A DNA stretch of 38,040 nucleotides. It comes from Methanomassiliicoccales archaeon (GTDB lineage: Archaea > Thermoplasmatota > Thermoplasmata > Methanomassiliicoccales > UBA472). Positions 1 through 38,040 of the stretch are shown one piece after another. The notes beneath the pieces are model-generated. The model was given only the letters and a program-made list of their open reading frames with translations. It was not told the DNA's origin and did not search any database. How positions within the stretch are numbered: position 1 is the first letter of the stretch; every line of letters starts with the position of its first letter. Location of the stretch: NCBI GenBank assembly GCA_035527755.1, contig DATKZX010000004.1:85014-123053 (forward strand), in the 5' to 3' direction. The translations under genes and the position numbers were made by a program.

Positions 1-149
1 GGGATAATTCCCCTATCGAACTCCAACTGAGAAATGATAATTGGGTCGATCATCCCTTCGGGGATCTCTAGAAGCACAGGCGCGCCTAATGAAATCTGCA
101 GTGACCTGGCACCGATGATGCGCGCCTTCTCAAATCTAGTATACTTCAT
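1..149 (-). CDS. rpoK: DNA-directed RNA polymerase subunit K (5' part only)
   Basis: Reading the complement from the ATG at 149 gives about 49 codons that run off the left edge of the window. The N-terminus [20 protein letters not shown] and the later GAPVLLEIP and DRGIIP stretches match the archaeal Rpb6/omega homologue, a small core subunit that helps assemble and stabilise RNA polymerase. RpoK is usually 55-90 residues, so only the last few residues are likely missing. The start is supported by a GGTGA just upstream and by a TATA-like TTTATAAG around 190-197, about 40 nt before the ATG. It lies downstream of leuD on the same strand but probably has its own promoter. Confidence 0.85.
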
Positions 150-308
150 GAATTCACCATAGGGGGAAGTGTCCCCATATTAGCGAGGGGCTTATAAATT
201 TTTTCACGACCTGTTTGAGACACGCCAGACACGTTTTTCACCGCTTTTGTTGGAGTTACCTGACCGTCCCTGCTCTCACGGAATCCTTCCCCCTTTATAT
301 ACATTGCC
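150..308 (-). promoter_or_regulatory. Promoter region before rpoK with two TATA-like boxes
   Basis: The gap between leuD and rpoK holds two TATA-like elements on the minus strand: TATATAAA around 293-300, right after the leuD stop, and TTTATAAG around 190-197. The second is well placed for rpoK. The first would give a transcript with a leader of over 100 nt. A 66-codon open frame crosses the gap, but it covers both TATA boxes, lacks a start signal and resembles nothing I know, so I do not call it a gene. Confidence 0.45.
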
Positions 309-797
309 CTAGCGGTATCTTTTAGCGGTGTGGGGTACCAGACCACCTTCCTTAAGGATGGTGAGAAGGAAATCAGGTAATGGTTCGAACTTTGCCGTCA
401 TGCCGTTACCCTCGTTGGCGATTATTCCCTTCTCCAAATTGATCAACGCGACATCCCCCTTCTGAAACATCGATAGGACGTCGCATTCAATGACCGGTAG
501 CCCGACGTTTATGGCGTTACGATAGAATATGCGGGCGAAACTGGGTGCTATTATCGCCCCAACTCCGGCGTACTTGAGCGCCAGTGGGGCTTGCTCACGG
601 CTGGACCCACAACCGAAATTTCTTCCGGCCACGATTATGTCGCCGTAAGCGACATTCTTGGCGAACGTGACGTCTAAATCCTCCATCGCGTGCTTGGCCA
701 GGTTCTTGGGGTCATAGTCATCCAGATACCTGCCTGGAATGATCACGTCGGTGTTGACATGATCTCCATATTTCCAAACATTCCCCCTCATTTCCAC
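309..797 (-). CDS. leuD: 3-isopropylmalate dehydratase small subunit (LeuD/HacB family)
   Basis: This 162-residue protein is the swivel-domain subunit of the isopropylmalate isomerase / homoaconitase family. With LeuC it moves the hydroxyl group of 2-isopropylmalate in leucine synthesis; archaeal relatives also act on citramalate or homocitrate. Family hallmarks are [11 protein letters not shown] near the N-terminus, [11 protein letters not shown] at about 61-71 and [16 protein letters not shown]. The substrate-loop motif after PGR reads YLDD rather than YLRT or YLVY, so the exact substrate is not settled. The start overlaps the leuC stop by about 10 bases, so the two are translationally coupled; a start two codons further in is possible. 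The stop codon is TAG. Confidence 0.92.
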
Positions 798-2089
798 ACC
801 TCCCGCGGGTCGGCAATGGCTCCCTCGATAGCGCTAGCGGCCACCGTGGCCGGTGAGGCCAGATAGACCTCAGAGTCAGGAGAACCCATCCTACCCCTGA
901 AATTGCGGTTGGTGGTGGCGATACACCTTTCTCCCGCAGCCAATAGACCTTGATGCGCGCCCAGACACGGACCGCATCCAGGGTTGGTGACGATCGCGCC
1001 TGAACGCACCAGTGAAGACAGTATTCCACTGTCCGCCGCCCATAGGTACACTTCCTTAGAAGCAGGAACCACGATCAGCCTTACGCTATCGGCGACCTTG
1101 CGGCCGTGCAACACCCTTTCAGCCGCCAACAGGTCCTCGGCCCTGCCATTTGTGCATGAACCGATGACCGCCTGGTCAATCGGGATGCCGGTCATCTCCT
1201 CTACCGGTTTTACGTTGTCGACAGAATGAGGATATGCCACCTGGGGCGATAGCCCCTGTAGGTCGAAATCGATCTCCTTTTCCACCTCTGCGTCGGCATC
1301 TGAGACCACTGATTGCCATGGTGTGTCCGTCCTTCCTTTCAGGTAATCCTGGGTCTTGTCGTCTGGGAATGTGACGCCGGCCTTGGCCCCCATCTCCATG
1401 CTCATATTGCACATGGTCATGCGACCGGATACGGACATATCGTCGACGACCGGACCGACGAACTCGGTACAACGGTAATCGCAACCGTCCGCTCCCATGC
1501 TTCCGATAAGGTGAAGAATGACGTCCTTGGCCGAAACCGGCCCCTCCAGTTTCCCGTTCAAGTGGAACCTCAGGGTCTGGGGGACCTTCATCCACAGCTC
1601 CCCTGTGGCCCAGACCGCGGCCATCTCCGTAGCGCCGATACCTGTGGAGAAGGCTCCGAACGCGCCATAGGTGGTGGTGTGAGAATCGGTGCCAACTATC
1701 AGCATTCCCGGGAGTACGTGCCCTTTCTCCGGGAGTACCTGGTGGCAAATTCCCTCCCGCAGGTCATAGAAGTTGGGCAGACCGTCCTGCCTGACGAAGT
1801 TCCGGACCGACTGGTGGCCTTCGGCGGCCTTGGTGGTGTTGGCTGGAATGCGGTGATCGAAAAGAAGAACGATCTTTTCCGGGTCCCAGACCTCTTTAGC
1901 CCCGATCTCTTTGAAGGACCTCAATACGAGAGCGGCGTTCTCGTGGGACATTGCCAGATCGATTTTGGCCGATACTATATCGCCAGGGAATGCCTCCTTT
2001 CCGCTGGCCCGGGTTAGAACCTTCTGGGCGAAGGTCATGGCTGCCATGATGTCTCCAACTGTATCGCCGAATATAGTCGTTTCTAACAT
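788..2089 (-). CDS. leuC: 3-isopropylmalate dehydratase large subunit (LeuC/HacA family)
   Basis: This 433-residue protein is the aconitase-fold catalytic subunit, of the short archaeal type. It carries the 4Fe-4S cluster through Cys312 (GSCTNGR) and Cys372/Cys375 (NPGCGPCLG). Other family signatures are FDHRIPAN, GTDSHTTTYGAFG and NRNFRGRMGSP. It forms the heterodimer with the overlapping LeuD for leucine or a related branched-acid pathway. The start MLETTIFGD lies just after an A+T-rich stretch (2095-2115) that also serves the divergent gene at 2133, so the two genes appear to share a back-to-back promoter region. Confidence 0.93.
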   Translation of the reverse strand: MLETTIFGDTVGDIMAAMTFAQKVLTRASGKEAFPGDIVSAKIDLAMSHENAALVLRSFKEIGAKEVWDPEKIVLLFDHRIPANTTKAAEGHQSVRNFVRQDGLPNFYDLREGICHQVLPEKGHVLPGMLIVGTDSHTTTYGAFGAFSTGIGATEMAAVWATGELWMKVPQTLRFHLNGKLEGPVSAKDVILHLIGSMGADGCDYRCTEFVGPVVDDMSVSGRMTMCNMSMEMGAKAGVTFPDDKTQDYLKGRTDTPWQSVVSDADAEVEKEIDFDLQGLSPQVAYPHSVDNVKPVEEMTGIPIDQAVIGSCTNGRAEDLLAAERVLHGRKVADSVRLIVVPASKEVYLWAADSGILSSLVRSGAIVTNPGCGPCLGAHQGLLAAGERCIATTNRNFRGRMGSPDSEVYLASPATVAASAIEGAIADPREVWK

Positions 2090-2132
2090 CTTTGAAAATA
2101 ATTACAAATACTGGGAAATTAGTGGAAATCAT

Positions 2133-2468
2133 ATGGGGAAGAGCAGTAGGTGGTTCGTTTCCCGCTTGCTTGTCAGTGCCATCTGCCTAGCTCTTGCCAT
2201 AGTTCTGTTCTTAATAGGTAATGGTTATCTTAACCAAAACTTGCTGGGCATCATGGCTGTCTTCTACTGGACATTGGGGGTGGTATTCCTGTTCTTTGCC
2301 ATCATAGTGTGGTTCTACCGCAGGCCTAGTGGTTCCAGTACCTTTACTCATGAACGTCGTGGGTCCCCGAAGACCGAACACGAACTGAACCGGGATTCCG
2401 AAATTCAACGGCAACGGGAATTGGACGTCGTTCGGATCGATTCGCACATGGTGGATAGAAAATGGTAA
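2133..2468 (+). CDS. Small two-helix membrane protein (paralogue A)
   Basis: I do not recognise a family. This 111-residue protein starting MGKSSRWFVSRLL has two hydrophobic helices (about residues 8-28 and 35-57), the second ending in the aromatic-basic FFAIIVWFYRRP, followed by a charged cytoplasmic-looking tail with TEHELNRDSE. An A+T-rich TATA-like element at about 2096-2104 fits a short leader. The open frame extends upstream, but that part is antisense to leuC, so I take the start at 2133. The next gene is a clear paralogue with the same helix-WFYR-tail plan, pointing to a local duplication. The stop is TAA. Confidence 0.7.
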   Translation: MGKSSRWFVSRLLVSAICLALAIVLFLIGNGYLNQNLLGIMAVFYWTLGVVFLFFAIIVWFYRRPSGSSTFTHERRGSPKTEHELNRDSEIQRQRELDVVRIDSHMVDRKW

Positions 2469-2552
2469 TGTCGCCCGGATGCCTGGGAGGCCCGTGTGTT
2501 CATCGGCGCTCAACTATCATGTTACCTCGATATCTTGGGGAGGGTCTTAGAC

Positions 2553-2786
2553 ATGAAAAGATGGGTGAGTTGGCTATGGTGGAGATTGGCGGCATCATTG
2601 ATCTTGTTCCCACTTTCCTACGCTTTATTCATATTAGGATTTGATTATTTATTCTTTGGACCCTGGCTGGCTAGCGCTATTTGCTTCTTAGCTGGGATCG
2701 TTGTCTGGTTCTATCGTAGTCCTGATCTATACTATCCTGAAAAGGAAGGTCGGATTATGCCCATGACCGAGCATGAAGCCCGATAG
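2553..2786 (+). CDS. Small two-helix membrane protein (paralogue B), ends at an in-frame TAG
   Basis: The first 77 residues, from MKRWVSWLWW, show two hydrophobic helices, the second ending LAGIVVWFYRSP, then a charged tail with MTEHEAR. This is the same plan as the preceding gene. The frame meets TAG at 2784-2786, but translation past it gives 21 more codons (2787-2849, then TGA at 2850) that align without gaps to the tail of paralogue A: TEHE, then D-x-E, Q-x-EL, R and VD at matching positions. The TAG sits where A has Arg. It may be a recent nonsense mutation, a sequencing error or readthrough. The start follows a GGGGAGGGT stretch. Function unknown. Confidence 0.6.
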   Translation: MKRWVSWLWWRLAASLILFPLSYALFILGFDYLFFGPWLASAICFLAGIVVWFYRSPDLYYPEKEGRIMPMTEHEAR

Positions 2787-2949
2787 GATTGGGAGAGATC
2801 AAAGCAAGACGAGCTCAACAGGATAAGGTTATCCGGATACTGGGTAGACTGACGGTAGTACGGCAGATTTAGAGGGCCAAAAGATTGATCCTTTAGAAAA
2901 GAGAGGGGATAGTCATAAATCCGCTCCGGGTGTTCTTTTCTTGACTGGA

Positions 2950-4467
2950 ATGAAGATCACTGTCTACGGTGGGGCGGGTGTTATCGGTGGCAACAAGATC
3001 CACGTGAGCTTCGGGGACCAAGGGCTGTTCTTTGATTTCGGCGAACCTTTTGATGTGAGTAAGAAATATTGCACGGAGTTCATCAAGCCCCGCGGGGCTC
3101 GGGGGCTTAGGGACTACCTCCGAATGGGGATGCTACCTGCGCTGGACTGCTATAGACCCGACCTGTACCCTGGCGATCTATCCTCTTCGGACATGATCCC
3201 GGTGCGGACGGATGCGCTCTTTCTATCTCACGCCCATTTTGATCATTACGGACATGTGGGCTTCCTTCGCCAGAACATTCCGATCGTGGCCAGCCCCATG
3301 ACCTATGCCATCCTTCGAGCCTACAGCGAGACGGGGAGGGCGAACGCCCCGACCGAGCTCTTTGACCACGTGGTGAGAACGGAGAAGGAGGGGGAGCCAA
3401 GGGTCCTCATCTCCCCCCGTGGAAAGGTAAAGGAGGTAAAGGGCCGGTGCTGGGTGCTGACCGGGGATGTCATTGAGGACGACCCTGCTTGGAAGAAGGG
3501 GTCGGTGTGCGATATCATCAGAGGTGACGGGAAGATAAATGACATCGAGTACCAGGCCTTCCCGGTAGACCACTCGGTCTACGGCGCCACCGCTTACGCC
3601 GTTCGCCATGGGAACGAGGATTGGGTGGTCTACTCCGGAGACCTGAGAATGCATGGCGCGAGAGGGGAGATGAGCGCTGCGTTCGCCGATGCCGCGGGGG
3701 AACTGAGCCCGAAGGCCCTGATCATAGAAGGTACCCGTATCGGCCGGGTCTCGGAGGAAAAGGAGATCACTGAGGCAGTGGTGAGGGAGAACTGCCGGGC
3801 GGCGGTCGAGGAGGGAAAGGGGCTGACCATAGCCGACTTCTCGGCCAATAACTTCGAGCGCCTGGACACGTTCATAGGAATCGCCAAGGATGCTGGAAAG
3901 CGCATGGTGGTCACCCACAGGGACGTGGCCTTCCTGAAGAGCATCGCCAAGGTGGATGGCAACGTGCGCAAGGACGATCTTTGGGTGTACCGATCGCTAA
4001 GCTCAGAGGACATCGAGGCTGTGAACGGTCTAAAGGACAAGGGCTGGCAGGTGGCCGACCCGGACGATATTGCCAAAGACCCTGAGGAATACATGCTTTG
4101 CTTTTCATTCTGGGACATGACCAAGCTGCTGGACCTGGATTGGAACGGAGGAACATACATCTACTCCAACAGCGAGGCCTACGATCTCAAGCAGGTGGAC
4201 AATCTGCAGAAGCTAATGAACTGGATAGACCTATTTGGTTTCAAATGCCGGGGATTGGACATGGTCGATGGACAATTAGAGTTCGAGAGGGGCTTTCACT
4301 CCTCGGGACATCTTTCCCTGCCCCACCTTTGGCAGATCATAGATACGATATCTCCGGAGGTGGTCATACCGGTCCATTGTTCCGACCCGGAGGCCTTCGC
4401 CAGATCATGCCCCGTGGAGACGATCGTACCGGTCAAGGGCCAGCCTATATCTCTGGGCCGTCGTTGA
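2950..4467 (+). CDS. MBL-fold beta-CASP-type metallohydrolase, RNase J-like
   Basis: This 505-residue protein has the metallo-beta-lactamase fold of RNase J-like enzymes. It opens with YGGAGVIGGNKI, has the metal motif SHAHFDH at about 93-99 (His94, His96, Asp98, His99), then VDHSVYGA, YSGDLRMHG and a C-terminal HSSGHLSLPHL with VIPVHCSD, which supply the remaining metal ligands and beta-CASP motifs. The likely role is hydrolysis of RNA or another phosphodiester; the substrate is inferred from the family only. I chose the ATG at 2950; a TTG three codons upstream (2941) is possible. A TATA-like element lies at 2913-2920. Its 3' end overlaps the convergent photolyase by 23 bases. Confidence 0.8.
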   Translation: MKITVYGGAGVIGGNKIHVSFGDQGLFFDFGEPFDVSKKYCTEFIKPRGARGLRDYLRMGMLPALDCYRPDLYPGDLSSSDMIPVRTDALFLSHAHFDHYGHVGFLRQNIPIVASPMTYAILRAYSETGRANAPTELFDHVVRTEKEGEPRVLISPRGKVKEVKGRCWVLTGDVIEDDPAWKKGSVCDIIRGDGKINDIEYQAFPVDHSVYGATAYAVRHGNEDWVVYSGDLRMHGARGEMSAAFADAAGELSPKALIIEGTRIGRVSEEKEITEAVVRENCRAAVEEGKGLTIADFSANNFERLDTFIGIAKDAGKRMVVTHRDVAFLKSIAKVDGNVRKDDLWVYRSLSSEDIEAVNGLKDKGWQVADPDDIAKDPEEYMLCFSFWDMTKLLDLDWNGGTYIYSNSEAYDLKQVDNLQKLMNWIDLFGFKCRGLDMVDGQLEFERGFHSSGHLSLPHLWQIIDTISPEVVIPVHCSDPEAFARSCPVETIVPVKGQPISLGRR

Positions 4468-5854
4468 TCGATCGGACGAATCGGTCCACATCGAACTTTC
4501 TTCGAGCGCCGTTCAAATTCATATATCGGATCTTCCCGAAGATCGGTCGCTCGGCCCAAGCCCTGTCGTGCACCCCTCCGATGCTCCAAGCCGCGCCAGT
4601 ATAACCGTTCGGGTCGCGCCCGTCCATCTCATATCTATCGTTCAGGGATATGACGATGCGTAAGGCCTCTTCGGGCGTCTCCGTCCATTCCAAGATCTTC
4701 TTGGCCCAGTACATACGTAGCCATCCGTGCATCTTTCCCTGTTCGACCATCTGCTTCTGGGCCGCGTTCCAAAGTTGGTCGTGGGTTCTGGAATGCCCTA
4801 GTTCTGCCTCGTCGTACAAATATTCGCGGCGATCGCCCATGTGCTCCCTCAGAGTTGCCCTGGCCCAAGCTGGAAATCCATCGATCGAATCGTATCTGAG
4901 ATTGTAATGACAAAAATTGTCTGAGAGCTCTCGACGGACTATGAGCTCTTCCAGAAAAGCCTCTCTATCACCTTGGGGAGCGGATGATCCCCTGACCGCC
5001 AAAGCCACCGCTTGAGCTGATATCATGCCAAAGTGCAGGTAAGGGGATAACCCAGATTGAGCGTCTAAGTTAGGATCGTTACGACCGAAGCTATAACCTT
5101 CAAGGCGCTTGGTGATAAAATCGTTCAGGACCATGCGCGCCTCGGATTCGCCACCACGCCAATGCTTTTCCTGATACCGTCCAAGTTGGTCGAACGCTCC
5201 TTCGATGTTCACCTCCGGCACATCACCTGGCCAGGAAGGAAATTTTAGGGGGAATGGAGGGAGATGATCGATGTATTCGGAAATATGGGCGGATATCTTT
5301 GGACGAAAGGTGGATGCAGCATAATCCTGTTTTGGAGATGCCCTCCAGCATGGTACAATGTTGTGCGCGTCCACCTCTTCGAACCCGCACTCGCTCCTTT
5401 CCATCGATGTTTTTCTCCATGCCCTCTTCTCCCTCAGAGGATCGAAATCGGTTACGGTCAGAGATATCTCCCATTCCTCCAGGAAACGGGGGAGGGCGTT
5501 CTCCGGTTCTCCCTGTAGCAGGAATAACGGCAACCCTACCCTTTTGGCATTGATTGCCAATTCCCTCAACCCCTGCAGCATGAAACGATAATGCCTCGGA
5601 CCGGCCAATGAGAAATGAGGAGCGAGACAGAACACAATTCCTAATGGGCGCCCTTCCTGGTGGGCCCTGGCCCATGCATGGAACAGCGCCCAATTGTCCT
5701 GCAGTCGCTGGTCCCGGCTCATCCAATAAACAACTGGGCCAGCACCCGAGGAATTACGTGCTGATCGCCATCGGCCCTCGTAACCAGGAACTGTCGCCTG
5801 CATGCGGTATAGAATTCTCCCCCGCGACCTTAATGCCTCCTCAGACCGTTCCAT
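4445..5854 (-). CDS. phr: Class II deoxyribodipyrimidine photolyase
   Basis: This 469-residue flavoenzyme uses blue or near-UV light to split cyclobutane pyrimidine dimers. The class II signature is clear along its length: VVYWMSRDQRLQDNWAL near the start, VTDFDPLREKR, EVDAHNIVPCW, TFRPKI, LSPYLHFGMIS, ELSDNFCHYN, HDQLWNAAQ and the C-terminal RMYWAKKILEW and LNDRYEMDGRDPNGY. The frame is open for 32 codons upstream, but homologues begin only about 20-30 residues before VVYWMS, so I start at 5854 (MERSEEALRS). That start overlaps the stop of the upstream gene by 25 bases, so the two are probably co-transcribed. The stop is TAG. Two heliorhodopsin genes lie about 4 kb away. Confidence 0.92.
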   Translation of the reverse strand: MERSEEALRSRGRILYRMQATVPGYEGRWRSARNSSGAGPVVYWMSRDQRLQDNWALFHAWARAHQEGRPLGIVFCLAPHFSLAGPRHYRFMLQGLRELAINAKRVGLPLFLLQGEPENALPRFLEEWEISLTVTDFDPLREKRAWRKTSMERSECGFEEVDAHNIVPCWRASPKQDYAASTFRPKISAHISEYIDHLPPFPLKFPSWPGDVPEVNIEGAFDQLGRYQEKHWRGGESEARMVLNDFITKRLEGYSFGRNDPNLDAQSGLSPYLHFGMISAQAVALAVRGSSAPQGDREAFLEELIVRRELSDNFCHYNLRYDSIDGFPAWARATLREHMGDRREYLYDEAELGHSRTHDQLWNAAQKQMVEQGKMHGWLRMYWAKKILEWTETPEEALRIVISLNDRYEMDGRDPNGYTGAAWSIGGVHDRAWAERPIFGKIRYMNLNGARRKFDVDRFVRSINDGPEI

Positions 5855-6570
5855 TCTGCCAACCTTTTGAGTTGACGGTATGGGCGGTCCAAGATCAGAG
5901 CCAATAGGACCAAGGGCAGAGGGACGATGATCGGAAAAGGCGAATTCCATGCGAGCGCCAAGGATAATCCAACGGCCATGGATCCTACGGCCAGTGGTGT
6001 ATGCATCAGGGCGTGTCTCCTGCGTGCAAGGGACATTTGTTTACTAAAAAGAGGTGGCTGACTGGCGTCGAGGACCGCCGCGGCGACCGCCGCCGATCTG
6101 AACGAAGCTTGGACCATGATCTCCTCCAGGTCCTTCTTGGGCTTGGTCCTGACGATCGTTCCTCGAACGAACTCAGGTGAGGAGACATATTTTTTCAACC
6201 CCACTTCAATGGCCTTTTGCGGAACGGTTAAACCGGCCAGCTTCTTCTCGCGTCGTTCGTGGGTCAGCCCCATTAACCCCTTTGATGTGGACTTGTCCTG
6301 AATGTAGTGGAGAGCCATCCCTAGATGCCTGTAACCCTGGTAGGTATCATTGCGCAGGAACGATTTTCTGGCCATCCAGACGTGAATCATAATGACCCGG
6401 TCGGATGCTCTGTGATGTCTTACACGATAGGAATGCCCCGGCCTGTTGGCCCTCTCCCCGTGGCGGTCCGGCTCCACCAGCCCATCCAGGAATGACCTCC
6501 TCTCTCCCTCCGACATCTGGAACCGATCGGCGATAGCGTTGCCGATGGAGAGATGAGAACGCCATTTCAT
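5830..6570 (-). CDS. Zinc-dependent phospholipase C-like / S1-P1 nuclease-fold protein with membrane tail
   Basis: The 246-residue protein starts MKWRSHLSIGNAIADRF. It has further His and Asp residues typical of the all-helical zinc phospholipase C / P1 nuclease superfamily: LVEPDRHGE, RPGHSYRVRHH and GMALHYIQDKSTSKG. The C-terminal quarter has two hydrophobic helices (about 185-230), so it may be membrane-anchored. The reaction is unknown. The start is supported by a TATA box (CTTATATAC, about 6590-6598) 25 nt before the ATG, implying a leaderless transcript. The photolyase follows with a 25-base overlap, so this gene probably heads a two-gene unit. Confidence 0.65.
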   Translation of the reverse strand: MKWRSHLSIGNAIADRFQMSEGERRSFLDGLVEPDRHGERANRPGHSYRVRHHRASDRVIMIHVWMARKSFLRNDTYQGYRHLGMALHYIQDKSTSKGLMGLTHERREKKLAGLTVPQKAIEVGLKKYVSSPEFVRGTIVRTKPKKDLEEIMVQASFRSAAVAAAVLDASQPPLFSKQMSLARRRHALMHTPLAVGSMAVGLSLALAWNSPFPIIVPLPLVLLALILDRPYRQLKRLAEWNGLRRH

Positions 6571-6604
6571 GAAACCCGTTACAAAGAGCCAGTATATAAG
6601 TGAT

Positions 6605-6643
6605 GAATAAAAAAGGAAGAATGTCAGGACATTTCATCCTGAC
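6605..6643 (-). terminator. Hairpin plus T-run downstream of the 16-codon gene
   Basis: On the minus strand GTCAGGA, a 7-base loop and TCCTGAC form a perfect 7-bp hairpin (6623-6643), followed at once by a T-rich run (about 6605-6619). It lies 30 bases after the stop of the mini-gene and just before the promoter of the next minus-strand gene, so it should separate the two transcripts. Confidence 0.6.
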
Positions 6644-6674
6644 GAGGTTAGGTTCACTTGGAGAGAAGTAAGAA

Positions 6675-6725
6675 TTACTTCTTCTTGGTCTCAGCCTTCT
6701 TTTCCGGCCTCTTGTTCTTATCCAT
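6675..6725 (-). CDS. 16-residue lysine-rich micropeptide
   Basis: A 16-codon frame, MDKNKRPEKKAETKKK then TAA, is preceded by a near-ideal Shine-Dalgarno sequence GGAGGTGG (about 6733-6740), eight bases before the ATG, and followed by a hairpin-T terminator. Seven or eight of the residues are Lys and the peptide is strongly basic and disordered-looking. No known family. A strong ribosome site and a dedicated terminator in a region with no other frame argue that it is really translated. It could be a basic micropeptide or a leader peptide for the downstream gene, although that gene has its own TATA box. Conservation in relatives would decide. Confidence 0.5.
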   Translation of the reverse strand: MDKNKRPEKKAETKKK

Positions 6726-7025
6726 TCGTAAACCACCTCCAGTCCCTGCTGGGGATGAGAGAAATAATTGGGTAGGATATACCTAAGGAATATCATCATA
6801 CCACGTTCCTATTATCATGAATATAATATTAAATAACAAAAGTGCGAGATTTTAGGCTGTTAAGTAAGAGATATCGATCCAGTTAGAAAAAATTTCAATT
6901 CGACAATATTTGTAATGATGTAGGCAATACATTAGATATCACCACTTTATTGATTGATTTTTTCGTTGATTGTCGAAAATTGTCCTAATTAATCATTGTT
7001 AATTACAAAACGCTTATCTAACCAA
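6726..7025. other. A+T-rich intergenic region with divergent promoters
   Basis: No credible gene lies here. Most of 6800-7020 is strikingly A+T-rich. It must hold the promoter of the minus-strand mini-gene and that of the plus-strand membrane protein. A 9-bp inverted repeat, TTCGACAAT (6899-6907) and ATTGTCGAA (6969-6977), brackets 61 bases and could be a pair of regulator sites. Confidence 0.5.
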
Positions 7026-7703
7026 ATGATACTGATGCCGCCCAATCGGGCTAACGATCAGGAGAGTTTTACAACGTTCGAGATGTTCGCCGTGGGGGAA
7101 GAGTTAGCCCTCCTTAACCTAGCCTTCCTGGTTGCTACCTATGCATTTCTGGGAGGGGCTATAAAATATATCGATCAGGTCTACGATGAAGACATGGGGT
7201 CCATCACCATGGCCAAGATATTGGCTGTGCTATCTGGACTCCTTATGGGCGCGAGCATGATCATAGACGGAGGATTCTCGACCGCGTTCTTCATGGCCAT
7301 GCTCATTAGTTTGGTGCTCACTAAAAAGATCGATAACTGGAGCTTCCTGACGGGGACGATGGTGGCCTTGGCCACCTTCATAGTTGGAGCATTGATCTGG
7401 GGGGCGGAGCTGTTGCCCATACCCATAGTGATCTTCCTCATTGCCGGGGCGATCGATGAGATTGCGGACTCCTTCGCTCACAGAAGAGGTCTGGGGCAGG
7501 TGGCAGAATATATACTGCACTACCGACCCTTCAGCGATCTGGCCCTGGTACTGTTGATCGTCATCATGCCTTTCGACTGGCACTACCTAGCGCCTTATTT
7601 CGCCTTCACCCTATGCTACCTATTCATGGGCGGACTGGAGGATGGACAGATGGCGGAGTCTTTCAAGGGGATATTACGCCGGGCCTCCCAGTTGCGTCCC
7701 TGA
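7026..7703 (+). CDS. Polytopic membrane protein, about six helices, function unknown
   Basis: This is a roughly 225-residue hydrophobic protein with about six predicted membrane segments, beginning LALLNLAFLVATYAFLGGAI. A charged stretch, AGAIDEIADSFAHRRG, lies between helices in the middle, and Asp/Glu residues at helix edges hint at an ion or small-molecule channel or carrier, but no family is recognised. The start is uncertain. I take the ATG at 7026; a TTG at 6996 and an ATG at 7083 are in frame. An A+T-rich element lies about 25 nt before 7026. Confidence 0.65.
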   Translation: MILMPPNRANDQESFTTFEMFAVGEELALLNLAFLVATYAFLGGAIKYIDQVYDEDMGSITMAKILAVLSGLLMGASMIIDGGFSTAFFMAMLISLVLTKKIDNWSFLTGTMVALATFIVGALIWGAELLPIPIVIFLIAGAIDEIADSFAHRRGLGQVAEYILHYRPFSDLALVLLIVIMPFDWHYLAPYFAFTLCYLFMGGLEDGQMAESFKGILRRASQLRP

Positions 7704-7762
7704 TCTTTGCTAGGAACGTGACACGAAAACGATTATATCGTAGGCGCTGCCATCTTTTAACG

Positions 7763-7996
7763 ATGGATATGGATGATAAGGAATCGATCATGCAGGAACT
7801 GCGCAGCATCCCCATCGTGGGAGAGAAGGTAGCGGAACCATTGTACCTTCTAGGTATAAGATCGGTCAAGGAACTGGTGGATAGGTCCCCCGAAGATATG
7901 TATGGTGAGTTACGCACCATGAAGGGCTATTATGTCGAGCCATGCATGCTAAACCAGTTCAAGGTGGCGGTCAGCATGGCCGCCAAGATGAAGTAG
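7763..7996 (+). CDS. Helix-hairpin-helix protein, Cdd1 (pathogenicity locus) family
   Basis: This 77-residue protein matches the small Cdd1 family: SIPIVGEKVAEPLYLLGIRSVKEL is a helix-hairpin-helix motif, and the C-terminal PCMLNQFKVAVSMA has the conserved Cys followed by a short helix. HhH motifs usually contact DNA backbone or mediate protein contact. The cellular role of Cdd1 is unknown despite the name. A TATA box (GATTATATCG, about 7730-7739) lies 28 nt before the ATG at 7763, giving a leaderless transcript and ruling out the longer upstream frame. The stop is TAG. Confidence 0.75.
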   Translation: MDMDDKESIMQELRSIPIVGEKVAEPLYLLGIRSVKELVDRSPEDMYGELRTMKGYYVEPCMLNQFKVAVSMAAKMK

Positions 7997-8012
7997 GGAT
8001 GCCTGCGGCCGA

Positions 8013-8330
8013 TCATATCTGGCATTCGATGTAGTGCTCCCCCACTTCCTCTTGCCCCTCCCAATCCTCGGCCGTCTCAGCCCCGGATTGTCTAGATCGG
8101 TGGTTGTCAGTACTTCCTGCCTCGTCGGTCAGTTGCGGGAATAGGTCACCACGGCTCTCATGGCGCTCCGCTGGATATCTCCTCATCTGTGATTCGCTGA
8201 CGAAGGTAGGCATATCACCCTGGGGCCATTCTTCATCCACCGGAGAGAATATCATCACCAGGCTTGCCATGATGATCACGAGAACGATGGCGGCCGCCAA
8301 GAGACGCCTGACAGCAGGGTGCTCGGGCAT
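8013..8330 (-). CDS. Small single-helix membrane-anchored protein
   Basis: The 105-residue frame has one N-terminal hydrophobic helix (about residues 9-28, AAAIVLVIIMASLVMIF) after MPEHPAVRR, then a hydrophilic acidic tail. This is the layout of a signal-anchored protein with an exposed tail of about 75 residues. No family recognised. It converges on the Cdd1-like gene and is divergent from the ACT-MBL gene. No clear Shine-Dalgarno sequence is seen, and it could be a chance frame. Confidence 0.5.
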   Translation of the reverse strand: MPEHPAVRRLLAAAIVLVIIMASLVMIFSPVDEEWPQGDMPTFVSESQMRRYPAERHESRGDLFPQLTDEAGSTDNHRSRQSGAETAEDWEGQEEVGEHYIECQI

Positions 8331-8449
8331 GTTAATATCATTCGTCTATCATTGTTTGAACCCCGCCATATCGTTGACCTGGTGGTCAACATCGATCTCG
8401 GCGAGTTGTAGACCAAGGTATAAGGCGTTTCTAGCGTTCTCCCATCCCG

Positions 8450-9949
8450 ATGCAGCGCCATTATTTCGTTGCCAAGATGCCTGATGAACCGGGGGCATTG
8501 CATAGGGCGGCCGAGATCGTCAAACGGCACGGTGGGAACATCGACCGGATCCAATACGACAAGAGGATCGACCCCTATACTGTGTTCTTCGAAGCCCGCT
8601 GCTCCGACGAAGAGTACCTGGCCATGAAGACAGAGCTGGATGCCATTGGCTACCTTCAGGGGCAAATGATGGTTCCCAGCTTTCTCAAGTTCCAGGTGAT
8701 ATTACCAAACAGCAGTGGCGCGTTGTTCGATTTTCTTAATTACACGACCGCCGCAAAGTGCAACATCGATCTATTGGACTTCGATGATCGCGGCAAACAC
8801 CCGGAGCGTCTGACCGTTTCTCTGACGGTGGAGAAGGCCCAGATGGTGGACCATCTCCTGGAGGACCTCAAGTCCCGTTATCCGTTGGAGATATTGGAAT
8901 ATGATACCACTGGTCAGCACCTGGACGACACGGTGTTCTACATTCGCTTCGCCCAGGAGCTGCGGGGACTGCTCGGACATGCTGAAGATGCGTTCCTGTT
9001 GAGATTGCTGTCCGATATCAACCACGTTGCGCAGGAACTGATGAACATGGGCAAGGACCCCAAGCAGGTCTTCTCGGACGTCCTGCGTAGCGGGAAGGAC
9101 CTGAAGATGACCAGTGGGAAGAGCTTTTACGCCGACCTGCAGGAGCTGGACCTGGAGGGAGCGAGATTGCTCTGTGTGCAGATGCCTTGCGGGGGTAACT
9201 CCTACCTGTTGTTGAAGGGGGCGGACGTGACCATAATCGATACCGGCTTCGGAATATACTTCCGTGATCTGGACCTGCTCATGGAAAGAGAGGGATGGGG
9301 CGGCATGGGCATGGTACGTCAGGCGTTCATAACCCACGGAGATGCCGATCACTCCGGTTCTGCCGGACTGTTGAACGCGGAGGTCTGGATGCATCCTGAT
9401 ACGGTGGAAGTGATACGACAGTCCAACCGAGCCTATGGTTCGGAGAGCGAAGGGTCCGTACTGGCTGAGATCTACACCAAACTGATCAATCTCTTCTCCG
9501 CTTTCTCCGTGAACGAAGAGCCTAGGACGTTCCACACCGAAGCATTAGGAAAAAGGGGCGACTTCACCATATTGGCCAGAACGGATGTGGCTGGCATGGG
9601 ATGCGAGGTCCTCGAAGGGTTCGGCGGACATACACAGGGCCAGGTGTTCTATTTCCTTCCCACCCAGCTCGTAATTTTCACCGGTGATAGTCTGATCAAC
9701 TTTGATAGCCTGACCGAAGAGCGCAAGGAGTTCGCCACACTGGCCAAGAACCTCATGACCACGGTGAACGTGGACAGCGTGAAGGCCTCCAAGGAACGCA
9801 AGGGTCTGCTGCGACTGATCGATGAGGTGGAATCGGCCAGGAACGATGGCCGAAAGTGCCTGGTCTGCAGTGGACACGGGGCGATCTCCGTGCTCGAGAA
9901 CGGCCGATTGGTACAGCACGGGAACGTTCGACGATATACCTCGGAATAA
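8450..9949 (+). CDS. Two ACT domains fused to a metallo-beta-lactamase domain
   Basis: This 499-residue fusion has two N-terminal ACT-type domains (about 1-72, with PDEPGALHRAAEIVKRHGGNI; about 78-150, with PNSSGALFDFLNYTTAAKCNI), a helical linker (about 160-225) and a C-terminal MBL hydrolase domain (about 240-495). The metal motif reads HGDADH (His296, Asp298, Asp300, His301), an H-x-D-x-D-H variant; GGHTQGQ and FTGDSL supply later ligands. ACT domains bind amino acids or similar small molecules, so an allosterically controlled hydrolase is the natural inference; substrate unknown. A TATA box (GGTATAAGG, about 8416-8424) lies about 30 nt before the ATG. Confidence 0.85.
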   Translation: MQRHYFVAKMPDEPGALHRAAEIVKRHGGNIDRIQYDKRIDPYTVFFEARCSDEEYLAMKTELDAIGYLQGQMMVPSFLKFQVILPNSSGALFDFLNYTTAAKCNIDLLDFDDRGKHPERLTVSLTVEKAQMVDHLLEDLKSRYPLEILEYDTTGQHLDDTVFYIRFAQELRGLLGHAEDAFLLRLLSDINHVAQELMNMGKDPKQVFSDVLRSGKDLKMTSGKSFYADLQELDLEGARLLCVQMPCGGNSYLLLKGADVTIIDTGFGIYFRDLDLLMEREGWGGMGMVRQAFITHGDADHSGSAGLLNAEVWMHPDTVEVIRQSNRAYGSESEGSVLAEIYTKLINLFSAFSVNEEPRTFHTEALGKRGDFTILARTDVAGMGCEVLEGFGGHTQGQVFYFLPTQLVIFTGDSLINFDSLTEERKEFATLAKNLMTTVNVDSVKASKERKGLLRLIDEVESARNDGRKCLVCSGHGAISVLENGRLVQHGNVRRYTSE

Positions 9950-9978
9950 AAAGGGAGAGGGAAAATGTTTGGAACGGT

Positions 9979-10758
9979 CTAATTTCCCACCAGGGTCCCG
10001 GCGAACACCTGCCATGCCAACGCGGTCTTGGCCACCAGGCTGAGCACGATGTAGATGTACTCCCCATAGAGGTAGTCCTGCCATTTCCCCTTCTTCCTAT
10101 ATTGCAATATCATGTTTATGGCGAATATGTTGAAGAAGAAGGCTATGGAAATGAAAATACCGTAAACGAAGGCTGGGGGCGATCCACCTCTGACACCGGT
10201 GAAGTACATCACTAAAGCGATCCATGGGACCAGACCGGCGAAGCACCCGAATATGAACGAGGTCCAATCGGTTCTCTTGGTGTTCTGGTTGTGCAGCTCC
10301 ATCATGTACCCGAACAGGTTCATGCAGGCATTCAGCGAGAACAACAGCATGATGGATACAAAATCGAACATGCCACACAGCCAAGCGATGACCACCAGCA
10401 TGAACGAGGAAGAAACCGCATATTCGAACCAGCGGGCCTTGTTGATGTTCATCTTCAGGTTCTTTACATACCATTTATAGCCGAAGGTCGAGATCGAGAA
10501 GTGAGCGATCGCCGACATGAGCAGGAATAGCGCAACCATGGGACCAAGCGGCACGGAGAAGAGCTCGAGCGCAGCTCCGGGGCCTCTCGGCGGGAAACCC
10601 CCCGCCGCATCTATGAACGAGGTCGTGAAGACCATCTTTACACTGTAATCTGCGATTGCCAACATGATCGCTGCTTGAATGAAGTGGAATGCCCCCATCA
10701 CCGCATTGAAGCGCCTCAATTTTTGGAACTTGACGTTATCAATATCATTACTATCCAC
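9979..10758 (-). CDS. Heliorhodopsin (copy 1)
   Basis: This 259-residue seven-helix protein has heliorhodopsin signatures: RRFNAVMGAFHFIQ in helix A, SAIAHF in helix B, ARWFEYAVSSSFM in helix C (Glu112 at the counterion position) and LSLVAKTALAWQVFAGTL in helix G, where Lys244 is the expected retinal Schiff-base lysine. His25 and His86 match the conserved pair near the Schiff base. Heliorhodopsins are photoreceptor-like, slow-cycling rhodopsins with inverted topology. An ATG nine codons upstream is open, but the GTG at 10758 is better: it has GAGGGGTT three bases before it, as in copy 2, the N-termini then align without gaps, and the TATA box lies 39 nt away. The stop is TAG. Confidence 0.92.
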   Translation of the reverse strand: MDSNDIDNVKFQKLRRFNAVMGAFHFIQAAIMLAIADYSVKMVFTTSFIDAAGGFPPRGPGAALELFSVPLGPMVALFLLMSAIAHFSISTFGYKWYVKNLKMNINKARWFEYAVSSSFMLVVIAWLCGMFDFVSIMLLFSLNACMNLFGYMMELHNQNTKRTDWTSFIFGCFAGLVPWIALVMYFTGVRGGSPPAFVYGIFISIAFFFNIFAINMILQYRKKGKWQDYLYGEYIYIVLSLVAKTALAWQVFAGTLVGN

Positions 10759-10792
10759 GATAACCCCTCTAAGAATATCATGCATTCAATTG

Positions 10793-10804
10793 GTATAAAT
10801 AAAT
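10793..10804 (-). promoter_or_regulatory. TATA box of heliorhodopsin copy 1
   Basis: An A+T-rich element reading TTTATTTATAC on the minus strand lies about 39 nt before the GTG start. Transcription would begin near 10771, just upstream of the Shine-Dalgarno-like GAGGGGTT at 10762-10769. This excludes the upstream ATG at 10785, which is only about 12 nt from the box. Confidence 0.6.
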
Positions 10805-10939
10805 TCTAATAAATCTATTGAAATGGCAAGTATTATTAATCCTTTGATACGAACTGGCTAAGACCATTCCCTTTAAAACATCTAAAGCGGAGAAAACAGG
10901 CTGATGGTCCATTCGGAGATCATTGACCAGCATCAGTGG

Positions 10940-10967
10940 GAATAGAAAATTGGGGGCCGAAGCCCCC
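10940..10967 (-). terminator. Intrinsic-type terminator after heliorhodopsin copy 2
   Basis: On the minus strand, GGGGGC-TTCG-GCCCCC (10952-10967) makes a 6-bp G/C stem with a stable UUCG tetraloop, followed by AATTTTCT. It starts 18 bases after the stop of heliorhodopsin copy 2, so the two heliorhodopsins are probably separate transcripts. Confidence 0.7.
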
Positions 10968-10984
10968 TTATCGTTCGCTACCTT

Positions 10985-11767
10985 TCAACCCCTCAGGGTG
11001 CCAGACCACACCTGCCAAGCCAATATGCTCTTGGCGAACAGGGACAGGATTATGTACCCCCTCTCTCCGACCAGATAATCGGCCCATTTGCCCTTCCTCC
11101 GGTACTGGAATACCATGTTCAACGGGAAGATGTTGAACGTGATGAACAAGGACACGATGATAAGGTAGACGAATGAGGGTATGGTGTCCGAGTAGGGAGC
11201 GATGGCACCTACGAAATACCAAATGATGACCACCCAGGGAACGAGTCCGGCGATGCATCCGACGTAGAATGGGGTCCAATCCACCTTTTCCCGGTCCTGG
11301 TTCCTCCTCTCCATGAGCATCCCGCAGAGGTTCATGACCATGCAGGAGAAGAATATGAGCAGCAGAGCCCCGAAGTCGAATATGCCCACCAGCAGGGCGA
11401 TGATGACCAGCATCCAAGAGGCGCTGAACGAATATTCGATCCATCGGGCATAGTTGATGTGGTTCTTCAGGTTCCTCACGTACCAAGGATAGAGCCAGGG
11501 CGAAGCCAGCAACCAATGGGCGATAGCGGATATGAACAGAAAGGCCGCCACGGATGGGCCGATCGGCAAGCTGTATACCACATCGGTCTTGTTCATCAGC
11601 GTCTCGGTCAGTTCATCGTAGAAAAGGAAATTGGATGTGATGTTGATGGAAACGGAATTGCTGACCAACAACATCAAGGACGCTTGGATGAAATGGAACA
11701 AGCCCATTATAGCATTGAAGTTCCTCAATTTTTTGAATTTAGTATCATCTGTATCGGCTTCTGCCAT
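10985..11767 (-). CDS. Heliorhodopsin (copy 2)
   Basis: This 260-residue seven-helix protein is paralogous to the neighbouring heliorhodopsin along its whole length. Key positions are His25 (FHFIQ), His84 (AIAHW), Glu111 in ARWIEYSFSASWM (the Schiff-base counterion position) and Lys246 in LSLFAKSILAWQVWSGTL (retinal attachment). The loop after helix A differs clearly from copy 1, so this is an old duplication or two separate acquisitions. The ATG is preceded by GAGGGGTT with the same spacing as in copy 1, and a TATA-like TTTAAAT lies at 11801-11807. It is divergent from the arsA-like operon, with 110 bases between them holding both promoters. Confidence 0.93.
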   Translation of the reverse strand: MAEADTDDTKFKKLRNFNAIMGLFHFIQASLMLLVSNSVSINITSNFLFYDELTETLMNKTDVVYSLPIGPSVAAFLFISAIAHWLLASPWLYPWYVRNLKNHINYARWIEYSFSASWMLVIIALLVGIFDFGALLLIFFSCMVMNLCGMLMERRNQDREKVDWTPFYVGCIAGLVPWVVIIWYFVGAIAPYSDTIPSFVYLIIVSLFITFNIFPLNMVFQYRRKGKWADYLVGERGYIILSLFAKSILAWQVWSGTLRG

Positions 11768-11799
11768 AGAAACCCCTCATAAAATAGGATTTACAGCGT

Positions 11800-11850
11800 A
11801 TTTAAATGACTTGTTTCTGAAGTGAGTCCCTTTCAAAAATAATATTAATG
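11800..11850. promoter_or_regulatory. Divergent promoters between heliorhodopsin 2 and the arsA-like gene
   Basis: A minus-strand TATA-like TTTAAAT (11801-11807) lies 37 nt before the heliorhodopsin ATG. A plus-strand A+T-rich element, AATAATATTAATG (about 11837-11849), lies about 35 nt before the ATG at 11878. The two boxes are only about 35 bases apart, so the genes could be controlled together. Confidence 0.5.
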
Positions 11851-11877
11851 TACTTTCCCCTCACACTGTCGATTGTT

Positions 11878-12798
11878 ATGAAAGAGAACATTCTACGAGA
11901 GGTCATAGAGACCAAGAAGTTCCTGTTCTATGGTGGAAAGGGTGGGGTAGGCAAGACCACCATGGCCGCGACCACTGCAACCTGGCTCGCCGATCACGGA
12001 TACAAGACGCTGATCGTAGCGACCGACCCGACCATCAGCCTCTCGGCCATTTATGGCCAGCATATCGGTGAGACGGAGATAACCAAGATCGGTACGGAGC
12101 GCAATCTGTGCGGATTGAACATCAACCCCAAGAAGGCCATGGGAGTCTTCCAGACCAGGTTGGAGGGCATGATGCAGGGCTTCTCCACCATGTTCGGCAG
12201 TGAACTGCTATCCACACCGTGCACTGAGGAGATCGCCGCTTTCGACCAGTTCGTCAGCTTCTTCGAGGATACCGAACATGACAAGGTGGTCTTCGATACG
12301 GCACCAACAGGTCACACCCTAAGAGAGCTGTCCATGCCTTTCGACTGGTCGGGATACATCTCCAACCAGATCAAGAATCGTCGAGAGCTGTCGGAAGCTT
12401 TGGGCTTCGTTTACGATGAGCAGATGGTGGCCGATCTGGAAGTTGAGAAGGCCCGTTACGACCGTTCGGTCAAAGGGCTTTCGGACACCAGCATCTCCGC
12501 CTTCAACCTAGTGCTGCTGCCGGAAAAGCTGCCCATCGAGGAGACCGCCAGAGCCATCGAGGACCTTTCGGGTTTCGGCATCAAGGTGCGCTCGCTCATC
12601 ATCAACGAGGTCATCCCCAAGGAGGTCCTTCAGGGCAACTGGTTCTTAGAAAGGAGAAGGGCAACACAGGACAAGTACCTGAAAGAGATCGAGGAACGGT
12701 TCTCGTCCATAACCCGCAAGGAAGTGCCTCTTCTCGACACCGACGTTTATGGGATGGACATTCTGAGACGGGTGGGAAGAGGTCTGTATGGCGAATAA
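11878..12798 (+). CDS. ArsA/Get3-family ATPase
   Basis: The 306-residue protein has the deviant Walker A loop GGKGGVGKTT at about 19-28, the ATDPTISLS switch and VVFDTAPTGHTLREL, all typical of ArsA/Get3 ATPases. Family members drive arsenite export as partners of ArsB or deliver tail-anchored membrane proteins. It is a single-domain form. There are few Cys residues (NLCGLN, TPCTEE), so an arsenite site like that of the bacterial pump is not obvious. I start at the ATG at 11878 (MKENILREV), because the upstream in-frame ATG overlaps the TATA element. It overlaps the next gene by 11 bases and begins a three-gene operon. Confidence 0.88.
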   Translation: MKENILREVIETKKFLFYGGKGGVGKTTMAATTATWLADHGYKTLIVATDPTISLSAIYGQHIGETEITKIGTERNLCGLNINPKKAMGVFQTRLEGMMQGFSTMFGSELLSTPCTEEIAAFDQFVSFFEDTEHDKVVFDTAPTGHTLRELSMPFDWSGYISNQIKNRRELSEALGFVYDEQMVADLEVEKARYDRSVKGLSDTSISAFNLVLLPEKLPIEETARAIEDLSGFGIKVRSLIINEVIPKEVLQGNWFLERRRATQDKYLKEIEERFSSITRKEVPLLDTDVYGMDILRRVGRGLYGE

Positions 12799-13126
12799 AT
12801 TGAAGTTGACCATCTTCTCCGTTTCCTGCTGCCACCCCCAGTATGCAGCCTACGACAAGCAGTACGTGGATAGGTTGAAACAGGCCTTGCAGGAGACCGG
12901 ATTGGAGGCAGACCTTAATTTGATCACTGCAACAGAAGCGCAATTGGGCGTCCAACACTATTACCTAGCAGAGATCCAGCCTTTGTTCAAAAAGTACGGT
13001 TCGGCCGTCGCGCCTGCTCTTTTCATCAACGAACGCCTGAAGCTCTACGGCGGAGTGCCGACCTTGGAAAAGCTGAAAGAAGTGATGATGGAAGCCGCAA
13101 ATGACCAGTCCCTGATCATGTGGTGA
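12788..13126 (+). CDS. ArsD-like / thioredoxin-fold protein with vicinal cysteines
   Basis: This 112-residue protein starts MANKLKLTIFSVSCC. Vicinal Cys14-Cys15 at the end of the first strand, a Gly-containing helix-strand unit in the middle and VAPALFINERLKLYGGVP near the C-terminus resemble ArsD and thioredoxin-fold proteins. ArsD is a metalloid chaperone that hands arsenite to ArsA through such a Cys pair. Here the gene overlaps the arsA-like gene by 11 bases, which fits a chaperone-ATPase pair, but no transporter gene is present. A redox role is an alternative. Confidence 0.65.
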   Translation: MANKLKLTIFSVSCCHPQYAAYDKQYVDRLKQALQETGLEADLNLITATEAQLGVQHYYLAEIQPLFKKYGSAVAPALFINERLKLYGGVPTLEKLKEVMMEAANDQSLIMW

Positions 13127-13129
13127 GAC

Positions 13130-13906
13130 ATGCCGGAACTGCCGGAGGTGGAGACCGCCCGTCGGCAGTTGCATGAGGAACTGGTCGGCCAGCGGATCGT
13201 GAGGGCCGATGCTTTGGACCTGAAGATGCTGGTAGGCGGTAACGCCAAGGAGTTCAGTTCCCGCCTGGAGGGAAGGCTCATCGTAGGCACCGACCGCCAT
13301 GGAAAGCATCTCTTTCTACTGCTTGATCACGGAGCCTTGCGCATACACTTGGGAATGAGCGGTAGCCTTCACCCGTTCAGATGCGGAGGGGAGACCTCCC
13401 ATCAAAGAATGGTCCTGGATCTAGACCGTGGCCGGGTCATTTTCGATGATCCGCGACGGTTCGGACGCTTTCAGGTCGTGGAAAATGTCATGACGTTCGT
13501 CTCGCAGAAGGGATTGGGACCGGATGCGCTCAGCATCGGAGAGGGGGAATTTCACCGTAGAATATGCAGAAGAAGGAGGGCCATCAAGGCCGTGCTGTTA
13601 GACCAGAAGGTGGTCGCGGGCATAGGGAACCTTTACGCCGACGAAGTGTTGTTCCAAGAAAGGCTAGCACCTATGGCATTGGCGTCTCAGATCCCACAGG
13701 ACCGGCTGATGGGAGCGTGGAGCAGGATGCGAGAGGTGCTTGGTACCGCCATCGAGGCAGGGACCGAATTTGAAAGGTTTCCTGCTGACTATCTGCTTCG
13801 ACAGAGGAATAGGGGAGGACCTTGCCCCAGATGCGGCCAGGAGCTTAGATCGGCAAAGGTCGGAGGTCGGACCACGATCTACTGTCCCTTTTGTCTATTA
13901 AAATAA
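13130..13906 (+). CDS. mutM: Formamidopyrimidine-DNA glycosylase (Fpg/MutM)
   Basis: The 258-residue bifunctional glycosylase/AP lyase removes oxidised purines such as 8-oxoguanine. It begins MPELPEVETARR, with Pro2 as Schiff-base nucleophile and Glu3 as catalytic acid, has Lys59 in RHGKHLF and a mid-region QKVVAGIGNLYADEVLF with the H2TH motif, and ends in a zinc finger: Cys232, Cys235, Cys252 and Cys255 with Arg247. All catalytic residues are present. Fpg is mainly bacterial, so lateral origin is plausible. The start is 3 bases after the preceding stop, making it the third gene of the arsA-like operon. Confidence 0.93.
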   Translation: MPELPEVETARRQLHEELVGQRIVRADALDLKMLVGGNAKEFSSRLEGRLIVGTDRHGKHLFLLLDHGALRIHLGMSGSLHPFRCGGETSHQRMVLDLDRGRVIFDDPRRFGRFQVVENVMTFVSQKGLGPDALSIGEGEFHRRICRRRRAIKAVLLDQKVVAGIGNLYADEVLFQERLAPMALASQIPQDRLMGAWSRMREVLGTAIEAGTEFERFPADYLLRQRNRGGPCPRCGQELRSAKVGGRTTIYCPFCLLK

Positions 13907-13965
13907 GCGAATTGAAGAAAATGAGTTTTTTATAGCATAAAGATTGTTGTAATGCTCGGTGGGGA

Positions 13966-14229
13966 ATGGACGAAAGTCTGGTCACTATAGTAAATCTCTT
14001 ACTTTGTCTGGTCATCATGGCCATTGGTCTATTGGGCTACCGACGGAGCCGGCATGCGCTACCAATGATATTGGCCCTGGTCTTCGGACTGTTCGGGTTG
14101 TCCCACGCCCTGGTGCTGATAGGGATATCGAGCGATCTGGAACCCGCGGTGTTCATCATTCGTGGGCTGGCCTATGGACTGGTCATCTATCTCCTGTACC
14201 GGTACGTAAGGGTCTTGGACATCTTTTGA
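13966..14229 (+). CDS. Small three-helix membrane protein
   Basis: This 87-residue protein starts MDESLVTIVNLLLC and has three predicted membrane helices with short basic turns (GYRRSRHALP between helices 1 and 2). Small proteins of this layout (N-terminal MDESL, a SHAL segment in helix 2) occur in other euryarchaea as far as I recall. Function unknown. A TATA-like TTTTTTATAG lies at 13925-13934, and GGTGGGG sits directly before the ATG. Confidence 0.7.
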   Translation: MDESLVTIVNLLLCLVIMAIGLLGYRRSRHALPMILALVFGLFGLSHALVLIGISSDLEPAVFIIRGLAYGLVIYLLYRYVRVLDIF

Positions 14230-14310
14230 CGGTTCTGATCGAGACCGTTGACCCCGCGCACACCACATGTTTAATACCGCTCGAAAGGAGTGTTTCAATA
14301 GGTGATGTAG

Positions 14311-14949
14311 TTGGTAACACCATCTGAGGAGATCACCAAGTTAGGCGATATCGCCAGAAGGCACGGAGCTGTTGCCGCCCCCCTAAGCGCGCACGAAGTG
14401 GTGGTGGCTGACTGGGTCAGGTTCAAATGCCGCTACGGATGCAAAGGGTACGCTAAACACCTCTCCTGCCCCCCATACGCCCCTGACCCCGAGGAGACCC
14501 GCGGGATGTTAGCCGAGTACGATCACGCCTTGTTGCTCAGATTTGACGGAATACCGGGAAGGGAGAATGCCCGGCCGGAGGACGTGCCCGAGGATTTCCA
14601 CCCTTGGTATAGAGATCTAATACTCTGGGTGAACAAGACGGTACACCTCTTAGAGAAGACCGCCTTCTATGATGGGTACTACAAGGCATTCGGTTTTGGG
14701 GCCTACCCATGCATATATTGCGAGCATTGCGTGGCCGAGGAGAGCGAAGGGTCGGTGGACGAGAGCGTGCGTCGAAAATGCCGGCATATGGACCTGGTCC
14801 GCCCGAGCATGGAGGCGGCCGGCATGGACGTCTTCGCCACCGCAAGGAAGGTGGGGTGGTCCTTGAGCACCATACCCTGCCAGGATATGCAGTATGGCAA
14901 GGTGATCAGATTAGACATCAGGTCAGTAGGCCTGGTGCTTCTGGAATGA
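14311..14949 (+). CDS. DUF2284 predicted metal-binding protein
   Basis: This 212-residue protein belongs to the DUF2284 family. It has the N-terminal cysteine signature FKCRYGCKGYAKHLSCPPYAP (about 38-58), a second set AYPCIYCEHC (about 131-140) and a C-terminal RKCRHMDLVRPSMEAAGMDVF, a pattern thought to bind a metal or iron-sulfur cluster. No enzymatic role is established. The best start is TTG at 14311: no ATG is available, and AGGTGATG lies just upstream as ribosome site. The ArsR-type regulator follows 43 bases later. Confidence 0.8.
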   Translation: MVTPSEEITKLGDIARRHGAVAAPLSAHEVVVADWVRFKCRYGCKGYAKHLSCPPYAPDPEETRGMLAEYDHALLLRFDGIPGRENARPEDVPEDFHPWYRDLILWVNKTVHLLEKTAFYDGYYKAFGFGAYPCIYCEHCVAEESEGSVDESVRRKCRHMDLVRPSMEAAGMDVFATARKVGWSLSTIPCQDMQYGKVIRLDIRSVGLVLLE

Positions 14950-14992
14950 TGCCTCGAACAGCATAGGAGCGGCTGCTCAGCGTAAAATAGTA

Positions 14993-15397
14993 ATGGATGG
15001 TAACGGTTGTTGTCCTGAGGACGCTAGTGACATGGCTGAAGAGAGCGACGGTCGGTCCGGGGACAAAAATGGATCTTTGCCCAAGGAAGTGGCTGCCGGA
15101 CTAAAAGAAGCGGGAGGGCTGGAAGGTCTGCGGTCCGTCATGCCCGACGAAGCGATCTTGAAGCCCCTGGCCGAGCGGCATCAGGCCCTTTCCGATCCAT
15201 TGCGGCTCTCCATCCTGTACTTTTTAAGAGGAAGTGAACTGTGCCCCTGCGTCCTGAAAGATATAACCGGATTGAGCGATTCCAAACTGTCCTACCATCT
15301 AAGTATTCTGGAGAAGGCTGGCATGATCGTATGGCGTCAAAGCAAGAACTGGCGGGTGTATAGCCTGACCGATCTGGGTAAGGCCTCCGTACCCTGA
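14993..15397 (+). CDS. ArsR-family winged-helix regulator with Cys-x-Cys motif
   Basis: The 134-residue protein has an acidic N-terminal extension with MDGNGCCPED and an ArsR winged helix from about 58 to 134: LSDPLRLSILYFL, SDSKLSYHLSILEKAGMI (recognition helix) and WRVYSLTDLG (wing). SELCPCVLKD places Cys84 and Cys86 where ArsR uses its ELCVCDL arsenite-binding motif. Metalloid or thiol sensing is a reasonable guess, with the N-terminal CysCys as possible third ligand. The target is unknown; the ArsA/ArsD-like pair 2 kb upstream is a candidate. Confidence 0.8.
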   Translation: MDGNGCCPEDASDMAEESDGRSGDKNGSLPKEVAAGLKEAGGLEGLRSVMPDEAILKPLAERHQALSDPLRLSILYFLRGSELCPCVLKDITGLSDSKLSYHLSILEKAGMIVWRQSKNWRVYSLTDLGKASVP

Positions 15398-15464
15398 TCT
15401 AAACTGAATCGAACACGGTCTTTAGGGGTAATATATAAATCGAAGGCGAACCAATCGACAGTCC

Positions 15465-16199
15465 ATGACAACAAGCGGTGGATCTTCTGCCGGTTCTATG
15501 GAACCTCTTTATGCTAAAATAGAGGAAGCCGCCATGCAGGCAGGCTCCGATATGGTCGGCTTTGCCAACATGACCCCGTTGAAAGGATTGCTGGTCGGGG
15601 ACCCTACAACCTTCGAGTTACCTTTCGCGGTCACCTTTGCAGCGGAGATACCCAAGGTGGCGGTTCAAGCTTCCATGAACAAGCCCAGCGAGGAGATGCG
15701 GGAAGCCTACAAGATGTGCAACAAGAAGCTCAAGGCCACCGGAGAAAAGGTGGTGGAGATCCTGACTGCTGCCGGTTACAAAGCACGCTTCATCGACCCG
15801 GCCCAGAGAGTGGTCCCTGAAAAGCTGCTGGGACCGATCTCCCAGAAGGCCATCGCCACACAGGCCGGAATGGGTTGGATCGGTAAGAACGGTTTGCTCA
15901 TCACCGAGAAGTTCGGCCCCCGCCAGAGAATGGGCGCAGTGCTGACCGATATGCCAGTTACCAGAAAGGTCGCCTTGATAAACAACCAATGCGGCGAATG
16001 CACTGCCTGCATCGACAACTGTCCAATGAAGGTGTTAAAGGGTCCGGAGTTCGAGCACCACCCTGAGTCCCGTGACCTGGTCATAGACTGGGCAAAATGC
16101 GGGGATTACGAGAAACGCCTCATCGGTGACGGCAGCAAGCCTGAGAAGGCCTGCGGACGGTGCATAGCTAGATGCCCCTTTTCATTCCCGGAGAAGTAA
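15465..16199 (+). CDS. QueG-like 4Fe-4S protein
   Basis: This 244-residue protein resembles the iron-sulfur part of epoxyqueuosine reductase relatives. It has a central GMGWIGKNGLLITEKFGPRQR segment (about 135-155), a first cysteine cluster Cys176/179/182/186 (CGECTACIDNCP) and a second group with Cys230/233/237 (CGRCIARCP), enough for two 4Fe-4S clusters. It is shorter than true QueG and lacks its C-terminal repeats, so the substrate may differ; reductive dehalogenase relatives share this fold. A TATA box (AATATATAAATC, about 15430-15441) lies about 28 nt before the ATG. Confidence 0.75.
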   Translation: MTTSGGSSAGSMEPLYAKIEEAAMQAGSDMVGFANMTPLKGLLVGDPTTFELPFAVTFAAEIPKVAVQASMNKPSEEMREAYKMCNKKLKATGEKVVEILTAAGYKARFIDPAQRVVPEKLLGPISQKAIATQAGMGWIGKNGLLITEKFGPRQRMGAVLTDMPVTRKVALINNQCGECTACIDNCPMKVLKGPEFEHHPESRDLVIDWAKCGDYEKRLIGDGSKPEKACGRCIARCPFSFPEK

Positions 16200-16208
16200 A
16201 ACCTATTA

Positions 16209-16240
16209 GGGGGCCTGACCCCCGTGCCTTCAATTTTTTT
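16209..16240 (+). terminator. Hairpin and T-run after the QueG-like gene
   Basis: GGGGG (16209-16213) pairs with CCCCC (16219-16223) around the loop CCTGA. After ten bases comes a run of seven T (16234-16240), which also overlaps the end of the convergent SemiSWEET gene. Confidence 0.55.
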
Positions 16241-16508
16241 AAGCACGTTCTAGCCGAATGCTTCGGACCTTCAGCAATACCAATGTTCCGTTCAATATCA
16301 TGGCCACGGCGTTCCAGAGGATCACGGGCAGGTCTTGTATGACCAGACCATACAGCAGCCATAGGGAAAGACCGACCATAAGGAGAACGGGCATGGTCAA
16401 AGAGACGTCTTTCATGCTGCCAGTGCGATACCCCTTGATGACCTGCGGGACGAAACCCATGGTCGTAATGAATCCTGCGGTCAGTCCTAGCAAGACGGAC
16501 ATGTCCAT
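16239..16508 (-). CDS. SemiSWEET / MtN3-PQ-loop family transporter
   Basis: This 89-residue protein has three membrane helices and the SemiSWEET hallmark GFVPQVIKGYRTGSMKDVSL, a PQ-loop in helix 1, then LWLLYGL in helix 2 and NAVAMILNGTLVLLKV in helix 3. SemiSWEETs work as dimers to pass sugars or other small solutes down a gradient. The ATG at 16508 follows an A+T-rich GAATATTAAAG about 25 nt upstream. A second TATA box lies near 16583-16592, so a longer leader is also possible. Confidence 0.85.
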   Translation of the reverse strand: MDMSVLLGLTAGFITTMGFVPQVIKGYRTGSMKDVSLTMPVLLMVGLSLWLLYGLVIQDLPVILWNAVAMILNGTLVLLKVRSIRLERA

Positions 16509-16714
16509 GACCCTTCATTCGTTCTTTAATATTCACACTTTCGTCGATCAACGGTTCGGACATGGGACCGGGTCTTCTCTTATACGTTTATAAAGGCCAC
16601 CGGAAAAAAATGATCGATCGGGAGATATCCCTTCGTTCGGACCCAGAGATCCGATGCCTCTGGATGATAATGGTTGGTAAATACTTAAAATAAGACCTAT
16701 AAATTTCCTCACCT

Positions 16715-17218
16715 ATGTCCTCATCAGAATCATCCCCCAAGACCGCGGGGGTCCTATTCAACTTGACCATTATCATCTCCGCCCTCGGAGTGTTCGCAGC
16801 GATATACTTCTGGTTCGATGACGTGAAAGAAGCTGTTTACATTGCTAGCTTCACCCTGGTCGGCCTGATCGGGATAGTCAGCTTCCTCCGGCATTCGATA
16901 TTCTACAGATCGGACCAGGCGCGGATGGGTTGGCATCAGGACCGGCCGGAGTTCCAGATAGAAGTGGGCTTTTCCAACCTGGCCATCGGTGTTGCCGCCA
17001 TCGTCGTTGTCGCACTTGATCTCGGATTGATCGCCAGTGCTGTGTGCCTCCTCACCTATGGAATATATCTGGGAAGCGCCACCGTACTGCACGGCGTAGA
17101 GTTCGCCCGGAGGAATAGCGAAAACAGGAACCCTGCGAAGATAATCAACTCCGCCTTCTTTTCGATGATACTGATAGCCTTGGCCGTACTGGCATTGATG
17201 GAGGCAGGCGCGCTTTGA
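16715..17218 (+). CDS. Four-helix membrane protein, function unknown
   Basis: This is a 167-residue protein with four predicted membrane helices: about 12-33, 40-58, 86-115 and 144-164. The loop after helix 2 contains FLRHSIFYRSDQARMGWHQDRPEFQIEVGFSNLAIG, whose conserved-looking His, Asp, Arg and Glu residues recall DUF6790-type membrane proteins; I am not certain of the family. TATA-like elements at 16680-16690 and 16697-16704 precede the ATG. Confidence 0.65.
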   Translation: MSSSESSPKTAGVLFNLTIIISALGVFAAIYFWFDDVKEAVYIASFTLVGLIGIVSFLRHSIFYRSDQARMGWHQDRPEFQIEVGFSNLAIGVAAIVVVALDLGLIASAVCLLTYGIYLGSATVLHGVEFARRNSENRNPAKIINSAFFSMILIALAVLALMEAGAL

Positions 17219-17314
17219 GAATCGCACATAATGGCATCCAAGCGTTCAATGATGTGACAAAAAAAGCACCTGATCGACGTCCTGGTCCTCTTTAGAATAA
17301 TAAGTATTGATCAT

Positions 17315-18286
17315 TTATTGCGGTTCGACATCGAACGTCGCACCGCCCCCTTGATCACGCGTGGCCGCCTCGAGGATTGCATCGAGGTTCACCCCGGTCA
17401 TCTTCTCCGACAGCTTCCAGACCCTCCTAGCCAGATCGTTATCCTTTCCCCGTTTATGCGGTTCTACCAGGACGGGACATCCTTTGAACTCCATCCAGCC
17501 ATCGGGACCGAAGTAGTCACCGTTGGTGGCGTTCGGGTCCAAAGCAGCCCGCAATGCAGGCATAGCCCCTTCGTTGAGGCCGTGCATGAATGGTTTTAGA
17601 CCCTTGCGCATAAGTTTTCCGTTTCTATACAGAGGGGTGTCCACCAGGCCGGGATGACAGGTCAAGCTGATAGGCGCGCCCAAACCCATCTGGTCCAGCC
17701 TCCTGTGCAGCTCCCGGGAGAACAGCAGGGTAGCCAGTTTGCTCTGCTTGTAAGCCCTCCACGCCCTGTAGGACCTTTCGGAATTGATATCCTTGAAGTT
17801 GATCCGGCCACCTCGATGCACTATGCTCGATTGGGTGATCAAACGGGAATTGGGCGTGTTCGATAGGATACCCAGTAAATGTGCCGTGAGGACGAAATGC
17901 CCAAGATGGTTCACTCCCCACTGAGACTCGAACCCATCGTTGGTCCGTCCATAGGGGGGTGTCATTATCCCAGCGTTGTTGATGAGCAGGTCCAGGGAGA
18001 TGTGCCCTGATCTGAACCATTCTGCGAACCGCTCTATCGAGCGCAGGTCGCCCAGGTCTAATCCCATCGCCGTGGGCGTCGCCCTTGGGATGGACCTTCT
18101 TATCTCCATGGCCACGGCCTCAGCCCCTTCCAGATCGATATCGGCCAGTATGACGGCCCCTCCCATTGTCGACAGTGACTTGGCGATGTGCGCCCCCAGT
18201 CCGGAGGCCGCGCCGGTTACGATGACGGTCTTGCCGTCGATGCGCGGCACGTTCTCGTCACGCCAATCCCATGCGCGTTCTGGCAT
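17315..18286 (-). CDS. Short-chain dehydrogenase/reductase, retinol dehydrogenase-like
   Basis: The 323-residue oxidoreductase has the cofactor motif TGAASGLG (about 24-31), NNAGIM (about 103-108), the active-site Ser in ITQSSIVHRGG and the YKQSK catalytic Tyr-Lys pair. The order and spacing (GFESQWGVNHLGHFVLT, then RAWRAYKQSKLATLLF) match the SDR group that includes retinol dehydrogenases and WW-domain oxidoreductases, although bacterial members act on many alcohols. The frame is open upstream into a tRNA gene, so I start at 18286 (MPERAWDWRD), 32 nt after a TATA-like CGATTATC. Its substrate is unknown. Confidence 0.8.
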   Translation of the reverse strand: MPERAWDWRDENVPRIDGKTVIVTGAASGLGAHIAKSLSTMGGAVILADIDLEGAEAVAMEIRRSIPRATPTAMGLDLGDLRSIERFAEWFRSGHISLDLLINNAGIMTPPYGRTNDGFESQWGVNHLGHFVLTAHLLGILSNTPNSRLITQSSIVHRGGRINFKDINSERSYRAWRAYKQSKLATLLFSRELHRRLDQMGLGAPISLTCHPGLVDTPLYRNGKLMRKGLKPFMHGLNEGAMPALRAALDPNATNGDYFGPDGWMEFKGCPVLVEPHKRGKDNDLARRVWKLSEKMTGVNLDAILEAATRDQGGGATFDVEPQ

Positions 18287-18378
18287 GGTGGTGTGGATGT
18301 GGTGGTGAGATGATAATCGTTTCCGGGACACTTCCCGGCAGTATGCCCTGAACCCCTCGGGCTCATGGATAAGAATGA

Positions 18379-18455
18379 TGGCGGGCCCGTGGGGATTCGA
18401 ACCCCAGTCTTCGGCTTCGAAGGCCAAAAGGATATCCAGACTACCCTACGGGCCC
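18379..18455 (-). tRNA. tRNA-Arg (anticodon TCG)
   Basis: A full cloverleaf reads on the minus strand from 18455: acceptor GGGCCCG pairing with CGGGCCC, D-arm, anticodon stem TTGGC/GCCGA with loop CTTCGAA (anticodon TCG), T-arm TGGGG-TTCGAAT-CCCCA, discriminator G, and an encoded CCA at 18379-18381. No intron is seen. Confidence 0.95.
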
Positions 18456-18490
18456 ATCCGTTGCCGCATATGGGAATGGGGGAGATAATA

Positions 18491-19264
18491 CTATTGTCGG
18501 GGCTGAACGCCATCAACAAGCAGCACAGAGGGTGTTCGGCATACCTTGAACAGGTTCATCACCGCATGACAGGGGCAACAGGTGGCTACGGCTATGATAT
18601 CACCGACCTCGCTACTTTTCACCAGGTTCCTAAGGGATTTCAGGTCCTTTCCCAGGATGGCTCCGTATGCATCGACCTTGATCGTCCTGAGCACCGCATG
18701 GCCGATCGACATGTCGTCCAGCACGGCTTTTAACACCTGGTAAAGGTTCGCAACAAGGGAGTGCCCGGTGAGAGGGCAAATTTCTTTTTGCTCGCAATCC
18801 TCAGGGCATTTCTTCGACCCTTTGTTCAGTGTCATTAGGACCGTCCCGTTGTCGGGGTCCATGGTGACATTGCCTAGTCCCCCCAATCTGGCCACCAATT
18901 TCTTTTCCAGGAAAGAAGAGCCCCTGGGCGATAACCCACCCCCACCCCAGGCCATCGCCAATCGTCCCGCAGTGTGTCCGGGCATGCCAGGGACCAACAG
19001 GTCAACGCTTCCCTTTTCCAGAACAGCTACGGCCGTACTAATGACATCCCCGCATAACAAGAGTGGTTTAGCCTCGTACCATAGCTCGTCGATGGAACCG
19101 CACACCCGGCATCGATCGGCCACCAGGCAATGTTCGTCTGCGTCCAGGACAGCCACTCGATAGTCCTCCGAGAGCAGCTGGCCCAGCACCTTGGCGCATA
19201 TCCTACCTCCTCCCAGACATAGGACCCTGGCTGGAACCTCCCCGTTCAATACCTTTCCATCCAT
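18491..19264 (-). CDS. Unknown protein with Rossmann-like N-terminus and cysteine cluster
   Basis: I cannot name a family. This roughly 257-residue protein begins with a nucleotide-binding-like strand-Gly-helix, ARVLCLGGGRICAKVLGQLL, and VAVLDADEHCL. It then has PGMPGHTAGRLAMAWGGGG, a cysteine group KKCPEDCEQKEICPLTG (about 149-165) and a C-terminal CCPCHAVMNLF. The many Cys suggest an iron-sulfur cluster or zinc site. I take the ATG at 19264; a GTG at 19279 is in frame. It is divergent from hypE across 78 bases that hold a perfect 7-bp inverted repeat, so shared regulation with hydrogenase maturation is possible. The stop is TAG. Confidence 0.7.
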   Translation of the reverse strand: MDGKVLNGEVPARVLCLGGGRICAKVLGQLLSEDYRVAVLDADEHCLVADRCRVCGSIDELWYEAKPLLLCGDVISTAVAVLEKGSVDLLVPGMPGHTAGRLAMAWGGGGLSPRGSSFLEKKLVARLGGLGNVTMDPDNGTVLMTLNKGSKKCPEDCEQKEICPLTGHSLVANLYQVLKAVLDDMSIGHAVLRTIKVDAYGAILGKDLKSLRNLVKSSEVGDIIAVATCCPCHAVMNLFKVCRTPSVLLVDGVQPRQ

Positions 19265-19283
19265 GGTCTGGTCTGACACCTTT

Positions 19284-19301
19284 ACCGATACCCCTATCGG
19301 T
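19284..19301. repeat. Perfect inverted repeat between the unknown gene and hypE
   Basis: ACCGATA-CCCC-TATCGGT is a 7-bp perfect inverted repeat with a 4-base spacer, placed between the two divergent starts (19264 and 19343) and just upstream of the hypE TATA-like TTAATAAT (about 19312-19319). It could be an operator serving both genes or a hairpin in a 5' leader. Confidence 0.5.
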
Positions 19302-19342
19302 TTTAGGTAATCTTAATAATCTGTTTCCCTCTTCCGCCGTTC

Positions 19343-20389
19343 ATGAAGCGGGTCACCATGGGCCATGGGGCGGGAGGAGAGATGATGCAGGAGCTCATCG
19401 TCAAGTCCATTGCGCCTTTCCTACCCAAGATAAGGACCGAGGTGTCACTGGAATCCTATGACGATTCCGCCGTGGTCGATGGTGTGCTTTTTACCACCGA
19501 CGGGCACACCGTAAAACCCATCTTCTACCCCGGAGGGGACATCGGGTCCCTGGCGGTCAGCGGCACGGTGAATGATATAGCCGTCATGGGGGGAAAGGCC
19601 CTGGCATTGTCCAACACCATGATCCTGGAGGAGGGGTTGGAGATCGAGGTCTTGGAAAGAGTGATGAAAAGCATCGGCCGATACTCGGAGATCTCCGGGG
19701 TACCAGTGGTGACCGGGGACACCAAGGTCATGGAGAAGGGAGCGATAGACGAGATGGTGGTGGTGGCCTCAGCCATTGGCAAGCGACACCCCTCTATGGA
19801 TCACAATCTCGAGGTCGCCTCGTCCTATAGAAAGGTCGATTCCCGCTGGCTCACTGACGACAACGTGAGGGATGGGGACATCATACTGGCCTCCGGTACG
19901 ATGGGCGATCATGGGATCGCCCTGCTCTCATTCCGCGAAGGTTACGGCTTCGAAAGCGAGGTGCAAAGCGACTGCGCCCCCCTCAATCACATGATAGGAA
20001 AATTACTGGGGGTAGGAGGGATGACCTCCATGAAGGACGCCACCCGCGGCGGCTTCGCCAACGCCATCAATGAGTGGTGCAGTAAATCCAAGATCGGAAT
20101 AGAACTGGTGGAGAAGGACATCCCTATTGCAGAGGCTGTGCGCAACGCCAGTGAGATGTTGGGGCTCGATCCATTGACCATCGGGAACGAGGGGAAGGTC
20201 ATCATAGCCTGCGTTCCGGAAATGGCCGAAGAGGTCCTGAAGGCCTTGAGGGCCGACGAACATGGCAGGAATGCCGCCATCATCGGGAAGGCCAGCAAGA
20301 ACACGAAACACGTCATGATGCGAACTGAGGTTGGTGGACGGCGCATATTGGAACCGCCTGTGGGCGACCCGGTCCCGCGCATCTGCTGA
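19343..20389 (+). CDS. hypE: Hydrogenase maturation protein HypE
   Basis: This 348-residue AIR-synthase-fold enzyme dehydrates the carbamoyl group on its own C-terminal cysteine to make the cyanide ligands of the NiFe-hydrogenase iron. Seen here: GHGAGGEMMQELI at the N-terminus, YDDSAVVDG, FYPGGDIGSLAVSGTVNDIAVMG, VVTGDTKVM, DATRGGFANAINE, and the diagnostic C-terminal PRIC ending at Cys348. All elements are intact, so the organism should have a NiFe-hydrogenase, but no other hyp or hydrogenase gene lies in this window. A TATA-like element lies about 25 nt before the ATG. Confidence 0.94.
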   Translation: MKRVTMGHGAGGEMMQELIVKSIAPFLPKIRTEVSLESYDDSAVVDGVLFTTDGHTVKPIFYPGGDIGSLAVSGTVNDIAVMGGKALALSNTMILEEGLEIEVLERVMKSIGRYSEISGVPVVTGDTKVMEKGAIDEMVVVASAIGKRHPSMDHNLEVASSYRKVDSRWLTDDNVRDGDIILASGTMGDHGIALLSFREGYGFESEVQSDCAPLNHMIGKLLGVGGMTSMKDATRGGFANAINEWCSKSKIGIELVEKDIPIAEAVRNASEMLGLDPLTIGNEGKVIIACVPEMAEEVLKALRADEHGRNAAIIGKASKNTKHVMMRTEVGGRRILEPPVGDPVPRIC

Positions 20390-20493
20390 TCTCGAACGCA
20401 TGACATTGCCTATGACAGCGTATCTTCAATGAGCAATATCTTCGTCGTTACCAAATAAAAGTGCCTCTTTTCAGGTCATTAACCCCTGAACAT

Positions 20494-20519
20494 GGATCAT
20501 TCAGACGGTGATCCTTTTC
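20494..20519 (+). terminator. Hairpin and T-run downstream of hypE
   Basis: GGATCA (20494-20499) pairs with TGATCC (20509-20514) over a 9-base loop, followed by TTTT. An outer AACCCC (about 20481-20486) and GGGGTT (about 20525-20530) could extend the structure. Confidence 0.5.
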
Positions 20520-20583
20520 AATGACGGGGTTACGATTCTCCCCCATATTATCTATGTCTTAACAATAAATAATTTTTATTTGT

Positions 20584-20605
20584 ACATATAATTATAATTA
20601 TATGT
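20584..20605. promoter_or_regulatory. 22-bp perfect palindrome over the DUF169 gene promoter
   Basis: The half-site ACATATAATTA is followed directly by its exact reverse complement, a 22-bp perfect palindrome made almost only of A and T. It covers the likely TATA box, 28 to 49 bases before the TTG start of the DUF169 gene, where a dimeric repressor would block TBP. A simple low-complexity A+T tract is the alternative, but perfect 22-bp symmetry by chance is unlikely. Confidence 0.6.
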
Positions 20606-20632
20606 CGTGTAATTGATTCGTAGGCGATTGCC

Positions 20633-21337
20633 TTGTCGAATTATTCCGCCATCGCGCGAGAGATGAAAGACATCCTGGGCTTGAAACATGAACCCGTAGC
20701 CATCACCCTTATTAAAGAACGAAGCGCCATGCCTGCGGATTACCCTGTACCGGAGACACCTCTGAGGCATTGTGCGACTATTATGAGGGCGCGCAAAGGC
20801 GAGAAACTCTTGGTTCCGGCGGACAAGCAAGCATGCCCTGTAGGAGCCTCGGCCATGGGTCTGGTCCCCGTTCCAGAAAAGGTCGCGTCAGGCGATTTCC
20901 ATTACAATATGGGCATGTACAAGGATTCTGCTGCGGCCAAAAAGACATTGGAGGCCAGACCAGCATTCCCGATGGGTAGCGTGGTCGCGGTGGCGGCGGC
21001 ACCGTTGGGGCAGGCGACCTTGGAACCCGATGTGGTCGTGATCACGGCCTTGCCGGAGCAGGTATTCTGGCTCATACCGGCCTCTTCCACCTATGAATAT
21101 GGGGGTCGGGTCACGGTGGAGATGGGAGCGGTCCAGGCCAGTTGCGCCGACTCGACCATCATGCCGATAGTGAGCGGAAAGACCAACATCTCATTGGGAT
21201 GCTTCGGTTGCCGCAAGACCACCGACATAGCTCCGGAGGAAATGCTGGTCGGGATCCCATTCAAGAGATTTGATGAAATTATGGCCGCATTGAGGGCCAT
21301 GGGGGCCGGCCCTATCCCGAAATCAAGGGCGAAATAA
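20633..21337 (+). CDS. DUF169 family protein
   Basis: This 234-residue protein is of the DUF169 family (COG2043). Typical features are LGLKHEPVAITL at the start, LRHCATIMRARKGEKLL, ADKQACPVGASAMGL, FHYNMGMYKD and a C-terminal cysteine group with SLGCFGCRKTTDI. The conserved Cys residues suggest metal or iron-sulfur binding; no reaction is known. The likely start is TTG at 20633, with an ATG at 20663 as alternative. The methyltransferase gene follows after 17 bases, so the two form an operon behind the palindromic promoter. Confidence 0.82.
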   Translation: MSNYSAIAREMKDILGLKHEPVAITLIKERSAMPADYPVPETPLRHCATIMRARKGEKLLVPADKQACPVGASAMGLVPVPEKVASGDFHYNMGMYKDSAAAKKTLEARPAFPMGSVVAVAAAPLGQATLEPDVVVITALPEQVFWLIPASSTYEYGGRVTVEMGAVQASCADSTIMPIVSGKTNISLGCFGCRKTTDIAPEEMLVGIPFKRFDEIMAALRAMGAGPIPKSRAK

Positions 21338-21354
21338 TCCTGGAAGGGAATTGA

Positions 21355-22008
21355 ATGGACGAAAAGGACCAGCGTAACCAATGGAACCTGACCTATACCG
21401 GCAAGAACGATTTCTTCGGCCCCGAACCGAGCGACCTTGGACGCCGAGCCGTGAACATCTTCAAGAAGTCCGGAAGTCGAAAGATACTGGAACTAGGCTG
21501 TGGCCAGGGACGCGATACATGTCTGTTCGCCAGAGAGGGGTTCAAGGTCATCGCTTTGGATTACTCTGAATCGGGCATATGTCAGATTAGGGAAAGAGCC
21601 GAAAAGATGTGCTTGGACCCGAACTTGGAGTGCGTGGTGCAGGATGTGCGTGCCGGAATACCGCTTCCGGACGCATCCGTGGACGCAGTGTACTCGCACA
21701 TGCTATTCACCATGGAACTGTGGGAGAAGGAGATATCGTTCATCCTGAAGGAATGTCGCCGGGTGCTAAAACCAGGGGGGCTGAACCTTTATTCAGTGCG
21801 CAACGACCATGATCCGCACTTCGGCAAAGGGCCGAACAAGGGTGAGGACATGTGGCAGAATCCCATTGGCTTCGTGGTTCACTACTTCTCAGAAGAGAAG
21901 ATAAGGAGATTGGCAGTTGGCTACGAAATCGTTCATATCCAGGAATTTGACGATCCTTCGCCTCCCTTCACCAAGAAGCTGTACGAGGTTCTGCTTCGGA
22001 AGACCTGA
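21355..22008 (+). CDS. Class I SAM-dependent methyltransferase
   Basis: This 217-residue methyltransferase has motif I ILELGCGQGRDTCLFA (about 43-58), VIALDYSE, VVQDVRAGIPLPDASVDAVYSHM and the post-motif segment ECRRVLKPGGLNLYSVRN. It resembles the UbiE/TehB-like group, but the substrate cannot be inferred. GGAAGGG precedes the ATG. It is the second gene after DUF169, and its stop abuts the stop of the convergent VIT1-like gene with no base between them. Confidence 0.85.
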   Translation: MDEKDQRNQWNLTYTGKNDFFGPEPSDLGRRAVNIFKKSGSRKILELGCGQGRDTCLFAREGFKVIALDYSESGICQIRERAEKMCLDPNLECVVQDVRAGIPLPDASVDAVYSHMLFTMELWEKEISFILKECRRVLKPGGLNLYSVRNDHDPHFGKGPNKGEDMWQNPIGFVVHYFSEEKIRRLAVGYEIVHIQEFDDPSPPFTKKLYEVLLRKT

Positions 22009-22602
22009 TCACACCGCTCCAGCGATCAGGTAGCAGATCACGAAGGCGATCAGTCCGACTCCAGCCATCCTGAGGCCCTTCCACCAAGGGTTCCTCTCGC
22101 TCATGCGCCCCATGAAGAATCCGGTGACGAATAGTATGGCGATGGCCAGGACCAGGGATGTCTCGGCTGCCACCACCAGCGTATCCCCTCCCATGAACAG
22201 GAAGGGTGAGACGATGATCGCCGAGGCCATGAGTGGGGCCAGCGAGTTCAACACCGCGATGATGATGGCACTGGCTTTGGAAGCCTTGCCCAGATTGGTA
22301 TCTTCCACCGGGCGCAGCATGGCCCGCCCTATCTCGTCCAATCGCCGGGCCTGCTCCAAGCTTTCCGCCTCGTAGACACTGGTGCCAGTGGATATGGACA
22401 GCGCTACGCAGCTGGTGATGATAGTGGAGATTACCAGCCCCCTCTCTGCATCGGCGGTCAACGCGGTACCGATTATGATTCCCAGCACCACGAACGTGGT
22501 GTCGAACATGGTATTGATAAAATATCTTCTTAGAGCGGGGCCGGTCTCCGGCAGGCTCATGGCCTGCTGGAACCAGGAGCCTCTGCGGTCGTTCTTGGCC
22601 AC
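22009..22602 (-). CDS. VIT1/CCC1-like membrane protein
   Basis: The 197-residue protein has about five membrane helices and the VIT1/CCC1 plan: TMFDTTFVVLGIIIGTAL in helix 1, VALSISTGTSVYEAES in helix 2 followed by a charged cytoplasmic helix (EQARRLDEIGRAM), then three more helices. Family members move Fe(II) or Mn(II) across membranes. Some motif residues differ from plant VIT1, so metal specificity is open. The start is GTG at 22602, supported by GGTGATC about seven bases upstream. Confidence 0.75.
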   Translation of the reverse strand: MAKNDRRGSWFQQAMSLPETGPALRRYFINTMFDTTFVVLGIIIGTALTADAERGLVISTIITSCVALSISTGTSVYEAESLEQARRLDEIGRAMLRPVEDTNLGKASKASAIIIAVLNSLAPLMASAIIVSPFLFMGGDTLVVAAETSLVLAIAILFVTGFFMGRMSERNPWWKGLRMAGVGLIAFVICYLIAGAV

Positions 22603-22834
22603 TGGATGATCACCATTTAGAGATTATGTAATGGGAGAGGCGGACTAAAGCCTTTTCGTATGCTGATGGGCGCCCCATCGATCACATCCATCTGAAATGG
22701 GTTCAACATTATAATCCATTGATTTTTACAATTAATGATGATGATCAATCAAAACCTTATATAATCTTCAAAGAAATGCTTTTTATAATTCGCCCTGCGG
22801 AACTACTTTATGGGGGGGCGGGAGGAGATATTTG

Positions 22835-25003
22835 ATGATGAACAATTTGAAAAAGATGATCGCTGTGGTTATCGCTTTTACCATGCTGTCTGGAGCCTTT
22901 TTGGTTATGATCCCGGATAGTGGACAATCGTCACAGGCGAATTCGGAGCCATATGCTGACCAGATACCGATCTACGCAGAGGAGGACATTAGGAACAATG
23001 GCATAGATGACCTTGTGAACCCCGGGTTCGACCTGAGCATGGAGGCCCCAATGGCGGATAACATACCCGTCGATACCTCCAACGTTTACATTACCCAGGA
23101 TATGTATGACGACAGTTTTTACATGGAGCTAATGACCAAACGCGGCGAGGGGGTTCACTGCGAAGTATGGGTCGCTGATGACCTAAATTTCAGCAGCCCT
23201 TCCGATCCTCGTAACTCCAAGGTCAACATAACTGATGATCAGGTCCTTTATATCATGGAGGAGTTCGACACTACCATCTACCCTGTTATGACAGACACGT
23301 TCATCGAGGCACCAGCTCTGAACGGGACAGATCCTGATATATCCCTGTGGCAGTGGTTGTTCTGGGACGACAGCCTCACCGTTGAAGACATCAGCGATAT
23401 GCTTTACCCGACCAACGACACGGGCAAGATGATGATCATGATCTTCAACATCCGGGATGACAGCTACTATGACCCCGACTACACGGGAGGGTACATAGCC
23501 GGATTCTACTGGAGCTTCATACGTGACCTGTACGACAGGAACGTCATGCACATCGATTGCTATGACTGGGTCAACAGGACCGGTGTACAGTCGGATGTCC
23601 CTGACTCGGGCCACTATTCCTACGTGTACGAGTCCACCGTAGCCCATGAGTACCAGCATCTCCTGCACGCCGAGATGGACGGACAGGAGGAAAGCTGGAT
23701 CAACGAAGGGCTTTCCATGATGTCCGAGTACCTTTGCGGTTACCCGTTGTCCACCAGCCACATGGCCTGGTTCATGGCGACCCCGGATAACTCCCTGACC
23801 ATTTGGGGAGATCAGGGTGGCATCAACATACTGGCCGACTACGGTCAAGTGCTGATGTTCATGCTGTACATGTACGATCATTACGGTGGCACAGAGATGC
23901 TGCAGACCATCTTCACTAGCCAACTTCAAGGCATCGATGGCGTGAACGAGGCCTTGAGGGACATGGGCTACAATCGGATGAACTTTGACAGCGTCTTCCG
24001 GAACTGGAGATTGGCCAACCTTCTGTGGACCGATGAGATCGGCGCTGGATTGTACAACTACAAGAGCATCACCTGGGCGGAAATTGGGCAGGAGTTAAAG
24101 ATCATGTCCTGGGACGCCGATTGGGGAATGCAATCGGGCAGCGAATTTGGAGAGACCTACACCAAGGAGGGAGACCCCACTGGTGTCTACATGCTTGATG
24201 CCTACGGTACCGACTACATCGACCTCTACGACATTGGAGGGATGGAAGCCCTCTACCAAAAGCTGGTCTTCGATGGTGATGACTCCGCCACCGTATCTGG
24301 TTGGGAGCTGTTTGGCGGAATGGGTCCGTCATACTGGTATTCTCACACTGGCGATGAGATCGACAACCTGTTGATCATGGATGTTGACCTGACGGCTGCA
24401 GCGGCCGAAGAAGGAGAATATCTCCACTGGTTGAACATTACCACAGGGTGGGATATGGAGGATTACTGGGACTTCGGGTTCGTACAGGTGTCCACCGATG
24501 ATGGCCTTACCTGGACCTCCCTGAACGATACCGGCGATTACTGCACCGAGGAGGTCGACTCTGGCGCCATGCAGTCCATCGTCGACAATCTACCCGGGAT
24601 CACCTCGTGGACCATGGAAGATGTGGAACTGAGCTTCGACCTCTCGGCCTATGATGGTCAGAAGATCATGGTGGGATTCCGCTACATGACCGACTGGGCC
24701 ACCTCCTTCGAAGGCTGGTGGATCGATCAGGTGTTGGTCGATGGTGCCGAAGTGCCTCTGGACGATCTATACCCAGCAGCGGGACCTGAGGTCGACTTCA
24801 TGTTGACCATCTTCGCCCCTGGCAACGAGAACGTGGGTCCAATGGTCATGAACATCCCGGTGAGGGACGCGACAGAAGTGGCGCAGAGGCTCATGGGAGC
24901 GTTCATGCTCCATGACGAGATCATCATCCTGATCTCGCCGACCGAGGGTCTCGTCGACTATGAGTTCGGTGAAATCTACCGTGGAAACATGATGTTCAGG
25001 TAG
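22835..25003 (+). CDS. Secreted zinc metalloprotease, immune inhibitor A-like
   Basis: This 722-residue exported protein has a signal peptide MMNNLKKMIAVVIAFTMLSG, a catalytic domain with HEYQH (His271, Glu272, His275) and a downstream WINEG (Glu291 as third zinc ligand), and a C-terminal beta-sandwich (about 520-650) with VQVSTDDGLTWTSL and WWIDQVLVDG as in M6 immune inhibitor A-type peptidases. It probably digests extracellular protein. No C-terminal membrane helix is seen, so it may be released. The start is clear: GGAGGAG at 22821-22827 lies seven bases before the ATG, and a TATA box CTTTTTATAATT lies near 22780. The stop is TAG. Confidence 0.82.
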   Translation: MMNNLKKMIAVVIAFTMLSGAFLVMIPDSGQSSQANSEPYADQIPIYAEEDIRNNGIDDLVNPGFDLSMEAPMADNIPVDTSNVYITQDMYDDSFYMELMTKRGEGVHCEVWVADDLNFSSPSDPRNSKVNITDDQVLYIMEEFDTTIYPVMTDTFIEAPALNGTDPDISLWQWLFWDDSLTVEDISDMLYPTNDTGKMMIMIFNIRDDSYYDPDYTGGYIAGFYWSFIRDLYDRNVMHIDCYDWVNRTGVQSDVPDSGHYSYVYESTVAHEYQHLLHAEMDGQEESWINEGLSMMSEYLCGYPLSTSHMAWFMATPDNSLTIWGDQGGINILADYGQVLMFMLYMYDHYGGTEMLQTIFTSQLQGIDGVNEALRDMGYNRMNFDSVFRNWRLANLLWTDEIGAGLYNYKSITWAEIGQELKIMSWDADWGMQSGSEFGETYTKEGDPTGVYMLDAYGTDYIDLYDIGGMEALYQKLVFDGDDSATVSGWELFGGMGPSYWYSHTGDEIDNLLIMDVDLTAAAAEEGEYLHWLNITTGWDMEDYWDFGFVQVSTDDGLTWTSLNDTGDYCTEEVDSGAMQSIVDNLPGITSWTMEDVELSFDLSAYDGQKIMVGFRYMTDWATSFEGWWIDQVLVDGAEVPLDDLYPAAGPEVDFMLTIFAPGNENVGPMVMNIPVRDATEVAQRLMGAFMLHDEIIILISPTEGLVDYEFGEIYRGNMMFR

Positions 25004-25071
25004 GTTCAAGCCACAAACAAACCTTTTTCCCTTTTTCTTTTTATAATCCCTGAACCATGACCGTTGCTGAA

Positions 25072-25144
25072 GGGCCCATGGTCTAGCGGTCATGACGACT
25101 CCCTTACACGGAGTAGGTCGCCGGTTCGAATCCGGCTGGGCCCA
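25072..25144 (+). tRNA. tRNA-Val (anticodon TAC)
   Basis: Acceptor GGGCCCA pairs with TGGGCCC; anticodon stem ACTCC/GGAGT encloses loop CTTACAC (anticodon TAC); T-arm GCCGG-TTCGAAT-CCGGC. The discriminator is A and no CCA is encoded. Confidence 0.95.
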
Positions 25145-25189
25145 TTCAATTCTCTCTTTTCAGTTCTAATCTGCGTTATCAATCGATTA

Positions 25190-25205
25190 TTCGTATATAT
25201 ACGAA
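25190..25205. promoter_or_regulatory. 16-bp palindromic TATA region with flanking direct repeats
   Basis: TTCGTATATATACGAA is a perfect 16-bp palindrome covering the TATA box about 30 nt before the ATG at 25227. It is flanked by two copies of CGATTATT (25184-25191 and 25206-25213). This layout suits an autoregulatory operator for the small Cys protein or its downstream partner. Confidence 0.55.
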
Positions 25206-25226
25206 CGATTATTATGCTGAGGGAAC

Positions 25227-25412
25227 ATGGCTGACGAACAGGTGGAGAAAAAACCGTGCCTGTGGCACGCGACCGACGGTCGTTGCGCAAATTGCAAGGC
25301 AAGACGGTATCGACTTGATGCTCTTGGCATGAAGGACGAATACGGCGAATGCAGCGGTCAGAAGGATTACTCCACTTGCGAATTCTACAAAGCGAAGCCT
25401 GTGCCCAAGTGA
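25227..25412 (+). CDS. Small cysteine-rich protein
   Basis: This 61-residue protein has the pattern Cys-x3-His (CLWH), CANC, then CSG and CEFY, enough to bind one zinc or a small iron-sulfur site. No family is recognised. It is basic and hydrophilic with no membrane helix. The HEAT-repeat gene follows after 23 bases, so the two are probably co-transcribed from the palindromic promoter. Confidence 0.7.
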   Translation: MADEQVEKKPCLWHATDGRCANCKARRYRLDALGMKDEYGECSGQKDYSTCEFYKAKPVPK

Positions 25413-25435
25413 ATGTATAACGAGGAGATCAAAGC

Positions 25436-25984
25436 GTGGTGGACATCGACCTGGGCGGTATGCTAAAAGGACTGAGGTCCCTGAAAGTCGAAGATTGCAG
25501 GGCAGCGCTCGAGGAGACCATGGAACTGCTGACCTCGGGTCTTGCCGACCGGGGATTGCTGCAGCCACTGATCGCCCTGACCGCATCAGAGGACGACCAG
25601 GTGCGCCGGGACGCCTCCTGGTGCATAGGGAAGCTGGCCTTGATGAAGCTGGGAGATCCCCGTTCGATAGGGGCACTGCTGCCTTTGGCGATGGACCATG
25701 ACATGGATGTGCGGGAGAACGCCGCCTGGGCCCTGGGAGAACTGACCGGATTGGGCATCGGGGATACCGTAACCATAGAGGCGCTCAATATCCTGCTAAC
25801 AGACCCGGAGAAGCAGGTGCAAGGTATGGCCGCCTGGGCCCTGGGACGCATGGCCGATAAGATGAGGGTGACCTCGCCTTCATCCGTGCCCCTGTTGAAA
25901 ATGCTGCTTCAGGATAAGAGCGAGTTCCTGCGCAAGGGAGCTGAATGGTCCATGGAGCGTATTGAAAGATTACAACCGCGTTGA
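25436..25984 (+). CDS. HEAT-repeat protein
   Basis: The 182-residue all-helical protein has repeats of the form VRRDASWCIGKLA, VRENAAWALGEL and VQGMAAWALGRMA, typical of HEAT or PBS-lyase-type repeats that make a curved protein-binding scaffold. The catalytic context is unknown. The start is GTG at 25436, preceded by GAGGAGATC about five bases upstream. Confidence 0.8.
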   Translation: MVDIDLGGMLKGLRSLKVEDCRAALEETMELLTSGLADRGLLQPLIALTASEDDQVRRDASWCIGKLALMKLGDPRSIGALLPLAMDHDMDVRENAAWALGELTGLGIGDTVTIEALNILLTDPEKQVQGMAAWALGRMADKMRVTSPSSVPLLKMLLQDKSEFLRKGAEWSMERIERLQPR

Positions 25985-26051
25985 GATCTATAGCGCCCCG
26001 TCGTCATTTCAGCGACATGGTTAAATCATAGCGCCCCTAATTCGCTAAAGA

Positions 26052-26930
26052 ATGCCCATTGATCGTATCCTCAAGGTAGGACTGGTCCAGATGGCCATGT
26101 CCTTGGACGTTGAAGCTAACTTGCGCAAAGCGATCAGCATGTCCAAGGAGGCGGCCGATCGTGGAGCACAGGTGGTCTGCCTGCCGGAACTGTTCACCAC
26201 CCTGTACTTTCCAAGAGAGGAGGACCCCGAAGGCAATGCGGACAGGAGCGCCGTGCTGAACACCATACCCGGCATGGTGACCGAGGAGCTGTCCAGATTG
26301 GCCCAGGATACGGGAGCGATCGTCATCGGCGGTTCCATCTATGAGGCAGCGGACGAGGGGCTGTACAATACCGCCACCGTTTTCGAGAAGGACGGCCGTT
26401 ATCTGGGTAAATATCGTAAGACCCACATCCCCCATGATGAGTATTTTTACGAACAGCACTACTTCGATGCCGGAGATACTGGGTTCCAGGTCTTCGAGAC
26501 CTCGGTCGGACGTCTGTCGGTCCTCATCTGTTACGATCAGTGGTTCCCTGAGGCCGCCCGGTCCGTAGCTCTCATAGGGGCGGAGATGATATTCTATCCC
26601 ACGGCCATCGGCACGGTACTGGGAATTGAACAGACCGAGGGCGATTGGCAGCAGGCCTGGGAGAACGTCATGCGGGGGCACGCCATCGCCAATGGCACAC
26701 CGGTGTGCGCCGTCAACAGGGTCGGCATCGAAGGAGATTCGGAGTTCTTTGGCGGGTCCTTCATCTGCGATGCCTTCGGGAAGACCCTGGCCAGGGGAGG
26801 ACGGGGCGAAGAGATCGTTTTGGCCGATGTCGACATGGACCACGGCCGAAAGATCCGCGAAGGTTGGAGGTTCTTTCACAACCGCCGCCCGGAACATTAT
26901 GGCCGCCTGGTGCAGAGGACAGGTCCTTGA
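26052..26930 (+). CDS. aguB: N-carbamoylputrescine amidohydrolase
   Basis: This 292-residue nitrilase-superfamily enzyme converts N-carbamoylputrescine to putrescine, CO2 and ammonia. The catalytic triad is visible: Glu46 in LPELFT, Lys123 in KYRKTHIP and Cys160 in LICYDQWFPEAAR. YFYEQHYFDAGDTGF and SEFFGGSFICD are close to the plant and bacterial enzymes. The gene is followed after 12 bases by agmatine deiminase, which makes its substrate and strengthens the assignment over a general omega-amidase. Confidence 0.92.
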   Translation: MPIDRILKVGLVQMAMSLDVEANLRKAISMSKEAADRGAQVVCLPELFTTLYFPREEDPEGNADRSAVLNTIPGMVTEELSRLAQDTGAIVIGGSIYEAADEGLYNTATVFEKDGRYLGKYRKTHIPHDEYFYEQHYFDAGDTGFQVFETSVGRLSVLICYDQWFPEAARSVALIGAEMIFYPTAIGTVLGIEQTEGDWQQAWENVMRGHAIANGTPVCAVNRVGIEGDSEFFGGSFICDAFGKTLARGGRGEEIVLADVDMDHGRKIREGWRFFHNRRPEHYGRLVQRTGP

Positions 26931-26942
26931 GGTGATGGTTCG

Positions 26943-27983
26943 ATGAAAACGCCCTGTTCGTTAGGATATTACATGCCGGCCGAATGGTCTAAACATGAGG
27001 CTACCTGGCTTTCCTGGCCGAAGAACCCGCTGACCTTTCCCCCGGAGGTGCTGGGGGAGGTGGAAGAGATCTTTGCTCATATGACCGCCGCCCTAAGCGG
27101 CGCTGAACTGGTGAAGATACTGGTGGACGACGCCGAGGCCGAAGAGCATGCTTTCAAGAAGGTCGCCAAGGCCGGGGCGGACATGGGCAAGGTCCGGTTC
27201 CTGCACATCAAGAGCGCTGACGTTTGGATCAGGGACTATGGCCCGACATTCCTCCTGCATCGACAGACCGGAAAACGAGCGGCGGTGAAATGGCAGTTCA
27301 ACGCCTGGGGAGGCAAATACGACGACCTGCTGTACGACGATGTGACCGGTAAGGATGTCGTAGAGAGCTCTGGAAGCAAGTATTTCGAGCCAGGGATAGT
27401 AATGGAGGGCGGTGCCATCGACGTTAATGGTCAGGGCATGGTATTGACGACGGAGCAATGCCTGCTCAATAAGAACCGCAATCCTCATCTCGATCGTCAT
27501 CAGATCGAGGAATATCTGCATCGATACATTTCCACGACGGATGTGGTCTGGTTATCGTCTGGCATCGAAGGTGACGATACCGATGGCCACGTGGACGATT
27601 TCGCCAGGTTCGCTAGCAGTACGGCGGTCCTATGCGCCCACTCCGATAAAGGGGAGAACGCCCCGGTCCTATGCAGGAACTGGAAGATATTGGAGCAATG
27701 GAAGGACCGCGCTGGACTGGAATTGCAACGGTTGCCCATGCCAGCGCCCCTGTACCTGGAAGAGGAGGAACGGAACCTTCCGGCCAGCTACGCCAACTTC
27801 TACATCGGGAACAAAGTGGTGCTGTTGCCGGTCTTCAACGACCCCCAGGACCGCAATGCGATCGATATCGTGAGCTCTTTCTTTCCCGGAAGGGAGATCG
27901 TACCTATAATGGCCAGAGAGCTAGTGTACGGCTACGGCGGCATTCACTGCGTGACCCAGCAGGAACCGGCGGAACGGGATTGA
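26943..27983 (+). CDS. aguA: Agmatine deiminase
   Basis: This 346-residue enzyme of the peptidyl-arginine deiminase family converts agmatine to N-carbamoylputrescine. Seen: EWSKHEATWLSWP at the N-terminus, VWIRDYGPTFL, VMEGGAIDVNGQG, GDDTDGHVDDFARF with the catalytic His and Asp residues, and the nucleophile Cys336 in GYGGIHCVTQQEP. With aguB it forms a two-step route from agmatine to putrescine, agmatine coming from arginine by a decarboxylase not present here. The ATG lies 12 bases after the aguB stop. Confidence 0.94.
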   Translation: MKTPCSLGYYMPAEWSKHEATWLSWPKNPLTFPPEVLGEVEEIFAHMTAALSGAELVKILVDDAEAEEHAFKKVAKAGADMGKVRFLHIKSADVWIRDYGPTFLLHRQTGKRAAVKWQFNAWGGKYDDLLYDDVTGKDVVESSGSKYFEPGIVMEGGAIDVNGQGMVLTTEQCLLNKNRNPHLDRHQIEEYLHRYISTTDVVWLSSGIEGDDTDGHVDDFARFASSTAVLCAHSDKGENAPVLCRNWKILEQWKDRAGLELQRLPMPAPLYLEEEERNLPASYANFYIGNKVVLLPVFNDPQDRNAIDIVSSFFPGREIVPIMARELVYGYGGIHCVTQQEPAERD

Positions 27984-28054
27984 GGGGTCATCTCCTTTAG
28001 AAGGGAGCCGCGGTGAGGGACATTATAAATTAAGCTGCGGTCAATCTATGATTC

Positions 28055-29164
28055 ATGGCGTCTTCCAAGGTCTACTTCACCGATATGCACACTTGCCAGG
28101 GCAACAATCTTCTGGACAAGATGGAACGGTTATTGAGCAGGGCCGGACTGAACCGCATGGACCTGGACGGGAAGATGGTGGCCATCAAGATCCATATGGG
28201 AGAGCCGGGGAACATAGCTTACATCCGACCGAACCTGGCCGCCGTCCTGGTGAGGATGGTGAAGGAGAAGGGCGGGAAACCCTTCCTCACCGACTGCAAC
28301 ACACTTTATACGGGGAAAAGGGCCAACGCCGTGGACCATTTGAACAGCGCCATGGAGAACGGCTTCAACAGAATAGCCGTAGGATGCGATGTCATCATCG
28401 CCGACGGTCTGAGGGGCAACGAACAGCGCGAGATCCAGATCGATAAGGAGCTGTGCCGAACGGCCAAGATAGGCAGCGCGATAGCCGATGCGGACGTGGT
28501 CATCTCCCTCAGCCATTTCAAAGGTCATGAGCTCACCGGGTTCGGGGGAGCGCTCAAGAACCTGGGCATGGGCAGCGGCAGCCGTTGCGGCAAGTTGGAG
28601 ATGCACGCCTCATCCAAGCCCACTGTGGAAAGGAAGAAGTGCGTGGGCTGCGGGCAGTGCGTCAAGAACTGTCCCGAGGATGCCATCGCTCTTGATGATA
28701 AGAAGAAGGCGGTCATCGATCGTGAAAAATGTGTTGGCTGCGGGCAGTGCGTCGTCGTATGTCGCTACGGCGCGCCCACGGTGGAGTGGGAGGAATCATC
28801 GGAGATCGTCAACAAGAAGATCGCCGAGTACGCCTATGCCGTTATGCTTGGAAAGCCAGGATTGCACATCAACGTCATCATGAACGTCTCGCCGAACTGT
28901 GATTGCTGGCCCTTCAACGATTTGCCCATAGTGCCCGACATCGGCATGGCGGCCTCCAAGGACCCGGTGGCGTTGGACGTAGCATGTGCCCAAATGGTCA
29001 ATGAGGCCCCGGTGATCAAGGGCAGCGTCTTGGACGTAAAAGGGTTCAAGAAGGAGGACAAGTTCAAGGCCGCCCATCCCAAGACAGACTGGATGACCGG
29101 CATGGACCACGCCCAGGATATCAAGCTCGGTCGGAAGCAGTACGAGCTGGTTCGATTGAAATGA
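28055..29164 (+). CDS. DUF362 protein with two 4Fe-4S ferredoxin motifs
   Basis: The 369-residue protein has an N-terminal DUF362 part (MASSKVYFTD, KIHMGEPGN, SHFKGHELTGFGGALKNLGMG) interrupted by a 2[4Fe-4S] ferredoxin insert: Cys196/199/202/206 (CVGCGQCVKNCP) and Cys226/229/232/236. After it comes NVSPNCDCWPFND and PDIGMAASKDPVALDVA, also family-specific. DUF362-ferredoxin proteins are widespread in anaerobes, with a proposed redox role. A TATA box (ACATTATAAATT, about 28020-28031) lies near -28. Confidence 0.88.
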   Translation: MASSKVYFTDMHTCQGNNLLDKMERLLSRAGLNRMDLDGKMVAIKIHMGEPGNIAYIRPNLAAVLVRMVKEKGGKPFLTDCNTLYTGKRANAVDHLNSAMENGFNRIAVGCDVIIADGLRGNEQREIQIDKELCRTAKIGSAIADADVVISLSHFKGHELTGFGGALKNLGMGSGSRCGKLEMHASSKPTVERKKCVGCGQCVKNCPEDAIALDDKKKAVIDREKCVGCGQCVVVCRYGAPTVEWEESSEIVNKKIAEYAYAVMLGKPGLHINVIMNVSPNCDCWPFNDLPIVPDIGMAASKDPVALDVACAQMVNEAPVIKGSVLDVKGFKKEDKFKAAHPKTDWMTGMDHAQDIKLGRKQYELVRLK

Positions 29165-29201
29165 TTGTAAAAGATTTTATTGGATATCCCGTTCACCTGC
29201 C

Positions 29202-30389
29202 ATGGTCGATTTCCAGCCGTTCCGCCCCCTGATCCCTCGTCTGAACAGTGGCGAGGACATCATCGGACGCGTCTCCCCACCCTACGATGTCATCTCCCCG
29301 TCAGAGCTGGCACGTCTTAAGGGACAACGCTTCAACGTTACCAACATCACTCTGGGCGGGATCGACGGAGATTATACCGAGGCCGGAAGACGTTTGGAAT
29401 CATGGCTGAAGGACGGAGCCTTGGCCCAGGACCGGAAGGATTGCTTCTACATCTATAAGCAGACGTTCTGCCAGGGCGATCTCTGTTGGCAGAGGACCGG
29501 CATCGTCGGCGTCATGGCCGCCAAAGGGTATGCGGAGGGGGTCGTGGCCCACGAGGAAACGTTCTCGAAGGTCAAAGAGGACCGGCTGAATCTGCTGCGG
29601 GGTACTGAGACACACTGCGAATCGATATTCGGTATCTTCGACGAGATATCGATGAGGCTCAAGGACCGCATCGAAGACCATGAGACCAAGGTATTGGAGT
29701 TCACAGACCGCCAGATGGTACGCCATTGCCTCTTCCGGGTCTGCGATCCGGAAACGGTGATGGGCATCACCGAGGAGCTGAGCGGAAAGACCGTACTCAT
29801 CGCCGATGGGCATCACCGGTTCGAAACCGCCTCGCGCTATGCCCAAGAGAATGCCGGGGAGACGAAGAAAGGATACGTCCTGACGACCCTGGTGCCCTCC
29901 AACGACCCCGGGCTGTTGGTCTATCCTACTCACCGGTTGGTCAAGGAACTGGCCGTGCCCACGGACCGCTTCCTGGAGCTCATGCGGGCTCATTTTGAGC
30001 TGCAGGAGGAGAACGATGTCGCAACGCTCCTCGGATCCTTGGAAGGTAGGAGATCGTCCGACCTCGGACTGGTATTGGATGGAAAGGCCTACCTGGCCTC
30101 ACCAAAGGACCTCTCTTCCGACCCCATGTGGGAGCTTGACTCCTACGTATGCCAGGAAATGGTATTGAAAGGGGATGCCTGGCCAACCGAACCCGCCGTA
30201 GAGTACGAGCATGATACGGCCGAGGCGGAGAGAAAGATCGCCGACGGTTATCGTCTGGCGGTGCTGCTGCGTTCACCGTCGGTCAGCAAGATATGGGAGC
30301 TGGCCGGGCAGGACCGCCGCATGCCCAAGAAGTCCACTTACTTCTGGCCCAAGATGTGGTCCGGCTTCGTCTACTACCGCATGCGATGA
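29202..30389 (+). CDS. DUF1015 family protein
   Basis: The 395-residue protein has DUF1015 hallmarks: FRPLIPRL and VSPPYDVISPSE near the start, NVTNITLG, HEETFSKVKEDRLNLLRGTETH, and the central IADGHHRFETASRYA. The family (COG4198) has no settled function. A T-rich AGATTTTATTGG about 30 nt before the ATG is the likely promoter. Its TGA is directly followed by the reverse-complement TGA of the convergent channel gene. Confidence 0.88.
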   Translation: MVDFQPFRPLIPRLNSGEDIIGRVSPPYDVISPSELARLKGQRFNVTNITLGGIDGDYTEAGRRLESWLKDGALAQDRKDCFYIYKQTFCQGDLCWQRTGIVGVMAAKGYAEGVVAHEETFSKVKEDRLNLLRGTETHCESIFGIFDEISMRLKDRIEDHETKVLEFTDRQMVRHCLFRVCDPETVMGITEELSGKTVLIADGHHRFETASRYAQENAGETKKGYVLTTLVPSNDPGLLVYPTHRLVKELAVPTDRFLELMRAHFELQEENDVATLLGSLEGRRSSDLGLVLDGKAYLASPKDLSSDPMWELDSYVCQEMVLKGDAWPTEPAVEYEHDTAEAERKIADGYRLAVLLRSPSVSKIWELAGQDRRMPKKSTYFWPKMWSGFVYYRMR

Positions 30390-31274
30390 TCATTGCAAAA
30401 TACCACAACTGTCATCGACCGACTTCTGCCATTGGACGAAACGATCTGGATGAGCTTTAAAGGCCGTCAAGCACTCCTGTGAACAGAAATGGTAGGTGTT
30501 GCCGTCGAACTCGAGTTCCAGGGACTTCTTACCATTGACACCGATGCCGCAGACCGGGTCATTATCCGTCCGGCGTGCTCTTCCTACCATGATCTGCGCG
30601 CCCATACGATAGCAATTTACGGTGACGTTGGCCCCGACCCGGCGAAGCTTGGGCTCGTTCTTATCGTCCTCCACCTCACTGATGATTATTAGGTCGGGGT
30701 TCATGCTGCGGGCGGTGATCACCGCTACCATGTTGGGAGGGTCTTTCATGGCCGCTATCAGCCCCTTGGCATGCATGATGTCGGCCTTACGCAACGCCTC
30801 TTCGTCCTCGGCGTCCCCCCGAATGACCGGGACCCCTTCGTCAACAAGGTCCTGAACCCTTTCCGGGTTCTTTTCGACCACCACGAACTTCTCCTTGCTG
30901 GCCTTCAATTTTTCAGCCACTTCCCGCCCCACGTTCCCATAACCGCAGATGATAAAATGGTCCTTCATCCTGAACCTCCTTTCCGGTAGACCCAATGCCG
31001 ATCTCAGGTCTCTGCTGATCATCAGATTGAACACCGCTTGCAGTGTGGATATTCCAGCGGCGATGCCCCCTATGGACAAGAACACGGCCACCATCTTGCC
31101 CTCACTAGTTACAGGTACGATATCCCCGTATCCCACTGTGGTGATGGTCATGACGGTCAGATAGAGAGCGTCCAATGGTTTGCTCCATAGGTCTTCAGTT
31201 AAAAGGAGACCAATGAATCCCCCTAATACGACCATCGTTAGGGCGATAATGGAGTAATACAGGTTGTGTCTCAT
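30390..31274 (-). CDS. Potassium channel with RCK domain and C-terminal YHS domain
   Basis: The 294-residue channel has TM1 (about 7-26), selectivity filter TVGYGD (46-51), TM2 (about 62-86), an RCK/TrkA-N Rossmann domain with GYGNVG (111-116) and the conserved VVEKNPERV strand, then, in place of the usual TrkA-C domain, a YHS domain (about 238-282): DPVCGIGV with Cys242, YHFC with Cys264 and QEC with Cys268. YHS domains bind metal in copper and heavy-metal proteins. The natural inference is a K+ channel gated by metal or redox state through YHS, with nucleotide binding at RCK. The C-terminus has one more Cys (Cys290). Confidence 0.9.
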   Translation of the reverse strand: MRHNLYYSIIALTMVVLGGFIGLLLTEDLWSKPLDALYLTVMTITTVGYGDIVPVTSEGKMVAVFLSIGGIAAGISTLQAVFNLMISRDLRSALGLPERRFRMKDHFIICGYGNVGREVAEKLKASKEKFVVVEKNPERVQDLVDEGVPVIRGDAEDEEALRKADIMHAKGLIAAMKDPPNMVAVITARSMNPDLIIISEVEDDKNEPKLRRVGANVTVNCYRMGAQIMVGRARRTDNDPVCGIGVNGKKSLELEFDGNTYHFCSQECLTAFKAHPDRFVQWQKSVDDSCGILQ

Positions 31275-31317
31275 CTGAAGACCAGTGATGCTAAGAGCGA
31301 GGTTATCAGCTATTAGA

Positions 31318-33564
31318 TTATCGCCTACGTCGATACCATATCAGTATTAGAGCCGCCAAGGCGACCGTGGCCACCATACCGAGCAGGGGAAGGACCCACG
31401 ATGCCTCCGGCTCCTTTATTAGCGTCACATCACCGATTTCCATGTCCTGCCCGGGGAGAACCTGTATCTGTACTTCATTCACCTGATATCCATTTTTTAA
31501 GAGGACGATGGAATGGTTCCCGGGGGCGAGAAGGAGAGAGAAGCGCCCATCATCATCCACCTCCAGCATTGTTGCCGAGTTCTCTCCGAACACGACCTGC
31601 ACACCTGTCAAACCGTTCCCCTCCTCGTCCACCGCTCTACCGTACACCGTGGCGTTGGGGCCTTCTGTTCGAAAGGTCCATTGGAATTCGGTCATGCTGT
31701 TCCCGGCCAGGTCCTGACCGAGTACACGGACCTGATACTCAACATCGAAGTCCAGGACCATCGTCGATGTGAGGGTGCGGTCGTCCCACTCCCCCGTTCG
31801 CGTGACGTTGTTCACCGACACCATCACCGATCCTTGGTCCATATCCTCTGAGAAGGTGATGTTTATCTGGTCATCGTGGTCGACGGTCTGACCCCGAGGC
31901 ACGTACTCTATCACACTAGGAGGACTGAGGTCCGGGGTGATGTTCAGACCGGGGATGTTCACCAGTGGGAACGGGTCCTGGCAACCGGAGGGTATCAAGT
32001 ATGGCCGGTCCACGATTCCATCCTCGTTCTCATCTGGGGACACCCAGTCGGACCACAGGTTCCCTGTTCCGAAGTACCAGCTATTGTTCATGTCCCCGCA
32101 AAAGGCCTGCACCCGGCCCACTGAGTATGCCCGTCCCGAATCGTTATTGAAGAGCATGGCGTTGGCATCGATTACGTTGCCAGATCCGCTGGTAAGATAG
32201 ATGCCTTCGAAAGTGTTCCGTTCGAAGATGTTGCCATTCACCCGACAGTCATCTGAATTCCGCATCTCCAGACCATGCCGCAGATTGGTTTTTATGATAT
32301 TATCTTGCAGCAGAATATCTTGGCAACCTGAGACCACTATGCCATCGCTCCCCCCGTCCAAGTAACTGTTGTTCAGTATCTGGGAATCGTCCACGTGGAC
32401 CAGGTACATACCTTCCCCCAGGGAACCGCTCACCGAGTTCCCTATCGCTGACAGCCCTGTGATGATCTGATCGGCAGTGGTAGACGCTCTGATGCCACCG
32501 TCGCAATCGATGATGGCGTTGTCGCTGAGAGTGGTGTTCAGGACCGCCCCTGCGCCCAGATATATCCCCCAAGATGCGCTTCCTTTGTTCATCCGCATTA
32601 TGGTATTGTTCTGCACCAGATTACCTTGGCTGGGCGATATGTAGACGCCGTAGGTGCCATCATCGATCGAATTGTCGACGATGACGTTCAGGTCAGCTCC
32701 GCCCTCCAACCTTACTCCATAGGTATTATTGGACAAAGAGCTGTGGGAGACGATATTATCTCTAGCCTCAGGACCGAACCTTATGGCGAAAAGGCAATCG
32801 CTAACCTCGTTTTCCAGGAGCTGATTTAACGTCCCCCTCTCGACGAATATCCCGCCATCCCCAGATTGGTCCCTCACCTCGTTCCCTTGGACCAGATTGC
32901 CGGTGCAGCCTCTGTTGACCGCGGTCAGCGATATACCCGCGTGGCTGTTCCCAAACGCGACGTTGTCCTTCACAAATACTCCTTGGCTGTCCTCGACCAG
33001 TGTGCCTACACCGTTCCCTTCGAAAGTGTTATTGGAGACCTCACATGCGATCCTCTCACAATGCTGAAGATAGACACCGGCAAGATAATTATTGAGGAAC
33101 GAGGAACTGGACACCACCACGTTCTCGCAGTTGGCAACGGTGATACCTCGGGCGTTGAACTCGGCGTGGAGGTTGACTATCGTTCCGTTGGAGACGTTGA
33201 ACAGTATGACGCCGGAGCCACTGGCCTGAACGTTCAGATGCTCGCTCTCAGAGGTGTATGCATCGGTGACCGCACAATCGACGATACGGAAGTGCTTGGT
33301 GGTGTTAGCTATGAAAATACCGTGGTGCTGGCCGGTGGCATTGACCTGGACGTCGGTAAGCACGTACGGATCGGCCATGGTCCCGCTTCCGGTGAAGCCG
33401 GCAGCGAGGAATCCACTATCTCCCTCGATCACCAGGGGAGTGCTCGTCTCCGCCCCTGTTGAATAAGGGGAGAATACCAGCAGTATCATTGACACCACTA
33501 GAACGATGATCATGGACCTGATAAGAGCCCCCTTACCTTTCCGGTCCGTCATGGTGCAACCCAT
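31318..33564 (-). CDS. Large surface protein: NosD-type beta-helix, Ig-like and regulatory-like domains, C-terminal anchor
   Basis: This 748-residue exported protein has a signal sequence (basic MTDRKGKGALIR then a long hydrophobic stretch), a right-handed parallel beta-helix from about 90 to 500 built of NosD-like repeats (such as IFERNTFEGIYLTSGSGN), a bacterial Ig-like domain (about 545-640, ITFSEDMDQGSVMVSV), a carboxypeptidase-regulatory-like domain (about 645-710, GRAVDEEGNGLTGVQV) and a C-terminal membrane helix followed by RRRR. It is probably an anchored cell-surface adhesin or carbohydrate-binding protein. The start may be the ATG at 33552, four codons further in. Confidence 0.82.
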   Translation of the reverse strand: MGCTMTDRKGKGALIRSMIIVLVVSMILLVFSPYSTGAETSTPLVIEGDSGFLAAGFTGSGTMADPYVLTDVQVNATGQHHGIFIANTTKHFRIVDCAVTDAYTSESEHLNVQASGSGVILFNVSNGTIVNLHAEFNARGITVANCENVVVSSSSFLNNYLAGVYLQHCERIACEVSNNTFEGNGVGTLVEDSQGVFVKDNVAFGNSHAGISLTAVNRGCTGNLVQGNEVRDQSGDGGIFVERGTLNQLLENEVSDCLFAIRFGPEARDNIVSHSSLSNNTYGVRLEGGADLNVIVDNSIDDGTYGVYISPSQGNLVQNNTIMRMNKGSASWGIYLGAGAVLNTTLSDNAIIDCDGGIRASTTADQIITGLSAIGNSVSGSLGEGMYLVHVDDSQILNNSYLDGGSDGIVVSGCQDILLQDNIIKTNLRHGLEMRNSDDCRVNGNIFERNTFEGIYLTSGSGNVIDANAMLFNNDSGRAYSVGRVQAFCGDMNNSWYFGTGNLWSDWVSPDENEDGIVDRPYLIPSGCQDPFPLVNIPGLNITPDLSPPSVIEYVPRGQTVDHDDQINITFSEDMDQGSVMVSVNNVTRTGEWDDRTLTSTMVLDFDVEYQVRVLGQDLAGNSMTEFQWTFRTEGPNATVYGRAVDEEGNGLTGVQVVFGENSATMLEVDDDGRFSLLLAPGNHSIVLLKNGYQVNEVQIQVLPGQDMEIGDVTLIKEPEASWVLPLLGMVATVALAALILIWYRRRR

Positions 33565-33599
33565 GGAGATGACCGCTAATCAATATTTGTTGAGAATTG

Positions 33600-33674
33600 T
33601 GGAGCCACTGGAGGGAATTGAACCCTCGACCTACGCCTTACCAAGGCGTCGCTATACCTCTAAGCCACAGTGGC
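33600..33674 (-). tRNA. tRNA-Thr (anticodon GGT)
   Basis: On the minus strand from 33674: acceptor GCCACTG/CAGTGGC, anticodon stem ACGCC/GGCGT with loop TTGGTAA (anticodon GGT), T-arm GAGGG-TTCAATT-CCCTC, discriminator T, and encoded CCA at 33600-33602. Confidence 0.95.
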
Positions 33675-33768
33675 CTTGCTCGACCGAGAAACGGATGGTC
33701 GTTCATAAACCTTTTGTTGCTGGAAGTAAACAAAATCCTTTTCATTCCCATTACACTAGAGGTGAACG

Positions 33769-35691
33769 ATGAAGAAGGAGATGACGGCCTTCGACGTGGC
33801 GACCATGACGTCGGAGCTTCAGGGCATTTGCGGCGGGTTCCTGGACAAGATATTTCACTGGGAAGGCCGCAACGTGCTCATTAGGATCAATGTTCAGAGC
33901 GAGGGAAAGAAGGAACTGTTCCTGAAGGATGGGAAATGGCTGCACTTGGAGGCCGAACGTCCAGAGACCCCGGACACGCCTTCGGGATTCGCCGTGCATC
34001 TGAGAAAGGTGCTTAGCAATACCCGCATTCTGTCCGTATCTCAACGGGAGTTCGACCGCATCGTCACCATGGACCTGGCCAGCAAGGAGGGTCATTACCA
34101 GGTGATCTTCGAACTGATAGGCGAAGGGAACCTGATCCTGGTCCACGAGGGAAAGATCATCAATGCTCTGGAACAGAAGAAGTGGCGGCACCGAGACGTG
34201 ATCATTGGTGCTGAGTACGCCTACCCTCCTTCCCGTTTCGATCCTCGGAACGCTTCCTTGGAGGATTACGAAAAGGCCGTACTGGCTTCCAAATCCGATC
34301 TGGTGAGGACACTGGCCACATCAGTGAACCTGGGCGGTCAGTACGGTGAGGAGATATGCCTGCGCACCTCCCTGGACAAGGGACGGAAGGCGTCCTCCCT
34401 GACCCATGCGGAAATCGTCACCATCTATGAGGCGACCTTAGCCATGTTCCGTGAGCTCCGAGAGTCCCCAAGACCCTGCTTGGTGAAGGACGGAGAGGAC
34501 ACCGTCGATGCTACGCCCATCCCACTGCTGGTCAATTCCGGGTGGACCGCGCAGGACCTGCCTACACTGTCCCAGGCATTGGTCATGTTCCTGGCCCAAA
34601 GGAAGGCGGTCGTGGAGAAGAAGGACAGCGAACTAGAGCGGCTGCAGCGCCAGTTGGACCAGCAGATAAAGGGCATCGAGGCCACCGAAAGCGAAGCAGC
34701 GGTCCTACAGGCCCAGGGCGACCTGCTTTACACCAGTTATACCGAGGTCAACCTGACGCTGGGAAGAATGAAGGCGTTGGCCCAGAAGAACAACTGGGAG
34801 CATCTGAAGGAGGAGGGAGCGAAGATACCACTGGTGACCTCGGTGGATCCCCGGAAGAAGAGCTTCCACATGAAGGTGGGAGAGGAGGATGTGGCCCTCG
34901 ACTACGACGTTGGCATCGACGAGAACGCCAATCGTCTGTACACCCAGGCTAAGGAGCTGCGGGAGAAGACCTCCGGGGCTAGGACGGCCATGGATGAGAC
35001 CCGCCGGGCGATCGGGAAGAGAGTGGTCAAGGGAGAGAAGGAAGCGTTGCTGAACAAGGAAAAAGTGGCGCCGACCAAACGCTTCTGGTATGAGAGCTAT
35101 AAGTGGTTCCTCACCTCCGGAGGACGACTAGTGGTCGGCGGCCGGGACGCCAAGAGCAACGATCAGGTGGTGAAGAAACATCTGGGGGAGAAAGAGCGGT
35201 ATGCGCACGCGGACATGCATGGTGCCCCCTCCATTGTTCTCAAGAACGGAGCCGACGCTTCAGATGAGGAGATGAAAGAGGTCTGCCAGTTCGCTATATG
35301 CCATTCCAAGGCCTGGAACGCAGGGGCTGCCGAGGGTACTGCCTACTGGGTGTTGCCCGATCAGGTTTCCAAAAGGCCAGAGGCCGGTGAGTTCGCCCCT
35401 CGAGGGGCTTTTATAATCAGGGGCAAGAGGAACTACATCTACCACCTGCCGTTGGAGATGTTGGTGGCCGAACTGGAGGTCGAAGGGGCGCGAAAGGTCA
35501 TGTGCGCCCCCCGAGAGAGCGTCGGCGATCGTTCCGTAAAGTATGTGATCATCATCCCGGGAAAGACCCCCAGGGGGAAGATTTCATCGGCATTGGCCCG
35601 GGCGTTTCAGGTGCCAGAGGAGGAGATCTCCCGCATACTTCCGCCTGGAGACGTGGCCATCAAGGAAGCTCATGGAGTGATCATTGAGTGA
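33769..35691 (+). CDS. rqcH: RqcH / NFACT ribosome quality-control protein
   Basis: The 640-residue protein is the archaeal homologue of bacterial RqcH and eukaryotic NEMF/Rqc2, which binds stalled large ribosomal subunits and can recruit tRNA to add C-terminal tails. Seen: NFACT-N domain with Asp96-Arg97 in REFDRIV, the DR pair needed for tailing; a coiled-coil middle (about 280-345); and NFACT-R (DUF814, about 430-560) with KRFWYESYKWFLTSGGRLVVGGRDA and HADMHGAPS. The ATG follows AGAGGTGA directly. It is flanked by tRNA-Thr and tRNA-Arg genes. Confidence 0.93.
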   Translation: MKKEMTAFDVATMTSELQGICGGFLDKIFHWEGRNVLIRINVQSEGKKELFLKDGKWLHLEAERPETPDTPSGFAVHLRKVLSNTRILSVSQREFDRIVTMDLASKEGHYQVIFELIGEGNLILVHEGKIINALEQKKWRHRDVIIGAEYAYPPSRFDPRNASLEDYEKAVLASKSDLVRTLATSVNLGGQYGEEICLRTSLDKGRKASSLTHAEIVTIYEATLAMFRELRESPRPCLVKDGEDTVDATPIPLLVNSGWTAQDLPTLSQALVMFLAQRKAVVEKKDSELERLQRQLDQQIKGIEATESEAAVLQAQGDLLYTSYTEVNLTLGRMKALAQKNNWEHLKEEGAKIPLVTSVDPRKKSFHMKVGEEDVALDYDVGIDENANRLYTQAKELREKTSGARTAMDETRRAIGKRVVKGEKEALLNKEKVAPTKRFWYESYKWFLTSGGRLVVGGRDAKSNDQVVKKHLGEKERYAHADMHGAPSIVLKNGADASDEEMKEVCQFAICHSKAWNAGAAEGTAYWVLPDQVSKRPEAGEFAPRGAFIIRGKRNYIYHLPLEMLVAELEVEGARKVMCAPRESVGDRSVKYVIIIPGKTPRGKISSALARAFQVPEEEISRILPPGDVAIKEAHGVIIE

Positions 35692-35698
35692 GAAAAAG

Positions 35699-35772
35699 CG
35701 CCCGGGCCGGAATTCGAATCCGGGTCCAGAGGTCCGCAACCTCTTAGGATATCCAAACTACCCCACCCGGGC
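35699..35772 (-). tRNA. tRNA-Arg (anticodon GCG)
   Basis: On the minus strand from 35772: acceptor GCCCGGG/CCCGGGC, anticodon stem AGAGG/CCTCT with loop TTGCGGA (anticodon GCG), T-arm CCGGA-TTCGAAT-TCCGG, discriminator G, no encoded CCA, followed by a CTTTTTC terminator run. Confidence 0.95.
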
Positions 35773-35880
35773 TTAGATTGTGGAGAATATGCTCCAATTA
35801 CTAAAGCGTTATTATTGCACTCCATCCATCATCACGAACCGACATGGACCTTTAATCGTGTAAAACCAGGAAATCGATGG

Positions 35881-35931
35881 GGCGCCCGGGCCGTAGCATA
35901 AGTTACAGAATGCGGCCAAAGATGTGGCGCC
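35881..35931. other. Nested inverted repeats in the tRNA-Arg / S17e gap
   Basis: The non-coding stretch 35773-35945 has no gene. Inside it GGCGCC (35881-35886) pairs with GGCGCC (35926-35931), and GGCCG (35889-35893) with CGGCC (35913-35917), nested. This could be a small structured RNA or a terminator remnant; support is weak. Confidence 0.25.
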
Positions 35932-35945
35932 ATATGAAAACCTAG

Positions 35946-35993
35946 AAAAGATCCCTCGGGGGATCGAAGTCCTCCGCGCATGCGATGATGCGC
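35946..35993 (-). terminator. Double hairpin downstream of S17e
   Basis: On the minus strand after the S17e stop come GCGCAT-loop-ATGCGC (35976-35993) and then GATCCC-CCGA-GGGATC (35950-35965) followed by TTTTCT. The second hairpin with its T-run looks like an intrinsic-type terminator. Confidence 0.55.
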
Positions 35994-36003
35994 AGAACGA
36001 TGT

Positions 36004-36195
36004 TTAGAACTCTCTTGACTGCCAGTACCGGCTAGCGTACCCTGCTATGCGGTTCCTCATGGTGATGGAATCCACACTAGTAAGCTTCTGGACCAGCACT
36101 TTGTTGTTCTCAAAGTCGGCACTGAAGGCCCTTGGGTACCTGTGGACCAATTCGATGGCCACCCTTTTGATGTAAGTTGGTCTGATGTTGCCCAT
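36004..36195 (-). CDS. rps17e: 30S ribosomal protein S17e
   Basis: This 63-residue protein is unmistakable: MGNIRPTYIKRVAIELVHRYP at the start, FSADFENNKVLVQKLTSVDS in the middle and RNRIAGYASRYW at the end. S17e is found in archaea and eukaryotes only, a firm domain marker. A TATA box (AATATATATAATG, about 36231-36243) overlaps the end of thyX upstream, so the gene has its own promoter. Confidence 0.95.
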   Translation of the reverse strand: MGNIRPTYIKRVAIELVHRYPRAFSADFENNKVLVQKLTSVDSITMRNRIAGYASRYWQSREF

Positions 36196-36233
36196 AGCAA
36201 TCTTCCCAGATAAATCCCGCCAAAGTCATCGCA

Positions 36234-36908
36234 TTATATATATTTTAGCTCCAACCGGGGCTTGCCACAGCTTAACTTGCCTTCCCGACACTTACCCCTT
36301 ATGCATGATGGCCCGGCATCCCGGAAGATGCTAGGGGATATCTCTCGTACCTCTTTCAGCATCAGTTCGGCCGCGGTCCTGATCTCCTGCTGGGCGCGGC
36401 GACAAGTACGCAACGTGAAGAAATGCCATAGCTCTCGGGCGTTCATAGTGACGACGATATTGGTGGTGCAGGCGTTCGGAAGTACATAACGGGCATCCTC
36501 GACCGGAACGATGGACACGAGCTGCTGATACGCCTCCCACGCGTTCTGCATGGCCCCCTCGAATATGCGGTTGGCCTCCGGGTCCGCTAGCACTGGTCCG
36601 GGGGTCACGTAGTCCGGCTCCAACAACGAAACGTACCGTTGGCTCTGCTGCGAGTAACTGGCCAGCCGATGCCTCACCAACTGATGCGTTAGGGAGCGCG
36701 ATACCCCCTCCAAACTGAAGGTGTAGGAAGCATGCTCGATCACCGAATGATGCCCCATTCCCACCACCTTATCGATGAAGCCTCCGGCCTTGTCCTCGGT
36801 CACGTTCTCCAGTATCTCGCTGGCTGGGTCCATTGAGTAGCAGGAATGGGCGGCAGCGGCGCATAGCCTCTCCGCGTCCTTGGTGTATGATAGCAGGACG
36901 ACCTTCAT
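36234..36908 (-). CDS. thyX: Flavin-dependent thymidylate synthase ThyX
   Basis: This 224-residue FAD enzyme makes dTMP from dUMP with methylene-tetrahydrofolate or a related folate. The signature RHRX7S is at 79-89 (RHRLASYSQQS), preceded by SVIEHASYTFSLEGVSRSLTHQ, and the later NARELWHFFTLRTCRRAQQEIR binds nucleotide. It ends in a Cys-containing tail (CIRGKCREGKLSCG) typical of archaeal ThyX. It lies upstream of S17e on the same strand. Confidence 0.95.
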   Translation of the reverse strand: MKVVLLSYTKDAERLCAAAAHSCYSMDPASEILENVTEDKAGGFIDKVVGMGHHSVIEHASYTFSLEGVSRSLTHQLVRHRLASYSQQSQRYVSLLEPDYVTPGPVLADPEANRIFEGAMQNAWEAYQQLVSIVPVEDARYVLPNACTTNIVVTMNARELWHFFTLRTCRRAQQEIRTAAELMLKEVREISPSIFRDAGPSCIRGKCREGKLSCGKPRLELKYI

Positions 36909-36945
36909 CGGAAAGGGTATGCTATTCAGGAAAAAAGGATTTCCC

Positions 36946-37172
36946 TCAATTCTGAGCTACGAACGAGAAGGAAGCTTCAGCGTTGCTCTTAGGTTGGCTT
37001 AATTTCAGGTCCTTCAGGTCCTTGAGCCGGTACACGATCGGATCCCCCCCTGACAGGATCTGGCGAATGCCTTCCACGTGGCCGTCACCAACCACGGCCA
37101 GGATGCCACCGTGCTCCCCTTCGGCCTTTAGGATCGCTTTGGCCATGTGCACATTGCGCTCATCGATAAGCA
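36946..37172 (-). pseudogene. TraB-family protein, C-terminal fragment
   Basis: On the minus strand the frame encodes RVLIDERNVHMAKAILKAEG and GGILAVVGDGHVEGI, matching the C-terminal core of the TraB/PrgY/GumN family, then a short tail to the stop at 36946. The N-terminal half of the domain is absent. Upstream of about 37172 the same strand instead encodes the N-terminus of a ROK kinase in another frame. The gene is cut at the junction, not properly started. Confidence 0.65.
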
Positions 37173-37435
37173 CCCTCTTTACTGTCAATAAGTCCGGCAA
37201 TCCCGAATCCGATGCCGGCGATATCATCTATACCTGATTTTGAAGATGAAATTTCTTTAAGATAATCTTCATTAATAATCTCTTTCAGTACTCCTACCAT
37301 GAGGTCTTTTAAGGCAACTTTATCCTCTTTGCGGGGGGTAGGATGCGACAGGCTTGAGAGAATTTCACCTTTCTCGGATACGACGACGGTCTTTATGTTG
37401 GTACCGCCTATATCGACTCCAACAGCTATCTTCAT
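37165..37435 (-). pseudogene. ROK-family sugar kinase, N-terminal fragment
   Basis: From the ATG at 37435 the minus strand encodes MKIAVGVDIGGTNIKTVVVS, the phosphate-binding DxGGT loop of ROK kinases such as glucokinase, and GIGFGIAGLIDSKEG, the normal next motif. Homology stops near residue 87-90, where TraB sequence begins in another frame; a chance stop follows at 37160. The full protein would be about 300 residues. Base composition and codon use are more A+T-rich than to the left. Confidence 0.65.
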
Positions 37436-37556
37436 ATAATGTCTTCTCCTGTAATAATGAAAACAAATATTTTTTTAGAAACACCTATATTATCATAATT
37501 AATGGAACCGTGCAAAGCATATGAAGCTATATCTATAATAAAGGAGGGGGGAAAAG

Positions 37557-37613
37557 AAGTCATTTTGCAAAGAACACTGGTTTGAAGTGACGACAAGACG
37601 TGAGAGTATATGA
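37557..37613 (+). pseudogene. Degenerate duplicate of the YjbQ N-terminus
   Basis: Eighteen codons, KSFCKEHWFEVTTRRESI then TGA, match the start of the intact gene 132 bases downstream ([18 protein letters not shown]). A GGAGGGGGG ribosome site precedes them, but the codon aligned with the ATG reads AAG and no other start exists after the upstream TAA. A remnant of a tandem duplication is the simplest reading. Confidence 0.6.
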
Positions 37614-37688
37614 TTGATCCCGATGCAGCCAGAAGTAGGCGCTTCTAAGCGAGGCATCGAGGAATTCTTTTGATTAAATGGAGGAGAT

Positions 37689-38040
37689 ATGAAGTCTTAC
37701 CGTAAAGAACTCTGGTTTGAGGTGCCGACGAGAAGAGCCTTTATTAACATCACCCCGCAGGTCGAAGAGTGCCTGAAGGAGAGCGGCATTAAACACGGAT
37801 TAGTACTGTGCAACGCTATGCACATTACCGCCTCTGTATTCATTAATGACGATGAGTCCGGACTGCATCATGATTACGATGTCTGGCTCGAAAAACTGGC
37901 GCCGCATGCTTCCACTTCACAATACAGGCACAATGTGGGCGAGGATAACGCGGACGCGCATATGAAGAGACAGATTATGGGCAGGGAGGTTGTGGTGGCT
38001 GTGACTGACGGCAAGCTCGATTTTGGAACATGGGAGCGGA
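37689..38040 (+). CDS. YjbQ / UPF0047 family protein (5' part)
   Basis: The frame runs from the ATG at 37689 off the right edge (117 codons, no stop). [24 protein letters not shown]... matches the UPF0047 opening, followed by [36 protein letters not shown] and [22 protein letters not shown], with the conserved His and Glu-Asp residues of the active-site region. YjbQ relatives have a thiamine phosphate synthase side activity; the real role is unclear. GGAGGAGAT lies directly before the ATG, a strong bacterial-style site. The full family length is about 135-140, so roughly 20 residues are missing. Confidence 0.85.

Follow-up and report, generated by a model that had tools for sequence, protein, structure and literature searches.

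Two heliorhodopsins of deeply separated lineages encoded side by side in a Methanomassiliicoccales methanogen

Introduction

The role of heliorhodopsins (HeRs) is still largely open, and two natural versions of the protein in one cell and one gene neighbourhood offer a clean comparison. Genomes with two copies as such are already known in other microbes: two or three heliorhodopsins per genome are described for SAR202 JH545 (PMC10444878), Aquiluna (PMC12422013), and coccolithoviruses (PMC9448325). SAR202 JH545 carries two heliorhodopsins, one gene away from a DNA photolyase, which differ at the W163 site; however, its copies are ~83% identical and the host is a bacterium, whereas the two proteins described here, HeR-A and HeR-B, are 50% identical, belong to separate lineages, and occur in a methanogen. 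In Aquiluna (PMC12422013) and EhV-201/202 (PMC9448325), the copies are mostly of distinct lineages rather than recent duplicates, as in our case, but the hosts are bacterial or viral, and the accessible text of these reports mentions no head-to-tail slot shared by copies of deep divergence.

The closest solved structure to HeR-A and HeR-B is that of TaHeR from Thermoplasmatales archaeon SG8-52-1 (PDB 6is6 and 7u55), with scores of 258 and 255 bits, respectively. TaHeR shares with both copies the Schiff-base Lys, the counterion Glu, the His pair, an Arg/Glu pair, and a Met/Met/Ala set of colour residues, although it belongs to another Thermoplasmatota clade and HeR-B departs from it at positions 144, 151, 163, 203, and 210. 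A further relevant system is TfHeR, which binds a class II CPD photolyase and raises its repair activity (PMC9769723). Its gene also lies near that of a class II photolyase, and it likewise has basic residues in the cytoplasmic loops, compared at the level of whole loops. While TfHeR forms an operon with the photolyase and its binding was measured, the genes in our locus are ~4 kb apart.

A full-text literature search on heliorhodopsin with methanogens and on rhodopsin with Methanomassiliicoccales, which covered few subscription journals, returned no title or abstract on such a pair. What seems new is that a single slot contains both lineages despite their deep separation, that the host is a methanogen, and that the history of gain and loss could be reconstructed. 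Because relatives with only one of the two copies exist and the list of differing residues is short, spectra, kinetics, and partners could be matched to which species lost which copy. The locus also poses the question of chromophore supply in a methanogen with no detected carotenoid or retinal route.

Results and discussion

Two intact heliorhodopsin genes in tandem

The window, that is, the whole stretch of 38,040 nt analysed here, derives from a Methanomassiliicoccales methanogen genome of 1.68 Mb (99.7% complete). The two heliorhodopsin genes lie head to tail on its minus strand in a slot with the following genes:

8450..9949, plus strand: ACT-domain/metallo-beta-lactamase-fold (ACT/MBL) protein (Pfam Lactamase_B); slot border on the HeR-A side, convergent with this gene
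9979..10758, minus strand: HeR-A, heliorhodopsin of clade A, 259 aa, GTG start at 10758 (PF18761, NF038020)
10985..11767, minus strand: HeR-B, heliorhodopsin of clade B, 260 aa, ATG start at 11767 (PF18761, NF038020)
11848..12798, plus strand: ArsA/Get3-family ATPase (PF02374, 246 bits), divergent from HeR-B; the other border of the slot

The initial annotation, made from the sequence alone, had called two tandem heliorhodopsin genes, and both open reading frames with their full-length family matches bear this out. Against Pfam PF18761 (cut-off 26.7 bits), HeR-A and HeR-B scored 318 and 306 bits with profile positions 1-242 covered in both, and against the NCBIfam equivalog NF038020 "heliorhodopsin HeR" (cut-off 100 bits) they scored 314 and 316 bits. 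The HeR-A frame stays open back to an ATG at 10785, which would give a protein of 268 aa. The residues that had been named were also exact (His25, His86, Glu112, and Lys244 in HeR-A; His25, His84, Glu111, and Lys246 in HeR-B), and the Schiff-base Lys in helix G, the counterion Glu in helix C, and the His pair align with K241, E107, and H23/H80 of 48C12. Alignment with 48C12 and TaHeR also gave a long extracellular A-B loop of 34-36 residues in both copies. By homology to TaHeR, we assumed the inverted topology with a cytoplasmic N-terminus for both proteins.

The following elements were found around the two starts and between the genes:

10762..10769, minus strand: GAGGGGTT, Shine-Dalgarno site of HeR-A; varies among orthologues as GGAGG-type sites
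10792..10799, minus strand: TTTATACC (TTTATA), TATA-box-like, HeR-A; by consensus resemblance only
10952..10967, minus strand: hairpin GGGGGCTTCGGCCCCC, followed by AATTTTC, a T-rich tail; probable terminator of HeR-B, between the genes
11771..11778, minus strand: GAGGGGTT, Shine-Dalgarno site of HeR-B; varies among orthologues
11799..11806, minus strand: TTTAAATA, TATA-box-like, HeR-B; by consensus resemblance only

The two genes had been credited with an identical start architecture, a TATA box each, and a strong terminator between them. The same GAGGGGTT indeed stands three bases ahead of both start codons, but it is an ordinary Shine-Dalgarno site that varies among orthologues: those of HeR-A have GGAGGTTT (G018 and G019) or AGGAGGTC (G010), and those of HeR-B have GGAGGGGGTT (G014) or AGGGGGT (G013). 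A shared regulatory element at this site was thus ruled out. A TATA-like box, judged by its resemblance to the consensus, does precede each start. The hairpin with its T-rich tail agrees with a terminator, although this stretch contained 2 terminator-like sites against 2.2 expected from shuffled sequences, that is, no enrichment.

Two old lineages in one slot

A tree of 94 proteins and a second one, inferred under a mixture model from a reduced set of rows, addressed the question raised in the initial annotation of whether the pair arose by duplication or by two acquisitions. HeR-A falls into a well-supported clade A with the copies of family f1 and of genera g27 and g30 of family f6, and HeR-B into a well-supported clade B with those of G013, G014, and the f6 genera g19 and g26; both clades were recovered under the mixture model. 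The head-to-tail layout would suit a tandem duplication that occurred recently, within the genome or genus, and was followed by rapid divergence. However, the nearest relatives of each copy are found in other genomes and genera and not in the neighbouring gene, and the AU test rejected both a sister relationship of the two window copies (lnL lower by 327, p = 2.8e-5) and a common group of all A and B copies of the genus (lnL lower by 177, p = 2.8e-6). We therefore regard a recent duplication as hardly credible, while its deeper form, with the whole clades A and B as sisters, was not rejected (AU p = 0.118). HeR-A and HeR-B are two lineages that split before the genus and later came to lie side by side, and their ultimate origin may be a duplication at the level of the order or a transfer of B.

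Synteny tells which copy is the older occupant. The ACT/MBL border is conserved in nine genomes (G013, G014, G018, G019, G016, G021, G010, G011, and G005), and the order ACT/MBL, HeR-A, ArsA occurs in three genera (G018 and G019; G010 and G011 of genus g7; G005 of genus g4). HeR-A is thus the ancestral resident of the slot between ACT/MBL and ArsA. HeR-B was found between HeR-A and ArsA only in this genome (G000) and in G013. Since the flanking proteins of these two species lineages are only ~77% identical, the pair is no assembly artefact. Their sister species differ: G014, sister of G000, has HeR-B alone with HeR-A gone, and G021, sister of G013, retains a slot of 241 nt with a heliorhodopsin remnant only. 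The pair is therefore dispensable. In the remnant (L083, 7744-7984), ~12 codons from the start of a heliorhodopsin gene run directly into the final 19-20 codons of HeR-A. The slot genes are missing from G015. Slot absence in G017 and G020 was dropped as evidence of loss, and both genomes were left out of the loss calls, because the slot falls at contig ends there.

The survey of relatives proposed earlier confirmed that a tandem is unusual. Among 147 genomes of the order, 39 gave a heliorhodopsin match, some of them fragments only; two full copies were present in six (G000, G013, G011, G040, G042, and G044), a tandem pair in two (G000 and G013), and one copy or only fragments in the remaining 33. 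Nearly all carriers in the class and phylum samples were single-copy as well. The expectation that heliorhodopsins are usually single-copy thus holds for the order, but exceptions exist, namely the published multi-copy genomes of SAR202 JH545, Aquiluna, and coccolithoviruses. The heliorhodopsin gene of G032 (L081, 7146-8347, plus strand) is split over two frames at one place, probably by a frameshift or an assembly error.

Selection and residue differences

Both copies are under purifying selection: dN/dS was 0.032/0.80 for HeR-B (G000 versus G014) and 0.125/1.25 for HeR-A (G000 versus G019), with several dS values near saturation. In 48C12 numbering, HeR-A and HeR-B differ at positions 112, 138, 144, 151, 163, 203, and 210. 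Position 210 is Ala in A and Pro in B; counted from the match of F206 with bacteriorhodopsin W182, it would correspond to P186 of that protein. Site 163 is Ile in A and Tyr or Trp in B, and the cytoplasmic D-E loop differs consistently between the two. W163 of 48C12 is the colour site named for the SAR202 heliorhodopsins (PMC10444878). At the contacts F144 and Y151 of 48C12, all A copies have Phe/His and all B copies Cys/Arg, and loop A-B differs in both length and sequence; mutation of these dimer contacts impairs 48C12 (PMC6951262).

The divergence of the pair had been read as a sign of two functions, for example two colours. A split of function is plausible in view of the purifying selection and of the differences at 163, 210, and the D-E loop, but the candidate colour sites 148, 213, and 240 (PMC7807009) are Met/Met/Ala in both A and B, and key retinal-site residues are alike too. 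A colour split through these three sites was therefore ruled out; the site of W163 and further, unproven positions do differ. Judged from these residues, different spectra or kinetics of HeR-A and HeR-B are possible. The order also has a third heliorhodopsin clade (L053, L059-L061, L063, L067, L072, and L086), characterised by Trp206, Pro210, and Ser240, the last being a known blue-shifting change.

Photolyase and light damage

The neighbourhood of the pair includes genes for Fpg, a thioredoxin-like protein, and the following enzyme:

4445..5950, minus strand: class II CPD photolyase (TIGR00591, 574 bits; cut-off 550)

Genes of both strands lie between it and the pair, and there is no shared operon. 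A class II photolyase also occurs in the heliorhodopsin neighbourhood of G013, G014, G011, G010, and G005, and heliorhodopsin is present in 23 of the 28 photolyase genomes of the order (Fisher p = 4e-12 by genome, a value inflated by kinship, and 3e-4 by genus). Together with the precedent of TfHeR, this neighbourhood and co-occurrence led us to take HeR-A and HeR-B as putative light-damage sensors. The photolyase cannot be the sole partner, because HeR-A is kept with no detected class II photolyase in G018, G019, and genera g27 and g30 of family f6. These two genera, which include RumEn M2, have intact HeR-A (L068, L069, L070, L071, and L154 in G146, G141, G131, G132, and G143); if they dwell in the gut, a light sensor would be unexpected there.

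What the pair may do

We put the probability at about 60% that HeR-A and HeR-B are two functional, non-pumping photosensors of different ancient lineages that work as homodimers, each with its own spectrum or kinetics and its own partner. HeR-B, of a second lineage widespread in the order, would have come to sit upstream of HeR-A in this genus. Each gene would probably have a promoter of its own, with the product forming a homodimer that binds retinal acquired from outside and runs the usual slow heliorhodopsin photocycle without pumping. The resulting conformational signal might then pass to cytoplasmic partners, of which those in light-damage repair, the class II photolyase nearby included, appear likeliest. 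The differing retinal pocket, dimer contacts, and D-E loop would probably give the two copies a different spectrum or kinetics and a different partner, and such a division of labour, as we infer it, would explain why some species keep both.

It is also conceivable, though unlikely, that B joined A to do much the same job and that the tandem is a transient paralogy now being resolved by recombination with loss of either copy. The varied outcomes in sister species fit this reading, with only B in G014, only A in G018 and G019, and a HeR-A type remnant fused to a heliorhodopsin start in G021, and so does a stretch of 87 nt at the 5' ends of the two genes, which is 71% identical and could recombine. 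Against it stand the fixed A/B differences held over several genera, the strong purifying selection on each copy, and the persistence of the pair in two lineages as distant as G000 and G013.

A heterodimer, which had been raised in the initial annotation, fared worse. Known heliorhodopsins are dimers (PMC6951262; PMC9385722), and adjacent genes of one membrane family would suit an obligate A/B heterodimer with a new function, but close relatives live with A alone or B alone, and the separate promoter-like sites and the hairpin between the genes provide no built-in stoichiometry. The consistent A/B differences at the contacts 144/151 and in loop A-B favour two homodimers over a heterodimer, and we consider the obligate form quite improbable.

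Beyond the pair, the order may have kept one canonical (Phe206, Ala210, Ala240) and one variant type of heliorhodopsin as a two-colour or two-speed light-stress sensor in anaerobes that import retinal. The variant types are B (aromatic 163, Phe203, Pro210) and clade III (Trp206, Pro210, Ser240), and five of the six two-copy genomes combine a canonical with a variant type. Only about three of the lineages involved are independent, and the pattern was spotted post hoc; we offer this idea tentatively and rather doubt it.

Retinal source and neighbouring genes

Phytoene synthase was not found in the 99.7% complete source genome, while seven control genomes were positive. The search for a retinal-forming oxygenase, which had no positive control and is weaker, gave ten PF15461 matches, all below the cut-off and all in heliorhodopsin-bearing genomes. 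A divergent oxygenase was set aside as a candidate, as both of the PF15461 loci inspected, out of five, resemble FlaJ/TadC-type membrane proteins in our reading of the sequence. Because no synthesis route was found, the retinal likely comes from outside by uptake from the environment. Rhodopsins in the absence of retinal genes have been described in Actinomarinales (PMC7771536).

The window also encodes a short-chain dehydrogenase (SDR) of the PRK06197 type, distantly related to protochlorophyllide reductase, at 17315-18427 on the minus strand. Of the 147 genomes surveyed in the order, 17 encode this type, and 15 of these 17 also bear a heliorhodopsin (Fisher p = 2e-8); in family f6 it is present in all ten heliorhodopsin genomes versus 1 of the 92 others. 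In three f6 genomes its distance to HeR-A is 0.5-1.3 kb, and in G033 a homologue is located directly 3' of the heliorhodopsin gene. SDR genes have been listed among heliorhodopsin neighbours (PMC11109279). As a guess, this protein could be a retinol/retinal dehydrogenase and a lead on the retinal source. Elsewhere in the window, a carbon-nitrogen hydrolase adjoins an agmatine-deiminase-type protein (26052-27983, plus strand), and the two are likely a putrescine pathway pair.

Follow-up and report, generated by a model that had tools for sequence, protein, structure and literature searches.

Does the gene under study in the window (the whole stretch of DNA analysed here, 38,040 nucleotides from contig DATKZX010000004.1 of a Methanomassiliicoccales archaeon) encode a genuine potassium channel joined to a metal-binding YHS domain, and could such a protein couple K+ flux to metal or redox state? 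Both had been proposed by a model that saw the letters and their open reading frames (hereafter the sequence-only reading). The translation and domain searches bore out the architecture. The gene translates without an internal stop, and Pfam models placed an Ion_trans_2 pore (53.2 bits; cut-off 22.5), directly behind it a TrkA_N domain (115 bits; cut-off 23.8), and finally a YHS domain (52.7 bits; cut-off 30.3) in one protein (Table 1). Cys242, Cys264 and Cys268 of the YHS domain lie exactly where they had first been claimed.

Table 1. Coordinates of the channel gene and its features in the window
Feature	Position	Strand	Basis
Channel gene, 294 aa (K+ pore, RCK and YHS)	30390..31274	-	ORF, Pfam, orthologues
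Ion_trans_2 pore (two transmembrane helices with a pore loop), residues 11-85	31020..31244	-	Pfam; predicted helices
Selectivity filter TVGYGD, residues 46-51	31122..31139	-	translation, orthologue alignment
Shine-Dalgarno AGGAGGT inside the gene, 5 bases upstream of the Met103 codon	30974..30980	-	sequence; 16S rRNA 3' end
Met103, from which a soluble 192-aa RCK-YHS product may start	30966..30968	-	codon conservation; translation inferred
RCK Rossmann domain (TrkA_N), residues 107-220; contains the GYGNVG nucleotide motif and Glu134	30615..30956	-	Pfam; fold matches to GsuK, MthK
Cys221, end of RCK, family-specific	30612..30614	-	alignment with outgroup
YHS domain, residues 239-281; putative ligands Asp239, Cys242, Cys264, Cys268	30432..30560	-	Pfam, alignment, model
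Cys290, C-terminal tail, invariant in 16 orthologues	30405..30407	-	alignment

A protein search of 61 genomes (the window's own and 60 relatives) recovered full-length matches running through the YHS domain in 16, with identities to the window protein from 86% down to 40%; one further genome (G017) yielded an additional YHS fragment at a contig end. Six further orthologues were submitted to Pfam, and all showed the same three domains above cut-off. The filter residues T46, V47, G48, G50 and D51 were invariant across the 16 orthologues, and the two-helix TVGYGD pore is predicted to conduct K+. TrkA_C had no Pfam match in the window protein or the six further orthologues, and the YHS domain occupies its place. 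The sequence-only reading had held that TrkA_C normally sits there; this stood for bacterial relatives, where TrkA_C followed TrkA_N in all five tested, but not for archaeal ones (0/3 at E<=1e-5), so the contrast is valid for the bacterial relatives only.

Structure searches with the pore and RCK returned GsuK (E 3e-13) and MthK (E 9e-13); in a second structure comparison both gave Z scores of about 20; the overall rmsd was 6-10 A, since pore and ring stand in different relative positions. These fold matches make gating of the pore by the ring the safest part of any functional interpretation. GsuK (PDB 4gx2 and 4gx1; NAD and ADP complexes) was the best match in both fold and sequence, but it has tandem RCK domains and no YHS. 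MthK (PDB 1lnq and others) shares the two-helix pore and the RCK ring, and its internal start at Met107 may have a counterpart in Met103 here, but it lacks a YHS domain, has a C-terminal lobe, and only two of its three Ca2+ residues are matched here. Bacterial channels of the form Ion_trans_2 + TrkA_N + TrkA_C (L037, L039, L041) resemble the window protein in pore and RCK at about 32-37% identity and share the identical MKDHFIICG entry to RCK; unlike it, they carry TrkA_C instead of YHS, and Cys221 is found in no outgroup row. The fused channel is a variant of the RCK-gated K+ channel and not a new kind of system.

In the YHS domain the putative ligands follow the pattern D-x2-C...C-x3-C, which is complete in the window protein, and they occupy the same places as those proposed for the YHS adenylyl cyclase of M. 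phlei (Asp178, Cys181, Cys204 and Cys208; excerpts of PMC4626032). There too the YHS domain lies C-terminally behind an effector, but the effector is a cyclase, not a channel, and it is for the cyclase that a Cu2+ switch is known. According to the same excerpts, Cu2+ together with Mg2+ switches the enzyme on, as shown biochemically, EDTA quenches it, and Zn, Fe(II), Fe(III), Cr, Co and Ni fail to switch it on; against a metal role, they also mention that the crystal structure of a toluene-4-hydroxylase YHS domain holds no metal (PMC4626032). In Pyrococcus, a TRASH domain has a part in the copper sensing of CopR (excerpts of PMC7830388). CopA-linked YHS domains and archaeal TRASH proteins (CopR, CopM) offer a related domain in copper handling, but one that is stand-alone, fused to an ATPase or fused to a DNA-binding domain, with no channel. 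When modelled alone, the YHS part reached a pLDDT of 78; its best Foldseek matches were YHS regions of phenol and toluene hydroxylases and eL24, none at E<=0.001, and a second structure comparison gave middling values (Z up to 6.5 over 62 residues, 3.9 A). The best sequence match of this part was likewise a phenol hydroxylase (E 0.00067).

Other YHS genes bear on the identity of the metal. In the window's genome an 830-aa CopA with two HMA domains (L153, 1671-4307, plus strand) is followed, directly after its stop and with no gap, by a 47-aa YHS protein, and in G045 a YHS ORF was also seen by inspection behind a copper-type ATPase; these arrangements favour copper. In G282, a 63-aa YHS protein ending in ENSC (L145, 1471-1662, minus strand) belongs to an apparent operon for Fe-S assembly (cysteine desulfurase, IscU-like, YHS, DUF59-like and uracil-DNA glycosylase, with names read from translations), so copper is not the sole candidate. 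On the origin of the channel's YHS domain, its profile scored L145 at 60.7 bits and the CopA-fused L126 at 59.0, which gave no decision between a CopA-linked and an Fe-S-linked source. Against a metal role, no metal-homeostasis gene beside the channel was conserved across the orthologue loci. Given the likeness to the M. phlei ligands and the position of the genome's other YHS protein beside a copper ATPase, a coupling of K+ flux to metal through the YHS domain is plausible by analogy.

We envisage a tetrameric two-helix K+ channel whose gate is controlled by an RCK ring. YHS would serve in it as a TRASH-type treble-clef metal module, at the position held by the TrkA_C lobe in related bacterial channels. 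Two products are most likely, the full channel and a soluble RCK-YHS subunit from Met103, which may assemble into an octameric ring like that of MthK, bearing as many as eight YHS sites. A thiophilic metal would bind Asp239, Cys242, Cys264 and Cys268, the first candidate being copper, presumably as Cu(I) in this anaerobe. Binding would alter the packing of YHS on the RCK dimer hinge that carries Cys221, and the pore would open or close, so that K+ flux and membrane potential might respond to metal or thiol stress. We infer metal sensing, the metal and the direction of gating from these comparisons, and assign the explanation as a whole a probability of about 0.5; copper itself as the ligand is graded below it. 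Control of the ring by metal or thiols, exerted via the YHS domain, is the best-supported reading.

The main alternative is that the YHS domain is structural, a treble clef with constitutive Zn or no metal that replaces TrkA_C as a packing or assembly element, while the channel in truth responds to a nucleotide or NAD(H) at GYGNVG/Glu134 or to a divalent ion at Glu200/Glu202. The orthologue alignment speaks on both sides. Asp239 was invariant, and the D/C/C/C set was complete in 10 of the 16; the replacements are mostly other possible metal ligands, with Asp at position 264 in four full orthologues and the fragment L019 and His in one, which argues against a purely structural role. In a tree whose long outgroup branches leave the deep order unsettled, a branch (91/98) separates the four Asp264 members from the rest. 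The orthologue in G024 (L018, 11-865, plus strand), however, has Asn242, Thr264 and Asn268, and so has lost all three YHS cysteines, yet retains the YHS fold at 31.6 bits, barely above the cut-off of 30.3. This loss, with Asp or His at 264 elsewhere, leaves a metal role in every member unsupported. The G024 protein also has no Met103, and represents a natural metal-dead variant.

Conservation within the RCK domain is also compatible with a structural YHS. GYGNVG and Glu134 are conserved, and two acidic residues are family-specific: Glu200 (15/16 orthologues against 3/48 outgroup rows) and Glu202 (16/16 against 6/48), the outgroup being the 48 of 63 aligned rows with letters at positions 48 and 200, after the fragment L019 was dropped. 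These align with Glu210 and Glu212 of MthK, which together with Asp184 we take to be its Ca2+ site. The third position is Ala175 in the window protein, so that an MthK-type site is incomplete, and this counts against a divalent ion at Glu200/Glu202. Overall we regard a structural YHS as a real possibility, but not the one we would expect to prevail.

The second product of the metal-gated reading is suggested by the DNA before Met103, at the entry to RCK, which reads GAAAGGAGGTTCAGG-ATG. The 3' end of the 16S rRNA in the window's genome, located by a shorter sequence pattern after a longer one had no match, is TGGATCACCTCCT, which gives AGGAGGT a 7-base match with a 5-base spacer. GGAGG was present in 12 of the 16 orthologues, namely 12 of the 14 with ATG at Met103 and neither of the two without. 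Arg99 was encoded by AGG in 14/14 and Arg100 in 12/14 (26/28 together, whereas AGG accounts for 72 of the 235 other Arg codons in the 16 genes). The two ranked first and second in codon conservation among 66 comparable columns, whose median modal share was 0.45. Codon use in these genes predicts 1.2 rows with GGAGG when the rows, though related, are taken as independent. None of the 161 other in-frame internal ATGs had GGAGG at -15 to -4, and 3 of 17 outgroup ORFs with Met at the site had an SD-like sequence. Kept by codon choice in 12 of the 16, the Shine-Dalgarno suggests a soluble RCK-YHS subunit, as in MthK, where soluble RCK subunits start at the internal Met107 (excerpts of PMC2920069 and PMC9440719). 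Such a product is expected in most members, but not all. On the opposing side, excerpts of PMC2920069 report that removal of a putative internal start in E. coli Kch was without effect.

A different origin of the motif was considered, in which AGGAGG is a pause site that helps the pore helices to insert, or a chance product of the conserved Pro-Glu-Arg-Arg motif. It does sit shortly behind the second transmembrane helix (predicted, residues 57-85), and the Arg pair is conserved at the protein level. We nevertheless consider this unlikely in view of the AGG bias at the pair, the lack of GGAGG before the other in-frame internal ATGs, and its absence from both orthologues without Met103.

Two cysteines outside the YHS domain lend separate support to the redox half of the sequence-only reading, which had made no mention of them, and they alone do so. 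Cys221 was found in 16/16 orthologues and in none of the 41 outgroup rows having a residue there (27 have Pro); it and Cys290 are retained even in the orthologue lacking the YHS cysteines. The pair may add a further thiol site to the protein, at the RCK hinge and in the tail. The channel could on this evidence be a thiol or redox sensor. Disulfide formation or attack by electrophiles at Cys221 and Cys290, joined in most members by the YHS cysteines, would then gate K+ flux in a Kef-like manner. The strict conservation of both residues and the absence of Cys221 from the outgroup would fit. The cytosol of strict anaerobes is reducing, however, and we hold this reading to be improbable.

The gene shows the marks of a maintained locus. 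A profile of the 16 orthologues recovered the same 16 among 147 Methanomassiliicoccales genomes (E<=1e-30), and dN/dS of the YHS segment was 0.066-0.144 in six of seven pairs, the seventh being left out of the range for saturated dS. A convergent DUF1015 gene lies behind the channel at all 16 loci (adjacent in 14, with one ORF between in 2), and an NFACT gene on its other side at 13; the contig ends there in the other 3. At the DUF1015 locus of six channel-less relatives no channel remnant was detected at E<=0.1, and in five of these a window-type neighbour was kept on both sides or the far side, the sixth being cut by a contig end. In G005 (83678-84792) the DUF1015 gene beside the absent channel is split over two frames. 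From the conserved synteny, purifying selection and absence without remnant in those relatives, the channel gene looks vertically inherited, selected where present, and dispensable. That the fusion is a frameshift, a chimeric assembly or a read-through artefact, which had been named as grounds for refutation, is rejected as next to impossible, since it recurs in 16 separate genomes, at identities as low as 40%, alongside the same neighbours and under purifying selection.

The layout is also rare, as had been supposed. In a sample of 400 genomes of the class, 162 matched the orthologue profile (E<=1e-20) and 15 were fused orthologues; among the matches listed, every non-orthologue ended at or before profile position 250 of 296, and these thus have pore and RCK but no complete YHS. 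Across 389 genomes of the phylum, 77 matched, eight as orthologues, and none of the others extended beyond position 259. A YHS profile built from the orthologues found no further fused channel among 100 loci. The Pfam YHS model was matched in 124 of the 389 phylum genomes, and the matches listed were mostly short ORFs, long ORFs or fused channels (open frames of 303-350 aa); odd YHS ORFs of 357 and 457 aa proved on inspection to be C-termini of copper-type ATPases. Beyond the phylum, one contig scan (18 relatives) and a plasmid collection (best ten rows listed) were covered; of the 18 relatives in the scan, which included other phyla, only four were fused, all of them Methanomassiliicoccales. 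Independent YHS-channel fusions may exist in other phyla. The fused channel was seen in 16 of 147 genomes of the order, with none elsewhere in the class and phylum matches listed. No description of a YHS ion channel was found in the open-licence literature searched, where 13 papers mention a YHS domain and none, by its listing, concerns an ion channel; the fused channel is real, conserved and, as far as that literature goes, undescribed.

RCK rings sense Ca2+, other cations, nucleotides, NAD(H) and glutathione adducts. If the metal-gated reading is correct, sensing of a transition metal by way of a distinct small module would be a new kind of RCK input, and metal handling would be tied directly to K+ and membrane potential. 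A stronger form, namely a new class of ligand-gated K+ channel in which copper or another thiophilic metal on up to eight YHS domains of an octameric ring, assembled from two products of one gene by way of the conserved internal start, gates K+ flux directly and turns metal or thiol stress in methanogens into a membrane-potential and turgor signal, is put forward as a tentative idea that we rate as doubtful. The family offers natural variants for comparison: members with the full ligand set, Asp or His replacements, and one cysteine-less member. Its codon-preserved internal start also allows two-product RCK assembly to be compared outside MthK, a matter debated in the literature.

Several other features of the window were recorded. 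Between the channel and the NFACT gene lies a gene for a 748-aa beta-helix (NosD-like) surface protein (31318-33564, minus strand), the channel's upstream neighbour, seen at this place in the window's genus only. Its NosD annotation ('periplasmic copper-binding') was considered as copper context and set aside as evidence, because a generic Beta_helix model fits equally well (120 vs 122 bits) and the gene was seen there only in that genus. A small ORF at 33506-33772 (plus strand) is conserved across genera because a tRNA-Thr gene lies on the other strand (33600-33674). At 26052-27983 (plus strand), a carbon-nitrogen hydrolase adjoins a peptidyl-arginine-deiminase-family gene, presumably the usual pair of the putrescine route from agmatine.
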